A stretch of 64,000 bases of DNA from Fimbriiglobus ruber (GTDB lineage Bacteria > Planctomycetota > Planctomycetia > Gemmatales > Gemmataceae): assembly GCF_002197845.1 (NCBI RefSeq), contig NZ_NIDE01000001.1:1364001-1428000 (forward strand). Reading direction: 5' to 3'. The notes under the pieces are model-generated. The model was given only the letters and a program-made list of their open reading frames with translations. It did no database searches and was not told where the DNA came from. A program made the translations under genes and the position numbers. This document shows positions 1 through 64,000 of this stretch, piece after piece (position 1 is the stretch's first letter; the number at the start of each line of letters is the position of its first letter).

Positions 1-19
1 ATCGCACCACACTTCAAAT

Positions 20-56
20 AACGCCGCCCTCCGATCCATCGGGGGGCGGCGGCGTT
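20..56 (-). terminator. Hairpin just past the end of the BBP7 gene
   Basis: A GC-rich inverted repeat (AACGCCGCC against GGCGGCGTT, with a further CCGAT/ATCGG inner pairing) lies 27 bp beyond the stop codon of the minus-strand gene. On the minus strand it is followed by TATTTGAAG, which is only weakly T-rich, so intrinsic termination is plausible but not certain. Confidence 0.5.
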
Positions 57-82
57 GACGGGCTGTGTTCCGTCATGTCGGA

Positions 83-1432
83 TTAATACCGGAACTGCAT
101 CCCGAGGTTGACCCCCTGGACCCAGAAGTCGGACGTGCGGACGCCGCCGGCCGGTTGGGTGCCGGTTCCGGTCGCGGGGGGAATCTGTTGCGTGTTGATC
201 ACCGGATCGATCTGGTTGCCGGGCCGGGCGACACTGTTTAAGTACAGGAACGAGTAGCCGGCGATGAGCCGGATGTGGTCGGAGACCTGATACCCGAAAT
301 TCACCGCCGCCGACGGGGCGACGCCGAACGAGTTCGTCGAATACGACCCGATGTTGCTCGGCAACGCGAGCAGACCACCCTCGTGGACGACCGACGGCCC
401 GCCGGGGGGCGTGATGGTCGTCGAACCGTCGATGTTAACTGTGCTATGGACAACCCCGAGCCCGACCGCCGCCCGGGCGCCCACCGACCACCGGCCCGCC
501 CACCACTCGCCGGCGAGCCCGACCTGGCCGCCGTAGAACGTGTTCTGCGTGCTGAACCGGTCCATCACGACGATGTTCGTCCCGGCCGGGACGCCCGGGG
601 TGCCGCCCAGTGCGGTCAGATTCTCGGTGACGGTCAACGTTTCGCCCAGGTTCAACACCTGGAAGCCGGTGATCAGGTCGACGCGGCCGGCGCACGAGCA
701 ACAAAGATTGTTCCGCAGGTTGATGTCCCCGCCGATGAAGTTGAGCGTGTCGCGGGTCGTGACCCCGCCGGCCAATATGCCGGGGTACGAGACGAGTTCG
801 GCGGCCGGCAGACCGGTCGAGCCGTCGATGTACGGCCGAGAGTAGATCGGGCTGCCGGGCGACGAGAAGCTGTTCGTATTCGACCCCTGGCCGAGGAAGA
901 AGAAGCTCCCGTCGAGCCCGCAGGTCTGCCCCTCGTCGAACCAGTACCCGCCCCGAACCCGGAACCCGGACAGGAGGCCGAACTGGTCCGTTCCGTTCCC
1001 GGCGAGGACCGTCGTGCCCGGAACGCCGAGGACGCCAGCGTTCGCCCGCGACGTGCCGCCCGGTGACGCCGTTACGAGCGCCGGTTGCGGGGTGCCGGAG
1101 GCGAACCACATCAAGTAGTCGGCTTCCACCCAGCAGCGACCGGGCGGCCCGCACGTCGGTTTGCAGCACGACGCGACGGGTTCGCACAGGGTCGAGGTCG
1201 GCGTTCCGCAACCGGTCGAAATGCCGTTGAAATTGGTGCCCAGCGGCGAGGACGCCGGGGCAGAAAATTGTGGCGGCGTGGACGGCACACCTGTCGCGGC
1301 GCCACTCGGGGCCGGCGATTGAACCACGACACTGGGGGCGGCAGTCTGCGAGGTGCCGGCCGCGGGCTGCACGGGGCCGGCGCCAGCAGCCTCCGTGAGT
1401 ACCATCAGCCCGAGCATGATATTGGGAAGCAA
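83..1432 (-). CDS. BBP7-family outer-membrane beta-barrel protein
   Basis: A 449-residue secreted protein. The N terminus is short and hydrophobic and is followed by a Pro/Ser/Ala-rich linker to about residue 75. A Cys-rich stretch ([12 protein letters not shown]) comes next, then [10 protein letters not shown], which is the opening of the planctomycete BBP7 family (PF07585). The rest is alternating polar and aromatic strands typical of a barrel, ending in QFRY with a C-terminal aromatic residue as in outer-membrane barrels. The start is a TTG preceded by GGAGG at six bases; an in-frame ATG lies five codons further in. The function of the family is unknown; a porin or structural role in the outer membrane is inference. 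A hairpin follows the gene. Confidence 0.8.
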
Positions 1433-1964
1433 GGTAGTCCTCCTGACCGCGTTGCAGGGGATTGGTAAAAGCTCCGTTCTCTGCCGGAGGTGAAGAAGGT
1501 ATCGGAAGTCTCTTTAGGCTCCCGCGAGAGGCGCGGATCGTATGAAATCTAACTTCAAAATGTGGTGTCCCTACAACTGACACGACGGGAACGGCAGGCA
1601 AAATGATGTCGCCAGTCACGACCTGAACAATCGCGAGTCTCCACTCGGGCACCGTTCCAATCAGGCCCTCGATTAAATGCCGATTATCCCGGTTTCTCAG
1701 ACGAACCCGCACAATCGATACGCCCGCCATTTCACACTCAGCGCTCTTTCGATCGGGCCTGTGAAGGGTACGCCGGTGGTCCGTCAGCTTTCGGTAAGCG
1801 GGCAGGGCTGACCACTGGGGCAGTCGTCTCGACTGGTTCGTGGACCTCGGGACGCCGGTCCCCTGCCAAATCAAGTCGGCGTCCCTGTTTTCGCCGGCTC
1901 GGCTCCTTACCATTCCTTTGAACTCCCCTGCACCACTGCCGCTATTCACACCGCTGGTCGCGTC
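1433..1964. other. Intergenic region between divergent genes, no gene seen
   Basis: This 530-bp stretch separates the minus-strand BBP7 gene from the plus-strand CbiM-like gene and must hold both promoters. I looked for a cobalamin or NiCo riboswitch upstream of the transporter. I found only a short ACCACTGG string near 1812, without the surrounding conserved elements, so I do not call one. Confidence 0.4.
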
Positions 1965-2846
1965 ATGCTTTTCGCGGTTCACCTCTCCGACGGAATACTC
2001 ACTTCTGTTTGGGAAATCGGCGGATGGATCGGGACCGCGTTACTGTTGGCGGTCGCCTGCCGCAAGGTGACTGAGTCTGAAATCCCGCGTATCGGCGTGA
2101 TGACGGCCGCCTTCTTCGTCGCCTCACAAGTCCACCTGCCCCTGGGCGGCGTCTCCGCGCATCTGTTGCTGAACGGGTTGGTCGGCGTGATCCTCGTCCT
2201 TCGGGCGCCTCTGGCGATCGCCGTGGGGCTGGTCTTGCAGGCGCTTCTTTTCGGGCACGGCGGGTTCTACGTCCTGGGCGTTAACGTCTGTGTGTCGGCT
2301 GTACCAGCGTTGATCGCCGGGATCGCGTTCGCCCCTTTGCATCGGCTGGGCCTCTTGCAGCGAAAGCCGGTGCGGTTCGCCGCCACGACCGCAATCGCGC
2401 TGGTCTGGCTCGCGACGGCAGTGGTCGCCCTGCAATGGGTCCGCTCGCGAATGCAGACCAATTCGAGCCCATTCCCGGACGACCCGGCCCTGTGGTGGGT
2501 GGCCGACCCGTGGGTCGCGGTCAGCCTGATCGTCGCGGCCGCCGTAGTCGGCCGGGCGGAACGGTGGTTGGAAGCGGACCCGGAATTCCCGATCGGCCTG
2601 CTGCTCGGCGCGGCGACGGCTTACGCCACGGTCGGGTTGAATTGTTTCGTACTTTGGGCGGGTGGGAAGCAAGAGGTGCGCGGACTGGCGGGGTTGGTGC
2701 TGCTCGCCCATTTGCCGATCGTCGCGCTCGAGGCGATCGGCGTCGGCTTCGTCGTCGCGTTCCTCGCGAAAGCCAAGCCGGAGTGGCTGGGCACGGCGAA
2801 GCCCCTACTCACGACAAGCGAGACGACATCAGCCTCTACTGATTGA
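1965..2846 (+). CDS. CbiM/NikM-like ECF transporter substrate component
   Basis: A 293-residue polytopic membrane protein. Two blocks identify it: HLSDGIL at residues 6-12, matching the N-terminal metal-site region of CbiM/NikM, and VHLPLGGVSAHLLLNG at 56-71, matching the family's H-P-GG-S-H-L signature. At least six hydrophobic segments follow, so it should be the substrate-specificity component that imports cobalt, nickel or a related ligand with ECF ATPases. No CbiN, CbiQ or CbiO gene is in the window, so its partners lie elsewhere. In characterised CbiM/NikM the histidine is residue 2 and binds metal with the free N terminus; here it is residue 6. The 3' end overlaps the convergent htrA gene by 11 bp. 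Confidence 0.8.
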   Translation: MLFAVHLSDGILTSVWEIGGWIGTALLLAVACRKVTESEIPRIGVMTAAFFVASQVHLPLGGVSAHLLLNGLVGVILVLRAPLAIAVGLVLQALLFGHGGFYVLGVNVCVSAVPALIAGIAFAPLHRLGLLQRKPVRFAATTAIALVWLATAVVALQWVRSRMQTNSSPFPDDPALWWVADPWVAVSLIVAAAVVGRAERWLEADPEFPIGLLLGAATAYATVGLNCFVLWAGGKQEVRGLAGLVLLAHLPIVALEAIGVGFVVAFLAKAKPEWLGTAKPLLTTSETTSASTD

Positions 2847-4359
2847 CTTTCAGCACGACGAAATCGATCTCGCCCGTCGGCCGATACACGGCCAACAGTG
2901 CCCCTCGATCGGGGCTCGCCGCCGCGAGCGCGGTGGCGAATTCGTTCGGCGTACCGACGGCCGTCTTGTCCACTTTGACGACGATCGTCCCCGACCCCAA
3001 TCCGGCCCGCTCCCCTGCCCCGCCGCGGTCGACACTCACAATCACCACGCCCCGCGCGTTCCGCGGGACGCCGAGTGAGGCTGCGTTTTCCGTGGTCAAT
3101 TCCGCGACCGACACCCCGGTTCCGGGAATCGGGGTACCGGTCAGGGCCGCCAGGGCGGGCGTCCGGACGCCGTAGTTTTGCGGCTGCTCCTCGATAATGA
3201 CCGTCCGCGCCACCGCTTTGCCGTCGCGCACACACGTCAACTCGATCTGTTCACCGGGAGAGAGTTTGGCCACGACCTTCGACAGCGTGTTGGCCCCGCT
3301 CACCGCGTTGCCGCCCACGGCAGTAATCACGTCGCCGACCTTGATGCCGGCCTTCGCCGCCGGAGAGTTCGCGGTGATCTGGTTCACGATGACGGCCGCG
3401 CCGCGGGCGATGCCGAGTTGCCCGGCCGTGGTCGCGTCGAGTTCCCGGATCGAGAGCCCGAGGTAGCCGCGCTGGACGACGCCGGTCTTGAGCAACTGCC
3501 GGGCGACCTCCCGCGCGAGGTTGCTGCTGATCGCGAGGCCGACGCCCTGGAAGCCCCCGCTCCGCGATTTGATCGCGGCACAGATGCCGATGACCTGTCC
3601 GTCCAAGTTCACCAGCGGGCCGCCGCTGTTGCCCGGGTTGATCGCGGCGTCGGTCTGGAGGAAATCTTCGTACTGGTTGAGCTTCAAGTTTTGGCGGCTC
3701 TTCGCGCTGACGATCCCGTGCGTGACCGACCCCGCCAGGCCGAACGGCGCGCCCACCGCGAGGACGCGGTCGCCGACTTCCATCGCGTCGCTGGCGCCGA
3801 GTTCCACAAACGGAAAGGGTTTGTCGGCGGACAGTTTGATGATCGCGAGATCCGTTTTGGGGTCGCGGCGGATGTCCTTGGAAGCGATCTTCCGGCCGTC
3901 CTGCAACGACACTTCGACGGTATCCGCTCCCTCGACAACGTGGAAGTTGGTGAGGACGACTCCAGCCGGGTCGATGATCACGCCCGACCCGAAACCGAGG
4001 TTCGGGTCGGAATCGTCGTTCCCTTGAAAGAACTGGCGGAACTCCTCGGGAACCCCCGGCGGGAGCGGGGCGGGCCGGCGTGGGGCGGCCGGCTTCTTGG
4101 CCGCGAGCGCTTTGGCCTCAATGCTCACGACGCCGGGCAACACCTTTTTGACCACGTCGCGGAACGTCAGGAGATCGCGCGGCGGGGAGGGGTGCGACGG
4201 CGTCGAATCAATGAACGTTCGGGGGGTAGGCAAGGAGGGTAACGGGGGGGGAACGGGGACGGTACCCTGGCCGCGGAGTCCATCCGTCGCACACATCGCC
4301 ACGAGGACGCCCACACCAAGCCCGACCACGGCGGCCGGTCGCCGAGAACTTTTGCTCAC
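2836..4359 (-). CDS. HtrA/Deg-type serine protease with two PDZ domains
   Basis: A periplasmic or envelope protease that would degrade or refold damaged proteins. From the GTG chosen here it has 507 residues: a hydrophobic signal (about 8-30), a Pro-rich linker, a trypsin-like domain with triad His140 (TNFHVVEG), Asp170 (KTDLAII) and Ser245 (NPGNSGGPLVN), and two PDZ domains (about 285-375 and 410-507). The upstream in-frame GTG at 4416 would add 19 residues. The inner GTG is preferred because GAGGAGGG stands just before it and the signal peptide follows directly. The second PDZ runs to the end with no truncation. The gene converges on the CbiM-like gene with an 11-bp overlap. Confidence 0.93.
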   Translation of the reverse strand: MSKSSRRPAAVVGLGVGVLVAMCATDGLRGQGTVPVPPPLPSLPTPRTFIDSTPSHPSPPRDLLTFRDVVKKVLPGVVSIEAKALAAKKPAAPRRPAPLPPGVPEEFRQFFQGNDDSDPNLGFGSGVIIDPAGVVLTNFHVVEGADTVEVSLQDGRKIASKDIRRDPKTDLAIIKLSADKPFPFVELGASDAMEVGDRVLAVGAPFGLAGSVTHGIVSAKSRQNLKLNQYEDFLQTDAAINPGNSGGPLVNLDGQVIGICAAIKSRSGGFQGVGLAISSNLAREVARQLLKTGVVQRGYLGLSIRELDATTAGQLGIARGAAVIVNQITANSPAAKAGIKVGDVITAVGGNAVSGANTLSKVVAKLSPGEQIELTCVRDGKAVARTVIIEEQPQNYGVRTPALAALTGTPIPGTGVSVAELTTENAASLGVPRNARGVVIVSVDRGGAGERAGLGSGTIVVKVDKTAVGTPNEFATALAAASPDRGALLAVYRPTGEIDFVVLKVNQ

Positions 4360-4786
4360 CGGAATACCCTCCTCTGGCGTGTCGACAAACAGACCTGGGG
4401 CCACCGGCGGTCGCACCTCTCGTCGGCTTATGCGGGGTGCTGAACGTCAAAAATGATGCGCCGACCCGTCCCGGGCTGAACTATTCTACCCCACCGGACG
4501 TGAGCGAAAGGGTGTTTATTCCAGCGAATTTGGGGGTCGACTCGGAGTCGCAGGGGAGATGGGGTCTGGTCAGCTTGGGCAAACTAGAAAGACTCTACCA
4601 ACTGGGTCGGGACACGCCGGATATCATCCGGTCGCGTTTGTTCGACCCACTTCCTGCCTGGGATGGGCACAATGCACTACCGCCGCGGTTCCTCGCCAGT
4701 CCAATGCGTGGCTATCTCGATGGGCCTTATACTCTGCGTGGTCGGGAATGAGACGATTGGTTTTTCCCTAACGCAGACGTCTTTGG

Positions 4787-4960
4787 GCGAGCGGGAGACG
4801 TGAGTCCCCTGATTCTCGACCCGGAAGACACCGTCAATTTCGTTCACCAAAGATTCATGACTGCGTAAGGAGTTCACGACGACGCAAACCGGCAGTTTCT
4901 TCCGCGTCGAGAATCGTTTCTTCCGCGTCGAGAATCAGGGGACTCACGTCCCCCGCTCGC
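4787..4960. repeat. 34-bp inverted repeat enclosing 106 bp
   Basis: Positions 4787-4820 and 4927-4960 are reverse complements over 34 bp with one mismatch; the shared core includes GACTCACGT. The element ends ten bases before the stop of the zinc-ribbon ORF. It could be a small non-autonomous mobile element or a hairpin terminator region. No second copy is visible in the window. Confidence 0.7.
4895..4936. repeat. Perfect 21-bp tandem duplication
   Basis: The unit beginning GTTTCTTCCGCG occurs twice back to back without a mismatch (4895-4915 and 4916-4936). It abuts and partly overlaps the right arm of the inverted repeat at 4787-4960, so the duplication probably arose by slippage or repair at that hairpin. 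Confidence 0.8.
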
Positions 4961-4969
4961 CGTTGAACC

Positions 4970-5197
4970 TTACCCAGACACCCGCGCGGGCTCGACGCTC
5001 GCGATCAGGGTCCACGGGTAACGCCGGCCGCGGGCTTTCAGGGGTTCTGGCTCGGGACAGTTCAGAGTGTACGCCCCGCAACTCGGGCAGGGGCGGGACT
5101 CGACGGCCTCGCGGGCCAGCGCGGACCAGTTGCCGGTCATTTTCCACGAGCGGTCGCACGACCCGCACGTCACCTTCCATGTACTCACTTCAGTCAC
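4970..5197 (-). CDS. Small zinc-ribbon-like protein
   Basis: A 75-residue ORF with two CxxC knuckles, CGSC near residue 11 and CPSC near residue 37. This is the spacing of a zinc-ribbon or rubredoxin-like metal site. The start is a GTG, with other GTG codons just inside, and no strong Shine-Dalgarno decides between them. The two knuckles are the only strong argument that the ORF is real; the rest of the sequence resembles no family I know. It lies upstream of the inverted repeat at 4787-4960 and downstream of the glycosyltransferase gene on the same strand, with a 68-bp gap. A metal-binding or nucleic-acid role is speculative. Confidence 0.5.
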   Translation of the reverse strand: MTEVSTWKVTCGSCDRSWKMTGNWSALAREAVESRPCPSCGAYTLNCPEPEPLKARGRRYPWTLIASVEPARVSG

Positions 5198-5265
5198 CCA
5201 TCCGTTATGTTCACCCGCGAGCCGTCTGGTCCGGCCGCGGGCGTGGTCAACCGGAAAGAGCGAAG

Positions 5266-6954
5266 TTAATACCCCGCGTCCCGCCGTTCGCCCGGGTTCG
5301 CGGGAAACCCCTTGAACCCGTAAAGAACCCGAACCGACCAGTCTGCCACCGGGATTCCGCCGTCTGAGGCAATGACCTCGACTGGTGGATCAACCCGGTC
5401 GAAAGCTCGTTCTAGTTCGGGGCTCAGATCGCCAACGTACACGAACGTCCGACCCCGGAATGCTTGCGCGTCGGCGAGCGGGTTCGGGTGCCAAAAATCA
5501 TATTGGCTGTGCCTGTCGTCCAGGGCCGCCCCGAACGTGAATGTTTCCGGGTGATTCCGGCAATAAAAAGCCAACTCACCCGGCACGAACCAGGTCATCG
5601 CGGCCACGGGTGGGTCATACCCCTCGACCGCGCGGACGCGCTCCCGAGCCTCGTCCACCGCGCGGGCGAGTGTTCGCCAGCCTTGAAGGCGACAGGTCGG
5701 GTCGAGTTTCCGAACCGGCGTCGGATTGGTCGGCGTCGGCTCACTTACGAGTGATGCCAGAACTGGGCGAATCATCCACGGGAAGCGGACCACGACCCCG
5801 CCGGCCAACCCGCCCACAATACCCAAAGCAAGGAATCCGCTGGCCGTCCGCCGGTACCACGGGCGCGGGTCCACGATCTGACGGCTCACCCATGCGACCG
5901 CCAGCACACAGCCGGTCACGTAAGCCGCCGCGGGCCAGTTCGGCTGGCCTTTGGCTTTGACGGACGCGACGGCGAACAGTGCCCAGACCGGCACCGACGT
6001 CCACCAGAGGAACGCGACCCCTATGTCCCCTTCCCTTCCCCGCCGCGGGGCAAACCAGACGGCAGCTCCGACCCACGCCACGAACCAGTACCCGAACAAC
6101 AGGCCGAACTGTCCGCCCACGTAATCGAGCAGTCCCAGGAAGCCGGCGAACTCGGCCACCGGCTCCCCGTCCCGCCCCGGACCGGCCGCCATCGTGAATA
6201 TGTGCCGGATGCTGACCCAGTCGTGGCCCGCGTTCCAAATACCAATCGGGATGAGCCCGACCGTCGCGATCGCACACATGAGGGCGAAGCCGCGCTTTGC
6301 AGGTGGGGTCCATCCACCGGCCCAAAACAGGTGGGCCGCGACGCACGCGGGGAACAGCACCATCGTTTGCTTCGCGAGCAGACCGGCCGCGCAAACCGCG
6401 CCGGCCGCGGCCCACACCCACCACCACCCGCCGGTCACGCCCCGTTGAACGAACACGCAGGCCCACGCCCAGCAGCAGAGGTACGGCGCGTCGATCGTGA
6501 TCATGACGGAGCCGGCAGTCAACGGCGGAACGGTGAGGACGAGGGCGGTGACGACGAGCGCGAAACGATTGCTGACAAAGGTCTGCCTGGCGAGCTTGAA
6601 GATCGCGGTCAGGAGCAAGACGTTACACAGCACCGCCGGCGCGCGAACGGCCGGCATGAGTGTTCCGGTCGTCTGCACCGCGAAGTCGCCAAGCAGTTCA
6701 CACCCGCCCCGGATGAGCAGGGCGATGAGCGGCCCCTTGCTGTAGTAACACCAGTCGAGCCGCCGCGACCAGTCCCAGTAGTGCGCCTCGTCCGGCGACA
6801 GATCGACGGGGCACGCGAGGAAGAGGTAAAGTAGGTTGACGACGGTGAAGCCAACGATCAGCGCGCAAGCGACCCGCCGCGCCGACAGAAAGTTGGCGGA
6901 GACTTTCCCGGTGAGCGGGAGTGGAATCGGGTTCTTGGCAATTGTCGCCGTCAT
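5266..6954 (-). CDS. GT39-type membrane glycosyltransferase (ArnT/PMT_2-like)
   Basis: A 562-residue polytopic membrane protein. After the first membrane helix (about 30-48) comes SPDEAHYWDWSRRLDWCYYSKGP, where Asp55-Glu56 matches the catalytic acidic pair in the first extracytoplasmic loop of the ArnT/PMT_2 family. About ten further hydrophobic helices follow to near residue 390. A soluble C-terminal domain then contains WFVPGELAFYCRNHPE. Such enzymes move a sugar from a polyprenyl-phosphate carrier to lipid or protein on the outer face of the cytoplasmic membrane; the acceptor cannot be told from sequence. The start is an ATG behind AACGGA. The family call is firm, the substrate unknown. 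Confidence 0.87.
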   Translation of the reverse strand: MTATIAKNPIPLPLTGKVSANFLSARRVACALIVGFTVVNLLYLFLACPVDLSPDEAHYWDWSRRLDWCYYSKGPLIALLIRGGCELLGDFAVQTTGTLMPAVRAPAVLCNVLLLTAIFKLARQTFVSNRFALVVTALVLTVPPLTAGSVMITIDAPYLCCWAWACVFVQRGVTGGWWWVWAAAGAVCAAGLLAKQTMVLFPACVAAHLFWAGGWTPPAKRGFALMCAIATVGLIPIGIWNAGHDWVSIRHIFTMAAGPGRDGEPVAEFAGFLGLLDYVGGQFGLLFGYWFVAWVGAAVWFAPRRGREGDIGVAFLWWTSVPVWALFAVASVKAKGQPNWPAAAYVTGCVLAVAWVSRQIVDPRPWYRRTASGFLALGIVGGLAGGVVVRFPWMIRPVLASLVSEPTPTNPTPVRKLDPTCRLQGWRTLARAVDEARERVRAVEGYDPPVAAMTWFVPGELAFYCRNHPETFTFGAALDDRHSQYDFWHPNPLADAQAFRGRTFVYVGDLSPELERAFDRVDPPVEVIASDGGIPVADWSVRVLYGFKGFPANPGERRDAGY

Positions 6955-7399
6955 TCCGTTTTGAACAATTCTCGGGTCATCGGGCCGGTTGAGGGGCGCG
7001 GCGTGGTTGTAAACTGCCCCGATTGGCCCGTCAAGGTAGGCTTGGGAAGGCTCGTAAACTGGTGTAAATGACGAAAACCGTAGTGTCGCGCGCGCGTCCG
7101 GACGCGAGTGCAGGCGAAAGCTCTGGGCGACGAACCCTCCCCATCTCGCTCACGTGCGACAGAGTGACCGGTGCCGAGACCGGGCAGGTCGAGGGCTCGC
7201 AGGCTCTTTCGGACAGGGCCTCGCTTAGGTTCCGGTCGTTTCGGAGGTTCCGCGGCTAAAAATCGTATTTTGGGGAGACTGGATAGACATGGACTACGCT
7301 GGACGATCTGGTCAATGTTTATTAAATGCTATTAAGAATTACGATCTGATTGAGGAGCATATGCGTTTCGGGACGGCCCCGGCGAATCGCGACGAATGT
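6955..7399. other. Intergenic region, no gene seen
   Basis: About 445 bp upstream of the glycosyltransferase gene and downstream of the small gene at 7477-7956. Short open frames here have neither a good ribosome binding site nor plausible composition. It probably carries the glycosyltransferase promoter on the minus strand. Confidence 0.4.
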
Positions 7400-7438
7400 C
7401 TGCGGCGGTGTCCTTCGGAGGAAGCGACACCGCCGCAG
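7400..7438 (-). terminator. 13-bp perfect hairpin downstream of the 159-residue gene
   Basis: CTGCGGCGGTGTC (7400-7412) pairs perfectly with 7426-7438. The 13-base loop can itself fold (CTTC against GAAG). It lies 39 bp past the stop codon of the minus-strand gene. There is no T-run after it, so termination would be factor-dependent, or the hairpin protects an mRNA end. Confidence 0.55.
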
Positions 7439-7476
7439 GTTTGCACCATGATTCCTGTTCGCACACCAGAAACCAT

Positions 7477-7956
7477 TCAACCCGCGATATCCCCGACCAC
7501 CTTGGCCAACCCTTCGTGCGTAATGATGAACGGAATCTGCTCGCGGCGGGCACCGATGGCGTGCTCGGATTTGAACCGGCGGATCGACGCTTTCGCCAAC
7601 CCGGCCAATCGCACTTCAAAATAAAGAACGTCGTTCCCGCGGCTCCCCGGAGTGTCGCTTCGGAGGAGGGCTGCGGACTGGTGCTGGTCGATCTCCACGA
7701 CCTTGAGCTTTTCCGGCAACCCGGTCACGCTGGCCGCGATGCGGTCGGCCCACGCCGACAAGGTCAGTGAGGCGTCGGCCTGGCCGACCCGGTCGAGGGC
7801 GACTTCCCAGACCTGGCAGCCGAGCGTGTCCGTGCGGTCGGCCTCGATGCGGACCGCCCAGCCGCTGTCGGCGAACGTCTCGGCCCAGCTGTGACGCCCG
7901 TCGCCGGCTGGCTTCCATTCTCCGAGTTTCGTTTGGAGCGTTTCAGCCAGGGTCAT
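7477..7956 (-). CDS. Conserved-looking cytoplasmic protein of unknown function
   Basis: A 159-residue soluble protein without signal peptide or membrane helix. It has a balanced composition, with alternating predicted strands and helices throughout (for example GCQVWEVALDRV and DVLYFEVRLAGLAKASIRRF). The ATG has a GGAG seven bases upstream, and a hairpin follows the gene, both of which support a real gene. I do not recognise the family. The C terminus, REQIPFIITHEGLAKVVGDIAG, has the look of a small alpha/beta fold. Neighbours give no functional hint: a glycosyltransferase on one side and a broken DUF1559 gene on the other, both on the same strand but with gaps of about 500 bp. Confidence 0.7.
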   Translation of the reverse strand: MTLAETLQTKLGEWKPAGDGRHSWAETFADSGWAVRIEADRTDTLGCQVWEVALDRVGQADASLTLSAWADRIAASVTGLPEKLKVVEIDQHQSAALLRSDTPGSRGNDVLYFEVRLAGLAKASIRRFKSEHAIGARREQIPFIITHEGLAKVVGDIAG

Positions 7957-8418
7957 GATCGACTCCGATGATTGAGTGGGTCCAGACTGTCCCGCCGAAA
8001 GAATCGGCCGCCCACTTTCATCGGCGGGCGATTCAGCGCGGACCAGCGACCCAGGTGGTATTAAAGTCAGTGAAAACGATTCGCGGCTGCGCGATTCAAC
8101 TCTACCCCATTATACCCACATCGCAATGGCAACTCACCCTGGTAGTGGGGGTTGCGTGAAAGTGGGTAAGTGAGGCAAAAGTGCCGTAGTCCGGCGTGTC
8201 CAAAATTGGTTGACGCTCGCACGCTTTGAGCGGATGGCAGCTGCAATCGCATTTCTGACAGAAAGTGAAAGTTCATTGGGAGGGAAAAGACACGACACGG
8301 GTGGAGTTCGATCCGCCCGAAAACGAGTGAGCGTCATAAGAATGAGTGGAAAATCAGTCCGTATGACGATGCTTCCGGTTCAACTACTCCGAAGAACTGA
8401 AAACCAGGGCTATGAATC
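7957..8418. other. Intergenic region, no gene seen
   Basis: About 460 bp upstream of the 159-residue gene and downstream of the broken DUF1559 gene. Both strands carry only short frames without ribosome binding sites. No long repeat was noticed. Confidence 0.4.
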
Positions 8419-8440
8419 GGCCGGGTGAGGTTACCCGGCC
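8419..8440 (-). terminator. 8-bp perfect hairpin after the broken DUF1559 gene
   Basis: GGCCGGGT pairs with ACCCGGCC across a six-base loop, 18 bp past the stop of the minus-strand DUF1559 frame. A closely similar hairpin (10481-10502) follows the second DUF1559 gene, so it belongs to the duplicated cassette. There is no T-run. Confidence 0.5.
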
Positions 8441-8458
8441 GGACGAGGGAATTCACCG

Positions 8459-9376
8459 TTACCAGTCGCTCCCAAGAACATTCCCGTCCTGCGGGTCGCA
8501 GGCATACGACCAGGTGGTCTGAGAAATCGATGCACTGACGGTCCGCACACTTCCGTCGCCCAAGGCGACATTCATCACGCCGGTGTGTAAGGTCTGTCCG
8601 CCGCCACCGGCTCCGGTCGCGGCACTGTAGATCACACCATTTTGGAAGAGCGGGCAGGGCGAGTATCCACTGGCGCCGTTGTCCGGGGCGCTACACATCA
8701 GCGGCCGCCACGGTGAGCCGGAATTGGCCCAAAGACTTCAGTACGGGGTCGTACCGTACTGCCCGAACCGCTCGCCGAAGATGACAACGTTCGATGTTCC
8801 GTCTGGGAATGAGGCGGGAATTCGCGCGGTTCCTTCAAGGTTGTTGGCCGACGGGTTGCCGAAAACCAGATAGTTGGACACGTAATTCGCGACCGCCCAC
8901 GTCGCATCGGGCCCGGCCGGATTCCCGAGCCCGGAACCACCTGCCGGGCTCGAATCTGAAGGACAACGGTATCCGGGAATGACGTACCCGTAGGAAGATT
9001 TCCCGCCAACGCTCACGCTATTCACGTTCCCGCCTCCGGCGATCACGCTGTTGTACAACGAGGACTGTTCGACGAACGGTAAGAAGGCAAAAAGCACGGT
9101 CGCCGTAGTGTTTTTGGTGATCTGGTTGACCAACCCCACACTGTTATTACCGCCTTGTTGGGCAGCAGCCGGGGGGAGAACGCCGTAGGTGTCGTTGCAA
9201 TTGTGGGTCGCGATGCCAAGTTGCTTGAGGTTGTTTGAACACTTGGCCCGGGCCGCCGCCTCACGGACCTTCTGGACCGCGGGCAGCAAAAGACCGATCA
9301 GAATCGCGATAATCGCAATGACAACGAGAAGCTCGATCAGGGTGAACCCCGACCGCCGGCGGAGAGTGGAAGACAC
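8459..9376 (-). pseudogene. DUF1559 (SBP_bac_10) protein interrupted by one in-frame TGA
   Basis: The frame encodes the typical planctomycete DUF1559 layout. It has a short basic N terminus, the pilin-like methylation/helix segment [40 protein letters not shown], and the C-terminal LGDGSVR motif. A TGA at 8738-8740 falls in place of a serine codon: the paralogue at 10517-11449 reads PYSTLWANS where this reads PY-stop-SLWANS. TCA to TGA is a single change. After the stop the same frame stays open to 8459 and matches the paralogue to the final LGSDW. The start is GTG at 9376 behind AAAGGA, as in the paralogue. Without readthrough the product would be about 212 residues and lack the C-terminal domain. 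It is a recent pseudogene or a sequencing error. Confidence 0.85.
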
Positions 9377-9430
9377 GAGTGTTGTTCCTTTCCAATAGCG
9401 GAGAAACGGAAAAGTGGAACGGGCGGGTCT

Positions 9431-9740
9431 GACCGCGGGACTTGCTGCAAGGCGGGCGCAAACTTGCCACAAGGGGCACAAATCAACTAATCAGCCATGG
9501 ACCAAGCTGCGTTCAAGTGAAGAAGAAGGGCGAGACGTCAACTGGCGGTCCGTAAGCGTGTGTCACGACTTGTTTCAATATACCCAGAGACCAGATTCAA
9601 CGCAACGGCTTTTCCCTTCTTGAATTAAAATACTTGAGCAAGATAGGATTATGATAGACTTATGAGTAGACGTTGTTCAACTGATGAAAGAAAAAATACT
9701 GGAATCTATAGTTTCCAAATAGTACATATACGATTGCGGT
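9431..9740. repeat. Upstream half of the DUF1559 duplication, copy 1
   Basis: DNA upstream of the broken DUF1559 gene matches DNA upstream of the second one (11506-11816). A near-identical block begins GACCGCGGGACTTGCTGCAA. A second, AT-richer block begins GAGCAAGATAGGA and differs at scattered positions. The shared DUF1559 regulatory region was therefore duplicated with the gene. From 9740 to 9987 I see no gene I can support. Confidence 0.8.
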
Positions 9741-9987
9741 CAATGTGCTGGTGGCGTCCCACTACCGTTGAACGCCGGGGGCGGGTGGTCGATCGACTCT
9801 TCCAAAAACTACCCGTTCGGGTGACAATCTGCCTGCCGTTTGACCCGAGGCGTTGCCCTTGGCAAGTAATTCCCAGTCCTTCGGAATGTAAACCAGGGCC
9901 ACAATCGCAACCCCAAAGATTTGCCATCCACTCTCATGACGTTCAGTCTCTGAAAAATCCGCCCAAGATCCCAAAAGTCCAGGCGGT

Positions 9988-10020
9988 CGGATGGTTCGGC
10001 CGCTTCAAACCGACCATCCG
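9988..10020 (-). terminator. Hairpin after the lipoprotein gene
   Basis: CGGATGGTT at 9988-9996 pairs with the complementary block ending at 10020, seven bases past the lipoprotein stop codon. A further CGG/CCG pairing lies inside. The position right after a minus-strand stop suggests a transcript end. Confidence 0.5.
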
Positions 10021-10026
10021 ATCGTC

Positions 10027-10446
10027 TTATCGCATTTGCTTGGTCGTCATTGCAAACGGCTTGAGTTCGTTTTTGCCCTCGACAATCTCGACCTTGAACG
10101 GCGTCGTTTGCTGTTTGTTATACATCGCCGGCACTTCATTCTTCATGTTGTCCATTCCACTACCGCTGAGTTTGCTCACGATCGCCACATACTTGCCCGG
10201 TTTAAATGGCGTATTGGAGGACACGGTTCGGACGGTAAAAGCCCCTTTTGCGTCGGTCGTGGCGGCCTGAGTGCCTAAACTCGCGTTTGACTCGGGAATC
10301 AACTGGACCGAGGCGTTCGCGAGGGGGTTGCCGTCGAGAGTCACCGCCCCAGTAGCCTCGACAGAACTGCCGCCGACCATACCGCAACCCGCCATCGCCC
10401 CGACGGCAGCGGCCAAAATTGCGAGCCCTAATGCCCTGACAATCAT
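10027..10446 (-). CDS. Lipoprotein with carboxypeptidase regulatory-like fold
   Basis: A 139-residue exported protein. The N terminus is MIVRALGLAILAAAVGAMAGC, a signal sequence with a lipobox (GAMAGC), so Cys21 should be lipidated. The body contains GAVTLDGNPLANASVQLIPE and TTDAKGAFTVRTV. That is the prealbumin-like beta-sandwich found in many planctomycete lipoproteins placed next to DUF1559 genes. The ATG at 10446 is chosen over an upstream frame extension because the signal peptide begins there and GAGG lies seven bases before it. It is 70 bp downstream of the intact DUF1559 gene on the same strand and is probably co-transcribed with it. The molecular role is unknown. Confidence 0.85.
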   Translation of the reverse strand: MIVRALGLAILAAAVGAMAGCGMVGGSSVEATGAVTLDGNPLANASVQLIPESNASLGTQAATTDAKGAFTVRTVSSNTPFKPGKYVAIVSKLSGSGMDNMKNEVPAMYNKQQTTPFKVEIVEGKNELKPFAMTTKQMR

Positions 10447-10480
10447 CGATTGGCCTCGAGAGAGATTTTGAGAAAAGAAG

Positions 10481-10502
10481 GCCGGGCGGAAAACCACCCG
10501 GC
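10481..10502 (-). terminator. Hairpin between DUF1559 gene and lipoprotein gene
   Basis: GCCGGGYGG pairs with its complement across a four-base loop in the 70-bp gap between the two genes. It resembles the hairpin after the first DUF1559 copy. Inside a probable operon it may attenuate transcription or stabilise the DUF1559 message rather than end it. Confidence 0.45.
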
Positions 10503-10516
10503 CGGCAGAGTGGCGG

Positions 10517-11449
10517 TTACCAGTCGCTCCCGAGAACATTCCCGTCCCGCGGATCGCAGGCGTTCGACCAAGTGGCCTGAGAAATCGATGCGGTCACGGA
10601 CCGCACGCTCCCGTCCCCGAGACCCACGTTCATGACGCTCGTGTGCATGGCCTGGCCGCCACCACTCGCGCCGGTGGCGGCGGCAACGACGACGCCACTT
10701 TGGAAGAGCGGACACGGGGCATAGTTCGTCCCGCCGTTATCGATCGCGCGACACATTTGCGGGGTCCACGGGGGCCCTTGCGAGTTGGCCCATAAAGTCG
10801 AGTACGGTCCGCCGCCCGTGTTACCACTGCCCCACCAGCTAAACCGCTCGCCAAAGATGACTGTGTTCGAGGTTCCGTCCGGGAAAGAAGCCGGTAGTTT
10901 AGAGGTCCCTTCCTGGTTGTTCGCAGAGGGGTTGCCGAAAACCAGGTAATTTGAAACGTAGTTACCGACCGCGTGGGTCGCATCGGGTCCGGACGGATTG
11001 CCCAGGCCGCTGCCAGCCCCGGGCGTTGAATCGGACGGGCACTTGTAAGTTGTAATTTGATAGCCGTAGATAGGCATTCCGTTAAACGTGGAACTCGAGA
11101 TTCCGCCGTTCGCGATGGCACCCGCGTACAGGGCTCCTTGCTCGATAAACGGGAGAATGGCGAATTGGGCCGTGGCACACGCCCCCTTCGTAATCGGGTT
11201 GACCGATCCCGCGCCATTCCAGACGTTGTTGCTGGCCCCTGCCGCGGGTAAAACCCCGTACGTGTCGTTACAACTGTGGATTGAGATACCGATTTGCTTC
11301 AAATTGTTTGTACACTTGGCCCGGGCCGCCGCCTCACGGACCTTCTGAACCGCGGGCAACAAAAGACCGATCAGAATCGCAATGATGGCAATGACAACGA
11401 GGAGTTCGATCAGGGTAAACCCCGACCGCCGACGGAGAGAGGGAGACAC
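10517..11449 (-). CDS. DUF1559 (SBP_bac_10) protein with type IV pilin-like N terminus
   Basis: A 310-residue protein. [20 protein letters not shown] near the N terminus is a prepilin-type cleavage and membrane helix. [20 protein letters not shown] follows, then a Cys-containing middle ([37 protein letters not shown]), and the family's terminal H-T/S-x-x-x-NV-x-LGDGSVR block. The GTG at 11449 is taken as start because the pilin motif follows at once and AAAGGAACAG precedes it; an upstream extension in frame is unlikely. DUF1559 proteins are massively expanded in planctomycetes and are thought to be surface or pseudopilin-like; the role is unproven. The lipoprotein gene follows in the same operon. 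Confidence 0.92.
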
Positions 11450-11505
11450 GTGTGCTGTTCCTTTCCAATAGCGGAGTGAGAAATAAGTGAAAACGGAAGG
11501 ATCTC

Positions 11506-11816
11506 GACCGCGGGACTTGCTGCAAGGCGGGCGTAAACTTGCCACAAGGGGCACAAATCAACTAATCAGCCACGGACTCAGTTGCGTTCAAATGATGAAG
11601 AAGGGCGAGACGACAACTCGGAGGTCCGTAAACAGGCATCGTATCTTCTTTGAATATAACCAGTGTCCAAACTGTACGCAACAGCTTTTTCCTTCCTGAT
11701 TTATAGTCCCGGAGCAAGATAGGAATCTGATAGATTTATGAGTAGTGGTTGTTCAACCGATGAAAGGAAAATCAAAAGAATCTGCAATTTCCGAATAGCA
11801 AATATATGATTTTGGA
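11506..11816. repeat. Upstream half of the DUF1559 duplication, copy 2
   Basis: This is the counterpart of 9431-9740. The first block is nearly identical and the second (from about 11713) keeps GAGCAAGATAGGA and ACTCAT-type blocks with scattered changes. Divergence is greater away from the gene, as expected if a regulatory part is under constraint. From 11817 to 11909 the DNA is AT-rich with no visible feature. Confidence 0.8.
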
Positions 11817-11909
11817 AAATGTGAGCACGTGGCAGTAATTTGTTATTTCTTTTAGTTAATAGCAATCCGCTAAGTTTAATAAAGTTGAATTTCCATGTAT
11901 GACGGCAAT

Positions 11910-12194
11910 AAGATTTTGGCTCATGAAGTGGCAGGTCTACCGTCCCGTCGCACTGGCGCTCGGCGCGGGTCTCCGACCCCGCCGTTCTTCGGACCGCAGG
12001 TCTCCAACGCCAGCCTGGCGCATGTGGCGGTGTCCGAGGGGGCGAGCGTCGGGAGACCTACGGTCCGAAGAACGGCGGGGTCGGAGACCCGCGCCGAGCG
12101 CCAGTGCGGGGGCCAGTGCGGGGGCCATTGCGACGGGACGGTAGATCTGCGGTCGGACCGAAGTAGCTCTGCCGCCTCATGAGCCAAGATTCTT
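11910..12194. mobile_element. MITE-like palindromic element, copy 1
   Basis: The ends are inverted copies of TTGGCTCATGA with AAGA-type flanks (about 11910-11927 and 12177-12194). Inside, two 56-bp arms (11950-12005 and 12052-12107) are reverse complements with one mismatch and contain GCGCTCGGCGCGGGTCTCCG. No open frame of substance is present. The same ends and arms recur at 42436-42745 and about 61217-61475, so this is a dispersed non-autonomous element family. Confidence 0.8.
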
Positions 12195-12290
12195 AAAGCG
12201 ATAATAGACAGTTGTCCGTGTTCGGTAAACAAAAGAACTCCCGAGTCGGCGCGGTATCTTGCGCAATTCGTCCGACTCAGGACACCGCGT

Positions 12291-13847
12291 TTATTTTTTC
12301 GCCGGTGCATTCCGGCGCGGGTCGTTTTCCGCCCCGACCACTTGCTGGCTGTGTTCGGTCCCGTCGAAGCTCAGCACCGTCGGCTTGTCGTCGATGAGTG
12401 TTTCCAGGTGGACGGGCCGGCCCCAAATATATTGCAAGTTCGTGATCGTGTCCCGTGCCTCACTCAGCTTCAATTCGACTCCGTTGTACTCGTGCCGCAA
12501 CAGTAACTCGCCCCGATTGCGGTGGTTGCCGTTGACCACGTAAATCCACGGCTTGCCGAAATTCGTCAGGCTGTGCAGGAGCCGCTGCTTGACCTGCTGG
12601 AATTCGCGCGACTCGATCACGTAATTCTTGGTTTGGTCCTGGTAATTAAACGAGAACAGCTTGTTCTCCACGCAGAATTCCGGCGTCAGGAACGTGTCGA
12701 TAAACGTGATGTCGTTGTGGACCTTGCGGACCTCGAAGATCTTCTGGCGGCCGAGGCCGAGTTGCTTGTCCCAGGCCCGCTTTTCGTCGAGGTCGTCGCA
12801 CGCGTCCCACTCCGGGCCGAACCGGCCGGTGTTCCACCGGTATTCGACGTCGCGGAGGAGTTCGATGCCGAGCTTGTACGGGTTCAGCCGCCGGGAACTG
12901 GTGGCCATCGTGCCCGAGTGGTGGTCGGCGTAGTCGATCAGTTCGGACGGGGCGAGCACCTTCTGCGTCATGATCGTCGAGTGCCAGAACGAGGCCCACC
13001 CCTCGTTCATGATCTTCGTCTGGGCCTGCGGGTAGAAGTAATAGGCTTCGTCGCGGATGATCGACAACACGTCCCGCTGCCAGTTCTTGAGTGGCGCGTG
13101 TTCGATCAGGAAGAGGAGTACGTCCTTTTCCGGGTGGTCTGGGAAGTGGGGCGCGTTCCGCTCCTTGAGCCGCTTGGCTTCCTCGTCGGTCGGCGGCTTG
13201 TCCGGCGGGTTGATGTACGAGTCCATGTACGGCTTGCTCTTGAACCGGACCGTCTGCCCTTCCTCGGGTTGGTCGCGGTCGGCCGCGGGGAATTCGTACC
13301 GCGAATGATCGTCCCGGCGCTTGATGGCGACCGAGTGGATGTCGATCAGGTCGTCGATGGACATGCAGCGGTCGAGGAACGCCTCGACCTCGTCCTGCCC
13401 GAACCGCTCGGCGTACCGGCGGATGCGGGAGGCGTGGTTGGCGATCTCGTCCATCATCTTCCGCGTGGTGTGCGCGAAGTAGGCGTTGTTCTTGAAGAAG
13501 TCGCAGTGTCCGTAGACGTGGGCCATGACCAATTTCTGGTCGACCGTGTGGTTGCACCGCATCAGGTAGGCATAGCACGGGTCGTTGTTGATGACCATCT
13601 CGTAGATCTTCGAGAGGCCATAGCTGTAGCTCTTGTTCAGTTCCTCGTAGGACATGCCGAACGACCAGTGCGGGTACCGCGTCGGGAACCCGCCGTAAGC
13701 CGCGACTTCGTTCAGGTCGTCCGCGTCCACGACCTCGAAGATGGTCTCGAAGAAGTCGAGCCCGTACCCCCGCGCGTATCCCTCGATTTCGTCTTTCAGC
13801 ACCCGGAGGTGCGGCGGCAGGTTCGTGTTGTAGAAGCCGAGGTTCAT
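12291..13847 (-). CDS. SpoVR family protein
   Basis: A 518-residue cytoplasmic protein. The N-terminal third carries the family's EGYARGYGLDFFETIFE, YPHWSFGM and YSYGLSKIYEMVINNDPCYAYL. The middle has MNEGWASFWH with neighbouring histidines, and the C-terminal part ends in a charged tail. Length and motif order agree with E. coli YcgB and Bacillus SpoVR. In enteric bacteria SpoVR-type proteins are co-regulated with PrkA (YeaG) and YeaH in stationary phase and nitrogen stress; biochemical function is not settled. Here it is the last gene of a minus-strand group containing prkA and yeaH. It starts six bases after the stop of the 97-residue gene, so translation is probably coupled. Confidence 0.95.
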   Translation of the reverse strand: MNLGFYNTNLPPHLRVLKDEIEGYARGYGLDFFETIFEVVDADDLNEVAAYGGFPTRYPHWSFGMSYEELNKSYSYGLSKIYEMVINNDPCYAYLMRCNHTVDQKLVMAHVYGHCDFFKNNAYFAHTTRKMMDEIANHASRIRRYAERFGQDEVEAFLDRCMSIDDLIDIHSVAIKRRDDHSRYEFPAADRDQPEEGQTVRFKSKPYMDSYINPPDKPPTDEEAKRLKERNAPHFPDHPEKDVLLFLIEHAPLKNWQRDVLSIIRDEAYYFYPQAQTKIMNEGWASFWHSTIMTQKVLAPSELIDYADHHSGTMATSSRRLNPYKLGIELLRDVEYRWNTGRFGPEWDACDDLDEKRAWDKQLGLGRQKIFEVRKVHNDITFIDTFLTPEFCVENKLFSFNYQDQTKNYVIESREFQQVKQRLLHSLTNFGKPWIYVVNGNHRNRGELLLRHEYNGVELKLSEARDTITNLQYIWGRPVHLETLIDDKPTVLSFDGTEHSQQVVGAENDPRRNAPAKK

Positions 13848-13853
13848 GGCGGA

Positions 13854-14147
13854 TTACTTCCGAACGAGGGCGACAATAAGACCGGCCGCCAGCGAGAGCA
13901 GTGCCCCAACAAGGATCGCGACAAGGCCCCAGAGCCGGGTGTCCCACTTTTCCGTGTGCTTTTGCTGCTCGTCGAGCCGCTGGCGCAGAACCGCAAGTTC
14001 GGTGGTTACTGCGCTGACGCGGTCTTCGAGTTTCTCGACCGACGACCTCAAAGTTGCCAGTTCGAGTCGTCCTGCCTTGAGACTTTCAGAGTAGATGGCC
14101 AACTCGACCGCAATTTCGCGAAACTGTTCCGCCGGGGATTTGGCCAC
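13854..14147 (-). CDS. Small coiled-coil protein with C-terminal membrane anchor
   Basis: A 97-residue protein. Residues about 15-67 are a charged amphipathic stretch with heptad-like leucines (LATLRSSVEKLEDRVSAVTT, LAVLRQRLDEQQ), predicted to form a coiled coil. Residues about 72-94 (LWGLVAILVGALLSLAAGLIVALV) are one membrane helix followed by RK. It is therefore tail-anchored, with the coiled coil facing the cytoplasm. It ends six bases before spoVR and probably shares its message. No family is recognised; tethering SpoVR or its partners to the membrane is a guess from position. Similar unnamed coiled-coil/TM proteins are common, so the architecture alone is not diagnostic. Confidence 0.75.
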   Translation of the reverse strand: MAKSPAEQFREIAVELAIYSESLKAGRLELATLRSSVEKLEDRVSAVTTELAVLRQRLDEQQKHTEKWDTRLWGLVAILVGALLSLAAGLIVALVRK

Positions 14148-14207
14148 TTCTTTCTCCCCACTGAACCGCTTTAAAGGTTAACCTCAGGTCGGTTTTTAAA
14201 ACAGTTC

Positions 14208-14299
14208 GTTGCGCGAGTTTGGAGTGCGGCGCTTTGCCGCCGCTTTTACTTATAAAAACCAAAGCCGCGGTAAAGCGCCGCACTCCAAACTCGCGCAAC
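14208..14299. repeat. 33-bp inverted repeat (long hairpin)
   Basis: 14208-14240 and 14267-14299 are reverse complements over 33 bp with a single G-T exchange, around a 26-base loop. The arms contain GAGTTTGGAGTGCGGCGCTT. It sits between the 112-residue ORF and the 97-residue coiled-coil gene and may end or attenuate the upstream transcript. Confidence 0.8.
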
Positions 14300-14339
14300 G
14301 GTGACCACACTCCATCTCGGCCATTTCCTCAAGTCGCAA

Positions 14340-14678
14340 CTAATCAAGATTGTCGAATATTCTATCTATCATAATATCTGATCTTCTCTCAAGCTTGTCG
14401 CCCCAAATTTGACTCATCCTATTCTCGAGCCGCGATTCCGTTTTTAACTCTTGCGGAGAAAGCAGAACTTCCATGTCGTCCAAAGTGTCCGAGAGCTTCA
14501 CCCGGATCAATTTCTGATTGAGATGGGTATGTAGAGCCCAAACTGCTTTAGTCGGGACGAAAGTATTCGCCGCCCGAGTCCCTAAAAACGCGGACGCTCG
14601 TTCCGCGAGGGAACCCAGCTCCGGGTCGGACTGAAGTTCCGAACCGATCTCTTGAACGATACCACCACGCTGCACCAT
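14340..14678 (-). CDS. Small hypothetical protein between yeaH and spoVR
   Basis: A 112-residue soluble, mostly helical and acidic protein with no signal, membrane segment or recognised motif. It begins 15 bases after the stop of the yeaH gene on the same strand, which favours an operon member. Codon use is more AT-rich than its neighbours (many ATT, TTA-type and AGA codons near the C terminus). This raises the possibility of recent acquisition or of a relaxed reading frame. The C terminus reads RRSDIMIDRIFDNLD. Function unknown; it might be an accessory of the PrkA-YeaH-SpoVR module. Confidence 0.6.
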   Translation of the reverse strand: MVQRGGIVQEIGSELQSDPELGSLAERASAFLGTRAANTFVPTKAVWALHTHLNQKLIRVKLSDTLDDMEVLLSPQELKTESRLENRMSQIWGDKLERRSDIMIDRIFDNLD

Positions 14679-14693
14679 CGTATTTTCCTCAAT

Positions 14694-15797
14694 TCAGCGA
14701 CCCGTCTTCAGAAATTCCTTGATACTCCCGAGGATCGCCTCGCGGTCCGGGATGCGGCTGACGACGACATTTTCGTGCTCATCGGTCAACTCGTTGACAT
14801 GTTCGAGGAATTCGCCTGTTCCGTATGGGGACTCGACCTGACCATAGCCGAAGAGGTTGAGCTTCGGGAGCAAGTGTCCGCGGAGCAGTTCCAGACACTT
14901 GGGAACGTCGTCGCCCCAGTTGTCGCCGTCCGAGAAATGGAAGGCGTACACGTTCCACTGGTCCGGCTTGTACCGGGCGTTGATGATCTTGTCGGCCAGG
15001 TCGTAGGCCGAGCTGATCTTCGTCCCGCCGCTCTCGCGGGTGTGGTAGAACGTGTGTTCGTCGACCTCGTGGGCGGCCGCGTCGTGGACGATGTAAACGC
15101 GGTCCACGCCCTTATAGTGGGCCTTGATCCACGTATCGATCCAGAACGCCTCGATGCGGACGATCTCTTTCTGCTCGTCCGTCATCGAGCCGGATACGTC
15201 CATCATGTAGATCACGCACGCCACGGCTTCCGGCTTCGGGAATTCCTTCCAACTCCGGTATCGCTTGTCCACGCGTTCGGGGACCACGATGGGGTTGCCC
15301 GGGTCGTAAGATCCCGTGGAAATCTGCCGCTTGAGCGCCTGACGGTACGTTCGCTTGAAGTGCCGGAGGGATTCCGGGCCGACGGTGCGGATGCTGCTGT
15401 ACCGCTCCCGTTCGGTGACGATGTTTTTCTTTCCGCGCGGCTCGATCCGGGGCAAAGCCAACTCCTCGCCGAGAATCGCGGCGAGTTCTTCCATCGTCAA
15501 TTCGACTTCGAGGATGTGGCCGCCGGGTTGATCCCCCGCTTCCCGCGAGCCGTCGCCGTCCTGCGGCTGGGTGAGTGGCTGACCGGGTTGACCGTCGCCG
15601 ACGCCGACGCCGCCGGAGCCTTTCGAGCCGTACCGGAACTGCGGCAAGTTGATTTGCGGGAGGGGAATGGAAACGAGGTCGTTCCCCTTCTTCCCGATCA
15701 TCTCGCCGCGGCCGATGTACTTCGAGAGGTTCGACTTCACCTTGCCGCGCACGATCTTACGGAAGCGCTGCAAATCAGTTTCGATCTTTTGTCCCAC
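14694..15797 (-). CDS. yeaH: DUF444 / YeaH-YhbH family protein
   Basis: A 367-residue cytoplasmic protein. The N-terminal part has a Gly-rich region (GSKGSGGVGVGDGQPGQPLT) and an acidic helix. The C-terminal part is a von Willebrand A-like domain with metal-site motif MMDVSGSMTD and GTKISSAYDLADKII. This matches E. coli YeaH and Bacillus YhbH in size and order. These proteins are genetically and physically linked to the PrkA kinase and SpoVR and act in starvation and stress signalling. The start is GTG with GAGG eight bases before it. It lies between prkA (with the SRP RNA gene in the gap) and the small ORF at 14340, all on the minus strand. Confidence 0.93.
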   Translation of the reverse strand: MGQKIETDLQRFRKIVRGKVKSNLSKYIGRGEMIGKKGNDLVSIPLPQINLPQFRYGSKGSGGVGVGDGQPGQPLTQPQDGDGSREAGDQPGGHILEVELTMEELAAILGEELALPRIEPRGKKNIVTERERYSSIRTVGPESLRHFKRTYRQALKRQISTGSYDPGNPIVVPERVDKRYRSWKEFPKPEAVACVIYMMDVSGSMTDEQKEIVRIEAFWIDTWIKAHYKGVDRVYIVHDAAAHEVDEHTFYHTRESGGTKISSAYDLADKIINARYKPDQWNVYAFHFSDGDNWGDDVPKCLELLRGHLLPKLNLFGYGQVESPYGTGEFLEHVNELTDEHENVVVSRIPDREAILGSIKEFLKTGR

Positions 15798-16070
15798 GGG
15801 CAGACCTCGGTGAACGACGGAAACCTCTCGCTATCCGACTATCCAATTTTACACGACCACGCGACGTCGTTACGAGACCGTTCGGTGGATTCAACTCGCC
15901 GCGGCCGCGCGGAGGCTCGATTGTCGGGACATTTGTGCCGGGAGTAGCGAATGCAACAACTTTCTTGGGCGACCGCCAGTGTGAAAACAAGGACTCGTAC
16001 CGAGTGTCCGGTGATCAACGACCTTGGAAGAGGGAAAAGAAGTGTAGCGAAGAACGGGCCGGAAAGCAAA

Positions 16071-16097
16071 GCGGGCCGGGTTCAAAACCCGGCCCGC
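16071..16097 (-). terminator. Rho-independent terminator of the SRP RNA gene
   Basis: GCGGGCCGGGTT and AACCCGGCCCGC pair perfectly over 12 bp with a three-base loop. On the minus strand TTTGCTTTCC follows. It lies about 20 bases past the 3' end of the SRP RNA and before yeaH, so it should separate the RNA from the yeaH transcript. Confidence 0.8.
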
Positions 16098-16114
16098 ACG
16101 AATATTCCTGCACG

Positions 16115-16231
16115 AGAGTTGGAAGGATGGGGGTTCCCTGAGCCGCGCCTTCAACCACTTATGGCTGCACCTTCCGGCCTGACCAGGTTCATGACATCCA
16201 GCCGGTCAGGCCCCCACCCATCCAACCCTCG
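16115..16231 (-). ncRNA. ffs: Signal recognition particle RNA (bacterial small type, 4.5S)
   Basis: The minus strand carries CAGGCCGGAAGGUGCAGCCA, the conserved apical SRP loop and Ffh-binding region. The flanking GGUCAGG... pairs back to form the asymmetric and symmetric loops of domain IV. The outer ends also pair: GUUGGA and GGGUGGGGG at the 5' side with CCCCCAUCC and UCCAAC at the 3' side. This gives one long hairpin of about 115 nt without an Alu domain, as in most Gram-negatives. The exact ends are estimated from the limit of pairing. A strong terminator follows. With Ffh the RNA targets nascent membrane proteins to the translocon. It lies between prkA and yeaH. Confidence 0.92.
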
Positions 16232-16284
16232 TGAGGGTGTTTTTTTAGCCGTAAAACAAGGCACCCCTTATTTTACGACTTCAT

Positions 16285-18330
<2,046 letters not shown>

Positions 18331-19126
18331 GCGTGCGTCTCCTCATTCCTTGGGGCGCGGCGAGGGGGATCAAAACGATTCCCGGGTCCGCGTGAGTCAC
18401 TACAGCTGGGTGCCTGCCAACCCGATTCGGCGAACAATCGGGGGGTGCCGACGGGGCCGGTGCGGGCGAATGCCTGCCGTCGGGAGAGGGACGGACGACG
18501 GATTAAAAATAAACGTTCGCGCTGGTTCCGTGTCCGGTCGGGTGGCGGGCAGGCGTCCCGCCGACGTCCCGAATTTACTCACTGAATGATCCACCCTATT
18601 CTATGTCAGCCCCGCGGTGGTTCCAAGTGTGACTCCCGGCCAGTACAGGTTAACCGACTCCGCCGGGAGTCGGTGCGATTAAATACCGACACGGGTTCGC
18701 CTTTGGGCCGGCGCAGCGATCCCGGAATTCACAGTGATCCGATAAATGTGACGTGGTTTTTTGTCCGCAAATCCCCCGTCCGACCGCGACCCGGACAGAT
18801 CGCCTAAACGCGACAGATTCCGCATAACCGATACGAGGACAGTTTTTCGCGGGCTCCGGTCGGTCTCTTGCTCTTGCCGACCGGCGTACCATTCGGTGGG
18901 AATTCGCCAGGTCGGGCCGGCTGACCGAAGCGTCATTCCTGGGGCGGCGCAAGCAGCCGAAATCGCGCCCGTTCACACTCTGGGCAGGATGAACCGAACG
19001 AACGGGCCGGCCGATCAGATCGGGCGGGTGGGAGCGGACAGTTGGGGTGGACGAGTTGAAAGGGGCGTGGCAAAAATCCCGTAGTCCGACCCGATCGTTC
19101 AAGTCGATACAGGAGGAACAATCACT
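18331..19126. other. Long intergenic region upstream of prkA, no gene seen
   Basis: About 800 bp between divergent prkA and the 121-residue gene. Frames here are short, Arg/Pro-rich shadows without ribosome binding sites. It should hold the prkA promoter on the minus strand and, near 19100, the promoter of the plus-strand gene. No strong repeat or riboswitch was seen. Confidence 0.45.
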
Positions 19127-19492
19127 ATGCGAAATTTACTGGCCCTGGTGGGCCTGGTCGTCGTGGGATTTTGTGGCCTCGGCTACTATCTGAACTGGTA
19201 CTCGTTCGCCGTCGAGCCGGGTTTGGACGGTAAACAGCACATCCAGGTCGACGTCGACACGAAGAAAATCACGACCGACGCCAAGACGTTCGGCAACCGG
19301 GTCGAAAAGGTCGTCGAGAACGCGCAGAAATCGAACGGGTCCGAGTTGAAGACCGGGACGTCCGATTTCGTCGGCCCGCCCGCGCCGATCGAAGTAGTTC
19401 CAGCCAAACCGAGCCAAAATGTCGACGCGAGCATTCCGGCCGCGAAATTCCCGATCAAAATCAGCATCCCCGGACCCGGCAAGGATGATTGA
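19127..19492 (+). CDS. Small membrane-anchored protein of unknown function
   Basis: A 121-residue protein. Residues about 4-24 (LLALVGLVVVGFCGLGYYL) form one membrane helix or uncleaved signal anchor. The remaining 95 residues are polar and rich in Lys, Asp, Pro and Val (VDVDTKKITTDAKTFGNRVE, then PPAPIEVVPAKP). It most likely sits in the membrane with an extracytoplasmic tail. The start is strongly supported by AGGAGGAAC eight bases before the ATG, and an intrinsic terminator follows the stop. I recognise no family; similar small anchored proteins with a disordered tail are frequent in Gemmata-like genomes. Confidence 0.8.
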   Translation: MRNLLALVGLVVVGFCGLGYYLNWYSFAVEPGLDGKQHIQVDVDTKKITTDAKTFGNRVEKVVENAQKSNGSELKTGTSDFVGPPAPIEVVPAKPSQNVDASIPAAKFPIKISIPGPGKDD

Positions 19493-19516
19493 TTGAGACG
19501 AGGAAAACTCTCATCT

Positions 19517-19547
19517 CGGCCGCCGTGAAGAATACGGTGGCCGTTTT
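19517..19547 (+). terminator. Rho-independent terminator
   Basis: CGGCCGCCGT (19517-19526) pairs with ACGGTGGCCG (19534-19543), with one wobble, across a seven-base loop and is followed by TTTTGTTT. It lies 25 bp after the stop of the 121-residue gene on the plus strand. Confidence 0.85.
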
Positions 19548-19555
19548 GTTTCCTG

Positions 19556-19651
19556 GTGGCGGCCCGTTTCCAACGTGCCAGAGGTGTATTGGCACGCTGG
19601 AAACGGGCCGCCACAATAACTAAAGTGGGCCGCGGTATCTCCGCGGCCCAC
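19556..19651. repeat. Two successive hairpins between convergent genes
   Basis: The first has 25-bp arms (19556-19580 and 19590-19614) with one mismatch. The second has perfect 11-bp arms (GTGGGCCGCGG at 19625-19635 with 19641-19651) around TATCT. They lie between a plus-strand gene and the 3' end of the minus-strand gene at 19682. The second is well placed to end the minus-strand transcript. Confidence 0.75.
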
Positions 19652-19681
19652 TCAGTCCAGACTCGGCGTACGGCTGGCTTG

Positions 19682-22027
19682 TTAGTTATTCGGATTGCCA
19701 CCCGGGCCACCGAAGGGGTCGATATTCCCGGACGGATCGATATTGTGGGTGGGATCGGACGGGGCATCGACCGGGATGTTCAATCCCCATGTGGCGTTTT
19801 GCTTCAAAAACTCGACCCAATCTTCCGCGAACCGCTTGAACGCGACCTTGTCAATCTCGCCGAGGTTTTGTGAGTCCATCAGGCCCATCGCCCGACAGAA
19901 TGCGAGCAGCACGAGTTGACGGTCGACTCGCATGTCGCGCGGCATCCGATTCAGTTCGCCGTAAAAGATCTGGAGCGCGGCCATCTTCCGCTTGGAGAGA
20001 TAGTAGGTGAGCCCCCAGGCCGTCGAATGGGCTTTCATTTTGAGCTTCGCCTGAGCCATTCGTTTTTCGGCGAGCGGGTCGTGTTCCTCGTGCGTTCCGT
20101 TAGGTTGCATCATCCCGCCGGGCCCACCCATACCGGGCCCACCCATACCGGGCGGTTGCATTCCGGGCCGCATGCCCCCGGGTCCACCCGGGAATCCGGG
20201 ACCGCCCGGGCCCATGCCCGGTGGTCCGCCCGGGCCACCGGGCCCACCCGGTCCACCGGGTTGACCGCCGCCCCCGAGTTGCAAACCCGAGCCGGCAGTG
20301 GCAGCCACTTGTTTGGGATCGATATCGTGCCCGTCGCGCAGCGCGTCGAAGTAACGGTCGGTGATGGTGTTGGTCAACAAATCTTCGGCGATGTGGTTGA
20401 TGTCGTTATGGGTGTAGAGGTTGCGGAACTCGCGGGCGAGGACGAAATTCGGCGTGCCGTAGCCGCAACCGAGGCCCGTGATCATCACGTGTTTGCCGCC
20501 CTCGATCATGAAATAGGCGTCTTTGGGTTTGTAGAGCAGATTCGCGGTCCCGCTCTGAATCCATTCGGGCAGCACGACGTTCTGGGCGAGAAGACCCGAT
20601 GCGTAAAAGAGCTGGTAGCTCGCTTCTCGGGTAATCATGGCGTTCAGCGTGTCTTCGTCCGAAATCTTATCCACGAGCGCGAGTGTCATGTTCTCGACCA
20701 GCCCCGCGACCGTTTCCCCGGCCACGTGGTCGACCGATTGGATTCGGCCTTTTAACAAGTCGTCCCGGTTGTAACCTCGCGCATACTTCTGCTGCATGAG
20801 CTGGCCATATCTCATACCTGCCGCGTCCATCCGGTCCGGTGAATAGACGACCAGATTGTGCTGGGGGGCGTAAAACGCGTCGGACTCAATGGGCCCACCG
20901 TCCAGGGCGTACTTCAACGATTTCATGTCCGTCGCTTTTTCGGCGAGAATCGCGACCAGTTTCTTGTCCGGAGCCCGTGGGGCAACTCCGGTGAGAGAGT
21001 GCCACAGGTAGAACGCCTTGAAATTCTTTTCGAGCAGGGCTAATCGGCGGTCGAGGCTTTCGCGGGTCACGCTCTGGTCGCCCCAACTGACGAGCGAGTA
21101 GTGAATCCCCTGGTCGATCGACTTTGCGTTCAGCGTCGTCTGCCACCGTGCGGCTTCGTCCGAATCCGGCAGCGGCGCGGTGAGGATCGGCTTGATTTTG
21201 AGGTACGTTTTGACGAAGTTGGCGACGTTGCCCGGTTGACCACCCTTCGAGGCTTCGACGATGGCCGCGACTTCGTCGGCGTAAGTGACCGCCTCGTCGA
21301 CCAGCCCGTTCGAGAGCGCCTCGACGACCAGATCGTAGCCGCCCGAAGTGTTCCGTTTGGGATCGGTTTTCCACTTCGTGTGCTTGGTCTTGAGCTTCTG
21401 TTCCAGGCTGTACCCGGTGGGCAACGGGATGAAATGCACGAAATGCTTATCGTCGAATAAGGGCGCGTGGCCGAAAGAGGTGTAGACCGTCGGCCACTTC
21501 GGGTTTTCCTGGGGCGATTCCGCCTTGGTCTTGAAGACCTTGGCCGGTATCCGGTTCTTGTACGGGACGACGACGACGATCGAATGCCCTTGCTCGTACG
21601 GGTTCGCATGTGGGTCGGCGTTATTCGCGGTGGCGTTCGCGCCACCCGGCTGCATTCCCGGGCCGCCCATCATCCCCGGGCCACCCATCATCCCCGGGCC
21701 ACCCATTCCCGGACCGCCCATTCCCGGGCCACCCATGCCAGGACGTCCCCGGCCTCCTCCCGGGCGTCCCATTCCGCCGCCCGGTCTTCCCATGCCTCCG
21801 GGTGGCTGCATACCGCCCCCCGGCCGCATGCCGCCGGGACCACCGATGCCAGGTCCGCCGATACCGGGTCCGCCCGGTCCACCCTGTTCGTGGTCGTCCG
21901 GGGGGGCGTCCAAATTCACGCGAATGATGAGGACGCCTGGTTGATCTAGGAAACCCGCCGGTTGGGCGAGCGCGGCCGGGGCGGTCACGACGCCGAGAGC
22001 GGCGACCGCGGCGATTCGACGCCACAT
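19682..22027 (-). CDS. Large secreted DUF1570-like protein with Gly/Pro/Met repeats
   Basis: A 781-residue exported protein with a signal peptide at residues 1-21 (AALAQ cleavage). Residues about 45-130 are low-complexity GGPGMGGPG-type repeats, and a second block lies near 600-650. Between them is an alpha/beta and helical region with DAFYAPQHNLVVYSPDRMD and TREASYQLFYASGLL followed by PEWIQSGTA. This order resembles the planctomycete DUF1570 family, where the corresponding place has HEATHQL (an HExxH zinc-protease motif). Here both histidines are replaced, by Arg and Tyr, so a metalloprotease function is unlikely if the alignment is right. Two hairpins lie beyond its 3' end. The family call is by motif resemblance only. 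Confidence 0.65.
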   Translation of the reverse strand: MWRRIAAVAALGVVTAPAALAQPAGFLDQPGVLIIRVNLDAPPDDHEQGGPGGPGIGGPGIGGPGGMRPGGGMQPPGGMGRPGGGMGRPGGGRGRPGMGGPGMGGPGMGGPGMMGGPGMMGGPGMQPGGANATANNADPHANPYEQGHSIVVVVPYKNRIPAKVFKTKAESPQENPKWPTVYTSFGHAPLFDDKHFVHFIPLPTGYSLEQKLKTKHTKWKTDPKRNTSGGYDLVVEALSNGLVDEAVTYADEVAAIVEASKGGQPGNVANFVKTYLKIKPILTAPLPDSDEAARWQTTLNAKSIDQGIHYSLVSWGDQSVTRESLDRRLALLEKNFKAFYLWHSLTGVAPRAPDKKLVAILAEKATDMKSLKYALDGGPIESDAFYAPQHNLVVYSPDRMDAAGMRYGQLMQQKYARGYNRDDLLKGRIQSVDHVAGETVAGLVENMTLALVDKISDEDTLNAMITREASYQLFYASGLLAQNVVLPEWIQSGTANLLYKPKDAYFMIEGGKHVMITGLGCGYGTPNFVLAREFRNLYTHNDINHIAEDLLTNTITDRYFDALRDGHDIDPKQVAATAGSGLQLGGGGQPGGPGGPGGPGGPPGMGPGGPGFPGGPGGMRPGMQPPGMGGPGMGGPGGMMQPNGTHEEHDPLAEKRMAQAKLKMKAHSTAWGLTYYLSKRKMAALQIFYGELNRMPRDMRVDRQLVLLAFCRAMGLMDSQNLGEIDKVAFKRFAEDWVEFLKQNATWGLNIPVDAPSDPTHNIDPSGNIDPFGGPGGNPNN

Positions 22028-22212
22028 AAAGTAGTAACCTCACGACATGGGTGGTGAGACGGGGTGATCAAATAACACTCACATTTTCGCACCCGGCGAC
22101 GCGGGGAGCAACGGCAAAGTAGCCGAGAACCTTCGCGCCGTGAAACTTTAAGCGATCGGGGAAGATATAATCACCGCGGGCTGCGAGTGCCGTAACGACA
22201 GGAGAATACCGG

Positions 22213-24069
22213 ATGACCCGTTGGATGCTGACCACGGCGGTGCTAATTGCCGCTTCGCTTTACACCCCGGCCGACGAGCCGAAGAAGAACCCGTTTACCG
22301 GCGGCAAGTCCGCGGACACGAAGCCAGCTGACAAAAAGCCGGCCGAGGAGAACGACTCGAAAATCGCCCGTGTCGCCCACATCAAACTGTCCGGCGACCT
22401 CGACGAGTCCCCCGTTCCCGGCGAGGCGCTGTTCGGGGCCCCGCCGGAAAACCTGCGGAGCAAGCTCGAACGCATCCGCAAGGCGGCCAAGGACGACCGC
22501 ATTCAGGCGCTCTACCTCGAACTCCACGACATCAGTGCCGGCTTCGGCAAACTGAACGAACTCAAGCGGGCGGTTACCGAATTCAAAGCGACGGGGAAGA
22601 AGACCTTCGTCTACTCGGAAGAGCTGAGCACGAAGGCGTTCCTGATCGCCCTGGGCTGCGACCAGATTTACGTACCCGAAGCGGGCGGCGTCACCTTGTA
22701 CGGCATGCGGGCCGAGGTCACGTTTTACAAAGACACGCTCGACTTACTCAAGTTGAAGGCCGACGTGTTGCGGATGGGGACGTTCAAGGCGGCCGTCGAG
22801 CCGTTCATCAGCGACAAGATGAGCAAGGAAAACCGCGAACAAATCACGGCCCTACTCAACGATAATTTCGACCACGAGATCGTCGCCCACATCATCGCCG
22901 GTCGGCCGGCCCAGAAGTTTACGGCCGACCAGGTGAAGGGCATCATCGATCAGGGTCCGTTCACCGCGAAGAAGGCTCTCGCCCTGGGCCTGGTCGACAA
23001 ACTCGTTTACGAAGACCAACTCGACGCGACCTTCGCCAAGCAACTCGGGGTAGACGAAGTCAAAGTTCAGAAGAACTACGGCAAAGCCAAGGCCCAAGAC
23101 CTGGACATGTCCAACCCATTCGCCCTGCTCAGCGCGCTCGGGTCGCAAAAGAAAAGCAAGGAAAGCAAAGACCCGAAGATCGCGGTGATTTACGCGGTCG
23201 GCGCGATCTCGTCCGGCAAGGGCGGCGCGAGCCCGTTGAGCGGGGGCGAGTCGGTCGGGTCCGAGCCGACGGTGGCCGCGATTCGCGAAGCCGAGAAGAA
23301 CCCGACCGTGAAGGCGATCGTCCTCCGCGTCGACAGCCCCGGCGGGTCCGCGCTGGCCAGCGACATGATCTGGCGGGCGCTGAAGACCTGCAAGAAGCCG
23401 GTGATCGCCAGCATGGGCGACGTGGCCGCCAGCGGCGGGTACTACATCGCGATGGCCGGCAAGAAGATCTACGCCGAACCGGGTACCGTTACCGGCTCGA
23501 TTGGCGTGTTCGGGTTGAAGTTGGTCACGGGCGGCCTGGAAGAGTACGCCGGGATGAAGACGGAAGTCGTGTCCCGCGGCAAGAACAGCGGCGTGAACTC
23601 GACGACCTTCGCGTGGAGCGAGTCCGAGCGGGCCGCGATGATGAGTACCATCGAAGAAATCTACGCCCAGTTCATCGACAAGGCCGTCGCCGGTCGACAC
23701 GAAGCCGGGGTGAAGATCACCCGCGAGCAGCTCCTTTCTTACGCCGGCGGCCGCGTCTGGACCGGGCGGCAAGCCAAAGAGCGGGGGCTTGTGGACGAAC
23801 TCGGGACGCTCGAAGACGCGATTGCCGAAGCCAAGAAACAGGCCGGGATCGACCCCAAGAAGGAAATGGAACTGCTCATCCTGCCGAAAGCCGAGACGTT
23901 CCTGGATAAGTTGATGGACGGCGACGTGAAGATGCCGTTCGGGGCTGCCAAAGCCGAACTGCGACTCATTCCGGGCGCGGACAAGGTCATCAAAATGGCC
24001 GCCCCGCTGCTCGAGACGCAGAAAGACCCGGTGAAAGTTCTGCTCCCGTTCCATGTCGAGTTTAAATAA
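22213..24069 (+). CDS. sppA: Signal peptide peptidase SppA, double-domain (67K) type
   Basis: A 618-residue protease of the envelope that cleaves remnant signal peptides. The N terminus (1-20) is a signal or anchor. The N-terminal S49 domain holds the general-base lysine Lys192 in GTFKAAVEPFISDKMS, which matches Lys209 of E. coli SppA in the same context. The C-terminal S49 domain holds the nucleophile Ser407 in DVAASGGYYIAMAG, preceded by RVDSPGGSA and followed by GTVTGSIGVFG. The length agrees with the tandem form found in E. coli rather than the short bacillar form. The ATG follows AGGAG. A very long perfect hairpin begins three bases after the stop. Confidence 0.93.
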   Translation: MTRWMLTTAVLIAASLYTPADEPKKNPFTGGKSADTKPADKKPAEENDSKIARVAHIKLSGDLDESPVPGEALFGAPPENLRSKLERIRKAAKDDRIQALYLELHDISAGFGKLNELKRAVTEFKATGKKTFVYSEELSTKAFLIALGCDQIYVPEAGGVTLYGMRAEVTFYKDTLDLLKLKADVLRMGTFKAAVEPFISDKMSKENREQITALLNDNFDHEIVAHIIAGRPAQKFTADQVKGIIDQGPFTAKKALALGLVDKLVYEDQLDATFAKQLGVDEVKVQKNYGKAKAQDLDMSNPFALLSALGSQKKSKESKDPKIAVIYAVGAISSGKGGASPLSGGESVGSEPTVAAIREAEKNPTVKAIVLRVDSPGGSALASDMIWRALKTCKKPVIASMGDVAASGGYYIAMAGKKIYAEPGTVTGSIGVFGLKLVTGGLEEYAGMKTEVVSRGKNSGVNSTTFAWSESERAAMMSTIEEIYAQFIDKAVAGRHEAGVKITREQLLSYAGGRVWTGRQAKERGLVDELGTLEDAIAEAKKQAGIDPKKEMELLILPKAETFLDKLMDGDVKMPFGAAKAELRLIPGADKVIKMAAPLLETQKDPVKVLLPFHVEFK

Positions 24070-24072
24070 GAC

Positions 24073-24210
24073 ATTTCACCGCAGAGGGCACGAGAGGGCG
24101 CTGAGAAGAAAAGATCAAAGAGGGAAAGAGAGATAAATGGCATATTTATCTCTAAATCTATTCCTTGATCTTTTCTTCTCAGCGCCCTCTCGTGCCCTCT
24201 GCGGTGAAAT
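24073..24210. repeat. 46-bp perfect inverted repeat between convergent genes
   Basis: 24073-24118 and 24165-24210 are exact reverse complements (core GCACGAGAGGGCGCTGAGAA). The 46-base middle holds a further palindrome, AGAGATAAAT against ATTTATCTCT. The whole can fold into a hairpin of 138 nt. It lies between sppA and the HIT gene, whose 3' ends face each other, so it may end transcription from both sides. Confidence 0.9.
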
Positions 24211-24221
24211 TGTTTTCTCTT

Positions 24222-24572
24222 TTAACCCGGCGGCCACGTCATATCCCGGCCGCCGAGTAAGTGCATGTGCAGGTGGGGGACGGTCTGGCCCGCTCGCTCG
24301 TTGCAGTTGATGACGAGCCGGTAGCCGTCGCTCAGTCCGAGTTGGGTCGCCAACTTCGCGGCGACGACGTGCAGGTGGCCGAGGAGTAATTTGTCGTCTT
24401 CGGCAATGTCCGCGTGGGTCGGGATTTCTTTCTTGGGGATGATGAGGACGTGGACGGGGGCTTTCGGGCCGATGTCGTGGAAGGCGAGGCAGAGGTCGTC
24501 TTCGTAAACGATCTTCGCGGGGATCTGCTTGTTGATGATTTTGAGGAAGAGGTTGTCGGTCATCATCGCCAT
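24222..24572 (-). CDS. HIT family nucleotide-binding hydrolase
   Basis: A 116-residue cytoplasmic protein of the histidine-triad family (HINT/Hnt branch), which hydrolyses nucleotide phosphoramidates such as AMP-lysine. The N terminus DNLFLKIINKQIPAKIVYEDD and the motif VPHLHMHLLGG (H-x-H-x-H) near the C terminus are diagnostic. VHVLIIPKKEIPTHADI is the usual middle strand. The ATG at 24572 is preferred to an upstream frame extension because the family starts just before DNLF and GGAGG lies eight bases before it. The product ends with RDMTWPPG, a typical HIT tail. The RNase HII-like gene diverges from it at 24665. Confidence 0.93.
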   Translation of the reverse strand: MAMMTDNLFLKIINKQIPAKIVYEDDLCLAFHDIGPKAPVHVLIIPKKEIPTHADIAEDDKLLLGHLHVVAAKLATQLGLSDGYRLVINCNERAGQTVPHLHMHLLGGRDMTWPPG

Positions 24573-24664
24573 GGCGAAGCCTCCGGGGGTGTCTCGGATC
24601 GTGGTGGAGGTTACGATAGCGGGCTGACGCGCGACGGGAAGCACCGAACCGAAGGGGCGCCGCC

Positions 24665-25606
24665 ATGCCGTGGGTGGTCGGGATCGACGAGGCGGGATAC
24701 GGGCCGAACCTCGGGCCGCTCGCTCAGGCGGCGGTCGCGTTAAAGCTGCCCGAAACAGATTTGGCCGGGTGGGACGCCCTCGCGGCCCACATCTACCGGT
24801 CCGGGGTCCGGGTTCCCAAGACCGACGCGCGAGTCATGGTCGACGACTCGAAGCTCGTGAACACCGGAAAGAACGGGCTCGCCAAACTGGAACGCGGGGT
24901 GGCCTCGCTGCTGGGCGTACCACCCGGGCCGTTCGCCGGGTGGCTTGGACAAATCGCCTTACACCACGTCCTAGAAGACTTGACCGCGGAATTCTGGTTC
25001 GACGGAACCGACCCCGTCCCGCTCCACGCCGACCCGGTTCCCGACCACCGGCCCGGCTTAGTCGAACGCGGTTTGGACGCCCGTATTATTGCGGCGTCGC
25101 TCGTTCCCGCGCCGATCTTTAACCGGATCGTGTCCGGGTCGGGGTCCAAAGCGACGGTATTAACCATCGGCCTGACCCGGCTCCTCACAGCGATTCGGGC
25201 CGCCCTTCCCGACCGCGACCCGATCGTGGTTGTCTGCGACAAGCAAGGGGGACGGAACCTCTACGCCCCCTATCTCCGGGACGCATTTCACGACGGCTGG
25301 GTCGTCACCGAACTGGAGACGCCGACGGAGGGTCGATACCGGATCGATAGTCTCGACCGCGAGATCACGATCATCTTCCGCCCGGGGGCGGATGCCGGGA
25401 GCGCGTCCGTCGCCCTGGCGTCGATGCTCAGTAAATATCTGCGGGAAGTGTGTATGCGGCAGTTCAACCGCTTCTGGTCGAACCACGTCCCCGATCTCAA
25501 GCCGACCGCCGGGTATCCGGTCGACGCCAAGCGGTACTACGAAGCAATCCGGCCGGCGATGGAAAAGCTGGGTATTAGTGAGGAAGCGGTCTGGCGGATG
25601 AAATAA
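24665..25606 (+). CDS. Divergent RNase HII-like protein
   Basis: A 313-residue soluble protein. It opens with VVGIDEAGYGPNLGPL, matching the first catalytic Asp-Glu of RNase HII (GVDEAGRGPLAGP type), at residues 8-9. DDSK at 60-63 matches the conserved DSKKL, and VVVCDKQGGR gives an Asp at 192. VALASMLSKYLRE and TAGYPVDAKRYYEAI match the family's ASIxAKVTRD and KGYGTKEHLEAL blocks. The usual Asp of TRD is Glu here. It is about 100 residues longer than RNase HII, with extra sequence between 85 and 185. It may cut RNA in RNA/DNA hybrids or be a planctomycete paralogue with another substrate. Confidence 0.7.
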   Translation: MPWVVGIDEAGYGPNLGPLAQAAVALKLPETDLAGWDALAAHIYRSGVRVPKTDARVMVDDSKLVNTGKNGLAKLERGVASLLGVPPGPFAGWLGQIALHHVLEDLTAEFWFDGTDPVPLHADPVPDHRPGLVERGLDARIIAASLVPAPIFNRIVSGSGSKATVLTIGLTRLLTAIRAALPDRDPIVVVCDKQGGRNLYAPYLRDAFHDGWVVTELETPTEGRYRIDSLDREITIIFRPGADAGSASVALASMLSKYLREVCMRQFNRFWSNHVPDLKPTAGYPVDAKRYYEAIRPAMEKLGISEEAVWRMK

Positions 25607-25610
25607 AGAT

Positions 25611-25803
25611 TTAGCCACAGAGATCACAGAGGGCACAGAGAGAAAAGCACCTGATGCAAGAACTCTCCGAGGCCGTCCAGACTGCTGTTAGCGTATGTTT
25701 GCTAATAAATTTAACAATATTAATATCTAACATAATATGCTCTCATCTGTTCTTCTTTACCTCTCTTTTGCTTCTCTGTGTCCTCTGTGATCTCTGTGGC
25801 TAA
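25611..25803. repeat. Imperfect long inverted repeat between convergent genes
   Basis: The left arm 25611-25647 (TTAGCCACAGAGATCACAGA...) and right arm 25765-25803 are reverse complements with a few differences. They enclose an AT-rich middle of about 117 bp. It lies between the 3' ends of the RNase HII-like gene and sbcC. The arm wording resembles the repeats at 24073 and 31080, which are of the same general kind. Confidence 0.8.
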
Positions 25804-25813
25804 TAGATTTGGA

Positions 25814-28800
25814 TTACCTCTGGAACCGGCTCACCCTGGTCGAACCTTCGTTCAACTCGAACCGGTAGCCGTCCGGGAACGCGTCGGCGAATTCTTCCTG
25901 GTGGCTGACGAGCAGGATGCATTGCAGGTGGCCGCGGAGGTTTTGCAACTCCTGGATCATGACCTGGCGGCCCTGGCGGTCGAGGCAGCCGAATCCTTCG
26001 TCGATAATCACACTCTCGATCGGCCGGTGCTGCCGACTCGCGTACTGGCCGATGCCGAGCGCGAGGCTCACGGCGACCCGGAACCGCTGGCTGCCGCTCA
26101 GGAACGCTACGTTGATCGGCGCGCCGCCAGTCACGCGGTTGTACGCCTCCAGTTCCAGGGCCCGGTCGGTGCCCGCGCCGTCGTCCCCGCCGACCAGCCG
26201 CAGAAATAACTGGCCACCGCTCAGCCGGTCGAGGACGGCGTTCGCGTAATCGACGATCTGCCGTTCCGCCTGGCGGACGAGGTGGCGCTGGAGTCGGTCT
26301 CGGCCGAGGAGTTCAGCCAGCGTCTTGTAGCGGTTATGTTCGCCGTCGGTCCGCGTCCACTGCTCGCCGAGCTTCGCCCGCTGCTCGCGGTAGCCGTCGA
26401 GGACCGCCTTCTGCCGCTGGGCGTCGCGCCACTCCTTGTCCCGCTCGTCGAACGCGGTGCGCGCGCCGGCCAGTAGGAGCTTCACCTCGTCCGGCGCGCG
26501 GCGCGTCTCGGGTGGGAATGCCTCGGCCGCGGCCGCGAGGTCGGTGATTTCCTGGCGCAAGGTGGTCAGGCCGGCGCGGGCGACTTCGAGTTGCTTGTAT
26601 TTGGCTTCCGTGCCGGCCGCGGCGATCGTGTCGCACTCGATCTTCCACTCGTGGTACTGGCCCATCCCGGCCTGCTCGACGGCCGCCTGCCATGCGGGCG
26701 GAAGCCCCTTCTTGCCGCGGTCGGCCGTGTCGGTGCAGTGCTTGCGGGTCACCTCTTCGGTGGCGAGTTTGCCGGCGATGTCGGTCAGGTGCTGGACGGC
26801 GGTGTGAGCCTCGCGGCCTTGTATGTCGATTTCAGTTTCGAGCTGCATCAACGTCTGCTTTGCTCCCTTGACATCGCGGACCAGTCCGGCTTCTTGCGCC
26901 TGTTTGTCCTGGTGTTCGCGGCGAAGAGCTTCGGGGTCGGCTGTGCCCAGAGCCGTCTTCTGCCGGGACAGTGACGTTCGACCGGACTCGACCTTGGCCC
27001 GAAGTTGTGTCCACTTGGTGAGTACATCCTGGGTCTCACGCCATCTTCGCTTGGCGGGGTCGAGGCCGCCCGCATCCCGCCGGAGACTAACTAGCTCGTC
27101 ACGCTCTGGGAACGCGGTGGTGCCCCAGTCGGCGACGGCGGCCGGGGCGATGCGCGAGCGGTACGGCTCCGGCATCTCGGCGTACCGCAGGTCGAGCGAG
27201 TCGGCGAGCCGTTTGATGTCGGCGGCAGCTTGCTTGACGTGGGCGACCTGATCGCGGTAGGTCTCGCGAAGCTTGTCGAGCTTTTCCGTCAGTTCAGTTT
27301 CGCGGGCGATCAGGTCGCGCTCCGCCTGGACGGCTGTCGTCTGGGCGTCGATCGCAGATCGATGCTTCTCTTCGGCGGCTCGGGCCTCCTTCTCGCGCTT
27401 CTTCTTTTCTTCGGCGAGATGTTCCTTCGTCAGCGGTTGACCGCACGCCCGGCACGCCTTTTCGCCCGAGAGGGAGGCGAACTCGCCGGCCGCCGCCCGG
27501 GCCTGCTCGGCCATCGCCCGCGTCACCGCGACCTGCTGGTCGGCCGCCGCGCGAGCCTGTTTCGCCTTCTCGACCTCCGGCTTCAGTTTCGCGGCGTCCG
27601 CCTTCATCCGCTCGCCGTCCGCTTGCACCCGCTGTTGCTCGACCCTGGCAGCCGTCTCGGTCTTCCGGGCGACGCCGAGGTCATGCCGCTCGACCGAGAA
27701 TCGCTCCAGGATCGGCAAAATGCGGTTCAGTTCGGTGAGGCGATCAGTCTCTTCGTGAGCGGCCCGCGCGGCGGCTTCGGGATCTGGCGGGAGCCGCCGC
27801 AGGTCGTCGTCGAGGCGCTTCAACTCGGCCTCGTGTTCCTCCACGAACCGGACTTTCTCAAGTAGCCCCGTGAGTTCGCGGAGGCGGGCGATGACGGCTG
27901 CCAGCTTTTGTTCGTCGGTGGCGAGTTGCTTTTGCAAGGCGGCTCGCTTCTTCTTGCCCTGGTCGAGCGCGTGTTCGGCTCGCTGTTTGCGTTCCTGGGC
28001 TTCCTCGCGGTCTTTCTGGAGTTTTTGGGTCTTGCGCTCGGACTCGGCGAACTGCCCCTTCATGGTGACGACCGTGTTGACGGTCGGCAGCACTTCGCGC
28101 AACTCACGGAGCCGGGCAAACTCTGCCTCGATCTTGACCGCCGCGCCGAGCAGGGATTCCGCGTTCGCGAGTTTTAGTTTGGTTGCCGCCAGCCGGCCCT
28201 CCGCCTCCGCCCACCGTCGGGCCTGAGTTTCCACGGCCATCAGTTCGTCGATCTTCGCCCGGGCCGCGTCCCGCACCTGTTCCCCGTCCTCGATCTTCAC
28301 GATCGCGGCCAGGTACTCCATGTCCGGCACTTCCGGAACCGCGTTCTGCTGGTGGGAGAGGGCGTCGAGCTTGGATTTGAGTTCGAGCTTGCGGGTGTTC
28401 GCCTTCTCGTGGAGGCGCTGGTAACGCTCCAAATCAACGATACCCGCAAGTACCTCGGCCCGACCGCTCGGTCGGGCGTCGAGGAGTTTCTCGGCTTTGC
28501 CCTGCAACAACAGCACGGACGACGTGAATGTCTCGTAGTTCAGCCCGATCTTGTCGTGAATCCACTTGTCGAAGTCGACCTTTTTACCAGTGTCCGGGAC
28601 CGGCTCCCAGCCGGCCTCGTAGTTGGAATTGCCAGACAGGTGGCGGAAGAGTTGTTGTGTACCGGAAATCGCCCCCTTCGCACTGCGGCGGAGCGTGCGC
28701 TTGATTCGGAAGAGATTTCTTTCGAGCTTGAAATCGAACTCGACTGCCATCGAGTTCGACTCCTTATTAATCAACTCGGACGCATTTTGGCTGCCGCCGC

Positions 28801-28960
28801 GGTGGTGGCCGAAGAGCGCGTAAGTGACCGCGTCAAAGATCGACGATTTCCCGCTGCCGTTGGTCCCCGCGAGCATCCAGAGCGGCGCGGCCCCGAACTC
28901 GACCTCCTGTTCGTCCTTGTAGGAGAGGAAACCGGTCAGTTTGATACGGTGGGGAATCAC
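25814..28960 (-). CDS. sbcC: SbcC/Rad50-type SMC ATPase
   Basis: A 1048-residue protein that with SbcD forms the nuclease that opens DNA hairpins and processes double-strand ends. The N-terminal ATPase half has KLTGFLSYKDEQEVEF and Walker A LAGTNGSGKSSIFDAV. Two long charged coiled-coil stretches flank a zinc-hook motif CRACGQPLTKEHL near residue 500. The C-terminal ATPase half has the signature region NVAFLSGSQRFRVAVSLALG and Walker B/D-loop SVIIDEGFGCLDRQGR. GTG at 28960 is chosen because GGAG lies eight bases before and the conserved domain starts at once. It ends before a long inverted repeat and lies 72 bp downstream of sbcD on the same strand. Confidence 0.93.
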   Translation of the reverse strand: MIPHRIKLTGFLSYKDEQEVEFGAAPLWMLAGTNGSGKSSIFDAVTYALFGHHRGGSQNASELINKESNSMAVEFDFKLERNLFRIKRTLRRSAKGAISGTQQLFRHLSGNSNYEAGWEPVPDTGKKVDFDKWIHDKIGLNYETFTSSVLLLQGKAEKLLDARPSGRAEVLAGIVDLERYQRLHEKANTRKLELKSKLDALSHQQNAVPEVPDMEYLAAIVKIEDGEQVRDAARAKIDELMAVETQARRWAEAEGRLAATKLKLANAESLLGAAVKIEAEFARLRELREVLPTVNTVVTMKGQFAESERKTQKLQKDREEAQERKQRAEHALDQGKKKRAALQKQLATDEQKLAAVIARLRELTGLLEKVRFVEEHEAELKRLDDDLRRLPPDPEAAARAAHEETDRLTELNRILPILERFSVERHDLGVARKTETAARVEQQRVQADGERMKADAAKLKPEVEKAKQARAAADQQVAVTRAMAEQARAAAGEFASLSGEKACRACGQPLTKEHLAEEKKKREKEARAAEEKHRSAIDAQTTAVQAERDLIARETELTEKLDKLRETYRDQVAHVKQAAADIKRLADSLDLRYAEMPEPYRSRIAPAAVADWGTTAFPERDELVSLRRDAGGLDPAKRRWRETQDVLTKWTQLRAKVESGRTSLSRQKTALGTADPEALRREHQDKQAQEAGLVRDVKGAKQTLMQLETEIDIQGREAHTAVQHLTDIAGKLATEEVTRKHCTDTADRGKKGLPPAWQAAVEQAGMGQYHEWKIECDTIAAAGTEAKYKQLEVARAGLTTLRQEITDLAAAAEAFPPETRRAPDEVKLLLAGARTAFDERDKEWRDAQRQKAVLDGYREQRAKLGEQWTRTDGEHNRYKTLAELLGRDRLQRHLVRQAERQIVDYANAVLDRLSGGQLFLRLVGGDDGAGTDRALELEAYNRVTGGAPINVAFLSGSQRFRVAVSLALGIGQYASRQHRPIESVIIDEGFGCLDRQGRQVMIQELQNLRGHLQCILLVSHQEEFADAFPDGYRFELNEGSTRVSRFQR

Positions 28961-29032
28961 GGAATCACTCCAGAATCGAACCGTCGCCCGATTCCACACG
29001 TCAGGCCATCCGGGGTGTGAGCCCCGGCGTCG

Positions 29033-30259
29033 TTACTCGCAGTCCTTGATCAGTTCGTCCGCGATCGCGAGAAGGGCATCGCGGTCCCCGTCCATGTGGT
29101 TCATCAGTTCGGTGTTCAGGAACTCGCGAACCGTCTCGGCGAAACTCTTGGTCCGGTCGGCCTCCCCGGCGAGCGATGGCCCCAGCGCGCCGGTCTCCTT
29201 CCAGTCCCGCGCGTACCACCTGGGGAAGATCTGCTCCAGATCGCGGAGTACTTCCTCCAGGTTGTGTTCGCCGGCCGTGTAGTGAATGTGCAGGTTCACG
29301 AGGTCGTTATGGGCGTCCGGGTATTCGGCCCGCAAGCGAGGGATCGCCTCGGTGGGGTCGGCGATGGTGATTTCGTAGATCGGCGTTCCCCCCAGCGGAA
29401 GCACCACGGGTTGGCCCTCACGCCCCTTCGGGCCGATCTCGAATAACACGGCGCCGAGGGCGTTGTGCTGCTCGCCCAGGTCGAGCCGTTCGATACTGCC
29501 GGAGTACCGGACGTGCGGGTAGGCGAGAAACTGCGGCTTGTGGATGTGGCCGAGGGCGACGTAGTCGTATTGCTCGTGGAACTGCTCGCCCTGAACGACA
29601 ATGTCTTCCTGTTCACTTAGTCGGAACAGCGAGGCGCCGATCTCGGATCCGAAAACGGTAATGTGTGCCGCCAATACAGCCGGGGCTTTAGTGTCGAATT
29701 TCGGGTGCTTGCGGATGTCCTTGAGGGCGACGTTGAACGCCTCGGTGAGCAGGCGATTCTTCTCGTCCGGGCTGCCGTACTTCTGGCCGCCCTCGCCTTT
29801 GAGATAGCGCGTCGGCGTCGGGAACGGCATGAGGACGAATTGGACGTCGAACGTGTCGGTCCGGTCGCGGAGGCGGAGGAACGTCGGCTCGGCCGCGAGG
29901 TAGAGCCGGCCGGGTGGGACTCGTTCGCCCGGGTGTCGGCCGGCGGGGGCTGCCAGCGTCATGGCGTGGCGGAGGGTCTGGCAGAAGTTTTCGTTGTCGT
30001 GGTTGCCGGTCAGCGTGAGGATGGTGCCGCCGCCGTTCAGGAAATCCGCGAACACGTCCTGCCAGTGGCGGATCGTTTCGCGGAGGGCGTCCGGCCGGGC
30101 GAGTTCGCTGAACAAATCGCCCGCCACAACCAGGACGTCGACCTTTTGTTCCCGACAATGCGCGGCGACTCGCTCGACGCCTTTGCGTAAGTCGTCGGTC
30201 CGGTCGATCCGCCCGAGGCGGTCGTTCAGGTGCCAGTCGGCGGTATGGAGGATTCGCAT
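29033..30259 (-). CDS. sbcD: SbcD/Mre11-type DNA exonuclease
   Basis: A 408-residue metallophosphoesterase, partner of SbcC. The five phosphoesterase motifs are visible in order: ILHTADWHLND, VLVVAGDLF, TLTGNHDNENF, AAHITVFG and YVALGHIHKPQ. They bind two Mn ions for the 3'-5' exonuclease and hairpin endonuclease. After about residue 280 comes the capping region found in Mre11 proteins. The ATG at 30259 directly follows an in-frame GTG, which would add one residue. sbcC lies 72 bp downstream. The presence of both genes is relevant because the window contains many long palindromes, which SbcCD attacks in other bacteria. Confidence 0.93.
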   Translation of the reverse strand: MRILHTADWHLNDRLGRIDRTDDLRKGVERVAAHCREQKVDVLVVAGDLFSELARPDALRETIRHWQDVFADFLNGGGTILTLTGNHDNENFCQTLRHAMTLAAPAGRHPGERVPPGRLYLAAEPTFLRLRDRTDTFDVQFVLMPFPTPTRYLKGEGGQKYGSPDEKNRLLTEAFNVALKDIRKHPKFDTKAPAVLAAHITVFGSEIGASLFRLSEQEDIVVQGEQFHEQYDYVALGHIHKPQFLAYPHVRYSGSIERLDLGEQHNALGAVLFEIGPKGREGQPVVLPLGGTPIYEITIADPTEAIPRLRAEYPDAHNDLVNLHIHYTAGEHNLEEVLRDLEQIFPRWYARDWKETGALGPSLAGEADRTKSFAETVREFLNTELMNHMDGDRDALLAIADELIKDCE

Positions 30260-30349
30260 CACCCGTTATTGTGCCGGGCGCGAACCGGGAAATGAAGGTC
30301 AGAGTGGGGGGTGTACAACAGGATACACCCCTTAAAACCGTTATTTTGG

Positions 30350-30706
30350 TTACTTCGCCACCCAGACGGGCGGCGGAGTAATGATTTCCAGCGGGCGGTT
30401 GCCCGCGTTCGCCCGACCGCTGCCGGCGAGCCGGCTGATCACGCGAACGGTCATGTCCTGCTTACACGCGATTTGGCAGCTGAGCCGGACCCCAGTGAGC
30501 CCCTTGGCAGCCAGGACGGCTTTCTCAGCTTCCGTCATTTGGTCGGGTTCGCCGGACACGAACTCGACTTTGCACGTCGTACACCGGGCGTTTCCGCCAC
30601 ACGCATGAAGTTGGTCGACTTTGGCCTCGTCCGTCAGGGCGAGTACCAATCGTTTGTCGACCGGAACGTCGAACGTCCCCATTCCTTCAACCGTAAGCTT
30701 TGGCAC
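30350..30706 (-). CDS. 2Fe-2S ferredoxin
   Basis: A 118-residue electron carrier of the plant/vertebrate-type fold. The cluster ligands are visible in HACGGNARCTTCKVEF (three Cys) and, 39 residues further on, in RLSCQIAC. The first loop has C-x5-C-x2-C spacing, as in adrenodoxin-like and FeS-assembly ferredoxins. The C-terminal extension of about 30 residues (NRPLEIITPPPVWVAK) is unusual but short. GTG at 30706 follows GGAGG. It is downstream of the 73-residue gene on the same strand with a 65-bp gap. Its redox partner is not in the window. Confidence 0.9.
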   Translation of the reverse strand: MPKLTVEGMGTFDVPVDKRLVLALTDEAKVDQLHACGGNARCTTCKVEFVSGEPDQMTEAEKAVLAAKGLTGVRLSCQIACKQDMTVRVISRLAGSGRANAGNRPLEIITPPPVWVAK

Positions 30707-30771
30707 GGTGTATCCTCCCGGGTGTCAAGCGTGATGCCCGGGGAGATTGTAGTCACGATCGCGATTCATTA

Positions 30772-30993
30772 TCAGGCCGCGACGTGAATCCGAAGTGGAC
30801 CAACGACTTTGCCCGTGGTTTCGGTGCTCCGAATCAGGCTCCGAAGCTCCTGTTGGGCTTGCCGGAGAACCAATCCCGAGACCGAACACTCGCCGACTTG
30901 TTGAATCAGACCGGCCAGTTCGTCTACGGCCCACCGGGCCTCGGAGACGTCGACCGCCGGAGAAACGAAACCGCCCGCGTTCTGCGAAACCAT
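30772..30993 (-). CDS. Small protein of unknown function
   Basis: A 73-residue soluble protein (MVSQNAGGFVSPAVDVSEAR...GPLRIHVAA) with helical, Gln-rich middle and no recognised motif. The start is well supported: AAGGAGGTT stands about eight bases before the ATG, the best Shine-Dalgarno in this neighbourhood. The frame could be extended to 31029, but without such a site. It precedes the ferredoxin gene on the same strand. The single Cys does not suggest a cluster ligand. Confidence 0.65.
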   Translation of the reverse strand: MVSQNAGGFVSPAVDVSEARWAVDELAGLIQQVGECSVSGLVLRQAQQELRSLIRSTETTGKVVGPLRIHVAA

Positions 30994-31079
30994 AACCCTG
31001 AACCTCCTTGTTCGGGAAAGGAGGAGCAATTATCAAACGCTATCAGCTGGTTGGCAACCCCAAGTTCGGAATCCGATTC

Positions 31080-31168
31080 TTAGCCACGGATGAACACGGA
31101 TGAACACGGATCAGAAAACACCTCTGATATTTTCTGATCCGTGTTCATCCGTGTTCATCCGTGGCTAA
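31080..31168. repeat. 39-bp perfect inverted repeat with inner GATGAACACG direct repeats
   Basis: 31080-31118 and 31130-31168 are exact reverse complements around an 11-base loop. Each arm contains two tandem copies of GATGAACACG, a wording I recall as widespread in planctomycete and other environmental genomes. It lies upstream of the 73-residue gene and downstream of the DUF6263-like gene, both on the minus strand, so it could terminate the latter. Confidence 0.9.
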
Positions 31169-31222
31169 TTCATTCTTTCTTATTGTCTGCGTGGACTGGT
31201 GGTTACGCTTATTGAGTGGCGG

Positions 31223-32086
31223 CTACTTCTCGGCCAGGGCTTCGGTGTATTGGGTCTCGTAAACGAACTTCGTTCCCTCACCCTGATGGTTGGCGACTTC
31301 CTTTTTCACGGTCAGCCGCGCGCCGGCATAGCGGCCGGAATCCTTGTGAAAGTAGACCTCGCCTTCCCACAGGAACGGCACGAGGGCGGGCAGTTCGGCC
31401 ATATCCTTGGGGGCAGTCTTTAATGCCGTAGCGACGGCGATTACCGCCGAACCTGTGTTGTCGCCCTTGTAGGTATAAGTCTGCGTCGCCTCGTACTTCT
31501 CACCGGTGCCGTTGGGCGGATCGAGTTTGACGACGAATGCACGTTCCCACGTTGCGCCAGCTCCCGGCAAGGCGTCCGGGAGCATCAACCGGAACGGAAG
31601 TTCGGCCTTTAGGCGGTCGGCCGACCCGCTAACGACGGTCGCTTCGACGACGCGGCCCTGAGTGTCGAGTTTGACGGTCGCGATCGGCTTATTCAGGTAT
31701 ACGGCCATCTGCTCGCGGCCTTCTGGTGTCGCGGAATCGAGTACCGAGCTGTCGACCGTTGACTTCCCGTCTTTGTCCGCCGGGCCGGGACGGTTGATTT
31801 GTTGCCGCATCGCGGTGATGGAGAGTTCGAGCGTCGCCCCGGTTGCGTCGGCGGCCTTGATTTCCCACCGCCGAGTCAGCGCGAGTTTGGTGACGGTCGC
31901 GCCGACCACAGGCTTGTTCGTCCCCTCTTCGAGCGTGGTTTCACTGACCGAAGTGATCTGTTGGACGGTGTACGTTAACACCTGTCCTGGCTGAAACTTA
32001 AACCGCAGTGGGGCGGCAGGAGCTTGGGCTGCGGCTGGGGCCACAGCCAGCATCAATACGAACCCAGCCCACCACGCGCGGGGCAT
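31223..32086 (-). CDS. DUF6263-like exported protein
   Basis: A 287-residue protein with a signal peptide at 1-20 (MLAVAPAAAQA). The mature part begins LRFKFQPGQVLTYTVQQI and consists of alternating strands. It includes TRRWEIKAADATGATLELSI, KPIATVKLDTQGRVVEA and LPGAGATWERAFVVKLDPP, the pattern of the planctomycete DUF6263 family. It should be periplasmic or surface-exposed; no enzyme motif is visible. The C terminus is FVYETQYTEALAEK. The 39-bp hairpin at 31080 lies beyond the 3' end. The family assignment is by overall resemblance and moderately sure. Confidence 0.7.
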   Translation of the reverse strand: MPRAWWAGFVLMLAVAPAAAQAPAAPLRFKFQPGQVLTYTVQQITSVSETTLEEGTNKPVVGATVTKLALTRRWEIKAADATGATLELSITAMRQQINRPGPADKDGKSTVDSSVLDSATPEGREQMAVYLNKPIATVKLDTQGRVVEATVVSGSADRLKAELPFRLMLPDALPGAGATWERAFVVKLDPPNGTGEKYEATQTYTYKGDNTGSAVIAVATALKTAPKDMAELPALVPFLWEGEVYFHKDSGRYAGARLTVKKEVANHQGEGTKFVYETQYTEALAEK

Positions 32087-32579
32087 AGTTCAACCTCTCG
32101 GACGTGCCAAACGAACGCGAACAGGACGGGGGGTTGTAACCCATCGCGTGAAGACCGTGAAGCCGAAGTTACTTCCGACACCGCAAAGTCACTGAGGACG
32201 CGGACTGGAAGCCATCATTGATGAGCCGCGAAAGAGTGTTGGTCGATCGAGAAAACCCTACCACCCGCGACCTGACCAACGTGAATGGGAACAAGATGAA
32301 CTTCGCAGAATGCTAAACTGGTGAACGAATTATGGGTTAAGATGAATCAGGCGGAGTATGAGAAAATCTGTTTCGTACCCCCTTTCGTCTGTTCCGCCGG
32401 TACGATAATCTTGACCCCTCGACTCTGACGTCGGGGAAATTTGGGAACAACAAAGCGGATTTACGACTCCCGTCGGACACGCGCCGGCGACTTGTGCTAT
32501 AAGTTTTGGCATAACGGTCCGCGCCGTGCTGGTTTTTTCAGTGCCGCCCGGCCCTCTTGAACTCCCGGAAGGACGACGC
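32087..32579. other. Intergenic region between divergent genes, no gene seen
   Basis: About 490 bp between the DUF6263-like gene (minus) and the FHA gene (plus). It should contain both promoters. A frame that continues the FHA gene upstream to 32526 is not used, because the ribosome binding site and conserved sequence start at 32580. Confidence 0.4.
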
Positions 32580-33263
32580 ATGCGCACGGTGACGTTCCTC
32601 GTTCTTGAAGGTGTCGATAAAGGGCGAGTGTTCCGCGATCTTTCCGTGCCGGTTACGATCGGGCGGGAAGAGGGCAACGTCCTCCGGCTCAACGACGAGC
32701 GGATCAGTCGGTATCACGCCAAGGTTCAGTCCGAAGAAGACGACATCATCTTGACCGATCTGGAGAGCACCAACGGCACGCGCGTCAACGGCGCCACGAT
32801 CCAGATCCGTCGGCTCCGGCCCGGCGACCAAGTGTCCATCGGCCGCAGCATGCTTCTCTTCGGCACGATGGAAGAGATCGAAGCCCGCCGCGTGGCCGCT
32901 ACGCCGGCCTCCCACGGCGGGACGCAAACCATCCGGGCGGACGAGTTGGCCGCCGCCTCGGGTCGAGTCTCGGTCGCCGCCGCGAGCCGGAAGCCGGAAC
33001 CCATCGCCCCCGGCGAATGGAGCGCCCGCGACACCGACATTCCCCCTCTGCCGAACCGGCTCAGCGGTGCCCAGGCCGCCCGCCTGGCCGAGATCTTCGA
33101 TTACCTGCACCGCGGCGTTACGAACGCGGTCGAGAACATCGAAGCGAACGAAGAAGGCACCGAAGTCCGGCTCGGCTTCAACGAATGGCAAACGATCCAG
33201 GCCGTTCAAATGCTCCTCGCCCGCTACGGCCGGATGGTCTCCGAGCCCGAAACGCACGAGTAA
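32580..33263 (+). CDS. FHA-domain protein
   Basis: A 227-residue cytoplasmic protein. Residues about 4-95 are a forkhead-associated domain that binds phosphothreonine peptides. The hallmarks are all present: TIGREEGNVLRLND (Gly-Arg), ISRYHAKV (Ser-x-x-His) and LESTNGTRVNG (Asn-Gly). A linker rich in Ala/Pro follows, then a C-terminal helical part (AARLAEIFDYLHRGVTNAVENIEANE). The ATG follows AAGGACG. Such proteins usually read the output of Ser/Thr kinases, which planctomycetes have in number; none is in the window besides PrkA. No downstream operon partner: the next gene converges. Confidence 0.9.
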   Translation: MRTVTFLVLEGVDKGRVFRDLSVPVTIGREEGNVLRLNDERISRYHAKVQSEEDDIILTDLESTNGTRVNGATIQIRRLRPGDQVSIGRSMLLFGTMEEIEARRVAATPASHGGTQTIRADELAAASGRVSVAAASRKPEPIAPGEWSARDTDIPPLPNRLSGAQAARLAEIFDYLHRGVTNAVENIEANEEGTEVRLGFNEWQTIQAVQMLLARYGRMVSEPETHE

Positions 33264-33284
33264 GTGGACCGGGAAGAAGAGCAG

Positions 33285-33449
33285 AAGAAATGGCCACAAA
33301 AAGGCACGAAAAAGCACAAAAATAGAATACAGACAATTCAAGCATTACCCCTCGCACCTACGAGGGGTTTATTTATTCAACTTGCTCCGGCTGTGCCTTA
33401 ATATCTGCTTTTCATTTTTGCGTTTTTTGCGCCTCTTTGCGGCCATTCG
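33285..33449. repeat. Degenerate inverted repeat between convergent genes
   Basis: Left arm near 33288-33326 (AATGGCCACAAAAAGGCACG...) and right arm near 33413-33449 are reverse complements with several differences. They enclose an AT-rich middle. It resembles an older, decayed version of the long perfect hairpins at 24073 and 31080 and occupies the same kind of place, between 3' ends of convergent genes. Confidence 0.6.
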
Positions 33450-33452
33450 TTC

Positions 33453-34823
33453 TTAAGTCATCATTTCCGCGATCGGTCTTCCCCACGGCACAAGTAGCGA
33501 CGGGCGGTCGAATCGGTCCTTCAGCTCGGTGTCGGCCGGGATGCCGAGGCAGGCGTAAATCGTGGCCACGATGTCGGCGGGCGTGACCGGGTTCCGGCTC
33601 GGCTTGGCCCCGATCTTGTCGCTCGCCCCATGAACGTACCCCGGCCGAATCCCACCACCAGCCATCATGAGCGAGTAGCAGAAGTTCCAGTGGTCGCGGC
33701 CGGCACCGGCGTTGATCTTCGGCGACCGCCCGAACTCGCCCATGACTACAACGAGGGTACGGTCGAGCATTCCGCGGTCGGAAAGGTCCGTGAGAAGGGC
33801 AGAGATTGCCGAATCCAGCTGTGGAAGTAACTCGTTCTTCAGTTTCTTAAAATTCCCGCCGTGCGTGTCCCAGGTGGCGTTGGCGTCGGGCGCCCAGGAG
33901 ATGCACGCCGCCCGGCTACCGGCCTCGATCATCCGTCTGGCGAGTAGAACGCTCTGGCCGTAAATGTTCCGCCCGTAGGCGTCCCGCGTCTTCGGGTCTT
34001 CCCGGTCGATGCGCACCGCCTGCTGCATCGCGGGTGAGGTGAGCAGGTCGTAAGCCTTCGCGCAAACGCCGTCCATGTCTTGAAGGGCGCGGTCGGCAAG
34101 TGAACCAGCTGGTGATTGAAGGTGGGCGATCAGTTGCCGCCGGGCATTGAAGCGAGTCGGGTCGAGGTCCGGGTTCATGGTCAATTCGGGCATGCCGAAG
34201 TCGGCCGCGTTCGGGTTGCGGAGAACCCAGAGCGGGTCGCGCGGCTTGCCCAGCCACCCGCCGAAAAACCCCGGCTGCGGCGGCCCGCCGGCCCCTTCCT
34301 GGGTGACGAACGGCAATGCCACGTATGGCACGACGGGTCGGTCCGGCGGGCGGAGCATACCGAGGACGGAGCCGATCGCCGGGTGGTCGGTCGGCTTCGC
34401 CCCGCCGCCGTTCTCGCCCCGATCGTGGCCGGTCAGTCCGCAGTAGACGGCGGCCGCGTGCGAGTTGTTGACGCCGTGGTGCGCGGACCGGATGAGGGCC
34501 GCGCGGTGCATGTGCCTGGCCATCCGCGGCAGGTGTTCGCCGAACTGGACGCCGGGCACGGTCGTCGCGATCGGCTTGAACTCGCCCCGAATCTCGGCCG
34601 GCGCGTCCGGCTTGAGATCCCACATATCCAGGTGCGACGGGCCGCCATCCAGGAAGACGAGGATGCACGCGTCGGCCGTCGTGTGCGTTCCGCTGCGGTT
34701 CCGCGATTCTTCGGCGCGAAGCAATTTCGGGAGCGATATTCCGAGAGCCGACGCGGCACCGACCTGGAGCAAGTGGCGCCGCGAGACGCGCGGACCGGGG
34801 CACGGGGAGAGAGAGTCTGACAC
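33453..34823 (-). CDS. DUF1501 family exported protein
   Basis: A 456-residue protein with a twin-arginine-like signal (SRRHLLQVGAASALG) followed by the DUF1501 domain, which belongs to the alkaline-phosphatase/sulfatase fold. Recognisable blocks are LVFLDGGPSHLDMWDLKP, GVQFGEHLPRMARHM, SAHHGVNNSHAAAVY and VVMGEFGRSPKINAGAGRDHW. It is probably exported folded. GTG at 34823 is chosen because GAGGG lies at the right distance; a TTG two codons upstream would sit on top of that site. In planctomycetes DUF1501 genes accompany DUF1549/DUF1553 genes, and such a gene is present at 35571, here in divergent orientation. Substrate unknown. Confidence 0.9.
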   Translation of the reverse strand: MSDSLSPCPGPRVSRRHLLQVGAASALGISLPKLLRAEESRNRSGTHTTADACILVFLDGGPSHLDMWDLKPDAPAEIRGEFKPIATTVPGVQFGEHLPRMARHMHRAALIRSAHHGVNNSHAAAVYCGLTGHDRGENGGGAKPTDHPAIGSVLGMLRPPDRPVVPYVALPFVTQEGAGGPPQPGFFGGWLGKPRDPLWVLRNPNAADFGMPELTMNPDLDPTRFNARRQLIAHLQSPAGSLADRALQDMDGVCAKAYDLLTSPAMQQAVRIDREDPKTRDAYGRNIYGQSVLLARRMIEAGSRAACISWAPDANATWDTHGGNFKKLKNELLPQLDSAISALLTDLSDRGMLDRTLVVVMGEFGRSPKINAGAGRDHWNFCYSLMMAGGGIRPGYVHGASDKIGAKPSRNPVTPADIVATIYACLGIPADTELKDRFDRPSLLVPWGRPIAEMMT

Positions 34824-34928
34824 GATCAACCCTCAGAGTGAGGAGGGATGGCAGGAAAGCTCATCATCCTTCAAATGGAGGGATAAATCAACAGAGCGAC
34901 AGAAAAGATTCACGCCTCACACCGGAGA

Positions 34929-35317
34929 CCGGTGCCTGGTCATGTGGACGGGTTCTGTGGGATGACGTCTTGGGGCTCGGCCCCAAACCCCGCCGGAGGG
35001 GTCGGACCCCTCCGGACCTCCCTTCTGCTCCCGATCAGGGGGGCGATCCCAAAAAGCGGATCGCCCCCCTGATCGCTCGCGGAGCCGTTTATTGATCCAA
35101 CAGGAACCGAGCGAGTCGTCGCTGTATCCTCACCTCACGAACTGTCGATGTCCTCTTGTCTCACGAACCGTCGCTGTCTTCCCGCCGCAATCAACCCTGG
35201 CCCCTGCGAGCGACCCGCGGACGAATCCGCTCTGGGATTCGTCCGCGGGTCGGGAGCAAGAAGGGAGGTCCGGAGGGGTTCCACCCCTCCGGCGGGGTTT
35301 GGGGCCGAGCCCCAAGA
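34929..35317. mobile_element. Structured repeat element with variable-stem hairpins, copy A
   Basis: The outer arms (about 34969-35022 and 35263-35316) are reverse complements. They contain two small hairpins each, TTGGGGC-TCG-GCCCCAA and CCGGAGGGGT-CGG-ACCCCTCCGG. Between them are two perfect 17-bp hairpins: 35033-35049 with 35058-35074, and 35212-35228 with 35235-35251. The conserved parts of the second are the reverse complement of those of the first, but the central 9 bp of each stem differ. No open frame is carried. A second copy is at 47301-47640. It lies between divergent DUF1501 and DUF1549/DUF1553 genes; the rest of 34824-35570 holds only promoters. Confidence 0.8.
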
Positions 35318-35570
35318 TGCTCCTGGAATTCTCAGCTACCTACCCGATTGCTGACGACCGCTTCAATCGCTGGACAGAGGGCCACTGACGAGTCAGTGCA
35401 GAGGATCGGAGTGCCTGTTCGATGCCGCCTCGTTCTAGCGATTCGTAGAGGTTGCCACTTGTTGCCCGAAATCGGCTAAGATGACCTTTCATTCCGACAG
35501 ACAACTGCCCCGACTGTCGGAACGATCGATCGGAATGATTCAACGCCTTCGTGTGGAGTCACGTCTCGTG

Positions 35571-38500
35571 ATGCCATTGGCCTCTCCGACCCGCCTTGCT
35601 CTGAGCGTAATCCTTGTCTGTCTGGGGCTGGTCTCGGCCGCACCGCGGGCGGCAGCAGACACAGTTCCGGACTTCGCCCGCGAAGTTCGGCCCATCCTGT
35701 CCCAATACTGCTTCAAGTGCCACGGCCCAGACGATAAGGCCCGCAAAGCGAAACTGCGACTGGACGAACCCGGCGCGGCGGTCAAGCACGGGGCGATCGT
35801 TGCGGGCAACGTCGACAGCGAATTCGTCCAACGGTTGTTTTCGGACGACGCGGAGCAGCGGATGCCGCCGGCGGCGACAAAGATGACGCTGACAGCCGTT
35901 CAAAAAGACGTGTTGAAACGGTGGGTCGCGGCCGGTGCGAAGTACGAATCACACTGGGCCTACGTCAAACCGACCCGCCCTGCCCTGCCCGCCGTCCACG
36001 ACCCGAAATGGGTGGTACGGAACCCGATCGACGCCTTCATCCTCGCGAGGCTGGCGAAAGAGGGGCTGTCGCAGTCGCCCGAGGCGGACCGGGCCACCCT
36101 GCTCCGGCGGGTTTACCTCGACCTGATCGGCCTGCCGCCGTCGCCGGAAGAAGTCAGCGCGTTCGTGGCGGACCAGTCCCCGGACGCTTACGAGAAGGTG
36201 GTGGATGCGCTGCTGAAGTCGCCACAGTACGGCGAGCGGTGGGCGCGAAAGTGGCTCGATCTGGCCCGGTACGCCGACACGAACGGGTACGAGAAGGACC
36301 GCCCGCGGAGCATCTGGCCGTACCGCAACTGGGTGATCGCCGCCCTCAACGCGGACATGCCGTTCGACGAATTCACGATCAAGCAACTCGCGGGCGACAT
36401 GCTCCCGAACGCCACCCCGGCCGACCGCATCGCCACCGGCTTCCACCGCAACACGATGCTGAACGAGGAAGGCGGCATCGACCCGCAGGAGTTCCGCTAT
36501 TACTCCGTGGTCGACCGGTTGGCCACGACCGGCACCACCTGGATGGGCCTGACGGTCGGCTGTGCCCAGTGCCACACGCACAAATACGACCCGATCTCCC
36601 ACACGGAATACTTCCGTCTGTTCGCGTTTTTGAACAACGCGGACGAACCGGAAATGGCCCTACCCGACCCGACAATCACGACTGCCCAAAACGACACCGC
36701 GGCTCGCGTCGCGAAACTGACCAGCGAACTGGGCAGCCATTTCCCGAAGGGCGTCGACGCCGACCGCGCCTTCGCGCACTGGCTCTGGGTTGAGCGGGCG
36801 CGGGCAACGCCCTGGCGCACGATCCAGCCGACGGATGCGAAATCGAACTCCCCGCTCCTGACGATCGAAGCCGACGGCACGGTGTTCGCCAGCGGCGACA
36901 TGACCAAGAGCGACACCTACGACCTCACGTTCCGCGGCGATTTTATCGGCGTCGCGGCCGTTCGCGTTGAAGCCTTGCCGGACGACCGATTGCCGAAGGG
37001 CGGCCCGGGCAGGATTTTCTACGAAGGCCCGTTCGGCGACTTCAAACTCAGTGAAATCACCGCCACGGCCGACGGCCGCCCGGTGAAGTTTACCCGCGCC
37101 TCGCACTCGTTCGCCGCGGGCGGGAATACCGCCGCGGCCGCGATCGACGGGAACCAACAGTCCGGATGGACCATCACTGGCGGGCAAGGTAAACGGCACG
37201 TCGCCGTCTTCTCGTTCGGTGAACCACTGGGGCCGACGAAAGAACTCGACCTGAAGATGCTGTTCGAGCATTATTACTCCTGCGGACTGGGCAAGTTCCG
37301 CGTGTCCGTGACGACCGCCCGTCACTCGCGGGCCACGGACATTCCGCCCGCGATCGAAGCCCTGCTTTTGAAACAGGACGCCACTCTCACCACCGCCGAC
37401 CGGACCACGCTGCGGGAACACTTTTACCTCACGACGACTCATCTGGCCGCAGCGCGCAAGCAAATCGACGACCTCCGCAAACAGGTGCCCCAGCCGACGA
37501 CAACGCTGGTCATGAGCGAGCGGCCGGGCAACAACCCGCGGCCGACCTTCCTGCACCAGCGTGGCGAGTTCCTCCGCTCGGCCGAGCGTGTCGAGGCGGG
37601 CGTGCCGGCGTTCCTGCCGACGATTCCGGCCGCTTCGAGGGACCGGCTCGCGTTCGCGAAATGGCTGGTGTCCGCGGACAACCCGCTCACCGCCCGGGTG
37701 ACTGTGAACCGCACGTGGGCGGCACTCTTCGGCCGCGGACTGGTTAAAACAACGGACGACTTCGGCTATCAGGGCGAATTCCCGAGCCACCCCGAACTGT
37801 TGGACTGGCTGGCCGTCGAGTTCGTTCAACCAAGCGATCCCGCGGCCCGCGAGTGGTCGATGAAGCGCTTGCACAAGCTCATCGTGACCTCGGCCACGTA
37901 CCGGCAGACGTCCCGCGCGACGCCCGCGACGCGGGAGAAAGATCCGCAAAACGTCCTCCTCGCCCGCGGCCCGCGGGTCCGCCTGGACGCGGAAGTGATC
38001 CGCGATTCTGCCCTCAAAGTTGCCGGGTTGTTGACGAACAAGGTGGGCGGCCCGAGCGTTCACCCGCCGCAGCCGGCGAGCGTCACCGAGGCGGCGTATG
38101 GCGGCCAGGCGTGGCCCGTCAGCAACGGCCCGGACCGATACCGGCGGAGTCTCTACACGTTCACCAAGCGCACGGCGCCGTTCGCGGCTTACACCACATT
38201 CGACGCGCCGAGTGGGGAAGCGTGTGTGGCTCGCCGCGACGTGTCGAATACGCCGCTCCAGGCACTCACCCTGCTCAACGACCATATGTTCCTCGAAGCC
38301 GCCACCGCCGCGGGCAAAGCCGTCGCGGCCGCCCCGGGTAGCGAAGCGGACAAAGTGAAGTTAATCTTCCGCGAGTTCTTGTCTCGCAATCCGACCCCGG
38401 ACGAAATGAAATTGCTCTCCGGCTTCCTGGAGAAAGAAACGCGGCACTATTCCGAGAAACCGGTGGACGCGCGGACGTTAACCGGCGCGGCCGCGGGCGA

Positions 38501-38588
38501 GAAACCGGCGACCGTCGCCGCGCGGGCCGCCTGGGTCGCGCTCGCGCGAACGCTCATGAACCTGGACGAGTTCGTGACGAAGAATTAG
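35571..38588 (+). CDS. DUF1549/DUF1553 protein with planctomycete-type cytochrome c motif
   Basis: A large exported protein, 1005 residues from the ATG at 35571. A signal peptide (ALSVILVCLGLVSAAPRAAA) is followed by FAREVRPILSQYCFKCHGPD, the planctomycete-type cytochrome c motif with one CxxCH haem site. Then comes DUF1549 (DAFILARLAKEGLSQSPEAD, RKWLDLARYADTNGYEKD, TVGCAQCHTHKYDPIS with a second CxxCH). The C-terminal DUF1553 has LVSADNPLTARVTVNRTW, SRATPATREKDP and RRDVSNTPLQALTLLNDHMF. An upstream ATG at 35535 is also possible. The family is thought to act with DUF1501 proteins in extracytoplasmic polymer or redox chemistry; this is not established. Confidence 0.92.
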   Translation: MPLASPTRLALSVILVCLGLVSAAPRAAADTVPDFAREVRPILSQYCFKCHGPDDKARKAKLRLDEPGAAVKHGAIVAGNVDSEFVQRLFSDDAEQRMPPAATKMTLTAVQKDVLKRWVAAGAKYESHWAYVKPTRPALPAVHDPKWVVRNPIDAFILARLAKEGLSQSPEADRATLLRRVYLDLIGLPPSPEEVSAFVADQSPDAYEKVVDALLKSPQYGERWARKWLDLARYADTNGYEKDRPRSIWPYRNWVIAALNADMPFDEFTIKQLAGDMLPNATPADRIATGFHRNTMLNEEGGIDPQEFRYYSVVDRLATTGTTWMGLTVGCAQCHTHKYDPISHTEYFRLFAFLNNADEPEMALPDPTITTAQNDTAARVAKLTSELGSHFPKGVDADRAFAHWLWVERARATPWRTIQPTDAKSNSPLLTIEADGTVFASGDMTKSDTYDLTFRGDFIGVAAVRVEALPDDRLPKGGPGRIFYEGPFGDFKLSEITATADGRPVKFTRASHSFAAGGNTAAAAIDGNQQSGWTITGGQGKRHVAVFSFGEPLGPTKELDLKMLFEHYYSCGLGKFRVSVTTARHSRATDIPPAIEALLLKQDATLTTADRTTLREHFYLTTTHLAAARKQIDDLRKQVPQPTTTLVMSERPGNNPRPTFLHQRGEFLRSAERVEAGVPAFLPTIPAASRDRLAFAKWLVSADNPLTARVTVNRTWAALFGRGLVKTTDDFGYQGEFPSHPELLDWLAVEFVQPSDPAAREWSMKRLHKLIVTSATYRQTSRATPATREKDPQNVLLARGPRVRLDAEVIRDSALKVAGLLTNKVGGPSVHPPQPASVTEAAYGGQAWPVSNGPDRYRRSLYTFTKRTAPFAAYTTFDAPSGEACVARRDVSNTPLQALTLLNDHMFLEAATAAGKAVAAAPGSEADKVKLIFREFLSRNPTPDEMKLLSGFLEKETRHYSEKPVDARTLTGAAAGEKPATVAARAAWVALARTLMNLDEFVTKN

Positions 38589-38710
38589 GCCGCGTTAATG
38601 GAAATGACGAGCTTTGGTAAGAAACCCACGCGGTCCGCTTCGAGTAGCCGCGCTTGTGCGAGTCAGTCCCCCCAAGGTATCATCGCGCTGAGACTGATGC
38701 CACGCGATCA

Positions 38711-39886
38711 ATGGAGAGTTCCGTGAAGTGCGCCATCCTGACCTCGTGTTTGGCCATTGTTGCCGGCACCGTGATGGCGCTTTCGGCCGCGGACCCCGCC
38801 CCGCCTTCGCGACCCGTAACCGAGCGCGACGCCCTATTTAATAAGTCGCGCGTGATCGATCTGACAATCGAAGTGAACAAGAGTGAAGTGGATTCTCTAC
38901 AGCGCGACCCGCGGAAATACGTCAAGGTGTCCCTGAAGGAAAACAACACCAAATACGCCGACGCGGGCATGCACTTGAAGGGTGCGGTCGGGAGCTTTCG
39001 CAACTTCGACGACAAGCCCGGCCTCACGTTTAACATGGACAAGTTCGTGGACGCCCAGCGATATCACGGGCTGGATAAGTTCCACCTCGCCAACTCGGTC
39101 CAGGACCCGACCTACCTGTCCGAACTGATCTGCGGCGAACTGTACCGAGCCGCGGGTGTTCCGGCCTCACGGATCAGTCACGCCGCGGTCACGCTCAACG
39201 GCCGCAAGAAGGGGCTTTACTATCTCAAAGAGGGCTACGACAAGGAATTCCTCCGCATCAATTTCGGTAGCCACAACGGGAACTTCTACGACGGCGGGTT
39301 CCTGCGGGACATCGACCAACCGCTCGAACTCATTTCGGGCAAGGGAGACGTGGCCGATCAGGGCGACCTCAAGGCACTGCTCGCCGCCGCACGCGAGAAG
39401 GACGAAAAGAAACGGTTTGAAAAGATGGAGAAGGTACTCGATGTAGATCGGTTCATCAGCTTCCTCGTACTCCAGGTCGTGACGTGGGACTGGGACGGCT
39501 ACCCGATCAAACGCAACAATTACCGCATCTACCACGACCCGAAGACGAACAAGATCACCTTTCTCCCGTCCGGAATGGACCAGATGTTCGGCGACACCAA
39601 CGGCCCCATCTTGCCTAACTTCGACGGCATCGTCGCCGCCGAGCTGATGAAAACGGCCGCGGGGAAGAAACGGTACTACACCCGGATGCGCGAGATCATG
39701 TCGACGGTGTACAACGTGGATCGATTAACCAAGCGATTGGACGAACTGGAAGCGGTTGTTCAACCGGCTTTGAAATCCGTTGATGACGGCGCGGGGCGCG
39801 ATTACAAGAACCAGGTTGACCGGCTGCGCGACGCCATCAAACAGCGAGCCAAAAGCGTCAACGAGCAGTTGAAGCAAGTGAAGTAA
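38711..39886 (+). CDS. CotH kinase family protein
   Basis: A 391-residue exported protein. The signal peptide covers CAILTSCLAIVAGTVMALSA. The body begins KSRVIDLTIEVNKSEVDSLQ, then has HLKGAVGSFRNFDDKPGLTF, LDKFHLANSVQDPTYLSELI, AGVPASRISHAAVTLNGRKK-GLYYLKEGYD and VVTWDWDGYPIKRNNYRIYH with FLPSGMDQMFGD. These are the successive motifs of CotH-type atypical kinases, which in Bacillus phosphorylate spore-coat proteins. The conserved Lys, Asp and Asn-Tyr positions look intact. A GTG at 38723 with GGAGAG just before it is an equally good start. It lies 122 bp after the DUF1549/DUF1553 gene on the same strand. Confidence 0.88.
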   Translation: MESSVKCAILTSCLAIVAGTVMALSAADPAPPSRPVTERDALFNKSRVIDLTIEVNKSEVDSLQRDPRKYVKVSLKENNTKYADAGMHLKGAVGSFRNFDDKPGLTFNMDKFVDAQRYHGLDKFHLANSVQDPTYLSELICGELYRAAGVPASRISHAAVTLNGRKKGLYYLKEGYDKEFLRINFGSHNGNFYDGGFLRDIDQPLELISGKGDVADQGDLKALLAAAREKDEKKRFEKMEKVLDVDRFISFLVLQVVTWDWDGYPIKRNNYRIYHDPKTNKITFLPSGMDQMFGDTNGPILPNFDGIVAAELMKTAAGKKRYYTRMREIMSTVYNVDRLTKRLDELEAVVQPALKSVDDGAGRDYKNQVDRLRDAIKQRAKSVNEQLKQVK

Positions 39887-40061
39887 TCCCCATTTGGTTT
39901 AACGGTGTGTCTTGGAACCCCGCACTCCGGACACGACGAATGAACGTGTTCTGGTAGCGTCGAGTGCGGGCTGATCGCGTTCTCGCATCGAAGTCCCAAA
40001 TTGAGAGATCATTTCGGCTCAAGACTTTTCCTCCGGTCCGTGGACAATTCGTGACCAGATG

Positions 40062-41312
40062 CAGGGCCTTTCCTTTATTCACTTTGTGGGATCCCAATCA
40101 GCGCCCGGGCTTCATCGTGGTGGATTTGCAGCCACTCGATGGCCTCCGGACGGTTCTCGGTGTCGACATCGGCCAACAGATGGACGACGGCGTTCCGGAT
40201 GGCGGCCAGGACCTGCGGAGCCGCACCCATCCGCACCCGGCAGCGGTCCTCGCCCAGGGTCTCATCCCGGACCCAATGCAATCCGTTCTCGATCTGCCAG
40301 TGATCCCGGAGGATGGACAGAAGTGTCGCCGCATTCGCCTGTTGGATCGACAGACTGGTGATTCCGTACACATCCTCGATCGTCTTCTTCCCTTTGACCG
40401 TCCGCTCGCGGGTGACGTGGAACCCTTGCTTGGCCCCCTTCCACTTCCCCTCGGCGGTCAGAATCGTCGTCGTGTGGAGGGTTCGCTTCTCGATCCGCCC
40501 ATGTCCCTTGTCGACCGACGTGGCCACCCGGTCGGGATCGGGTGCCGTTGGCAGGTCCTCAGGGGGAAGTGGCCGCCGCGATCGATCGGGCGGCGGTCGC
40601 GAAGGCGAATCCGGCTCGGATATCGGCGACCAAGGCCGGTTGGTTGTCCTTGGCCACGAGGACGTAGTCGCCCCCGGAATCGATCACCTGGGTGGCCAGA
40701 TCGCGCTGACAGAACATGGCGTCCCCGGTGACCACTTTGCCCCGCACGGGGAGGATACCGAGGAGTTCGAGGGCGGCCTTGTGTTCGTTCGTTTTGGCAT
40801 CGACCCGGACCTGAGCGAGGACGGCCTGGACGGCGGGTGCGTAGGCGGCCACCAAGTGGTGGCCGGGCACGTCCCCGTGGCGGCTGCCTCGCAACGTCTT
40901 GCCGTCGATCGCGATGTGCTCGAACGCGTGGGGGTCGAACCGGCCGGTCACCCACCGGGACAGGGCCGCTTCGAGGTCCTGGGGGTCGAAGCGGCGGAGG
41001 GTTCGGGAGAGGGTCGAGACGGTCGGCGTTTTGCCCCGCCGGAAGCCCAGGGCGTGAGCCAGCGGAGCCCCGTGCTGCCGTCCGAACCGGGAGATCCCGG
41101 CCAAGCTCTTGCGGCCACTCAGCATGGCCAGAGCGACCAGTCCCATGACCGCCGGGAGGGGATGAATGCGACCGTGGCGGCTGCGGGGATCGGGGAGGGT
41201 GGCGAGGGCCTCGTACAGCGTACACGCGGGCATGGGCAGCTCCTGGGAATCGGAAGGTGCCCCGTTTACCCAGCCCAGGTCGATTCAACAAGATGAAACA
41301 AGGAAAGGCCCT
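40062..41312 (-). mobile_element. ISAs1-family insertion sequence
   Basis: A 1.25-kb element with 14-bp inverted ends, CAGGGCCTTTCCTT at 40062-40075 and its complement at 41299-41312. It is flanked by the direct repeat TGACCAGATG (40052-40061 and 41311-41320; 8 to 10 bp depending on where the end is set). The intact ends and target duplication suggest recent movement. It carries one transposase frame with a one-base frame change. Insertion is in intergenic DNA between the cotH-type gene and the broken VTC gene. Confidence 0.9.
40075..41233 (-). pseudogene. ISAs1-family transposase, frameshifted
   Basis: The N-terminal part (41233 down to 40559, 224 residues) has LYEALATLPDPRSRHGRIHP and the DDE-fold blocks HIAIDGKTLRGSRH and VTGDAMFCQRDLATQVIDSG-GDYVLVAKDNQP. 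The C-terminal part (to 40075) has KGHGRIEKRTLHTT and RDHWQIENGLHWVRDETLGEDRCR. They are in different frames. The change is at a run of five C on the coding strand (plus-strand 40562-40566): the first frame reads TSP then TGA, while a minus-one shift gives TSPPEDLPTAPDP and continues into the second part. ISAs1 transposases are normally one frame of about 370-385 residues, which the shifted product would match. It is a one-base deletion, programmed slippage or an error. Confidence 0.85.
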
Positions 41313-41527
41313 GACCAGATGTGAGCAATCCGTGAAATGATTGTTAAAATGCCGTAGACACATCAGTTTTGATTCGGGTAAGTTAAGGTTTGATTCCCGC
41401 AGATCCGCCTCTCCGCTTTTGCTTCCCGGATCTGGAGTTACGTGCTTGTGGAAAGCGGTCACCACCTGGTCTCGGCCCGCTGTGCGTTCGCGCTTTTAGC
41501 GAAACAATGTGAAGATTCAGTGGAGGT

Positions 41528-42397
41528 ATGGTGAGGACAATGGATTTGTTCAATGATTGCCCGGAACCAGCTGCGGGCGGCGTTCCTCCGGTTCGTTCCG
41601 AACCCACGCCACTGCTCTCGCCATCTCTTTTCAACCCCGGCACGGAATCCCAGAGCGAGACGGCGTACGAGATTAAGTTTCTGCTTACAGAAGATCACGT
41701 TCGCGCCATCGTCGGGCGTGTGGCCAAGATCCTGGCGCTCGACCCGTACGCCGACCCCGCGCGGGGCAACGCGTATCAAACAACAAGTGTTTACACCGAC
41801 ACGCCGCAATTTGACGTGTTCGCCCGCGCGGAGGGCTACGCCCGCGACAAATTCCGGGCCCGCCGCTACGGGATTGCCGGGCCGGTGTTCATCGAGCGAA
41901 AAATCAAAAAAGGTGAGAAGGTCCGCAAGTAACGCAGTTGTATCGATGCGCAAGACGTTGTTCGACTCGCCCAACCTCACGTCAACGGCGAATGGGCCGG
42001 CGACTGGTTCCAGGGTCAACTCATCGAGAAACGTCTGCGCCCGGTTTGCCGAATTACTTACGACCGGGTCGCGTATCTCGGCTCCGTTGAAGGCGGCACG
42101 GTGCGGGTGACTTTCGACCGAAACATTCGCGGCGTTACCGCGGGGGGGTGGGAACTGGACGCGGTCGGCACGGCCCCCTTGCTGCTGACGGACCGGGTGG
42201 TTTGCGAATTCAAGTTTCGCATCGCGATGCCGGCGCTGTTGAAAGGTCTCGTCGCGGACCTCAACCTGGTCCCGGCGGCGTTCTCGAAATATCGCAACTT
42301 CGTGCTATCGACCGGTCTCGTGCCGGCCCGGGGCGACGAGGCAGCGATCACACAGGAAACCGAGATCCGGGACCGCGCCGACGCCCAGGCTTGCTGA
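41528..42397 (+). pseudogene. VTC-domain protein interrupted by one in-frame TAA
   Basis: The frame encodes a bacterial VTC-type domain (polyphosphate-polymerase fold, a triphosphate tunnel enzyme). It reads YEIKFLLTEDHVRAIVGRVA, YQTTSVYTDTPQFDVF and RRYGIAGPVFIERKIKKGEKVRK, then TAA at 41930-41932. The same frame goes on without another stop: RSCIDAQDV, WFQGQLIEKRLRPVCRITYD, GTVRVTFDRNIRG, VVCEFKFRIAMPALLKGLV, to 42397. Family members read KxRKRR at this spot, so the stop has replaced one codon of a basic run. The reconstructed protein is 289 residues, the normal length. Without readthrough the 134-residue fragment would lack half of the tunnel. An ATG at 41540 is an alternative start. Confidence 0.8.
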
Positions 42398-42435
42398 TTG
42401 ATTCGCGTTCCTCAACGCGGCCCTGCGGCGAACGG

Positions 42436-42745
42436 CTTTGGTTCATGAGGCGGCAGAGGTGGAAGGACGTAACCATCCCGCCGCAATCGCCCCCCCGCCC
42501 CCCCCCCCCCCCCCCCGCGCCGGCGCTCGGCGCGGGTCTCCGACCCCGCCGCTCGGCCGACCGCAGGTCTCCCGTCTCACGGCGCGTGCCCATCCGGTCG
42601 GTGTCTCGTGCGGTGAGTGACAGCAGAGGAGACCTGCGGTCGGCCGAACGGCGGGGTCGGAGACCCGCGCCGAGCGCCGGCGGCGCGCGTCGGACGGGAG
42701 ACCTGCGGCCAGGCCGAAGCACCTCTACCGCCTCATGAGCCACAG
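42436..42745. mobile_element. MITE-like palindromic element, copy 2
   Basis: Ends CTTTGGTTCATGAGGCGG (from 42436) and CCTCATGAGCCACAG (to 42745) are inverted. Inner arms 42518-42572 and 42628-42682 are reverse complements with one or two differences and carry the same GCGCTCGGCGCGGGTCTCCG block as copy 1. It contains a run of 19 C (42498-42516) preceded by another of seven, a place where assembly length may be uncertain. It lies in the gap between the broken VTC gene and purK; nothing else is seen in 42398-42825. Confidence 0.8.
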
Positions 42746-42825
42746 TTTTATGGCCAACCGGCCTCCCGTCCGTATTTGTTCAATTCGTAGGGAAGAAAGC
42801 GGTCCTTGTTTCACGGCGGGCTTCG

Positions 42826-43926
42826 ATGCGCATCGGTATCCTCGGCGGCGGGCAACTCGGGCGAATGATCGCGCTGGCGGGCTACCCACTCGGGACTCGC
42901 TGTACGGTCCTCGACCCGGCGGCCGACCCATGCGCTGGGCAGGTCTGCGGACATGTGCGCGGAGAGTTCGACCAGGATTTCCGCGCGATGTACGAGTTGG
43001 CCCAGGTGTCGGACGTCGTGACTTACGAGTTCGAGAACGTGCCGGTCGAATCGGCCCGGTGGTTGGCCGAGCGGGTGCCGGTGTTCCCGCCGCCGAGAGC
43101 GTTGGAAGTGTCGCAAGACCGGCTCGTGGAGAAATCGTTCTTTCGCGACCTCGGCATCCCCACTCCGCCGTTCGTGGCGGTCGATTCGCTCGGCGACTTC
43201 GAGGCCGCCCTGCGGGAAATCGGCATGCCGGCCGTCCTCAAAACCCGTCGGTTCGGGTACGACGGCAAGGGGCAAGTCGTCATCCGCAACCGGGTCGAGG
43301 CAGACGCCGCGTGGTCTCGGCTGGGCGGCCGCCCGCTGATACTGGAAGGCTTCGTCTCGTTCGATCGCGAACTGTCGATCCTCGCGGTTCGTAGCCGCAC
43401 CGGCGAAATCGTTTGTTACCCGCTTATCGAAAACGCCCACCGCGACGGCATCCTCCACCGTAGTCTCGCACCGGCTTCGGGCACCGGGGAAGAACTCACC
43501 GAACGAGCCCAGGAACACGCGGTTCACGTCCTCACCGAACTGGACTACGTCGGTGTCCTGACGATCGAGTGGTTTCAGGACGGCCCCCGCCTCCTGGCGA
43601 ACGAGATGGCCCCCCGCGTCCACAACTCGGGCCACTGGACGATCGAGGGAGCCCAGACGAGCCAGTTCGAGAATCACGTCCGCGCGATCTGCGGCCTCCC
43701 GCTCGGCAGTCCGGAAGCGGTCGGCTGGTCGGCGATGTACAACTTCATCGGTAGCGTCCTTCCCACGGCCGAGGTACTGAGCCGCCCGGCCGCCCACCTG
43801 CACCTCTACGGCAAGTCCGACCGCCCCGGCCGAAAAGTCGGGCACGTCACACTTCGGGCCGGAAGTTTGGACGATTTGGCAGAAAAACTGCCGGAATGGG
43901 ATCGTGCGTTCGAGCGGCGCGGCTAA
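42826..43926 (+). CDS. purK: 5-(carboxyamino)imidazole ribonucleotide synthase PurK
   Basis: A 366-residue cytoplasmic ATP-grasp enzyme. It uses ATP and bicarbonate to carboxylate aminoimidazole ribonucleotide (AIR) to N5-CAIR, step six of purine synthesis. The N terminus MRIGILGGGQLGRMIALAGY is diagnostic, with YEFENVPVE, PPPRALEVSQDRLVEKSFF, VLKTRRFGYDGKGQVVI and the metal-site region EWFQDGPRLLANEMAPRVHNSGHWTIEG. The length is normal. No purE is next to it. Upstream lies element copy 2; an ATG at 42826 opens the frame directly at the conserved strand. Confidence 0.95.
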   Translation: MRIGILGGGQLGRMIALAGYPLGTRCTVLDPAADPCAGQVCGHVRGEFDQDFRAMYELAQVSDVVTYEFENVPVESARWLAERVPVFPPPRALEVSQDRLVEKSFFRDLGIPTPPFVAVDSLGDFEAALREIGMPAVLKTRRFGYDGKGQVVIRNRVEADAAWSRLGGRPLILEGFVSFDRELSILAVRSRTGEIVCYPLIENAHRDGILHRSLAPASGTGEELTERAQEHAVHVLTELDYVGVLTIEWFQDGPRLLANEMAPRVHNSGHWTIEGAQTSQFENHVRAICGLPLGSPEAVGWSAMYNFIGSVLPTAEVLSRPAAHLHLYGKSDRPGRKVGHVTLRAGSLDDLAEKLPEWDRAFERRG

Positions 43927-44251
43927 AGCCAACCGCGAATCTGCGCCTTCAGCTCGCTCAAGCCTTGTTATCGCGTTGGCTCTCGCAACACGGCTTGGGT
44001 TCGCGTCTTTCAACGGGTTTAGACAGTCGAATCGGACTCAATCGAGAAATGAGAGCAACTTCTCGGCTTCATTCTTCACGTCCCAATTTTGGAAAACCGA
44101 AGAAAATGGGTGGTTACGGGGTTCTCGCCCAGAGCCGTTGACAGGATAAAATAGGGGGGTTGTATTAAATATGCAGGTTGCTCCCCCGGGTGAGTTACTC
44201 GACACTGGTTCGGACTGGTCGAACGCCACAGACCGCGGCCGGAGTTTCGGC
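43927..44251. other. Intergenic region, no gene seen
   Basis: About 325 bp between purK and the 157-residue gene. An open frame continues upstream from the latter to 44171, but the better ribosome binding site is at 44252. No repeat or hairpin stood out. Confidence 0.4.
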
Positions 44252-44725
44252 ATGGATGGGCTACTTGAGTTCCTCGAAGTGGTGCGGCAGCACGGTCTGG
44301 TCGCCGGCCACCTCCGCGGACTGTTTCACATCGTCATCGGACGACGAATCGTTGGGCCGGGTGATGTCGTTATTTCCAACGGCATCACGTGGCGTGTGCT
44401 GGCGTCACTCCTCAAACAATCGCGATACGAAAAAGAGTTGGTCGCCGAAGTCGGAGCCGATGCTGACGAACTGGCTCCCCGCGACCGGCAGCGGTTTTGG
44501 TACGCGGCGATCGCTTTATCCAGGCCCGATAGCGCCGAGGCCGTTGCTCAGGCCGAACGGCTGTCCGCCGCGTTGAAGCCACTCGGATACACTGTCAGTC
44601 CCGCCCCAGCACCCATGTTACCTGTTACTCCGCCCAAGCCGCCCGCTACTACGCCCAAGCCGCCCGCTGCCAAAACGCCACCGCCTCCCCCGCCCGAAGC
44701 GCCGCCCAAAAAGAAAAAGAAGTAA
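44252..44725 (+). CDS. Hypothetical protein with Pro/Lys-rich tail
   Basis: A 157-residue cytoplasmic protein. The N-terminal 85 residues are ordered (GLLEFLEVVRQHGLVAGHLR, then VVISNGITWRVLASLLKQSR). A middle helix follows (RDRQRFWYAAIALSRPDSAEA), and then a low-complexity tail from about residue 112 of PPKPPATTPKPPAAK type ending in five lysines. GGAG eight bases before ATG 44252 decides the start over the upstream frame. I recognise no family. A basic Pro-rich tail suggests binding to nucleic acid or an acidic partner; this is conjecture. The helicase gene converges 20 bp downstream. Confidence 0.65.
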   Translation: MDGLLEFLEVVRQHGLVAGHLRGLFHIVIGRRIVGPGDVVISNGITWRVLASLLKQSRYEKELVAEVGADADELAPRDRQRFWYAAIALSRPDSAEAVAQAERLSAALKPLGYTVSPAPAPMLPVTPPKPPATTPKPPAAKTPPPPPPEAPPKKKKK

Positions 44726-44745
44726 GCCCTGCCCAAAGTGTGTTC

Positions 44746-47214
44746 TCAATCGAGAACACCCGCGCCGAAGGCGTCCTCTTCCTCCGGCTCCGCGGGCTTC
44801 GCCAGGTCTACCGCCTTGGCCAGTTCCGCGGCGGCGATCGCTTTCGCGTGTTCCTCGCCCTCGACCACGTCGGCCGCGTGCGCTTTCTTGATCGTCTCCT
44901 CGGTACTCATCGGGTCGACGGAGCGGCACGTCTCGGTCAGCCGGTCGGCGATGTCTTTCAGTTCGGCCTGCCACGCGGCCGGTTCGACACCGGGCGGCGT
45001 GAGTTGTTCGAACTCCTGGGTGAGCAAGATCATGCGCAGCAGGTGGCGAAAGATCAGCCCTTCTTGCTTCGCCAGTTCGCGCGACGTGATATAAGTGTTG
45101 AAGTTCCCACCGAAATTCAGCACTTCCCCGGCCGCCCACACCGCCTGGGTGGTGACGTCCGTGATCTCCGGGTGGATGGCGTCGAACAGGAGCCTGAGTT
45201 TCTCGGCGAACACCGGCGGCCGCTCATCCCACGGCACGAATTCTTCTTCCTCTTCCGGCTCCCCCTCGACCTTCGGCGGTTTGGCCACGATCAGGCCGCG
45301 GGAGATGAGTTCCGGATCAAGTTTCTCAGTGGCCAGCGGGCCGGGCGGCAATTCGAACGGCACGCGCACGAACTTTAACAGTGGCCGCGGAAGTTCCAGC
45401 ACAGACTCAAACGCCTGAATCCGCTCTTCGCGGCTGGCCGTGCCGAGGTATTCGATCAAGAACGCGCCGTAGAGCGGGTGGACCGCTCGGAAGACGAGCA
45501 ACTGATCGAGCCGTTCGGTCGGCGTCGCGAGGATCGGCTGGTAGTCGGTCGGCGGGTTGAGGGCGGCCGCAGCCGCGGCCGCGGCGCTCGGGGGTGGGGG
45601 CGAGAACCCCGGGATACGCAAGCCTTCCTCTCGCCGCGGCGCGACGGGGGCAGCGGTTGGCTCGCTTCCAGTGATTCCCGCGGGAGGGGCTTCGGCCGGC
45701 GGTTCTGGTTCGAGTTTGACGAAGCCACGGGCCGCGAGGATGAGCAGCATGCGGTTGAGTTGCTTCATCCCGGCTTCGATCCGCGGCTGATCGAGGAGCC
45801 GCTTCTTGACCACGCTCCGAATCTTCTCGACCTCGGGCGATATCTTCAGCAAGTACGCAAGCAACCGCCACGGGAGCGGTCCCTTGCTGTAAAGCTTCGC
45901 GGGCGGAGCGGTTTTCAGCTTGTCGAAATCGGGCTCGGTCCAATACTTTTTTTGACTATTGCGGGTCGGTTTCTTCTTCAGCAGTTCCTTTTTCTTTTTG
46001 AGCATCACCGGGTCTTTGGTCGTCTCCGGAATCTGGTCGTACTTCTCCTTCCACTTCGAGATGCGAACGTCGTCCTCGTGCGGTATTACGTAGACGTGCC
46101 CTTCGGTGTCGTACTGCGGGCGGCCGGCGCGGCCGAAGATCTGGTGGGCGGTACTCGGGTCGATGAGCTTTTCCTTGCCGAACGGCCCCTTCACCAGCGA
46201 CGTGAGGACCACCGACCTGGCCGGCAGATTAATCCCGGCGGCCAGCGTTTCGGTACAGAGGGCGACGCTCAGCAATTTCTTCTCGAACAGTTCCTCGACC
46301 ACCCGCCGGTACTTCGGCAACAACCCCGCGTGGTGAACGCCGACGCCCCGGCGAAGCATCTGCTTCAGTTTCGGCCCGATCCCCTGCGGCCATTCGAGCT
46401 TGTCCACCTCGGCGTTCAGCACGGTCCGCTGGCCGGCGTTCAGTAAATCCAACCCCTTCAATTGCTCGGCCACCGACCAGCACTCGTCCCGGTTGAACGC
46501 GAACACCAACGCGGGCGTCTTCCGGGTCGCGTCGTCTCCCTTGGCGATCTGCACGAGCAAGTCGTTGAGGTAGTCTCCCGCGACCCAGTGATACGTTAGC
46601 GGGATCTTCCGCTCCTTGCCCTCGACCACTTCGAGCTTGCGGCCGTGCATCCGGTCTAGCCAGTTCAAGAATTCGACCGCGTTTCCCACGGTGGCGGACA
46701 GAAGGAGCAGCCGGACGTGCTTCGGAAGCATGTTCAGCGATAGCTCCCAAACGATCCCGCGTTCGGGGTCCGCAAAACTGTGGAACTCGTCCATGACCAC
46801 GGCCGAGACGTGGCTGAAATCGAAACCGTCCTGGTGCAGCAGCCGATTGAGAAGAATTTCCGCGACGACGACGAGAATCCGTGCGGTCGGATTGACTTTG
46901 CGATTCCCGGTGACAAGCCCGATGTCGTCCCGACTAAACCCCCACCGTTCGGCTGACGCCTGCATTTCCTGAAACTTCTGCTCGGTCAGGGCGATCAGCG
47001 GCGTGGTGTAATACGCGACCGTATTGGAGTGCAGCGCCTCGAAGAGTGCGGCCTGGGCGATGAGCGTCTTTCCGGTCCCCGTCGGCGCGCAGACGAGTAC
47101 CCCCTGTTCGGACGTGAACCACGCGAGCAGGGCCTCTTCCTGAACCGGGTACGGGGGGTACGGAAGCTGGTCGAGGTACTTTGTCGCCAGTTCGTCGCGC
47201 GTCGGGGCGGGCAT
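44746..47214 (-). CDS. Ski2-like DEAD/DEAH-box helicase
   Basis: An 822-residue superfamily 2 helicase. Walker A CAPTGTGKT is at about 42-50, Walker B DEFH at 142-145 and motif III SAT at 173-175. Domain 2 has ALVFAFNRDECWSVAEQLKG, GVGVHHAGLLPKYRRVVEELF, TETLAAGINLPARSVVLTSL and motif VI IFGRAGRPQYDTEGHVYV. This order with HHAGL and GINLPA is typical of the Ski2/Mtr4 RNA-helicase group. A Lys-rich segment (KKKKELLKKKPTRNSQKKYW) and a Pro/Ala-rich insertion (about 500-560) precede an all-helical C-terminal domain not seen in RecQ or DinG. RNA unwinding in turnover or ribosome quality control is likely, but unproven in this group. Confidence 0.88.
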   Translation of the reverse strand: MPAPTRDELATKYLDQLPYPPYPVQEEALLAWFTSEQGVLVCAPTGTGKTLIAQAALFEALHSNTVAYYTTPLIALTEQKFQEMQASAERWGFSRDDIGLVTGNRKVNPTARILVVVAEILLNRLLHQDGFDFSHVSAVVMDEFHSFADPERGIVWELSLNMLPKHVRLLLLSATVGNAVEFLNWLDRMHGRKLEVVEGKERKIPLTYHWVAGDYLNDLLVQIAKGDDATRKTPALVFAFNRDECWSVAEQLKGLDLLNAGQRTVLNAEVDKLEWPQGIGPKLKQMLRRGVGVHHAGLLPKYRRVVEELFEKKLLSVALCTETLAAGINLPARSVVLTSLVKGPFGKEKLIDPSTAHQIFGRAGRPQYDTEGHVYVIPHEDDVRISKWKEKYDQIPETTKDPVMLKKKKELLKKKPTRNSQKKYWTEPDFDKLKTAPPAKLYSKGPLPWRLLAYLLKISPEVEKIRSVVKKRLLDQPRIEAGMKQLNRMLLILAARGFVKLEPEPPAEAPPAGITGSEPTAAPVAPRREEGLRIPGFSPPPPSAAAAAAAALNPPTDYQPILATPTERLDQLLVFRAVHPLYGAFLIEYLGTASREERIQAFESVLELPRPLLKFVRVPFELPPGPLATEKLDPELISRGLIVAKPPKVEGEPEEEEEFVPWDERPPVFAEKLRLLFDAIHPEITDVTTQAVWAAGEVLNFGGNFNTYITSRELAKQEGLIFRHLLRMILLTQEFEQLTPPGVEPAAWQAELKDIADRLTETCRSVDPMSTEETIKKAHAADVVEGEEHAKAIAAAELAKAVDLAKPAEPEEEDAFGAGVLD

Positions 47215-47300
47215 GATTTCGTCCGGGGACCGGGAACGGGCACCCCGTCAGGTTACGAGATGAAGACAGGAAGCGAAAGGAAGTTGGTCGGGGGATGCTA

Positions 47301-47640
47301 CCGGTGCCTGGTCATGTGGACGGTTTTTTGCGGGGTAACGTCTTGGGGCTCGGCCCCAAACCCCGCCGGAGGGGTTGAACCCCTCCGGACCTCCCCACTT
47401 GCTCCCGACCCGGTGAAGAATCCCAGAGCGGATTCTTCACCGGGTCGCTCGCGTGACCGCTTGTTTCCCAACAGGAACCGAGCGAATGAGCGAGGTCTTC
47501 TTGCCGTAGTCAACTCAGGCCCCTGCGAGCGATCGGTGGGTCGATCCGCTTTGGGATCGACCCACCGATCGGGAGCAAGTGAGGAGGTCCGGAGGGGTTC
47601 AACCCCTCCGGCGGGGGTTTGGGGCCGAGCCCCAAGACGC
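47301..47640. mobile_element. Structured repeat element with variable-stem hairpins, copy B
   Basis: The left edge GGTGCCTGGTCATGTGGACG and the outer arms (47342-47395 and 47584-47638) match copy A at 34929-35317. The two inner hairpins are 47407-47423 with 47430-47446, and 47531-47547 with 47554-47570, each a perfect 17 bp. Their 9-bp stem cores differ from each other and from both in copy A, while the closing ends (GAYC, ATCC) and flanks (GCTCCC, GCTCGCG) are shared. AACAGGAACCGAGCGA between the modules is also shared. It fills the gap between the helicase gene and the DUF11 protein gene; nothing else is seen in 47215-47692. Confidence 0.8.
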
Positions 47641-47692
47641 CCTCCCTGGGACCAGCGTTCACACCCTGGTCCTACCCAGACTGGCAGAACGC

Positions 47693-49252
47693 TTACCGCA
47701 CCTTCGCCTTGAACTTGACCACGCCCCCCTGCCCCGAGGCGATCGGCCCCGGGATCTCGAAGTTGACGACCACCGACCCGGCTTCGTTGTCGATCGTCGT
47801 GACGGTCGATGGGCGGTCGCCTACAGACGACCCGTGAACGTATTCGAGGCGGCCGCTGAGGCTGTCGCTCAGCATCAGGTCCGAGACCGCGTCGCGGGTG
47901 TCGTTCTGGTAGCGGATCGTGAACGTGACGATGTCGCCCGGCTTGACGCCGCTAGCCGGGTCGACGGTCTTGGTGACGGCGACTTCGTTCGGGTGGCTCG
48001 TGATTTCCTCCGGCTCGACGGCCGTGGCGACGATCCGGACGCCTCGGGAGACGACCACGAGTCTCGGCATCGTCATACCCACAAACGTCGCAATCCCGTT
48101 CTCGGCGATCATGATCGCCGTCCGCATGCGGGCGTCGAACTCGACCGGCTTCACCCGGTTCACGACGGCCCCGGGCGGCAGGTTCATGCTCGTCCCGCGC
48201 GGGCCCATGATGGTGCCGATGCCATCGGGATTTAGCTTCACCTGGACGCCGCTGATGAGCAGGTCCGCCCGCCGGATCACGAACCGCGGGGCGCAGATGC
48301 AAACGCGGTTCGACGTGACCACGTGTCGCTTGTCGCGGGATGTGTATTGCAAGGCCACGTCGGTCGGGTTAAGTCCCCCGAGCCGGCCGCCCGGCCCGAT
48401 TCCGAGGCGCGGACCAACGTCGCCGCCGTCCGTCAGACACTCTTCGCTCGGCGTCTTCGGCCCGAGGATCGGGTCGAACGCCGGTATCGGTACGGCGAAG
48501 CACGAGAGCGACGGCGGAATACGCGGCGCGGGAGGAAGCGCCTCGCCCGGCAGTTGAATCGTGCCCGGGACGGCCGCCCGCGTCAGGTCGATCGCGTCCG
48601 GCTTGCGGTCCCCGAAACGCAAGATCGCGACGATCCGTCCGCTGTCCAGCGCGGCCTTGATCGCCTCTTCATCACCCATCTCGGCAAACTCGATCGGAAC
48701 GTCGGGCGTCGAGTCGATGGGCACTGCCTTGGTCGGATCTTCGAGGTAAATGACCTTCGTGACGAACTGCCCGGCAAACGCCTTGTGGATGTCCGACATC
48801 GGTATGTAAACCGGCGCCGGGTAGTCCATGACGTTCATCCCGGCTCGCGGGACGAGACTGCCGCGCACTTCGAGAACGGGATAGAGCGCTTCGCCCGGGT
48901 GGTTCGGCAGGTCGGTGAGTTCCAGGCGGTACGAATACCCCGGGCGGAACCCGAAGGTCGCGGGAGCCGGATACGTGTGCGCGGACGGCGTTCCCGGGTA
49001 GACGGTCACTTTGACGCCGGCGGGCGCGATCACCCGGCTGGCAAGAACCGGGGCGGGCGGGCCGATCGGGTCGCACGCTCCGGGCCGCAGGCCGGGACCG
49101 CACGACGGTGGGATCGGCCCACACGGAGCCCCCGGCGGGGCGGCACTCGGAAACGCCGGTGGGATGGGAACGTAGGCCCCGGCGGGCATCACCGGACCGC
49201 CCGGCGGGGCGGCCAGCGTCATCGGCAGCAACAGGCCCAGCGTGAAGTTCAT
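47693..49252 (-). CDS. Secreted protein with C-terminal DUF11 domain
   Basis: A 519-residue exported protein. After a signal sequence (FTLGLLLPMTLAAP) comes a Pro/Gly-rich stretch. A domain with FRPGYSYRLELTDLPNHPGE and GQFVTKVIYLEDPTKAV follows, and it is shared with the neighbouring 49397-50608 protein. A middle part has LQYTSRDKRHVVTSNRVC. The last 100 residues (VAVTKTVDPASGVKPGDIVTFTIRYQN to VVKFKAKVR) are a DUF11 beta-sandwich, common in surface proteins. ATG at 49252 is chosen because the signal sequence follows immediately; the frame is open 45 codons further up. It is 144 bp downstream of its relative on the same strand, probably one operon. A cell-surface role is inferred. Confidence 0.8.
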   Translation of the reverse strand: MNFTLGLLLPMTLAAPPGGPVMPAGAYVPIPPAFPSAAPPGAPCGPIPPSCGPGLRPGACDPIGPPAPVLASRVIAPAGVKVTVYPGTPSAHTYPAPATFGFRPGYSYRLELTDLPNHPGEALYPVLEVRGSLVPRAGMNVMDYPAPVYIPMSDIHKAFAGQFVTKVIYLEDPTKAVPIDSTPDVPIEFAEMGDEEAIKAALDSGRIVAILRFGDRKPDAIDLTRAAVPGTIQLPGEALPPAPRIPPSLSCFAVPIPAFDPILGPKTPSEECLTDGGDVGPRLGIGPGGRLGGLNPTDVALQYTSRDKRHVVTSNRVCICAPRFVIRRADLLISGVQVKLNPDGIGTIMGPRGTSMNLPPGAVVNRVKPVEFDARMRTAIMIAENGIATFVGMTMPRLVVVSRGVRIVATAVEPEEITSHPNEVAVTKTVDPASGVKPGDIVTFTIRYQNDTRDAVSDLMLSDSLSGRLEYVHGSSVGDRPSTVTTIDNEAGSVVVNFEIPGPIASGQGGVVKFKAKVR

Positions 49253-49396
49253 GACGTGCCCCCGGTCTGATTCGCAGTGTGAGTACGTATTCGGCGAACG
49301 CCCGCCTGGAGATCCTGGCCTGACAAAGAAGCGGGGGAGAGCCGAACCCGAATCGTTCGGTTCCGGCTCTCCCCCGCCGTGACACAATTCAGATTG

Positions 49397-50608
49397 TTAC
49401 GGCAGCGTCGGGACCGGCGAAACCGTCGACCGGCTCACCGGGGCGGACGGGATCACGATCACGCCGGGGTTCTTGACCGCGTTCGGCAGCGGGGCCGGAA
49501 CCTTCGGGGTGCCCGGGGTCATCGGCGGCGTCGTCACCGGCGGGGTGGTGGGCACCGCCGGCCGCGGGGACATGCCGACCGGGGCGTCCATCGCCGGGGT
49601 GTTCGGGTCTTGCAGGTCGATGTTCCCGATCCGGATGACGGCCAGGATCGTCCCGCGGCGGTTGGCTTCGTCGATCGGGTTCACACCCGGTTCGAGGCGG
49701 GTCGAGACGACCTCGTCCGCACCCGCGAGGGCGGCGATGTCCTGGAACTTCTCGTCCGGCAGGTAGATCACCTTGACCACGAGGTTGCCGTCGTTGACCT
49801 GGCCAAAGTCTTCGTCCGTGAACGACACCGGGACGGTATTGTGCGACAGGTACGTGATCGTCTTCGGCGTGGCCGGGTAGACTTCGAGGGTCGGGTAGTA
49901 TTGCTTACCCGGCAGCTTCGGAATCCCGGTCAGCCGCAGGCGGTAGATCCCGCCCTGCGCGAAGTTGTACCGGGCCGGCGATTCGAGCGGGGCCGGTTCG
50001 ATGAACATACCGCCCGGTCCCTGCCAGGTGACCCGCATCCCGGCCGGGTTCGCGAATCGGATCGACGACCGTTGGCCAGTGTACATCGGGCCGTACATCC
50101 CACTCCCCGGGCCCGCGAGTCCGGCCGGGAACGCGACCGCCCCCGGCACGCCCATCGCCGGGACCGGGTAGATTCCGCCGTGGCCGAGCATCCGGCCGAT
50201 CCCGTTGGCCATCGGGCCGTAAGCTTCCGGCCCGGGGCCGCCCAGCCCACAGGAGCCGTCCGCACAGCCGCCGCCCGCGAGCGGCCCGTTGACGCCCGGC
50301 GTGTACAGGCCCGCCCCGCCGGCGGCCGCGGCCCCGGCGGCTTGTTGGACGCCCGTGGACTTGCTGCCGCTCGAAATCCGGACCACGCCCGGGTCCGCCT
50401 TGCCGACCGGCATCTGGCCCGCGGCGGCCGTCACGTTCGCGGCGTGGACCGGCTCGCCCGCCGGCCCGACCAGCCCGGGCACCGTCTTCCCGTAGGACAC
50501 GGCGCCGAACGGCATCGGCCCGGCTGGCTGGTTGGTTTTTTTATCGGTCGGGCTCATACACCCGCCTAACCCGGCAAGCATTACGATCGTCGCTGCGGTT
50601 CGCTTCAT
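49397..50608 (-). CDS. Lipoprotein related to the DUF11 neighbour
   Basis: A 403-residue exported protein. MKRTAATIVMLAGLGGC is a signal with a lipobox, so Cys17 should be lipidated. A Gly/Pro/Ala-rich region runs to about 180. The ordered domain that follows (GMRVTWQGPGGMFIEPAPLE, YNFAQGGIYRLRLTGIPKLPG, YYPTLEVYPATPKTIT, DGNLVVKVIYLPDEKFQ) matches the domain in the 47693-49252 protein in order and spacing. The C terminus is Pro/Thr-rich. The ATG at 50608 follows GGGGGAAACC. Gene order and shared domain suggest that the two proteins arose by duplication and act together at the cell surface. Function unknown. Confidence 0.78.
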   Translation of the reverse strand: MKRTAATIVMLAGLGGCMSPTDKKTNQPAGPMPFGAVSYGKTVPGLVGPAGEPVHAANVTAAAGQMPVGKADPGVVRISSGSKSTGVQQAAGAAAAGGAGLYTPGVNGPLAGGGCADGSCGLGGPGPEAYGPMANGIGRMLGHGGIYPVPAMGVPGAVAFPAGLAGPGSGMYGPMYTGQRSSIRFANPAGMRVTWQGPGGMFIEPAPLESPARYNFAQGGIYRLRLTGIPKLPGKQYYPTLEVYPATPKTITYLSHNTVPVSFTDEDFGQVNDGNLVVKVIYLPDEKFQDIAALAGADEVVSTRLEPGVNPIDEANRRGTILAVIRIGNIDLQDPNTPAMDAPVGMSPRPAVPTTPPVTTPPMTPGTPKVPAPLPNAVKNPGVIVIPSAPVSRSTVSPVPTLP

Positions 50609-50970
50609 GGTTTCCCCCATCGGTCTCCCCGCCCCGGTGCGACCGGGCGACGGCCGAAGCCCCCTGGTCATACGATTCCGTCGCGTTTCTACGCTTCAGA
50701 ATCACATTCGGTCCCCAGACCTCCCGAACTTTGCTCAAATTCGGAACAGTCGTCAGACCTAACCCAATTTGGGCAGGCGGCGCAACCGAGGAAACACGGC
50801 CACTCGACGCAGCCCGGGTCCGTGAGCCGCGGAACCGCCCAAGTTACCGACCCGTTACACCCCCGCGAGAGCGTGCCGGTAGAATCGGGTCGTGTGGGGC
50901 GCGGCCCGCAGTACTCTGATGTCCATTCGTGCGGCTTTCCACGCCCCAGCGTGTTCCACAGGAGGAAGGC
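50609..50970. other. Divergent promoter region, no gene seen
   Basis: About 360 bp between the lipoprotein gene (minus) and the VWA gene (plus). No hairpin or operator-like palindrome was evident. The long frame on the opposite strand of the VWA gene reaches in here but is a codon shadow. Confidence 0.4.
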
Positions 50971-52140
50971 ATGTCTCGTTACTTCCGAACGGCAGTCCTG
51001 TTCGCCGTCGTGGCGATCATCGGGTCGACCCCGGGCCTCGCGTCGGCGGCCCCGATCCCGGCCGAGAAACCCAAGAACATTGATCTGGTGATCTGCCTGG
51101 ATGTGTCGAACAGCATGGACGGCTTGATCGAGTCCGCGAAGCTCCGCCTGTGGGACATCGTCAACGAACTGGCCCGCGCGAAGCCGACTCCCGACCTGCG
51201 CGTCGCCCTCTACAGCTACGGGCACAATAACTACCCGGCGGACAAGGGGTGGGTCCGCAAGGAACTGGACCTGACCACGGACCTGGACGAGGTGTACGCC
51301 AAGCTGACCGCCCTGCGGACCAACGGCGGCACCGAGTACGTCGCCCGCGTCACCCGCGACGCGATCGCCGAGCAGAAGTGGACAGACAAGGCGAACGCCC
51401 TCAAGGTGATCTTCGTCTGCGGCAACGAACCGGCCGACCAGGACAAAGAAGTCCACCTGTATGACGTGGCCGCGATGGCGAAAAAGCAAGGCGTCCTGAT
51501 CAACACGATCTACTGCGGCGCGAACGCGAACGCCGAGGCGGCCGGGTGGCGTAACTACGCGACCCAGGCCGGCGGCAGCTACGCGAACATCGACCAGGAC
51601 CGCGCGCGGCGCGATCCCGTCGCCGGCATCAAATCCCCGCACGACGAAAGGTTGCTCGAACTCAATGGAAAGTTGAACGGAACCTATGTCGCATTCGGCG
51701 ATGACGGCGCAGCCAAGGGGGCGAATCAGGTTCTCCAGGACAGCGCGGCCGCAAAGGCGTCTCCGTCGGCCGCACTCGCGCGAGCGGAATCCAAGGCAAA
51801 CGGCCTGTACCGAAATGGAAGCTGGGATTTGATTGACCGGATGAGAGACGACCCGAAGTTCGACGTGACCAAGCTGAAAGACGAGGAACTCTGCGAAGAA
51901 ATGCGGAAGTTGAAGCCTGAAGAACGGCTCGCATACCTCAAAAAGAAAGCCGAGGAGCGGGTCGCGATCCAGAAAGAGATTAACGACCTGTCCGGCAAAC
52001 GTGCCAAATACGTCGCGGAACAAGTCAAGAAGATCCCGAAGAGTGAAGGCGAAAAGGCTCTCGACGAAGCCTTCAAAGGCATCATCCGCGATCAGGCCCA
52101 GGCGAAGGGATTCGAGTTCCCAGCGGCCGAGAAGAAATAA
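50971..52140 (+). CDS. Exported von Willebrand A-domain protein
   Basis: A 389-residue protein. The signal peptide (AVLFAVVAIIGSTPGLASAA) ends near residue 28. The VWA domain runs from about 38 to 235 with the metal-site motif DVSNSM (Asp44, Ser46, Ser48) and TNGGTEYVARVTRDAI. The C-terminal third is a Lys/Glu-rich helical region, probably coiled coil (LKPEERLAYLKKKAEERVAI). AGGAGGAAGGC before ATG 50971 fixes the start. VWA proteins of this kind bind partner proteins through a divalent metal, outside the cytoplasmic membrane here. It is followed after 125 bp by the DUF4139 gene on the same strand, with a hairpin between. Confidence 0.9.
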   Translation: MSRYFRTAVLFAVVAIIGSTPGLASAAPIPAEKPKNIDLVICLDVSNSMDGLIESAKLRLWDIVNELARAKPTPDLRVALYSYGHNNYPADKGWVRKELDLTTDLDEVYAKLTALRTNGGTEYVARVTRDAIAEQKWTDKANALKVIFVCGNEPADQDKEVHLYDVAAMAKKQGVLINTIYCGANANAEAAGWRNYATQAGGSYANIDQDRARRDPVAGIKSPHDERLLELNGKLNGTYVAFGDDGAAKGANQVLQDSAAAKASPSAALARAESKANGLYRNGSWDLIDRMRDDPKFDVTKLKDEELCEEMRKLKPEERLAYLKKKAEERVAIQKEINDLSGKRAKYVAEQVKKIPKSEGEKALDEAFKGIIRDQAQAKGFEFPAAEKK

Positions 52141-52155
52141 TGTCGGCCAGATGAT

Positions 52156-52214
52156 TTTTCCGCCCCTTGTGGGCGCCCGGGTCTACGTCCGGCCGCCCAC
52201 AAGGGGGTGGAAAA
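52156..52214. repeat. 20-bp inverted repeat after the VWA gene
   Basis: 52156-52175 (TTTTCCGCCCCTTGTGGGCG) pairs with 52194-52214, with one wobble/bulge. The loop CCCGGGTCTACGTCCGGC also occurs at about 54117-54135 in the palindrome downstream of the DUF4139 gene, so the two belong to one repeat family. It may be the terminator of the VWA gene. Confidence 0.7.
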
Positions 52215-52265
52215 CCTTGACCTTTCCTCAACAACTAGCCCCACTCTCCCTCTCTTGAGATTCCT

Positions 52266-54062
52266 ATGCCCCATCGACTAGTCGCGCTGCTCGCAGCCGT
52301 TTTCGGTCTGACTGCCGCCGCACCGGCGCAAGAGCCGAAGCCGGCTACGAGCAAGGTCATTGCGGTCACGGTCTACCAGAATACCGCCCTCATTACGCGG
52401 GAAGTCACGACCCCGGACGCGGCCGGACCGGCGGAGGTCGTCGTTTCGCCACTGCCGCCATCCACGGTCGCGAGTTCGCTGTACGCCGAAGGCGGCGACG
52501 GCATCCGAGTGTTGGGGGCGCGCTACCGAACCCGCGCGATTGCCGAGGACACCCGCGAAGAAGTGCGGAAGCTGGAAACCAAGTTGAAAGAGGCCCAGAA
52601 GAAGGCTCAGCAACTCGCGGCCGACCAGAAGGCCGTCGAACTGAACACCCAGTTTCTCACCAAACTCGAAGGGTTCACCGCCGCGACGCTGCAACATCTG
52701 ACCGAAAAAGGGCAACTCGACAGCGAGAAAACAATCGCCCTGGCGACTTTCATCCGCGATACGCGGACCAAGGGCGTGAAGGAAGAAGTGACCCTCAAGC
52801 AACAAATCGAGGCCACTCAGGAAGAAATCGCGTTCACCCAGCGGCTACTCCAAGAGCGAGCCGGCGGCGTCACCCGGACCGAACGAGACGCAGTCGTGGT
52901 GATCGACAAGACCAAGGCTGGTCTGGCAACGCTTCGGCTGAACTACCTCGTCGAAAGCGCGTCGTGGAAGCCGCAGTACAAGCTCCGGGCCGGGACGAAG
53001 GAAAAGGATCAGGTCACGATCGAATACCTCGCGGCCGTCACGCAGCAGACGGGCGAAGACTGGTCCGGTGTGACGCTCGACTTGTCGACGGCCCAACCGC
53101 TACTGAACGCCGCCCCGCCGGACCTCCGGGCGCTTGAAATCTCGATCGGCTCCGGTGCCCTCATGGCCCAACAGCAAGGCGGTCAGAAGGGCTTGAACCC
53201 GGGCGGTTACGCCATGATGAACGACATTAAGAAACTCGAAGAGCAATCGAAGAGCCTTCGCGCGCAGTCCGTGGACAACCTGAACAAGAAGGAAATTGAA
53301 GCCGGCGGCCGGTTCGCCAACGACGCGGCCGCCATCGAGCAATACTGCGACTTACTCATGACCAAGGACGACATCGGCAAGGGTCTGCCGTCGGCGGACG
53401 GGATCGCTGGCGGGCCGAGCGTGACCTACCACCTGAAAACCAAACTCACGCTACCCTCCCGGAACGACGATCAGGTTCTCGAAATCGCCAAGCTCGACCT
53501 CGCGCCGAAGTTTTACTACAAGGCCGTCCCGGTGCTGACGCCGCAGGTCTACCGGCTCGCCGACCTGACCAACACCACCGACTACGTCCTGCTACCCGGC
53601 GAGGCGACGATGTACCTGGGCACCGACTTCGTCGGCCAGACGAAGATGCCGCTGGTGGCGATCGGCAAGCCGTTCACTGTCGGCTTCGGCGCCGACCCGC
53701 AATTGCAAGTCCAGCGCAAGCTTCTCGACAAGTCGCGGACCACGCAGGGCGGCAATCAGGTACTCACGTTCAAGTACCGCATTCTGGTGAACAGCTACAA
53801 GTCCGGCCCGGTGGACGTGCAGGTCTGGGACCGACTCCCGCACGCCGAGGTCCAGCAGACGATCGCCGTGAACGTCATGAAGGGCGAACTCGACCTGAGC
53901 AAAGACCCGCTCTACCTCCGCGACGACCGCCCGAAAAACCTGCTCCGTTGGGACGTGAAGATCGATCCCAAGCAGAACGCCGAGAAGGCCCTTTCGATCG
54001 ACTACGACTTCAAGATTGAATTTGAAAAGACGGTCAACATCGGGGCGTTCCTGGCGAAGTAG
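52266..54062 (+). CDS. DUF4139/DUF4140 (MuiA-like) exported protein
   Basis: A 598-residue protein with a signal peptide (LVALLAAVFGLTAAAPAQ). The N-terminal DUF4140 part (VIAVTVYQNTALITREVTTP, PLPPSTVASSLYAEG) leads into a long coiled coil (REEVRKLETKLKEAQKKAQQ and onward to about 185). The DUF4139 domain (LRLNYLVESASWKPQYKLRA, VTIEYLAAVTQQTGEDWSGV to the end) follows. This is the layout of the so-called mucoidy inhibitor MuiA family. It should be periplasmic or surface-exposed. The ATG lies only 14 bases after a hairpin. The IS4-type element is inserted in the palindrome just downstream and does not touch the gene. Confidence 0.87.
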   Translation: MPHRLVALLAAVFGLTAAAPAQEPKPATSKVIAVTVYQNTALITREVTTPDAAGPAEVVVSPLPPSTVASSLYAEGGDGIRVLGARYRTRAIAEDTREEVRKLETKLKEAQKKAQQLAADQKAVELNTQFLTKLEGFTAATLQHLTEKGQLDSEKTIALATFIRDTRTKGVKEEVTLKQQIEATQEEIAFTQRLLQERAGGVTRTERDAVVVIDKTKAGLATLRLNYLVESASWKPQYKLRAGTKEKDQVTIEYLAAVTQQTGEDWSGVTLDLSTAQPLLNAAPPDLRALEISIGSGALMAQQQGGQKGLNPGGYAMMNDIKKLEEQSKSLRAQSVDNLNKKEIEAGGRFANDAAAIEQYCDLLMTKDDIGKGLPSADGIAGGPSVTYHLKTKLTLPSRNDDQVLEIAKLDLAPKFYYKAVPVLTPQVYRLADLTNTTDYVLLPGEATMYLGTDFVGQTKMPLVAIGKPFTVGFGADPQLQVQRKLLDKSRTTQGGNQVLTFKYRILVNSYKSGPVDVQVWDRLPHAEVQQTIAVNVMKGELDLSKDPLYLRDDRPKNLLRWDVKIDPKQNAEKALSIDYDFKIEFEKTVNIGAFLAK

Positions 54063-54241
54063 GTAGAAGACGACGGGAGCGGGAGGACGGTTCGGGCAGG
54101 TGTCCTCGGGCTCCCGCCCGGGTCTACGTCCGGCCGCCCCACAGGGGCGGTAAAACATCGTATTCGGGTGAGTACGTGTGAACTCACGGCGTGCTTCTCC
54201 CGCCCCTCCGGGGCGGCCTAACGTAGACCCGGGCGGGAGCC

Positions 54242-55832
54242 CTCGTTGTACCCCATAAGTCACAAGTGGTATAGACGCCACGGGTTGGATCGGCGATCAT
54301 GGGCACTCACGCACGGGAGCGAGACGTTTTCTATCTGCGGATGGATCCGATGAATACGACGTGGGTGCCGCACGAACTGGCGACGGCCGATCTCGGCGAC
54401 GAGCGGTTGAACGCCCGGTTCGAAATGTTACTCACGGCCCTCGGGAATCGGCCCCACCTGAGCATCCCGGCCGCCTGCCGGGGGCGGGCCGAGATCAAGG
54501 CCGCGTACCGATTCTTCGCCCACCCGGACGTCACCTTCGACGCCGTCCTCCGACCCCACATCGCGGCGTCGATCGACCGCGTGCGAGCCCAGACCGTGGC
54601 CCTGCTCGTCCAGGATACGACCGAGATCGAACAGGTCCGGCCGGCCCAGGTGGTGGTCGGAGCCGGCCCGTTGGACCACGCCCGCTCCGGGTTCCTGGTC
54701 CACGAAATGCAGGCCTACACCCCCGAAGGAACCCCGCTCGGGACGGTGTGGGCGGAGATTCTCAATCGCACCGAGGAGGTGCCGGACGCCCCCCAGGACA
54801 AGGCCAAGAGCAAGGCGTACGAGCGGAAGCACACCCCCCTGGAGGACAAGGAGAGCGCCCGATGGGTGGCCGGCCTCCAGGCCGCCCGGGCGGTCGCCCA
54901 GGATGCCCCCGGGGTCCGGTGCGTGTGCGTGGCCGACAGCGAGAGCGATGTCTACGAGTGCGTCCTCGAACCCCGGGGGGATCGCCCGCTCGACTGGATC
55001 ATTCGGGCCGCCCAGAACCGGGCTCTGGAAGCCCGGCCGGGCGTCCTCGTGTGGGACCACCTGTTGGCCCAGCCGGTCCAGTACACGGCCGCCCTGACGA
55101 TCCGCGGGCGGAACGCCAAGATCGGGATCGAGGATCGGAGCCGTCGGCAGGATCGGACGGCCCGGGCGGCGACCGTCGAGGTCCGGGCGGCGACCGTCAC
55201 CCTGCGACCGCCGTGGCGTCACGACCGGGTGCTCGACCCGGTGACGGTGAACGTCGTCCTGGTCCGGGAGGTGAACCCCCCGGGCGGGCAACCGCCGGTC
55301 GAGTGGCTCCTGGTGACGACCCTGCCGATCGACACGCTCGACGACGTGCGGACGGTCGTCGGGTATTACTGCGTCCGGTGGCAGATCGAGATCTTCTTCC
55401 GGACGTTGAAGTCGGGGTGCCGGATCGAGCGGCGGCGGTTCGAGCACGTGGACCGGGTGTTGCCGTGCGTGGGTCTGTACCTGATCGTGGCGTGGCGAAC
55501 GTTGTTCGTGTGCCGGATGGGTCGCGAGCACCCGGACCAGGATTGCGAGGCAGTGTTCGAGCCGTCGGAGTGGAAGGCGGTGTGGGTGGCGGTTCATCGG
55601 GAGGCGCCGCCGGACACGCCCCCGCGGTTGGGGGTCATGGTCGAACTCCTTGCGACCCTGGGCGGAGACATCCCCCGCAAGACGACCGAACCGGGTCCGC
55701 AAGCCGTGTGGATCGGGCTCCAGCGGATGTACGACCTCGCGTGGGCGTGGGACACCTTCGGTCCCGGGTCCGCCCTCCACGACCCCAAGCCCATGCCCAG
55801 CCCAGAATAACGAACTTATGGGGTACAACGAG
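54242..55832 (+). mobile_element. IS4-family (Tn5-type) insertion sequence
   Basis: A 1591-bp element with 19-bp perfect inverted ends (CTCGTTGTACCCCATAAGT at the left). It is flanked by the 10-bp direct repeat GGCGGGAGCC (54232-54241 and 55833-55842). One full-length transposase gene is carried. Clean ends, target duplication and intact coding frame all suggest a recently active copy. Confidence 0.92.
54299..55810 (+). CDS. IS4-family transposase with Tn5-type N-terminal domain
   Basis: A transposase of up to 503 residues. The N-terminal DNA-binding domain (WVPHELATADLGDERLNARF, SIPAACRGRAEIKAAYRFFA) is that of Tn5/IS50. The catalytic core shows the first Asp in LLVQDTTEIEQ, the second in CVADSESDVYE and the Glu in RWQIEIFFRTLKSGCRIE, where Y-x2-R-x3-E-x6-K can be read as YYCVRWQIEIFFRTLK. 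The C-terminal dimer domain is complete. Start is uncertain: ATG at 54299, 54341 and 54350 are all in frame, and 54341 or 54350 leads straight into the conserved domain. No frameshift was found. Confidence 0.92.
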   Translation: MGTHARERDVFYLRMDPMNTTWVPHELATADLGDERLNARFEMLLTALGNRPHLSIPAACRGRAEIKAAYRFFAHPDVTFDAVLRPHIAASIDRVRAQTVALLVQDTTEIEQVRPAQVVVGAGPLDHARSGFLVHEMQAYTPEGTPLGTVWAEILNRTEEVPDAPQDKAKSKAYERKHTPLEDKESARWVAGLQAARAVAQDAPGVRCVCVADSESDVYECVLEPRGDRPLDWIIRAAQNRALEARPGVLVWDHLLAQPVQYTAALTIRGRNAKIGIEDRSRRQDRTARAATVEVRAATVTLRPPWRHDRVLDPVTVNVVLVREVNPPGGQPPVEWLLVTTLPIDTLDDVRTVVGYYCVRWQIEIFFRTLKSGCRIERRRFEHVDRVLPCVGLYLIVAWRTLFVCRMGREHPDQDCEAVFEPSEWKAVWVAVHREAPPDTPPRLGVMVELLATLGGDIPRKTTEPGPQAVWIGLQRMYDLAWAWDTFGPGSALHDPKPMPSPE

Positions 55833-55897
55833 GGCGGGAGCCCGGGGACACCGGGCGTTGACAGCCTATCTGTCTCAAGCTCCCGCCCTCACGTTTT
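55830..55897 (+). terminator. Intrinsic terminator formed partly by the IS end
   Basis: GAGGGCGGGAGC (55830-55841) pairs perfectly with 55879-55890, followed by ACG and seven T. The first three bases come from the IS terminus, the next nine from the duplicated target. Before insertion the native sequence would have given a similar 10-bp stem. It would end plus-strand transcripts of the transposase or of the DUF4139 gene. Confidence 0.75.
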
Positions 55898-55950
55898 TTT
55901 GATCTGATATGATCCTGCTACCGCCAGCCCGACCACCTCGGAGCGTTCCC

Positions 55951-56676
55951 ATGCCGAAAGCCCGCATCGTCGTGGTCGAAGACGAACCGGCGATCCGCCG
56001 CGGGGTCGTGGACGCGCTGCGGCTGACGGGCTACGACGTGGCCGAGGCGGCGGACGGGGTGGCCGGCTTGACCGAGGCCGCGGCCGGCGGCGTCGATCTG
56101 GTGCTGCTCGACCTGCTATTGCCTAAGCGAGACGGGATGGAAGTGCTGGCCGAACTCCGCCGCGTTTGTCCCACCCGGCCGGTGATCATCCTGACCGCCC
56201 GGGGAGGCGAAGAAGACCGGGTCCGCGGGCTCAAGATGGGCGCGGACGACTACGTGGTGAAGCCGTTCTCCGCCCGGGAACTGCTCGCCCGGGTCGAGGC
56301 CGTTTTGCGGCGCACACTCAAGACCAGCGCGGTCGTCGTGACCGTTCACCTCGGCCGGGCCGTGATCGACCTCCGCCGCCGCGAGATCCGGTGGTCGGCC
56401 ACCGAGCGGATCGACCTGTCCGAAACTGAAGCCGCCTTGCTCCAGTACCTGGCGACGAACCGGGACCGCGCGGTGTCCCGGGAAGAACTGCTCGGCCGCG
56501 TCTGGGGTATCGGAACCGCCGGGTTGGAGACGCGGGCCGTCGATATGCACGTGGCCCGCTTGCGGGTGAAGTTAAAAGACCCCTCTGGTGATGACCACCC
56601 GGAGGCGATCGTGACTGTTCGGGCACATGGGTACATGGCCGGACCCGGTCTGAGCGTTCCGGAGGACGGCCCGTGA
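55951..56676 (+). CDS. OmpR-family response regulator
   Basis: A 241-residue transcription factor. The receiver domain (about 4-118) has the acidic pocket VVEDEP, phospho-acceptor Asp54 in LVLLDLLLPKRDG, the conserved Thr in IILTARGG and Lys in DDYVVKPF. The C-terminal winged-helix (about 140-235) has LSETEAALLQYLATNRDRAV, GLETRAVDMHVARLRVKL and TVRAHGYM. The ATG at 55951 opens the domain directly. The 3' end overlaps the GTG of the histidine kinase by four bases, so the two are co-translated and form a two-component pair. No target operator was identified. Confidence 0.93.
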   Translation: MPKARIVVVEDEPAIRRGVVDALRLTGYDVAEAADGVAGLTEAAAGGVDLVLLDLLLPKRDGMEVLAELRRVCPTRPVIILTARGGEEDRVRGLKMGADDYVVKPFSARELLARVEAVLRRTLKTSAVVVTVHLGRAVIDLRRREIRWSATERIDLSETEAALLQYLATNRDRAVSREELLGRVWGIGTAGLETRAVDMHVARLRVKLKDPSGDDHPEAIVTVRAHGYMAGPGLSVPEDGP

Positions 56677-59384
56677 CCCGTCGGCTGTTCGGCCCCGCCG
56701 GGGCGTGTTGCGCATTCCTGTTCGTCGTCGCGCTCGTCGCCGGCGGGCTCGGGTGGGTGACTATCGCCTCGCTCGACGTCGAGACCGACCGGCGGGCGGC
56801 CACCGCCCGCGCGGATCGCTCGTCTCAAGAGCGACTGGCCCTCTGGCGGCTCGACGGCCGGATGCTCCCCGCAGTCGGGCTGGAAAATAACCGCCCGTTC
56901 GCCCACTACACCGCCCTGCATGCGGCCGTCGCCGCCGCGCTCGACGCCGACCCGGAGGCTCTGCCGGCCGGCCCGCTCCGGCTCCCGTCGCCGCTCCTGT
57001 CGGCCGACCTGAACGACTGGATGGTCCTCCATTTCCAGATCGACCCGGACACCGGGTGGGAGTCGCCCCAGGTTCTGCCGGGCGAACTGGCCGAGCGATT
57101 GAGCGCCGCTCCGAACAATCTCGTCCTGTCGAACGTGACACCGCAACGGGCCCAGCTTCTATCCCAACTCCGGGTCAGGTTTCCCACCGCGAGCGTTATC
57201 CAAGCCCTGTCGGACCGCGAGCGGGCGACCCCGGACGACAACCCGTTCGTCGTTCCGGTCCCGCTCGCGGACGAAACCGCTTACCCGAAGCCGGGAATTG
57301 TCGACCCGAACGAGCCCCCGCCGGGCGAGTGGCGCGGCCCCGCGATCAATCCCGATCCTCTCGCCCAACGCACGGACATCCTCTTCTGTCGTGAGCGCGG
57401 CAGCCGCTCTGACGCCGGCTGCGCCCGCGACGACGGGTACGGTCCGGACGTGAAAAACGGGTTGGCGGGCGCCCAGCCGACGGCCAAGCCGAACGCTAAT
57501 AGCAACTCGAACCCGGCCAAAGATCAGGCTCTGCAATCGCAGGCTCTTCCGCCAATCGTTTGGGTTCCGAACCCCAACAGCGCTCCATACCCGAATAACC
57601 CGAACGGACTGAATCAGGGATATAGCGGGCAATTCGCAAACCCGGCGACTGGCGCAGCGACATCAAACACACTGCCAAATCAGCAGTCGTTCAACGGCAA
57701 CCGAACGATCCCTTACATGTCGAACAGCAAGAACCTGGACGGGTCTCCAGAATTCGCGGCCCGGCAGCGGGCCACAGCCGAGAGTTTGGGTGTGCGCGGC
57801 GGGTTAGAAGGCTCCGCACAAAAAGGCGCGCAACCGGGGCCGTACCAGCAGACGAACGACAGAATAGCAAGCGACAACAACAACACGGCCCGCAACCAGG
57901 GCCGCTCGGTTGGTCCTCCGGCGCCGATTCCCCCAGTCACTTCCACTGGCTCGAACAACGAGGGGCGAGAGAAGAGCCTCAAAACCGCGGACAATAAGAA
58001 CGACAACGCCCAACCGGAAATGCAAGAGGCGAAGAAGGCTGCCCCGTCAGAGCCCACACAAAAAAGAGAAACGGACCAGGAAGCCTACCGCAAGTTGACC
58101 GAGCAACAGCGACTGGCCAAAGCCAACGACGTTCCGGCAATCCGGCAGGGCGTGGAAGCCGGAAAGAAACCGCCACCGCCGCAAGGCAACACCCTCCAGA
58201 ACTTCCACCTCGCGCTGGCCCGCGACCGGGCGGCCGCGGAAGCCGCGGGGTCGGCTGCCCCGGCCGAGCGAAAGGGTGGTCCGGTCGCGCGGCCGACGGC
58301 CGTCCACGTCGGCCCGCTCCGCCCGCTCTGGCTCACAGCCGCCGACGGGACCGAAGAACTCGTTCTGGTCCGCGCCGCCCGGCTCGAACACAAGACGGTT
58401 TACCAGGGCGTGTTGCTCGACTGGGCACGGGTGCGGCAGGTGTTGAAGGAACAGGTCGTTGACCTGTTCCCGGCCGCGGAACTCGTCCCGGTCCGGGCGG
58501 CCGACGACCCGAGCCCCGAGCGGGCGATGACCGCGCTGCCGGTGCAACTCGACCCCGGACCGGTTCCGGAACTTGCGCCGGCTGGGTGGACACCCTTGCG
58601 CATCGGGCTGGTTCTCGCGTGGGCGGCCGCCTTACTCGCCCTCGCGGCCGTCTGGTTCGGCGGGCAGGCGCTACTCGGGTTTTCCGAAGACCGCATCCGG
58701 TTCGTCTCCGCCGTCACCCACGAACTACGAACCCCGCTGACCTCGCTACGCCTCTATCTCGACCTGCTCACCAGTGGACTCATCTCCGACCCCGAGCAGC
58801 AAAAGGAGTACCTCACCACCCTGACCGCCGAGTCCGACCGATTGAACCGACTGATCGAGAACGTCCTCGATTTCGCCCGCCTGGAGAAACGGTCGTCCGC
58901 CCGGGCAACGCTCCAGGCGACGAACGTGGCCAACCTGCTCGACGAGATCCGACGGACGTGGGCCGACCGCTGCGCGGCGGACGGCAAAGAACTGGTGGTG
59001 ATCTCGACGTTGCCCGCGGATCAGGCGGCGCACACGGACATCCGGGTCGCCGCACAAATCATCGGCAACCTGATCGACAACGCCCGGAAGTACAGCCGCG
59101 ACGCGGCCGACGCCCGAATCTGGGTCTGGGCCAAACCCGGCCGTCGGAAACGACTGGTGATCGAAGTGGAGGACCGCGGACCCGGGGTGCCGGCGCGAGA
59201 GCAGCGATCCGTGTTTCGCCCCTTTCGCCGCGGCAAGACCACCGACACCGTGGCGGGCGGCGCCGGCCTCGGCCTCGCGCTCGCCGTCCACTGGGCCGAC
59301 CTCCTGGGCGGTAAGCTCAGCTACCGCCCGGCCGACGGCGGCGTCGGTGCGTGTTTCCGCCTCGAACTGCCCGCGAAAATGTGA
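56673..59384 (+). CDS. Membrane sensor histidine kinase with long disordered insert
   Basis: A 903-residue protein. Membrane helix 1 is at about 8-30, and a long extracytoplasmic region ends at membrane helix 2 (IGLVLAWAAALLALAAVWFG, about 640-660). The HisKA H-box follows almost at once (VTHELRTPLTSL, His683) with no HAMP domain between. The ATPase part has N-box IGNLIDNARKYS, G1 VEDRGPGVP and G2 AGGAGLGLALA. Residues about 270-520 of the sensor are rich in Asn, Gln, Pro, Gly and Lys and look disordered. The GTG start overlaps the response-regulator stop. The signal sensed is unknown; lack of a HAMP relay is unusual for this layout. Confidence 0.92.
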   Translation: MTRRLFGPAGACCAFLFVVALVAGGLGWVTIASLDVETDRRAATARADRSSQERLALWRLDGRMLPAVGLENNRPFAHYTALHAAVAAALDADPEALPAGPLRLPSPLLSADLNDWMVLHFQIDPDTGWESPQVLPGELAERLSAAPNNLVLSNVTPQRAQLLSQLRVRFPTASVIQALSDRERATPDDNPFVVPVPLADETAYPKPGIVDPNEPPPGEWRGPAINPDPLAQRTDILFCRERGSRSDAGCARDDGYGPDVKNGLAGAQPTAKPNANSNSNPAKDQALQSQALPPIVWVPNPNSAPYPNNPNGLNQGYSGQFANPATGAATSNTLPNQQSFNGNRTIPYMSNSKNLDGSPEFAARQRATAESLGVRGGLEGSAQKGAQPGPYQQTNDRIASDNNNTARNQGRSVGPPAPIPPVTSTGSNNEGREKSLKTADNKNDNAQPEMQEAKKAAPSEPTQKRETDQEAYRKLTEQQRLAKANDVPAIRQGVEAGKKPPPPQGNTLQNFHLALARDRAAAEAAGSAAPAERKGGPVARPTAVHVGPLRPLWLTAADGTEELVLVRAARLEHKTVYQGVLLDWARVRQVLKEQVVDLFPAAELVPVRAADDPSPERAMTALPVQLDPGPVPELAPAGWTPLRIGLVLAWAAALLALAAVWFGGQALLGFSEDRIRFVSAVTHELRTPLTSLRLYLDLLTSGLISDPEQQKEYLTTLTAESDRLNRLIENVLDFARLEKRSSARATLQATNVANLLDEIRRTWADRCAADGKELVVISTLPADQAAHTDIRVAAQIIGNLIDNARKYSRDAADARIWVWAKPGRRKRLVIEVEDRGPGVPAREQRSVFRPFRRGKTTDTVAGGAGLGLALAVHWADLLGGKLSYRPADGGVGACFRLELPAKM

Positions 59385-59415
59385 CCGCGGGTCTCGAACG
59401 AGGCGGACCGTTCGT

Positions 59416-60183
59416 TCAACTCCGCTCAATCTCACCCGCCGCGCGGTCGAGTGCGGCAGTGATCGCGCCGAGTGCCGCGGCTGAGATTTCTCCCTTCGAC
59501 ATGCGGACCTGCAGGGCCGCACGCAGGTTATTCATCGCGCGAACCAGTTCGGGTGCGGGACTGCCCCCGAAGCGGGCGTTCGCTTCTTCGAGTCGAGCCT
59601 TGGCGGCGCGAATATCGGCGGCGTGGGCGTCCATCTCGGCCCGCCCCTCGTCGGTCAGACGGTAGAGCTTTTTCGTGCCCTGCGCCTCGCTGACGATAAG
59701 ACCGGTCTCTTCCAGCAGCGTGAGCGTCGGGTAAATGACCCCCGGGCTCGGCGTGTAATGGCCGTTCAGGGCGTCCGCGATCGCCTTGATGATCTCGTAG
59801 CCGTGTCGCGGTTGCGTAGCGATGAGGTCCAGCGTCAGCCACCGGAGGTCGCCCTGCTCGAGCAACCGCCCCGGACCGCGACCGTGCGAGCCGCCGAAGT
59901 CCCCGCCCCGCCCGTGGCGATGACCGCCGCCCCGGCCATGCCAATCACCCCGCATGTCTTCACCCCTGTCCTCGAAGAAGTTGAAGTCTGACAACTCGCC
60001 GGAGTCCACATCGGGCCGACTCGACGGGTCGAACCCGCCCCGGCCACACCCACCGTACCAGAACGGTCCGTGATACCCACCACGACCGCGGAAGAATCCC
60101 GGACCACCGCGACCACATCCGTGAATTCTCCGACCCATCATCATCGCGCGTGGATCACCACCGCCGAAATGACTTCCGAACAT
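59416..60183 (-). CDS. PadR-family transcriptional regulator with Gly/His/Arg-rich N terminus
   Basis: A 255-residue protein. Residues 1-115 are low-complexity and rich in Gly, Arg and His (GRRIHGCGRGGPGFFRGRGG, RGGGHRHGRGGDFGGSHGRG), perhaps metal-binding or RNA/DNA-binding. The PadR winged-helix domain follows (DLRWLTLDLIATQPRHGYEI, GHYTPSPGVIYPTLTLLEET, GTKKLYRLTDEGRAEMD), then a C-terminal dimerisation helix region. The ATG has AAGGTTG a few bases upstream. Two GATATATC palindromes lie about 95 and 140 bp upstream of the start, so autoregulation is likely. The gene converges on the histidine-kinase gene with a 31-bp gap. Confidence 0.9.
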   Translation of the reverse strand: MFGSHFGGGDPRAMMMGRRIHGCGRGGPGFFRGRGGYHGPFWYGGCGRGGFDPSSRPDVDSGELSDFNFFEDRGEDMRGDWHGRGGGHRHGRGGDFGGSHGRGPGRLLEQGDLRWLTLDLIATQPRHGYEIIKAIADALNGHYTPSPGVIYPTLTLLEETGLIVSEAQGTKKLYRLTDEGRAEMDAHAADIRAAKARLEEANARFGGSPAPELVRAMNNLRAALQVRMSKGEISAAALGAITAALDRAAGEIERS

Positions 60184-60277
60184 TTCAACCTTCCTTTCGT
60201 GAATACGAGGTTCATAGTCATTCTGATCACGATTTTAAAATTGTGCCCAGGCACCGTAGGCCAAATTTAGTGCCTAC

Positions 60278-60338
60278 TTAGATATATCTAAAACCAGTCT
60301 AGCTGGAGATTCCCAGAGATCAAGTTAGATATATCTAA
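60278..60338. promoter_or_regulatory. Two PadR-type operator palindromes
   Basis: TTAGATATATCTAA occurs twice, at 60278-60291 and 60325-60338, 47 bp from centre to centre (about four and a half helical turns). Each is a perfect palindrome and each is followed by AA. ATATAT-centred palindromes of this kind are known operators of PadR-family repressors. They lie between the padR gene and the divergent gene at 60560 and may control either. Nothing else is seen in 60184-60559. Confidence 0.75.
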
Positions 60339-60559
60339 AACATGTCTTTTATCTGAAGCCAATCGAGTTTAATTATTCCACGACATGCAGTTATGACTAG
60401 AAAACTTGTGGGAAATCGAGAACATCGAGCCACAAAGGACCGCCCCGGATGAACCTACCGGCCGCGACTTATTCGTTTCTTGCTCAAACGTTTGATTTGA
60501 GTGATCGACAGGAGTAGACTCGAAGTCCATTCTTCGATCCTTGCCCGGGAGACGCGGAC

Positions 60560-61102
60560 GTGAAACTCTCTCAATCGTTCTTGACGTCACTGAAAGTGGC
60601 CGTTCTTTTCGCCGCGATGGGGGGATTCGCCACGGCGGCGGACAAAGATCCCAAAAAGGAAGTCGGCATTTTCATCGACAAAAAGGACGACTGGATCACC
60701 GTCAAAGCCGACGGCGAAGACGAACCCGTCAAATACGTCGTCGACCGTACCGAAAAAAAGCTTCAGGAAGCCTTCAAAACTGTCTTCAATGCGTCACGAG
60801 TCCAGGTGACGTACACGACCAACGGCGACACCCGCAAGCTCACCGGCATCAAACGACAGGTTCTTAAAGCGACCGGTACGATCACGGGCGATGTCGTGAA
60901 GGTCCACAACGATTTCTGGGTCGAGGTGAAACCCAAGACCGGCGTGGCCGACGCGTTCGCGCCCGGGGAAAACTACAAAGACCAGAACTTCATGGCCAAG
61001 CTGAAGGGACTGCAAGAAGGGGATTCGGTCACAATCACGTACTACACCGACTTCGAGCGTCACCGAATCAAGACCATGAAAGTCAACCCGCCGAAAAAAT
61101 AA
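60560..61102 (+). CDS. Small exported protein of unknown function
   Basis: A 180-residue protein with a signal peptide (VAVLFAAMGGFATAA, cleavage before DKDPK). The mature part is a Lys/Asp-rich, mainly beta protein (EVGIFIDKKDDWITVKADGE, KATGTITGDVVKVHNDFWVE, GDSVTITYYTDFERHRIKTM) ending KVNPPKK. The motif spacing suggests two or three small OB- or SH3-like barrels. The start is a GTG without a strong Shine-Dalgarno; no other start fits the signal. It diverges from padR with the two palindromic operators between, so it could be a PadR target. No family is recognised. Confidence 0.78.
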   Translation: MKLSQSFLTSLKVAVLFAAMGGFATAADKDPKKEVGIFIDKKDDWITVKADGEDEPVKYVVDRTEKKLQEAFKTVFNASRVQVTYTTNGDTRKLTGIKRQVLKATGTITGDVVKVHNDFWVEVKPKTGVADAFAPGENYKDQNFMAKLKGLQEGDSVTITYYTDFERHRIKTMKVNPPKK

Positions 61103-61105
61103 GCC

Positions 61106-61175
61106 GACCTCGGAGCGGAATCGAACCGCAACACGTCCGTCGACATGGCACAGCAACTCACCAACCCAGCAAGGT
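61106..61175 (-). other. tRNA-like sequence, probably not a functional tRNA
   Basis: The minus strand has GCGGTTCGATTCCGC, a perfect T-arm, followed by an acceptor-like CCGAGGT. That block pairs six of seven with ACCTTGC at 61169-61175. The distance is 70 nt. D-arm and anticodon-arm pairing are poor and no CCA is encoded. It could be a degenerate tRNA or a chance match; it lies directly beside palindromic element copy 3. Confidence 0.25.
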
Positions 61176-61216
61176 ATGCGCCGGGTTGTGTCGCCACTAC
61201 CCGCGGCTCGGCCGCA

Positions 61217-61475
61217 TTAACTCTGCGCTCGGCGCGGGTCTCCGACCCCGCCGCTCTTCGCTTAACTCCGCGCTCGGCGCGGGTCTCCGACCCCGCCGCT
61301 CTTCGGACCGCAGGTCTCCCGACACTCGCCCCTCGGACACCGCCGCCTGCGCCGGCTGGCGTGGGAGACCTGCGGTCCGAAGAGCGGCGGGGTCGGAGAC
61401 CCGCGCCGAGCGCCGGTGGTGGGGCGATTGCGGCGGGATGTTACGCCCTTCCATCTCGGCCACCTCATGAGCCTT
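61217..61475. mobile_element. MITE-like palindromic element, copy 3, with duplicated arm
   Basis: Inner arms 61270-61319 and 61364-61413 are reverse complements and match copies 1 and 2. The right terminal CCTCATGAGCC is at about 61463-61473. The left terminus is not found. Instead the first part of the left arm is duplicated in tandem as a 45-bp unit (61217-61261 and 61262-61306, three differences). The copy is therefore left-truncated or rearranged. It lies between the 180-residue gene and acnA. Confidence 0.75.
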
Positions 61476-61668
61476 GTTCTTTTGGCAACCAGTCGTGACT
61501 ATTTGCGCGCAACGAAGCCACCTTCCCAACGCACAGATTGAGCCGCGGAGCGGCATCCGCTCGTCAACACAATCCGGTTGATTCTCTCCCGCCGTTGCCG
61601 CTTCTGGCTATACCACGACAATACCCCAAGCAACGCCCCCCACCTTCCTCTCCGAAGGACGCGAAAGC

Positions 61669-64000
61669 ATGTCCGCGAACAGTTTCGGCGCGAAGTCCGA
61701 GATGACCGTCGGCGGTAAGTCGTACACGATTTACCGCCTGTCCGCCATCGAAGCCGCGTTCCCGCAGGCGAAAAAACTCCCCTACTCCCTCAAAATCCTG
61801 CTCGAAAACCTGCTCCGGACCGAAAACGGGCTGTCCGTGCGTAAGCCGGACATCGAAGCCCTCGCCAAGTGGGAGCCCAAGGCCGAACCGGATACCGAAA
61901 TCGGGTTTACGCCCGCCCGCGTGCTGCTTCAGGACTTCACCGGTGTGCCGTGCGTGGTCGACCTGGCCGCCATGCGGGACGCCATGAAGCAACTCGGCGG
62001 CGACCCGGCGAAGATCAACCCGCTCGTTCCCTGCGAACTCGTCATCGACCACTCGGTCCAGGTGGACGAGGCCGGCACCGCCCAGTCGTTCGAACACAAC
62101 ACGAAACTGGAGTACGAGCGAAATCAGGAACGGTACACGTTCCTCCGCTGGGGGATGGAGGCGTTCAACAACTTCAAAGTCGTTCCGCCCGAAACGGGGA
62201 TCGTTCACCAGGTCAACCTGGAGTTCCTCGCCCGCGTGACGTTCGTGGACGGGGCCGGGACGGCTTACCCGGACACGCTCGTCGGGACCGACTCGCACAC
62301 GACGATGATTAACGGCCTCGGCGTCCTCGGGTGGGGCGTCGGCGGGATCGAGGCCGAGGCCGCCATGCTCGGCCAACCGGTGTCGATGCTGATCCCCCAG
62401 GTCGTCGGGTTCAAGTTGCATGGGAAGTTGAAGGAAGGAACGACCGCAACCGACCTCGTGTTGACCGTCACCCAGATGCTCCGCAAGAAAGGCGTGGTCG
62501 GTAAGTTCGTCGAGTTTTACGGCGACGGCCTGGCCGAACTGCCGCTCGCCGACCGGGCCACGATCGCCAACATGGCCCCCGAATACGGGGCGACGTGCGG
62601 CATCTTCCCGGTCGACGCCGAGACCATCCGGTATCTCCGCCAGACCGGACGCCCGGACGAACTCGTGGAGTTGGTCGAAGCCTATTACAAGGAACAGGGG
62701 CTGTTCTTCGTCGCCGGGTCGCCCGAGGCGACATACTCGGACGCGCTCGAACTCGACCTCGCGGTCGTCGAGCCGAGCCTCGCGGGGCCGAGCCGCCCGC
62801 AAGATCGCGTGGCGCTCAAGGACGTCAAAAAGTCGTTCCACGACGCCCTGCCGAAGCTCAAAGTGGCCGCGAAGCCCAAGGCCGTGCTTCCGGTACTCCC
62901 CAGTGGGACACCCGCGGCGGACGCCGTCGAACCGGCGGACGCGGCTGCGCTGACCGACGGCTCCGTGGTCATCGCGGCGATCACGAGTTGCACGAACACC
63001 TCGAACCCGTCGGTCATGGTGGCTGCGGGCATCCTGGCCAAGAAGGCCGCCGCTCGCGGGCTCACGACCAAGCCGTGGGTCAAGACGAGTCTCGCCCCCG
63101 GGTCCAAAGTCGTCACCGATTACTTGACGCACTCGGGCTTGTTGCCGGACCTGGAAAAGCTCCGGTTCTACGTCGTCGGCTACGGCTGTACCACCTGCAT
63201 TGGCAACAGCGGTCCGCTGTCGGATACGGTCAGCAAGGAAATCGCCGCGGGCGGATTGGTCGTGAGCGCGGTGTTGAGCGGCAACCGAAACTTCGAGGGC
63301 CGCGTCCACGCCGAAGTCCGTGCGAACTATCTTGCTTCTCCGCCACTGGTCGTGGCTTACGCGCTCGCTGGCAAGGTGGACATTGACTGGGACAACGAGC
63401 CGGTCGGGACCGGGAGTGACGGCCAGGAAGTCTACCTGAAGGACATCTGGCCGACCCACAAAGAAGTCGCCACAGTCATCGACCACGCGATTCGAAAAGA
63501 AGCCTATCAATCGATCTACGGCCAGGTGTACGACGGCGACGCGAACTGGAAGGCGCTGAACGTGCCGTCCGGCGACCTGTACGCCTGGGACGCGAAGTCG
63601 ACGTACATCGCGAACCCGCCGTACTTCGAGGGGATGGAACGGAAGCCGTCGCCGGTCACCGAGATCAAAGGCGCCCGCGTCCTCGCCCTGCTCGGCGACA
63701 GCATCACGACCGACCACATTTCGCCGGCCGGTGGGATCAAGAAGGATTCACCGGCGGGGGCTTATCTGATCGCCAACGGCGTCTCGCCCAAGGACTTCAA
63801 CCAGTACGGCGCCCGCCGCGGGCACCACGACGTGATGGTCCGCGGCACGTTCGCCAACGTGCGGTTGAAAAACGCCCTCGTCCCCGGGGTCGAAGGCGGC
63901 GTGACCCGGCACCTGCCGGAAGGCACGACGCCGACGTCGATCTTCGATGCGTCAATGCAGTACCAGAAAGACGGCGTGCCGCTGATCGTGATCGGGGCAA
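61669..64000 (+). CDS. acnA: Aconitate hydratase A (3' end beyond the window)
   Basis: The frame is open from ATG 61669 to the window edge, 777 residues of an expected 890-910. It encodes aconitase, which interconverts citrate and isocitrate in the citric acid cycle in the cytoplasm. Visible blocks are [88 protein letters not shown]. The cluster ligands are Cys441 (SCTNTSNPS), Cys507 and Cys510 ([14 protein letters not shown]). The C-terminal swivel domain begins with [23 protein letters not shown] lies about ten bases before the start. On the opposite strand a very long frame is only a codon shadow. Confidence 0.96.

Follow-up and report, generated by a model that had tools for sequence, protein, structure and literature searches.

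In the ends of IS200/IS605 elements and in integron attC sites, the pairing of a hairpin matters as much as its sequence; target duplications of 8-11 bp are not expected of movement of the IS200/IS605 type. Compensatory changes in stems are usually read as evidence of selection for structure, and an RNA under such selection is expected to pass through G-U pairs. REP sequences, palindromes of 20-40 bp, carry an unpaired tag, GTAG or CGTC, on one side. Mutation by template switching is reported to leave inverted loops, extended stems and stem changes that mirror each other (PMC8794818), and, when it takes place between inverted repeats, homogenised arms and inverted spacers (PMC8604942). For REPINs, changes that compensate each other across the two sides of the hairpin are reported as well (PMC3116915); they were interpreted there as selection for a hairpin, which we count against copying.

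Here, we have analysed a locus of Fimbriiglobus ruber, copy A, together with a second copy (copy B) in the same window, that is, the whole stretch of 64,000 nucleotides under study. The original prediction held that the hairpins of these copies keep their pairing while their sequence changes, and it offered two readings, either recognition of a folded single strand or template switching, with one arm being copied to make the other. Both copies belong to a new family of a known kind of element (REPIN/MITE-like), with an unusual architecture.

A family of nested hairpin elements

The two stems of copy A, claimed to be perfect over 17 bp, are indeed perfect (35032-35049/35058-35075 and 35211-35228/35235-35252) and reach 18 bp each once the outer C-G pair is included. 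Two further perfect stems occur, as announced, in copy B (47406-47423/47430-47447 and 47530-47547/47554-47571), also of 18 bp each with the closing C-G, and a scan of the whole window for the frame GCTCCCGAYC-N9-ATCC with zero mismatches returned exactly these four sites. The inverted outer arms of copy A, 59 nt long and 97% complementary, were likewise recovered. The extent given for this copy had to be revised, the element being longer (about 34928-35382), with P and Q ends outside the arms (Table 1). The conserved flanks beside the stems, GCTCC and CTCGC, are moreover able to pair across the element. The P end of copy A faces the start of a DUF1501 gene at 33453-34829 on the minus strand (gene by Pfam). 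Relative to the spacer, the X and Y classes of the third hairpin are swapped in copy B with respect to copy A.

Table 1. Parts of copies A and B, in positions of the window
Feature	Position	Strand	Basis
Copy A, P end (ACCGGTGCCTGGTCATGTGGACGG...GATGACGT)	34928..34968	.	comparison of flanks of 34 copies
Copy A, left half-unit: H1, H2, H3 class X	34969..35081	+	alignment A1, model R1
Copy A, H3 class X: 18 bp perfect stem, 8 nt loop CAAAAAGC	35032..35075	+	
Copy A, spacer, closed through CTCGC/GCGAG pairing	35082..35204	+	
Copy A, right half-unit: H3 class Y, H2, H1	35205..35316	-	
Copy A, H3 class Y: 18 bp perfect stem, loop CAGAGC	35211..35252	-	
Copy A, Q end, outer terminus diverged	35317..35382	.	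Q-end DNA search, match 35322-35382
Copy B, P end	47297..47341	.	
Copy B, left half-unit, H3 class Y	47342..47453	+	
Copy B, spacer	47454..47523	+	
Copy B, right half-unit, H3 class X	47524..47636	-	

The genome (12.36 Mb) contains 50 exact matches of the frame (27 + 23) and none of a reversed control pattern, so the copies are not due to chance; at least one of the 50 is solitary and lacks an arm (C3:230134, L103). A blast search of the genome with copy B gave 93 pieces, and 40 of 67 candidates were scored, so that the family count, at least 34 full elements and three single half-units, is a lower bound. Two of the elements (L075 and L093) are nearly identical including their flanks and were counted once, which leaves 33 elements and 69 half-units for the analyses below. 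With at least 33 full elements found by the whole-genome search, a chance likeness or a curiosity confined to two copies is ruled out.

The element is about 0.4-0.5 kb long and consists of a fixed end Q, two inverted half-units around a spacer and a variable end P, in line with the inverted orientation that had been described for the two modules of each copy. The half-unit, of about 112 nt, forms three hairpins and reads CTTGGGGCTC[G/T]GCCCC (H1), AAACCCCG, H2, ACCTCCC, GCTCC, H3 and CTCGC. Two classes of H3 can be told apart: class X, with the consensus CGATCAGTGGGTCGATCC and a loop that is mostly CAAAGC, and class Y, with the consensus CGACCCGCGGACTGATCC and a loop that is mostly CAGAGC. Most elements contain one X and one Y; L097 and L101 have two X. 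By eye, and uncounted, the arm is often preceded by letters such that CGTC is read (ACGTC, GCGTC), with GAGTC or GAGCC in other copies.

Individual loci show further arrangements. At L070 (about 1360-1514), the P end together with the first part of the arm is repeated in tandem directly at the element edge, giving four arm starts with a spacing of 45 nt, and near position 10089 of L107 (G000:C2:908087) a solitary arm start lacks the H3 hairpin. The spacer of L087 encloses a different palindromic repeat (GTGGGGGCACGTTTCCAACGTGCCC..., 1744-1815), which reached 37 bits with a microRNA hairpin model whose gathering score is 79. Between the two half-units of L092 lies a 162-aa open frame (1715-2200) without Pfam or NCBIfam match; its homologues are a protein of 71% identity (L267), which belongs to a different genus of the family, and two weak ones at 26-27%, and the frame has probably been captured or enclosed rather than being the mover of the element.

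Pairing of the H3 stems

Among the 69 H3 stems (all half-units except those of the near-identical locus L093), 59 are perfect, one of them (L079_l) only if the apex pair is counted into its 8-nt loop, and ten contain mismatches; 48 distinct sequences are represented. Unpaired cores are thus far from common, and the stems are not identical across copies, both as the original prediction supposed. For the 54 stems that are 18 bp long, changes from the consensus were counted in each arm: class X (n=29) shows 1.69 and 1.76 changes in the two arms vs 0.31 mismatches, and class Y (n=25) 2.28 and 2.16 vs 0.20, that is, 3.5-4.4 changes per stem over both arms for 0.2-0.3 mismatches.

The covariation was quantified on alignment A1, whose 55 of 71 half-units are a selection biased towards pairing (it omits five extended or rebuilt stems, three duplicates, three stems with mismatches or indels, two odd arm starts and the three single half-units); there, 12 of the 18 H3 pairs are changed on both sides, 98.8% of the cells over the three helices pair, and double-changed cells in all three helices number 218, vs 54 in shuffles. 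One of five measures fails to rise above the shuffles, the count of further pair types being 32 vs 32.5. Three G-U cells fall in a single column of the alignment and, as we read it, belong to 17-bp stems whose register is shifted by a gap.

The mismatches in the 69 stems comprise seven A-C or C-A, three T-C, three A-A, one C-C and two G-T, both of the latter in a single stem that carries a 1-nt insertion. The seven transition mismatches outside this indel stem are all A-C on the half-unit strand, equivalent to G-T on the other strand, and never G-T; this asymmetry is not predicted by plain copying. The apex (ATCC/GGAT), the CG at the stem base and much of the loop are conserved around a variable stem middle, from which some constraint beyond copying follows.

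Likeness between arms and inverted interiors

Several kinds of coordinated change were found at the level of the H3 hairpin. The same base pair is absent from both arms in two X stems (L076_l and L098_r), and four elements (L075, L076, L080 and L099) have a longer palindrome because GGGAGC, which is the opposite flank in reverse complement, now stands in place of the inner flank GCTCGC. The same flank change accompanies a new short loop in L088, and in L075 the loop is inverted as well. The outer arms resemble each other within an element more than between elements, with 98.1% vs 91.4% identity of the H1-H2 segment; they are identical in 16 of 33 elements, vs 1.2 for shuffled partners (maximum 6 in 10,000 shuffles), and the variable letter of the H1 loop (34 G, 32 T) is concordant within the element in 33 out of 33 cases. 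In L073 and L083, the likeness continues outwards past the arms (by eye). Finally, six of the 16 copies with clear ends have an interior or spacer that is inverted with respect to P and Q, and some of these six may derive from one shared event; orientations were counted only where the ends score clearly (>=20 for placement, >=40 for inversion).

Mirrored multi-base changes, loop inversion, stem extension and spacer inversion, by which template switching is recognised, are thus all present. We think it likely that the family represents a non-autonomous insertion element whose stem pairing is made by arm-to-arm template-switch copying at the DNA level. The element would insert beside gene starts, duplicating a target of 8-11 bp, and the replication polymerase, on meeting an extruded hairpin, would switch template and copy one arm from the other, so that the hairpins would be repeatedly restored to perfect pairing at the DNA level after insertion. 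Such copying would act at three scales: in the H3 stems (mirrored changes), between outer arms hundreds of bases apart (homogenised) and in the interior (inverted). Of the two readings originally offered, that of arm copying is therefore the well supported one, through the mirrored deletions, the flank extension, the loop inversion, the homogenised arms, the inverted interiors and the scarcity of G-T pairs. We infer that template switching in replication, rather than selection, is the main cause of the pairing.

Predicted folding of the single strand

As single-stranded DNA, copies A and B are predicted to form a long arm-to-arm stem that meets the two H3 hairpins and a stem of the spacer in a four-way junction, with zero unpaired bases at the crossing (z-scores of -18.0 for copy A and -19.5 for copy B). 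The outer closing GCTCC pairs across the element at five or more of six positions in 32 of the 33 elements, and the inner closing CTCGC pairs across the spacer in 26; extended or rebuilt palindromes account for five of the seven inner failures.

This fold keeps folded-strand recognition alive as a rival account of why the stems pair, according to which every copy has to be bound by a HUH/Y1-type or other enzyme in the form of a hairpin or of a four-way junction, with selection maintaining the pairing. The conserved apex, loop and stem base around a free middle would agree with it, as would the compact junction and the closing pairs, the outer ones being better kept than the inner ones; the low number of G-T pairs fits a DNA rather than an RNA hairpin, and the genome has three Y1_Tnp genes. 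However, when a co-occurring transposase was sought, as the original prediction had suggested, element-like sequence was absent from all three Y1_Tnp loci (about 3.3 kb each), nor was a RAYT gene flanked by the element found among them, and a Y1 link was consequently rejected. The direct repeats of 8-11 bp described below also speak against this reading, and five elements have lost their inner closing stem to an extended or rebuilt palindrome, a change that selection for the junction would oppose. We consider this reading, which keeps the support of the conserved apex and base and of the four-way junction, rather unlikely. One of the Y1_Tnp genes adjoins a perfect 31-bp palindrome with a 4-nt loop (L174, about 1872-1937), which is unrelated to the element.

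Ends, direct repeats and movement

The Q end spans about 75 nt and has a sharp terminus (GAGGGGCTTGCCCTC inwards), whereas the P end is variable in length. A direct repeat of 8-11 bp is present in six of the 11 copies with an intact Q terminus, vs three of 352 cross pairings, and it is on this ground that we regard the element as inserting; two more of the 11 copies match at eight of nine bases. This test was designed after the result of a wider one on 22 copies, where at least nine common bases were found in six copies vs 3.2% of cross pairings, and at least eight in eight copies vs 9.5%. In the six repeat-bearing copies, the repeat starts at the Q terminus (with a 2-base offset in L095) and recurs 48-69 nt outside the P-side arm. 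No inverted likeness exists between P and Q: among the 16 copies whose ends are clear, right-end scores are 24-65, with the exception of one weak P end at 11, and scores with the wrong end 6-14. A search with the Q end, which would have revealed an autonomous partner sharing it, matched element copies only.

These data bear on how the element moves, a question distinct from that of why its stems pair, so that the likelihoods given to readings of the one kind and of the other are not additive. A classical MITE, moved by a DDE transposase acting through terminal inverted repeats, would likewise be small, repeated, mostly non-coding and bordered by direct repeats of this length, but the dissimilarity of P and Q, the variation of the P end among the repeat-bearing copies and the confinement of the Q terminus to element copies make this origin improbable. 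Target-primed reverse transcription, as in a SINE with Q as the RNA 3' end, would account for one fixed and one variable end and for duplications of varying length, and the genome has 16 reverse-transcriptase matches, 15 of them above cut-off. However, no reverse-transcriptase gene has Q as its tail, given that this end occurs in element copies only, and the differences between P ends are not simple truncations. To our knowledge, no SINE-like retroposon of this type exists in bacteria, and we see very little chance that this reading is correct. The insertion element with template-switch copying that we favour would presumably be moved by an enzyme acting in trans.

Placement beside genes

The 33 sites comprise 23 between tandem genes, nine between divergent genes, none between convergent genes and one with an unreadable neighbour, and a gene start adjoins the element at all 32 decidable sites. 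Open reading frames were called by a simple GC3 script, the neighbours of L078, L079, L080, L097 and L102 being decided by eye; by this script the 33 elements are intergenic, and an open frame enters the element at L078, L080 and L102. Among copies with clear ends, 17 tandem sites are decidable, and at 16 of them the P end points towards the gene start; the sole exception is L067, in which the P end is weak. The neighbours, named from ten scanned proteins (only pieces for eight of them), are mutually unrelated: a DUF1501 protein and a PSD1/PSCyt2/PSCyt1 protein for copy A, a DEAD helicase for copy B, and ThiS, ribosomal L21, an EF-Tu-type GTPase, CPSase, PEPCK and a mandelate-racemase-type protein for other copies. 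A transcription terminator is unlikely, with no convergent site among the 32. A structured leader RNA or attenuator upstream of genes, the remaining proposal for why the stems pair, would suit this placement and orientation, but the practical absence of G-U pairs, the inverted interiors, the unrelated neighbours and the lack of an Rfam match above the gathering score at five loci leave it with hardly any probability.

Distribution and a wider hairpin motif

A covariance model run on 94 other genomes of the same family (40 candidates scored per genome) gave one weak match (E 0.008), and the frame pattern occurs in relatives in chance-like numbers, one to three matches in 12 of 58. The two genomes of the same genus that were searched are without the element, and the arm 22-mer is found in none of 296 other genomes of the same class. 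The exact H3 pattern has no match in the GTDB species collection (own genome excluded) nor in IMG/VR, and blastn with copy A against plasmids and phages yielded no match at E 0.01. At five loci, Rfam searched at E up to 1 returned six matches, all far below the gathering score, and a known RNA family was thereby dismissed. Literature searches on the motif letters, on planctomycete palindromic repeats and on Gemmata or Fimbriiglobus repeats turned up nothing on the element, nor a paper with the motif letters in a bacterial context. The statement that no named element has this design therefore stands as far as Rfam (five loci), plasmids and phages (copy A by blastn) and the literature were searched. 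We conclude that this is a real multi-copy insertion element, seen to date in a single genome and apparently restricted to its lineage.

The H1-H2 part is a case of a wider motif, of which a near-identical stretch is present in an Oscillospiraceae MAG; the 51-mer from the latter has four plasmid matches, of only 22-23 nt. In IMG/VR, 13 of 69 sites (those readable among the loci listed, of 98 stretches) have beside GGGGCTCnGCCCCnnACCCC a second stem that pairs perfectly over 8 bp or more, with 0.15 expected from shuffles and two in an upstream control. This two-hairpin motif of unrelated sequences, GGGGCTCnGCCCCnnACCCC-G-[stem], is similar to the H1-H2 part of the arm, and its second stem varies yet pairs; unlike the element, it goes without the H3 pattern in IMG/VR, and the perfect second stem is missing at 56 of the 69 sites. 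A single 202-kb viral contig carries three double hairpins of the GGGGCTC type (L136, L138 and L143), with the same second stem and different loops.

Discussion

Taken together, these results describe a family of elements with direct repeats, mirrored stem changes, extended palindromes and inverted interiors. As 33 related copies are available in one genome, one may ask how much covariation mutation alone creates, and the family most likely preserves natural traces of a mutation process that tends to escape observation. There is a slight chance that a folded Holliday-junction-like strand (or an RNA, SINE-like template) is recognised by an enzyme and inserted upstream of genes in one orientation with a duplication of 8-11 bp, its pairing being renewed by template switching. 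That the element would then belong to a class of mobile elements without known bacterial counterpart is a similarly doubtful proposition. If true, the four-way junction would be the working part of the element. The junction architecture, together with the biased placement at gene starts, also offers a well-defined target for finding the moving enzyme.

With regard to known systems, the element resembles in design REPIN and REP sequences (BIMEs), which are extragenic and consist of two inverted palindromic units and a spacer (PMC3116915, PMC3733652). Paired, inverted and extragenic palindromic units are also the plan of the 33 full elements, although the half-unit, with about 112 nt and three hairpins, is far from the 20-40 bp of a REP, and, unlike REPINs, the element has two ends, P and Q, that are asymmetric, as well as direct repeats of 8-11 bp and copies without an adjoining Y1 gene. 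The last two features separate it from IS200/IS605 elements as well, which leave no target site duplication, while repeats were found here in six of 11 copies. Bacterial MITEs share with the element its short length, its dispersed and intergenic location and its target duplications; the element departs from them in the absence of terminal inverted repeats, in its nested inner inverted repeats and in having one variable end. As to process, template-switch mutation (quasipalindrome correction) is reported (PMC8794818, PMC8604942) to cause mirrored changes, stem extension, loop inversion, arm homogenisation and spacer inversion, as seen here. What distinguishes the present case from known quasipalindrome correction is that it concerns a whole mobile family, within one genome and at three nested scales at once.
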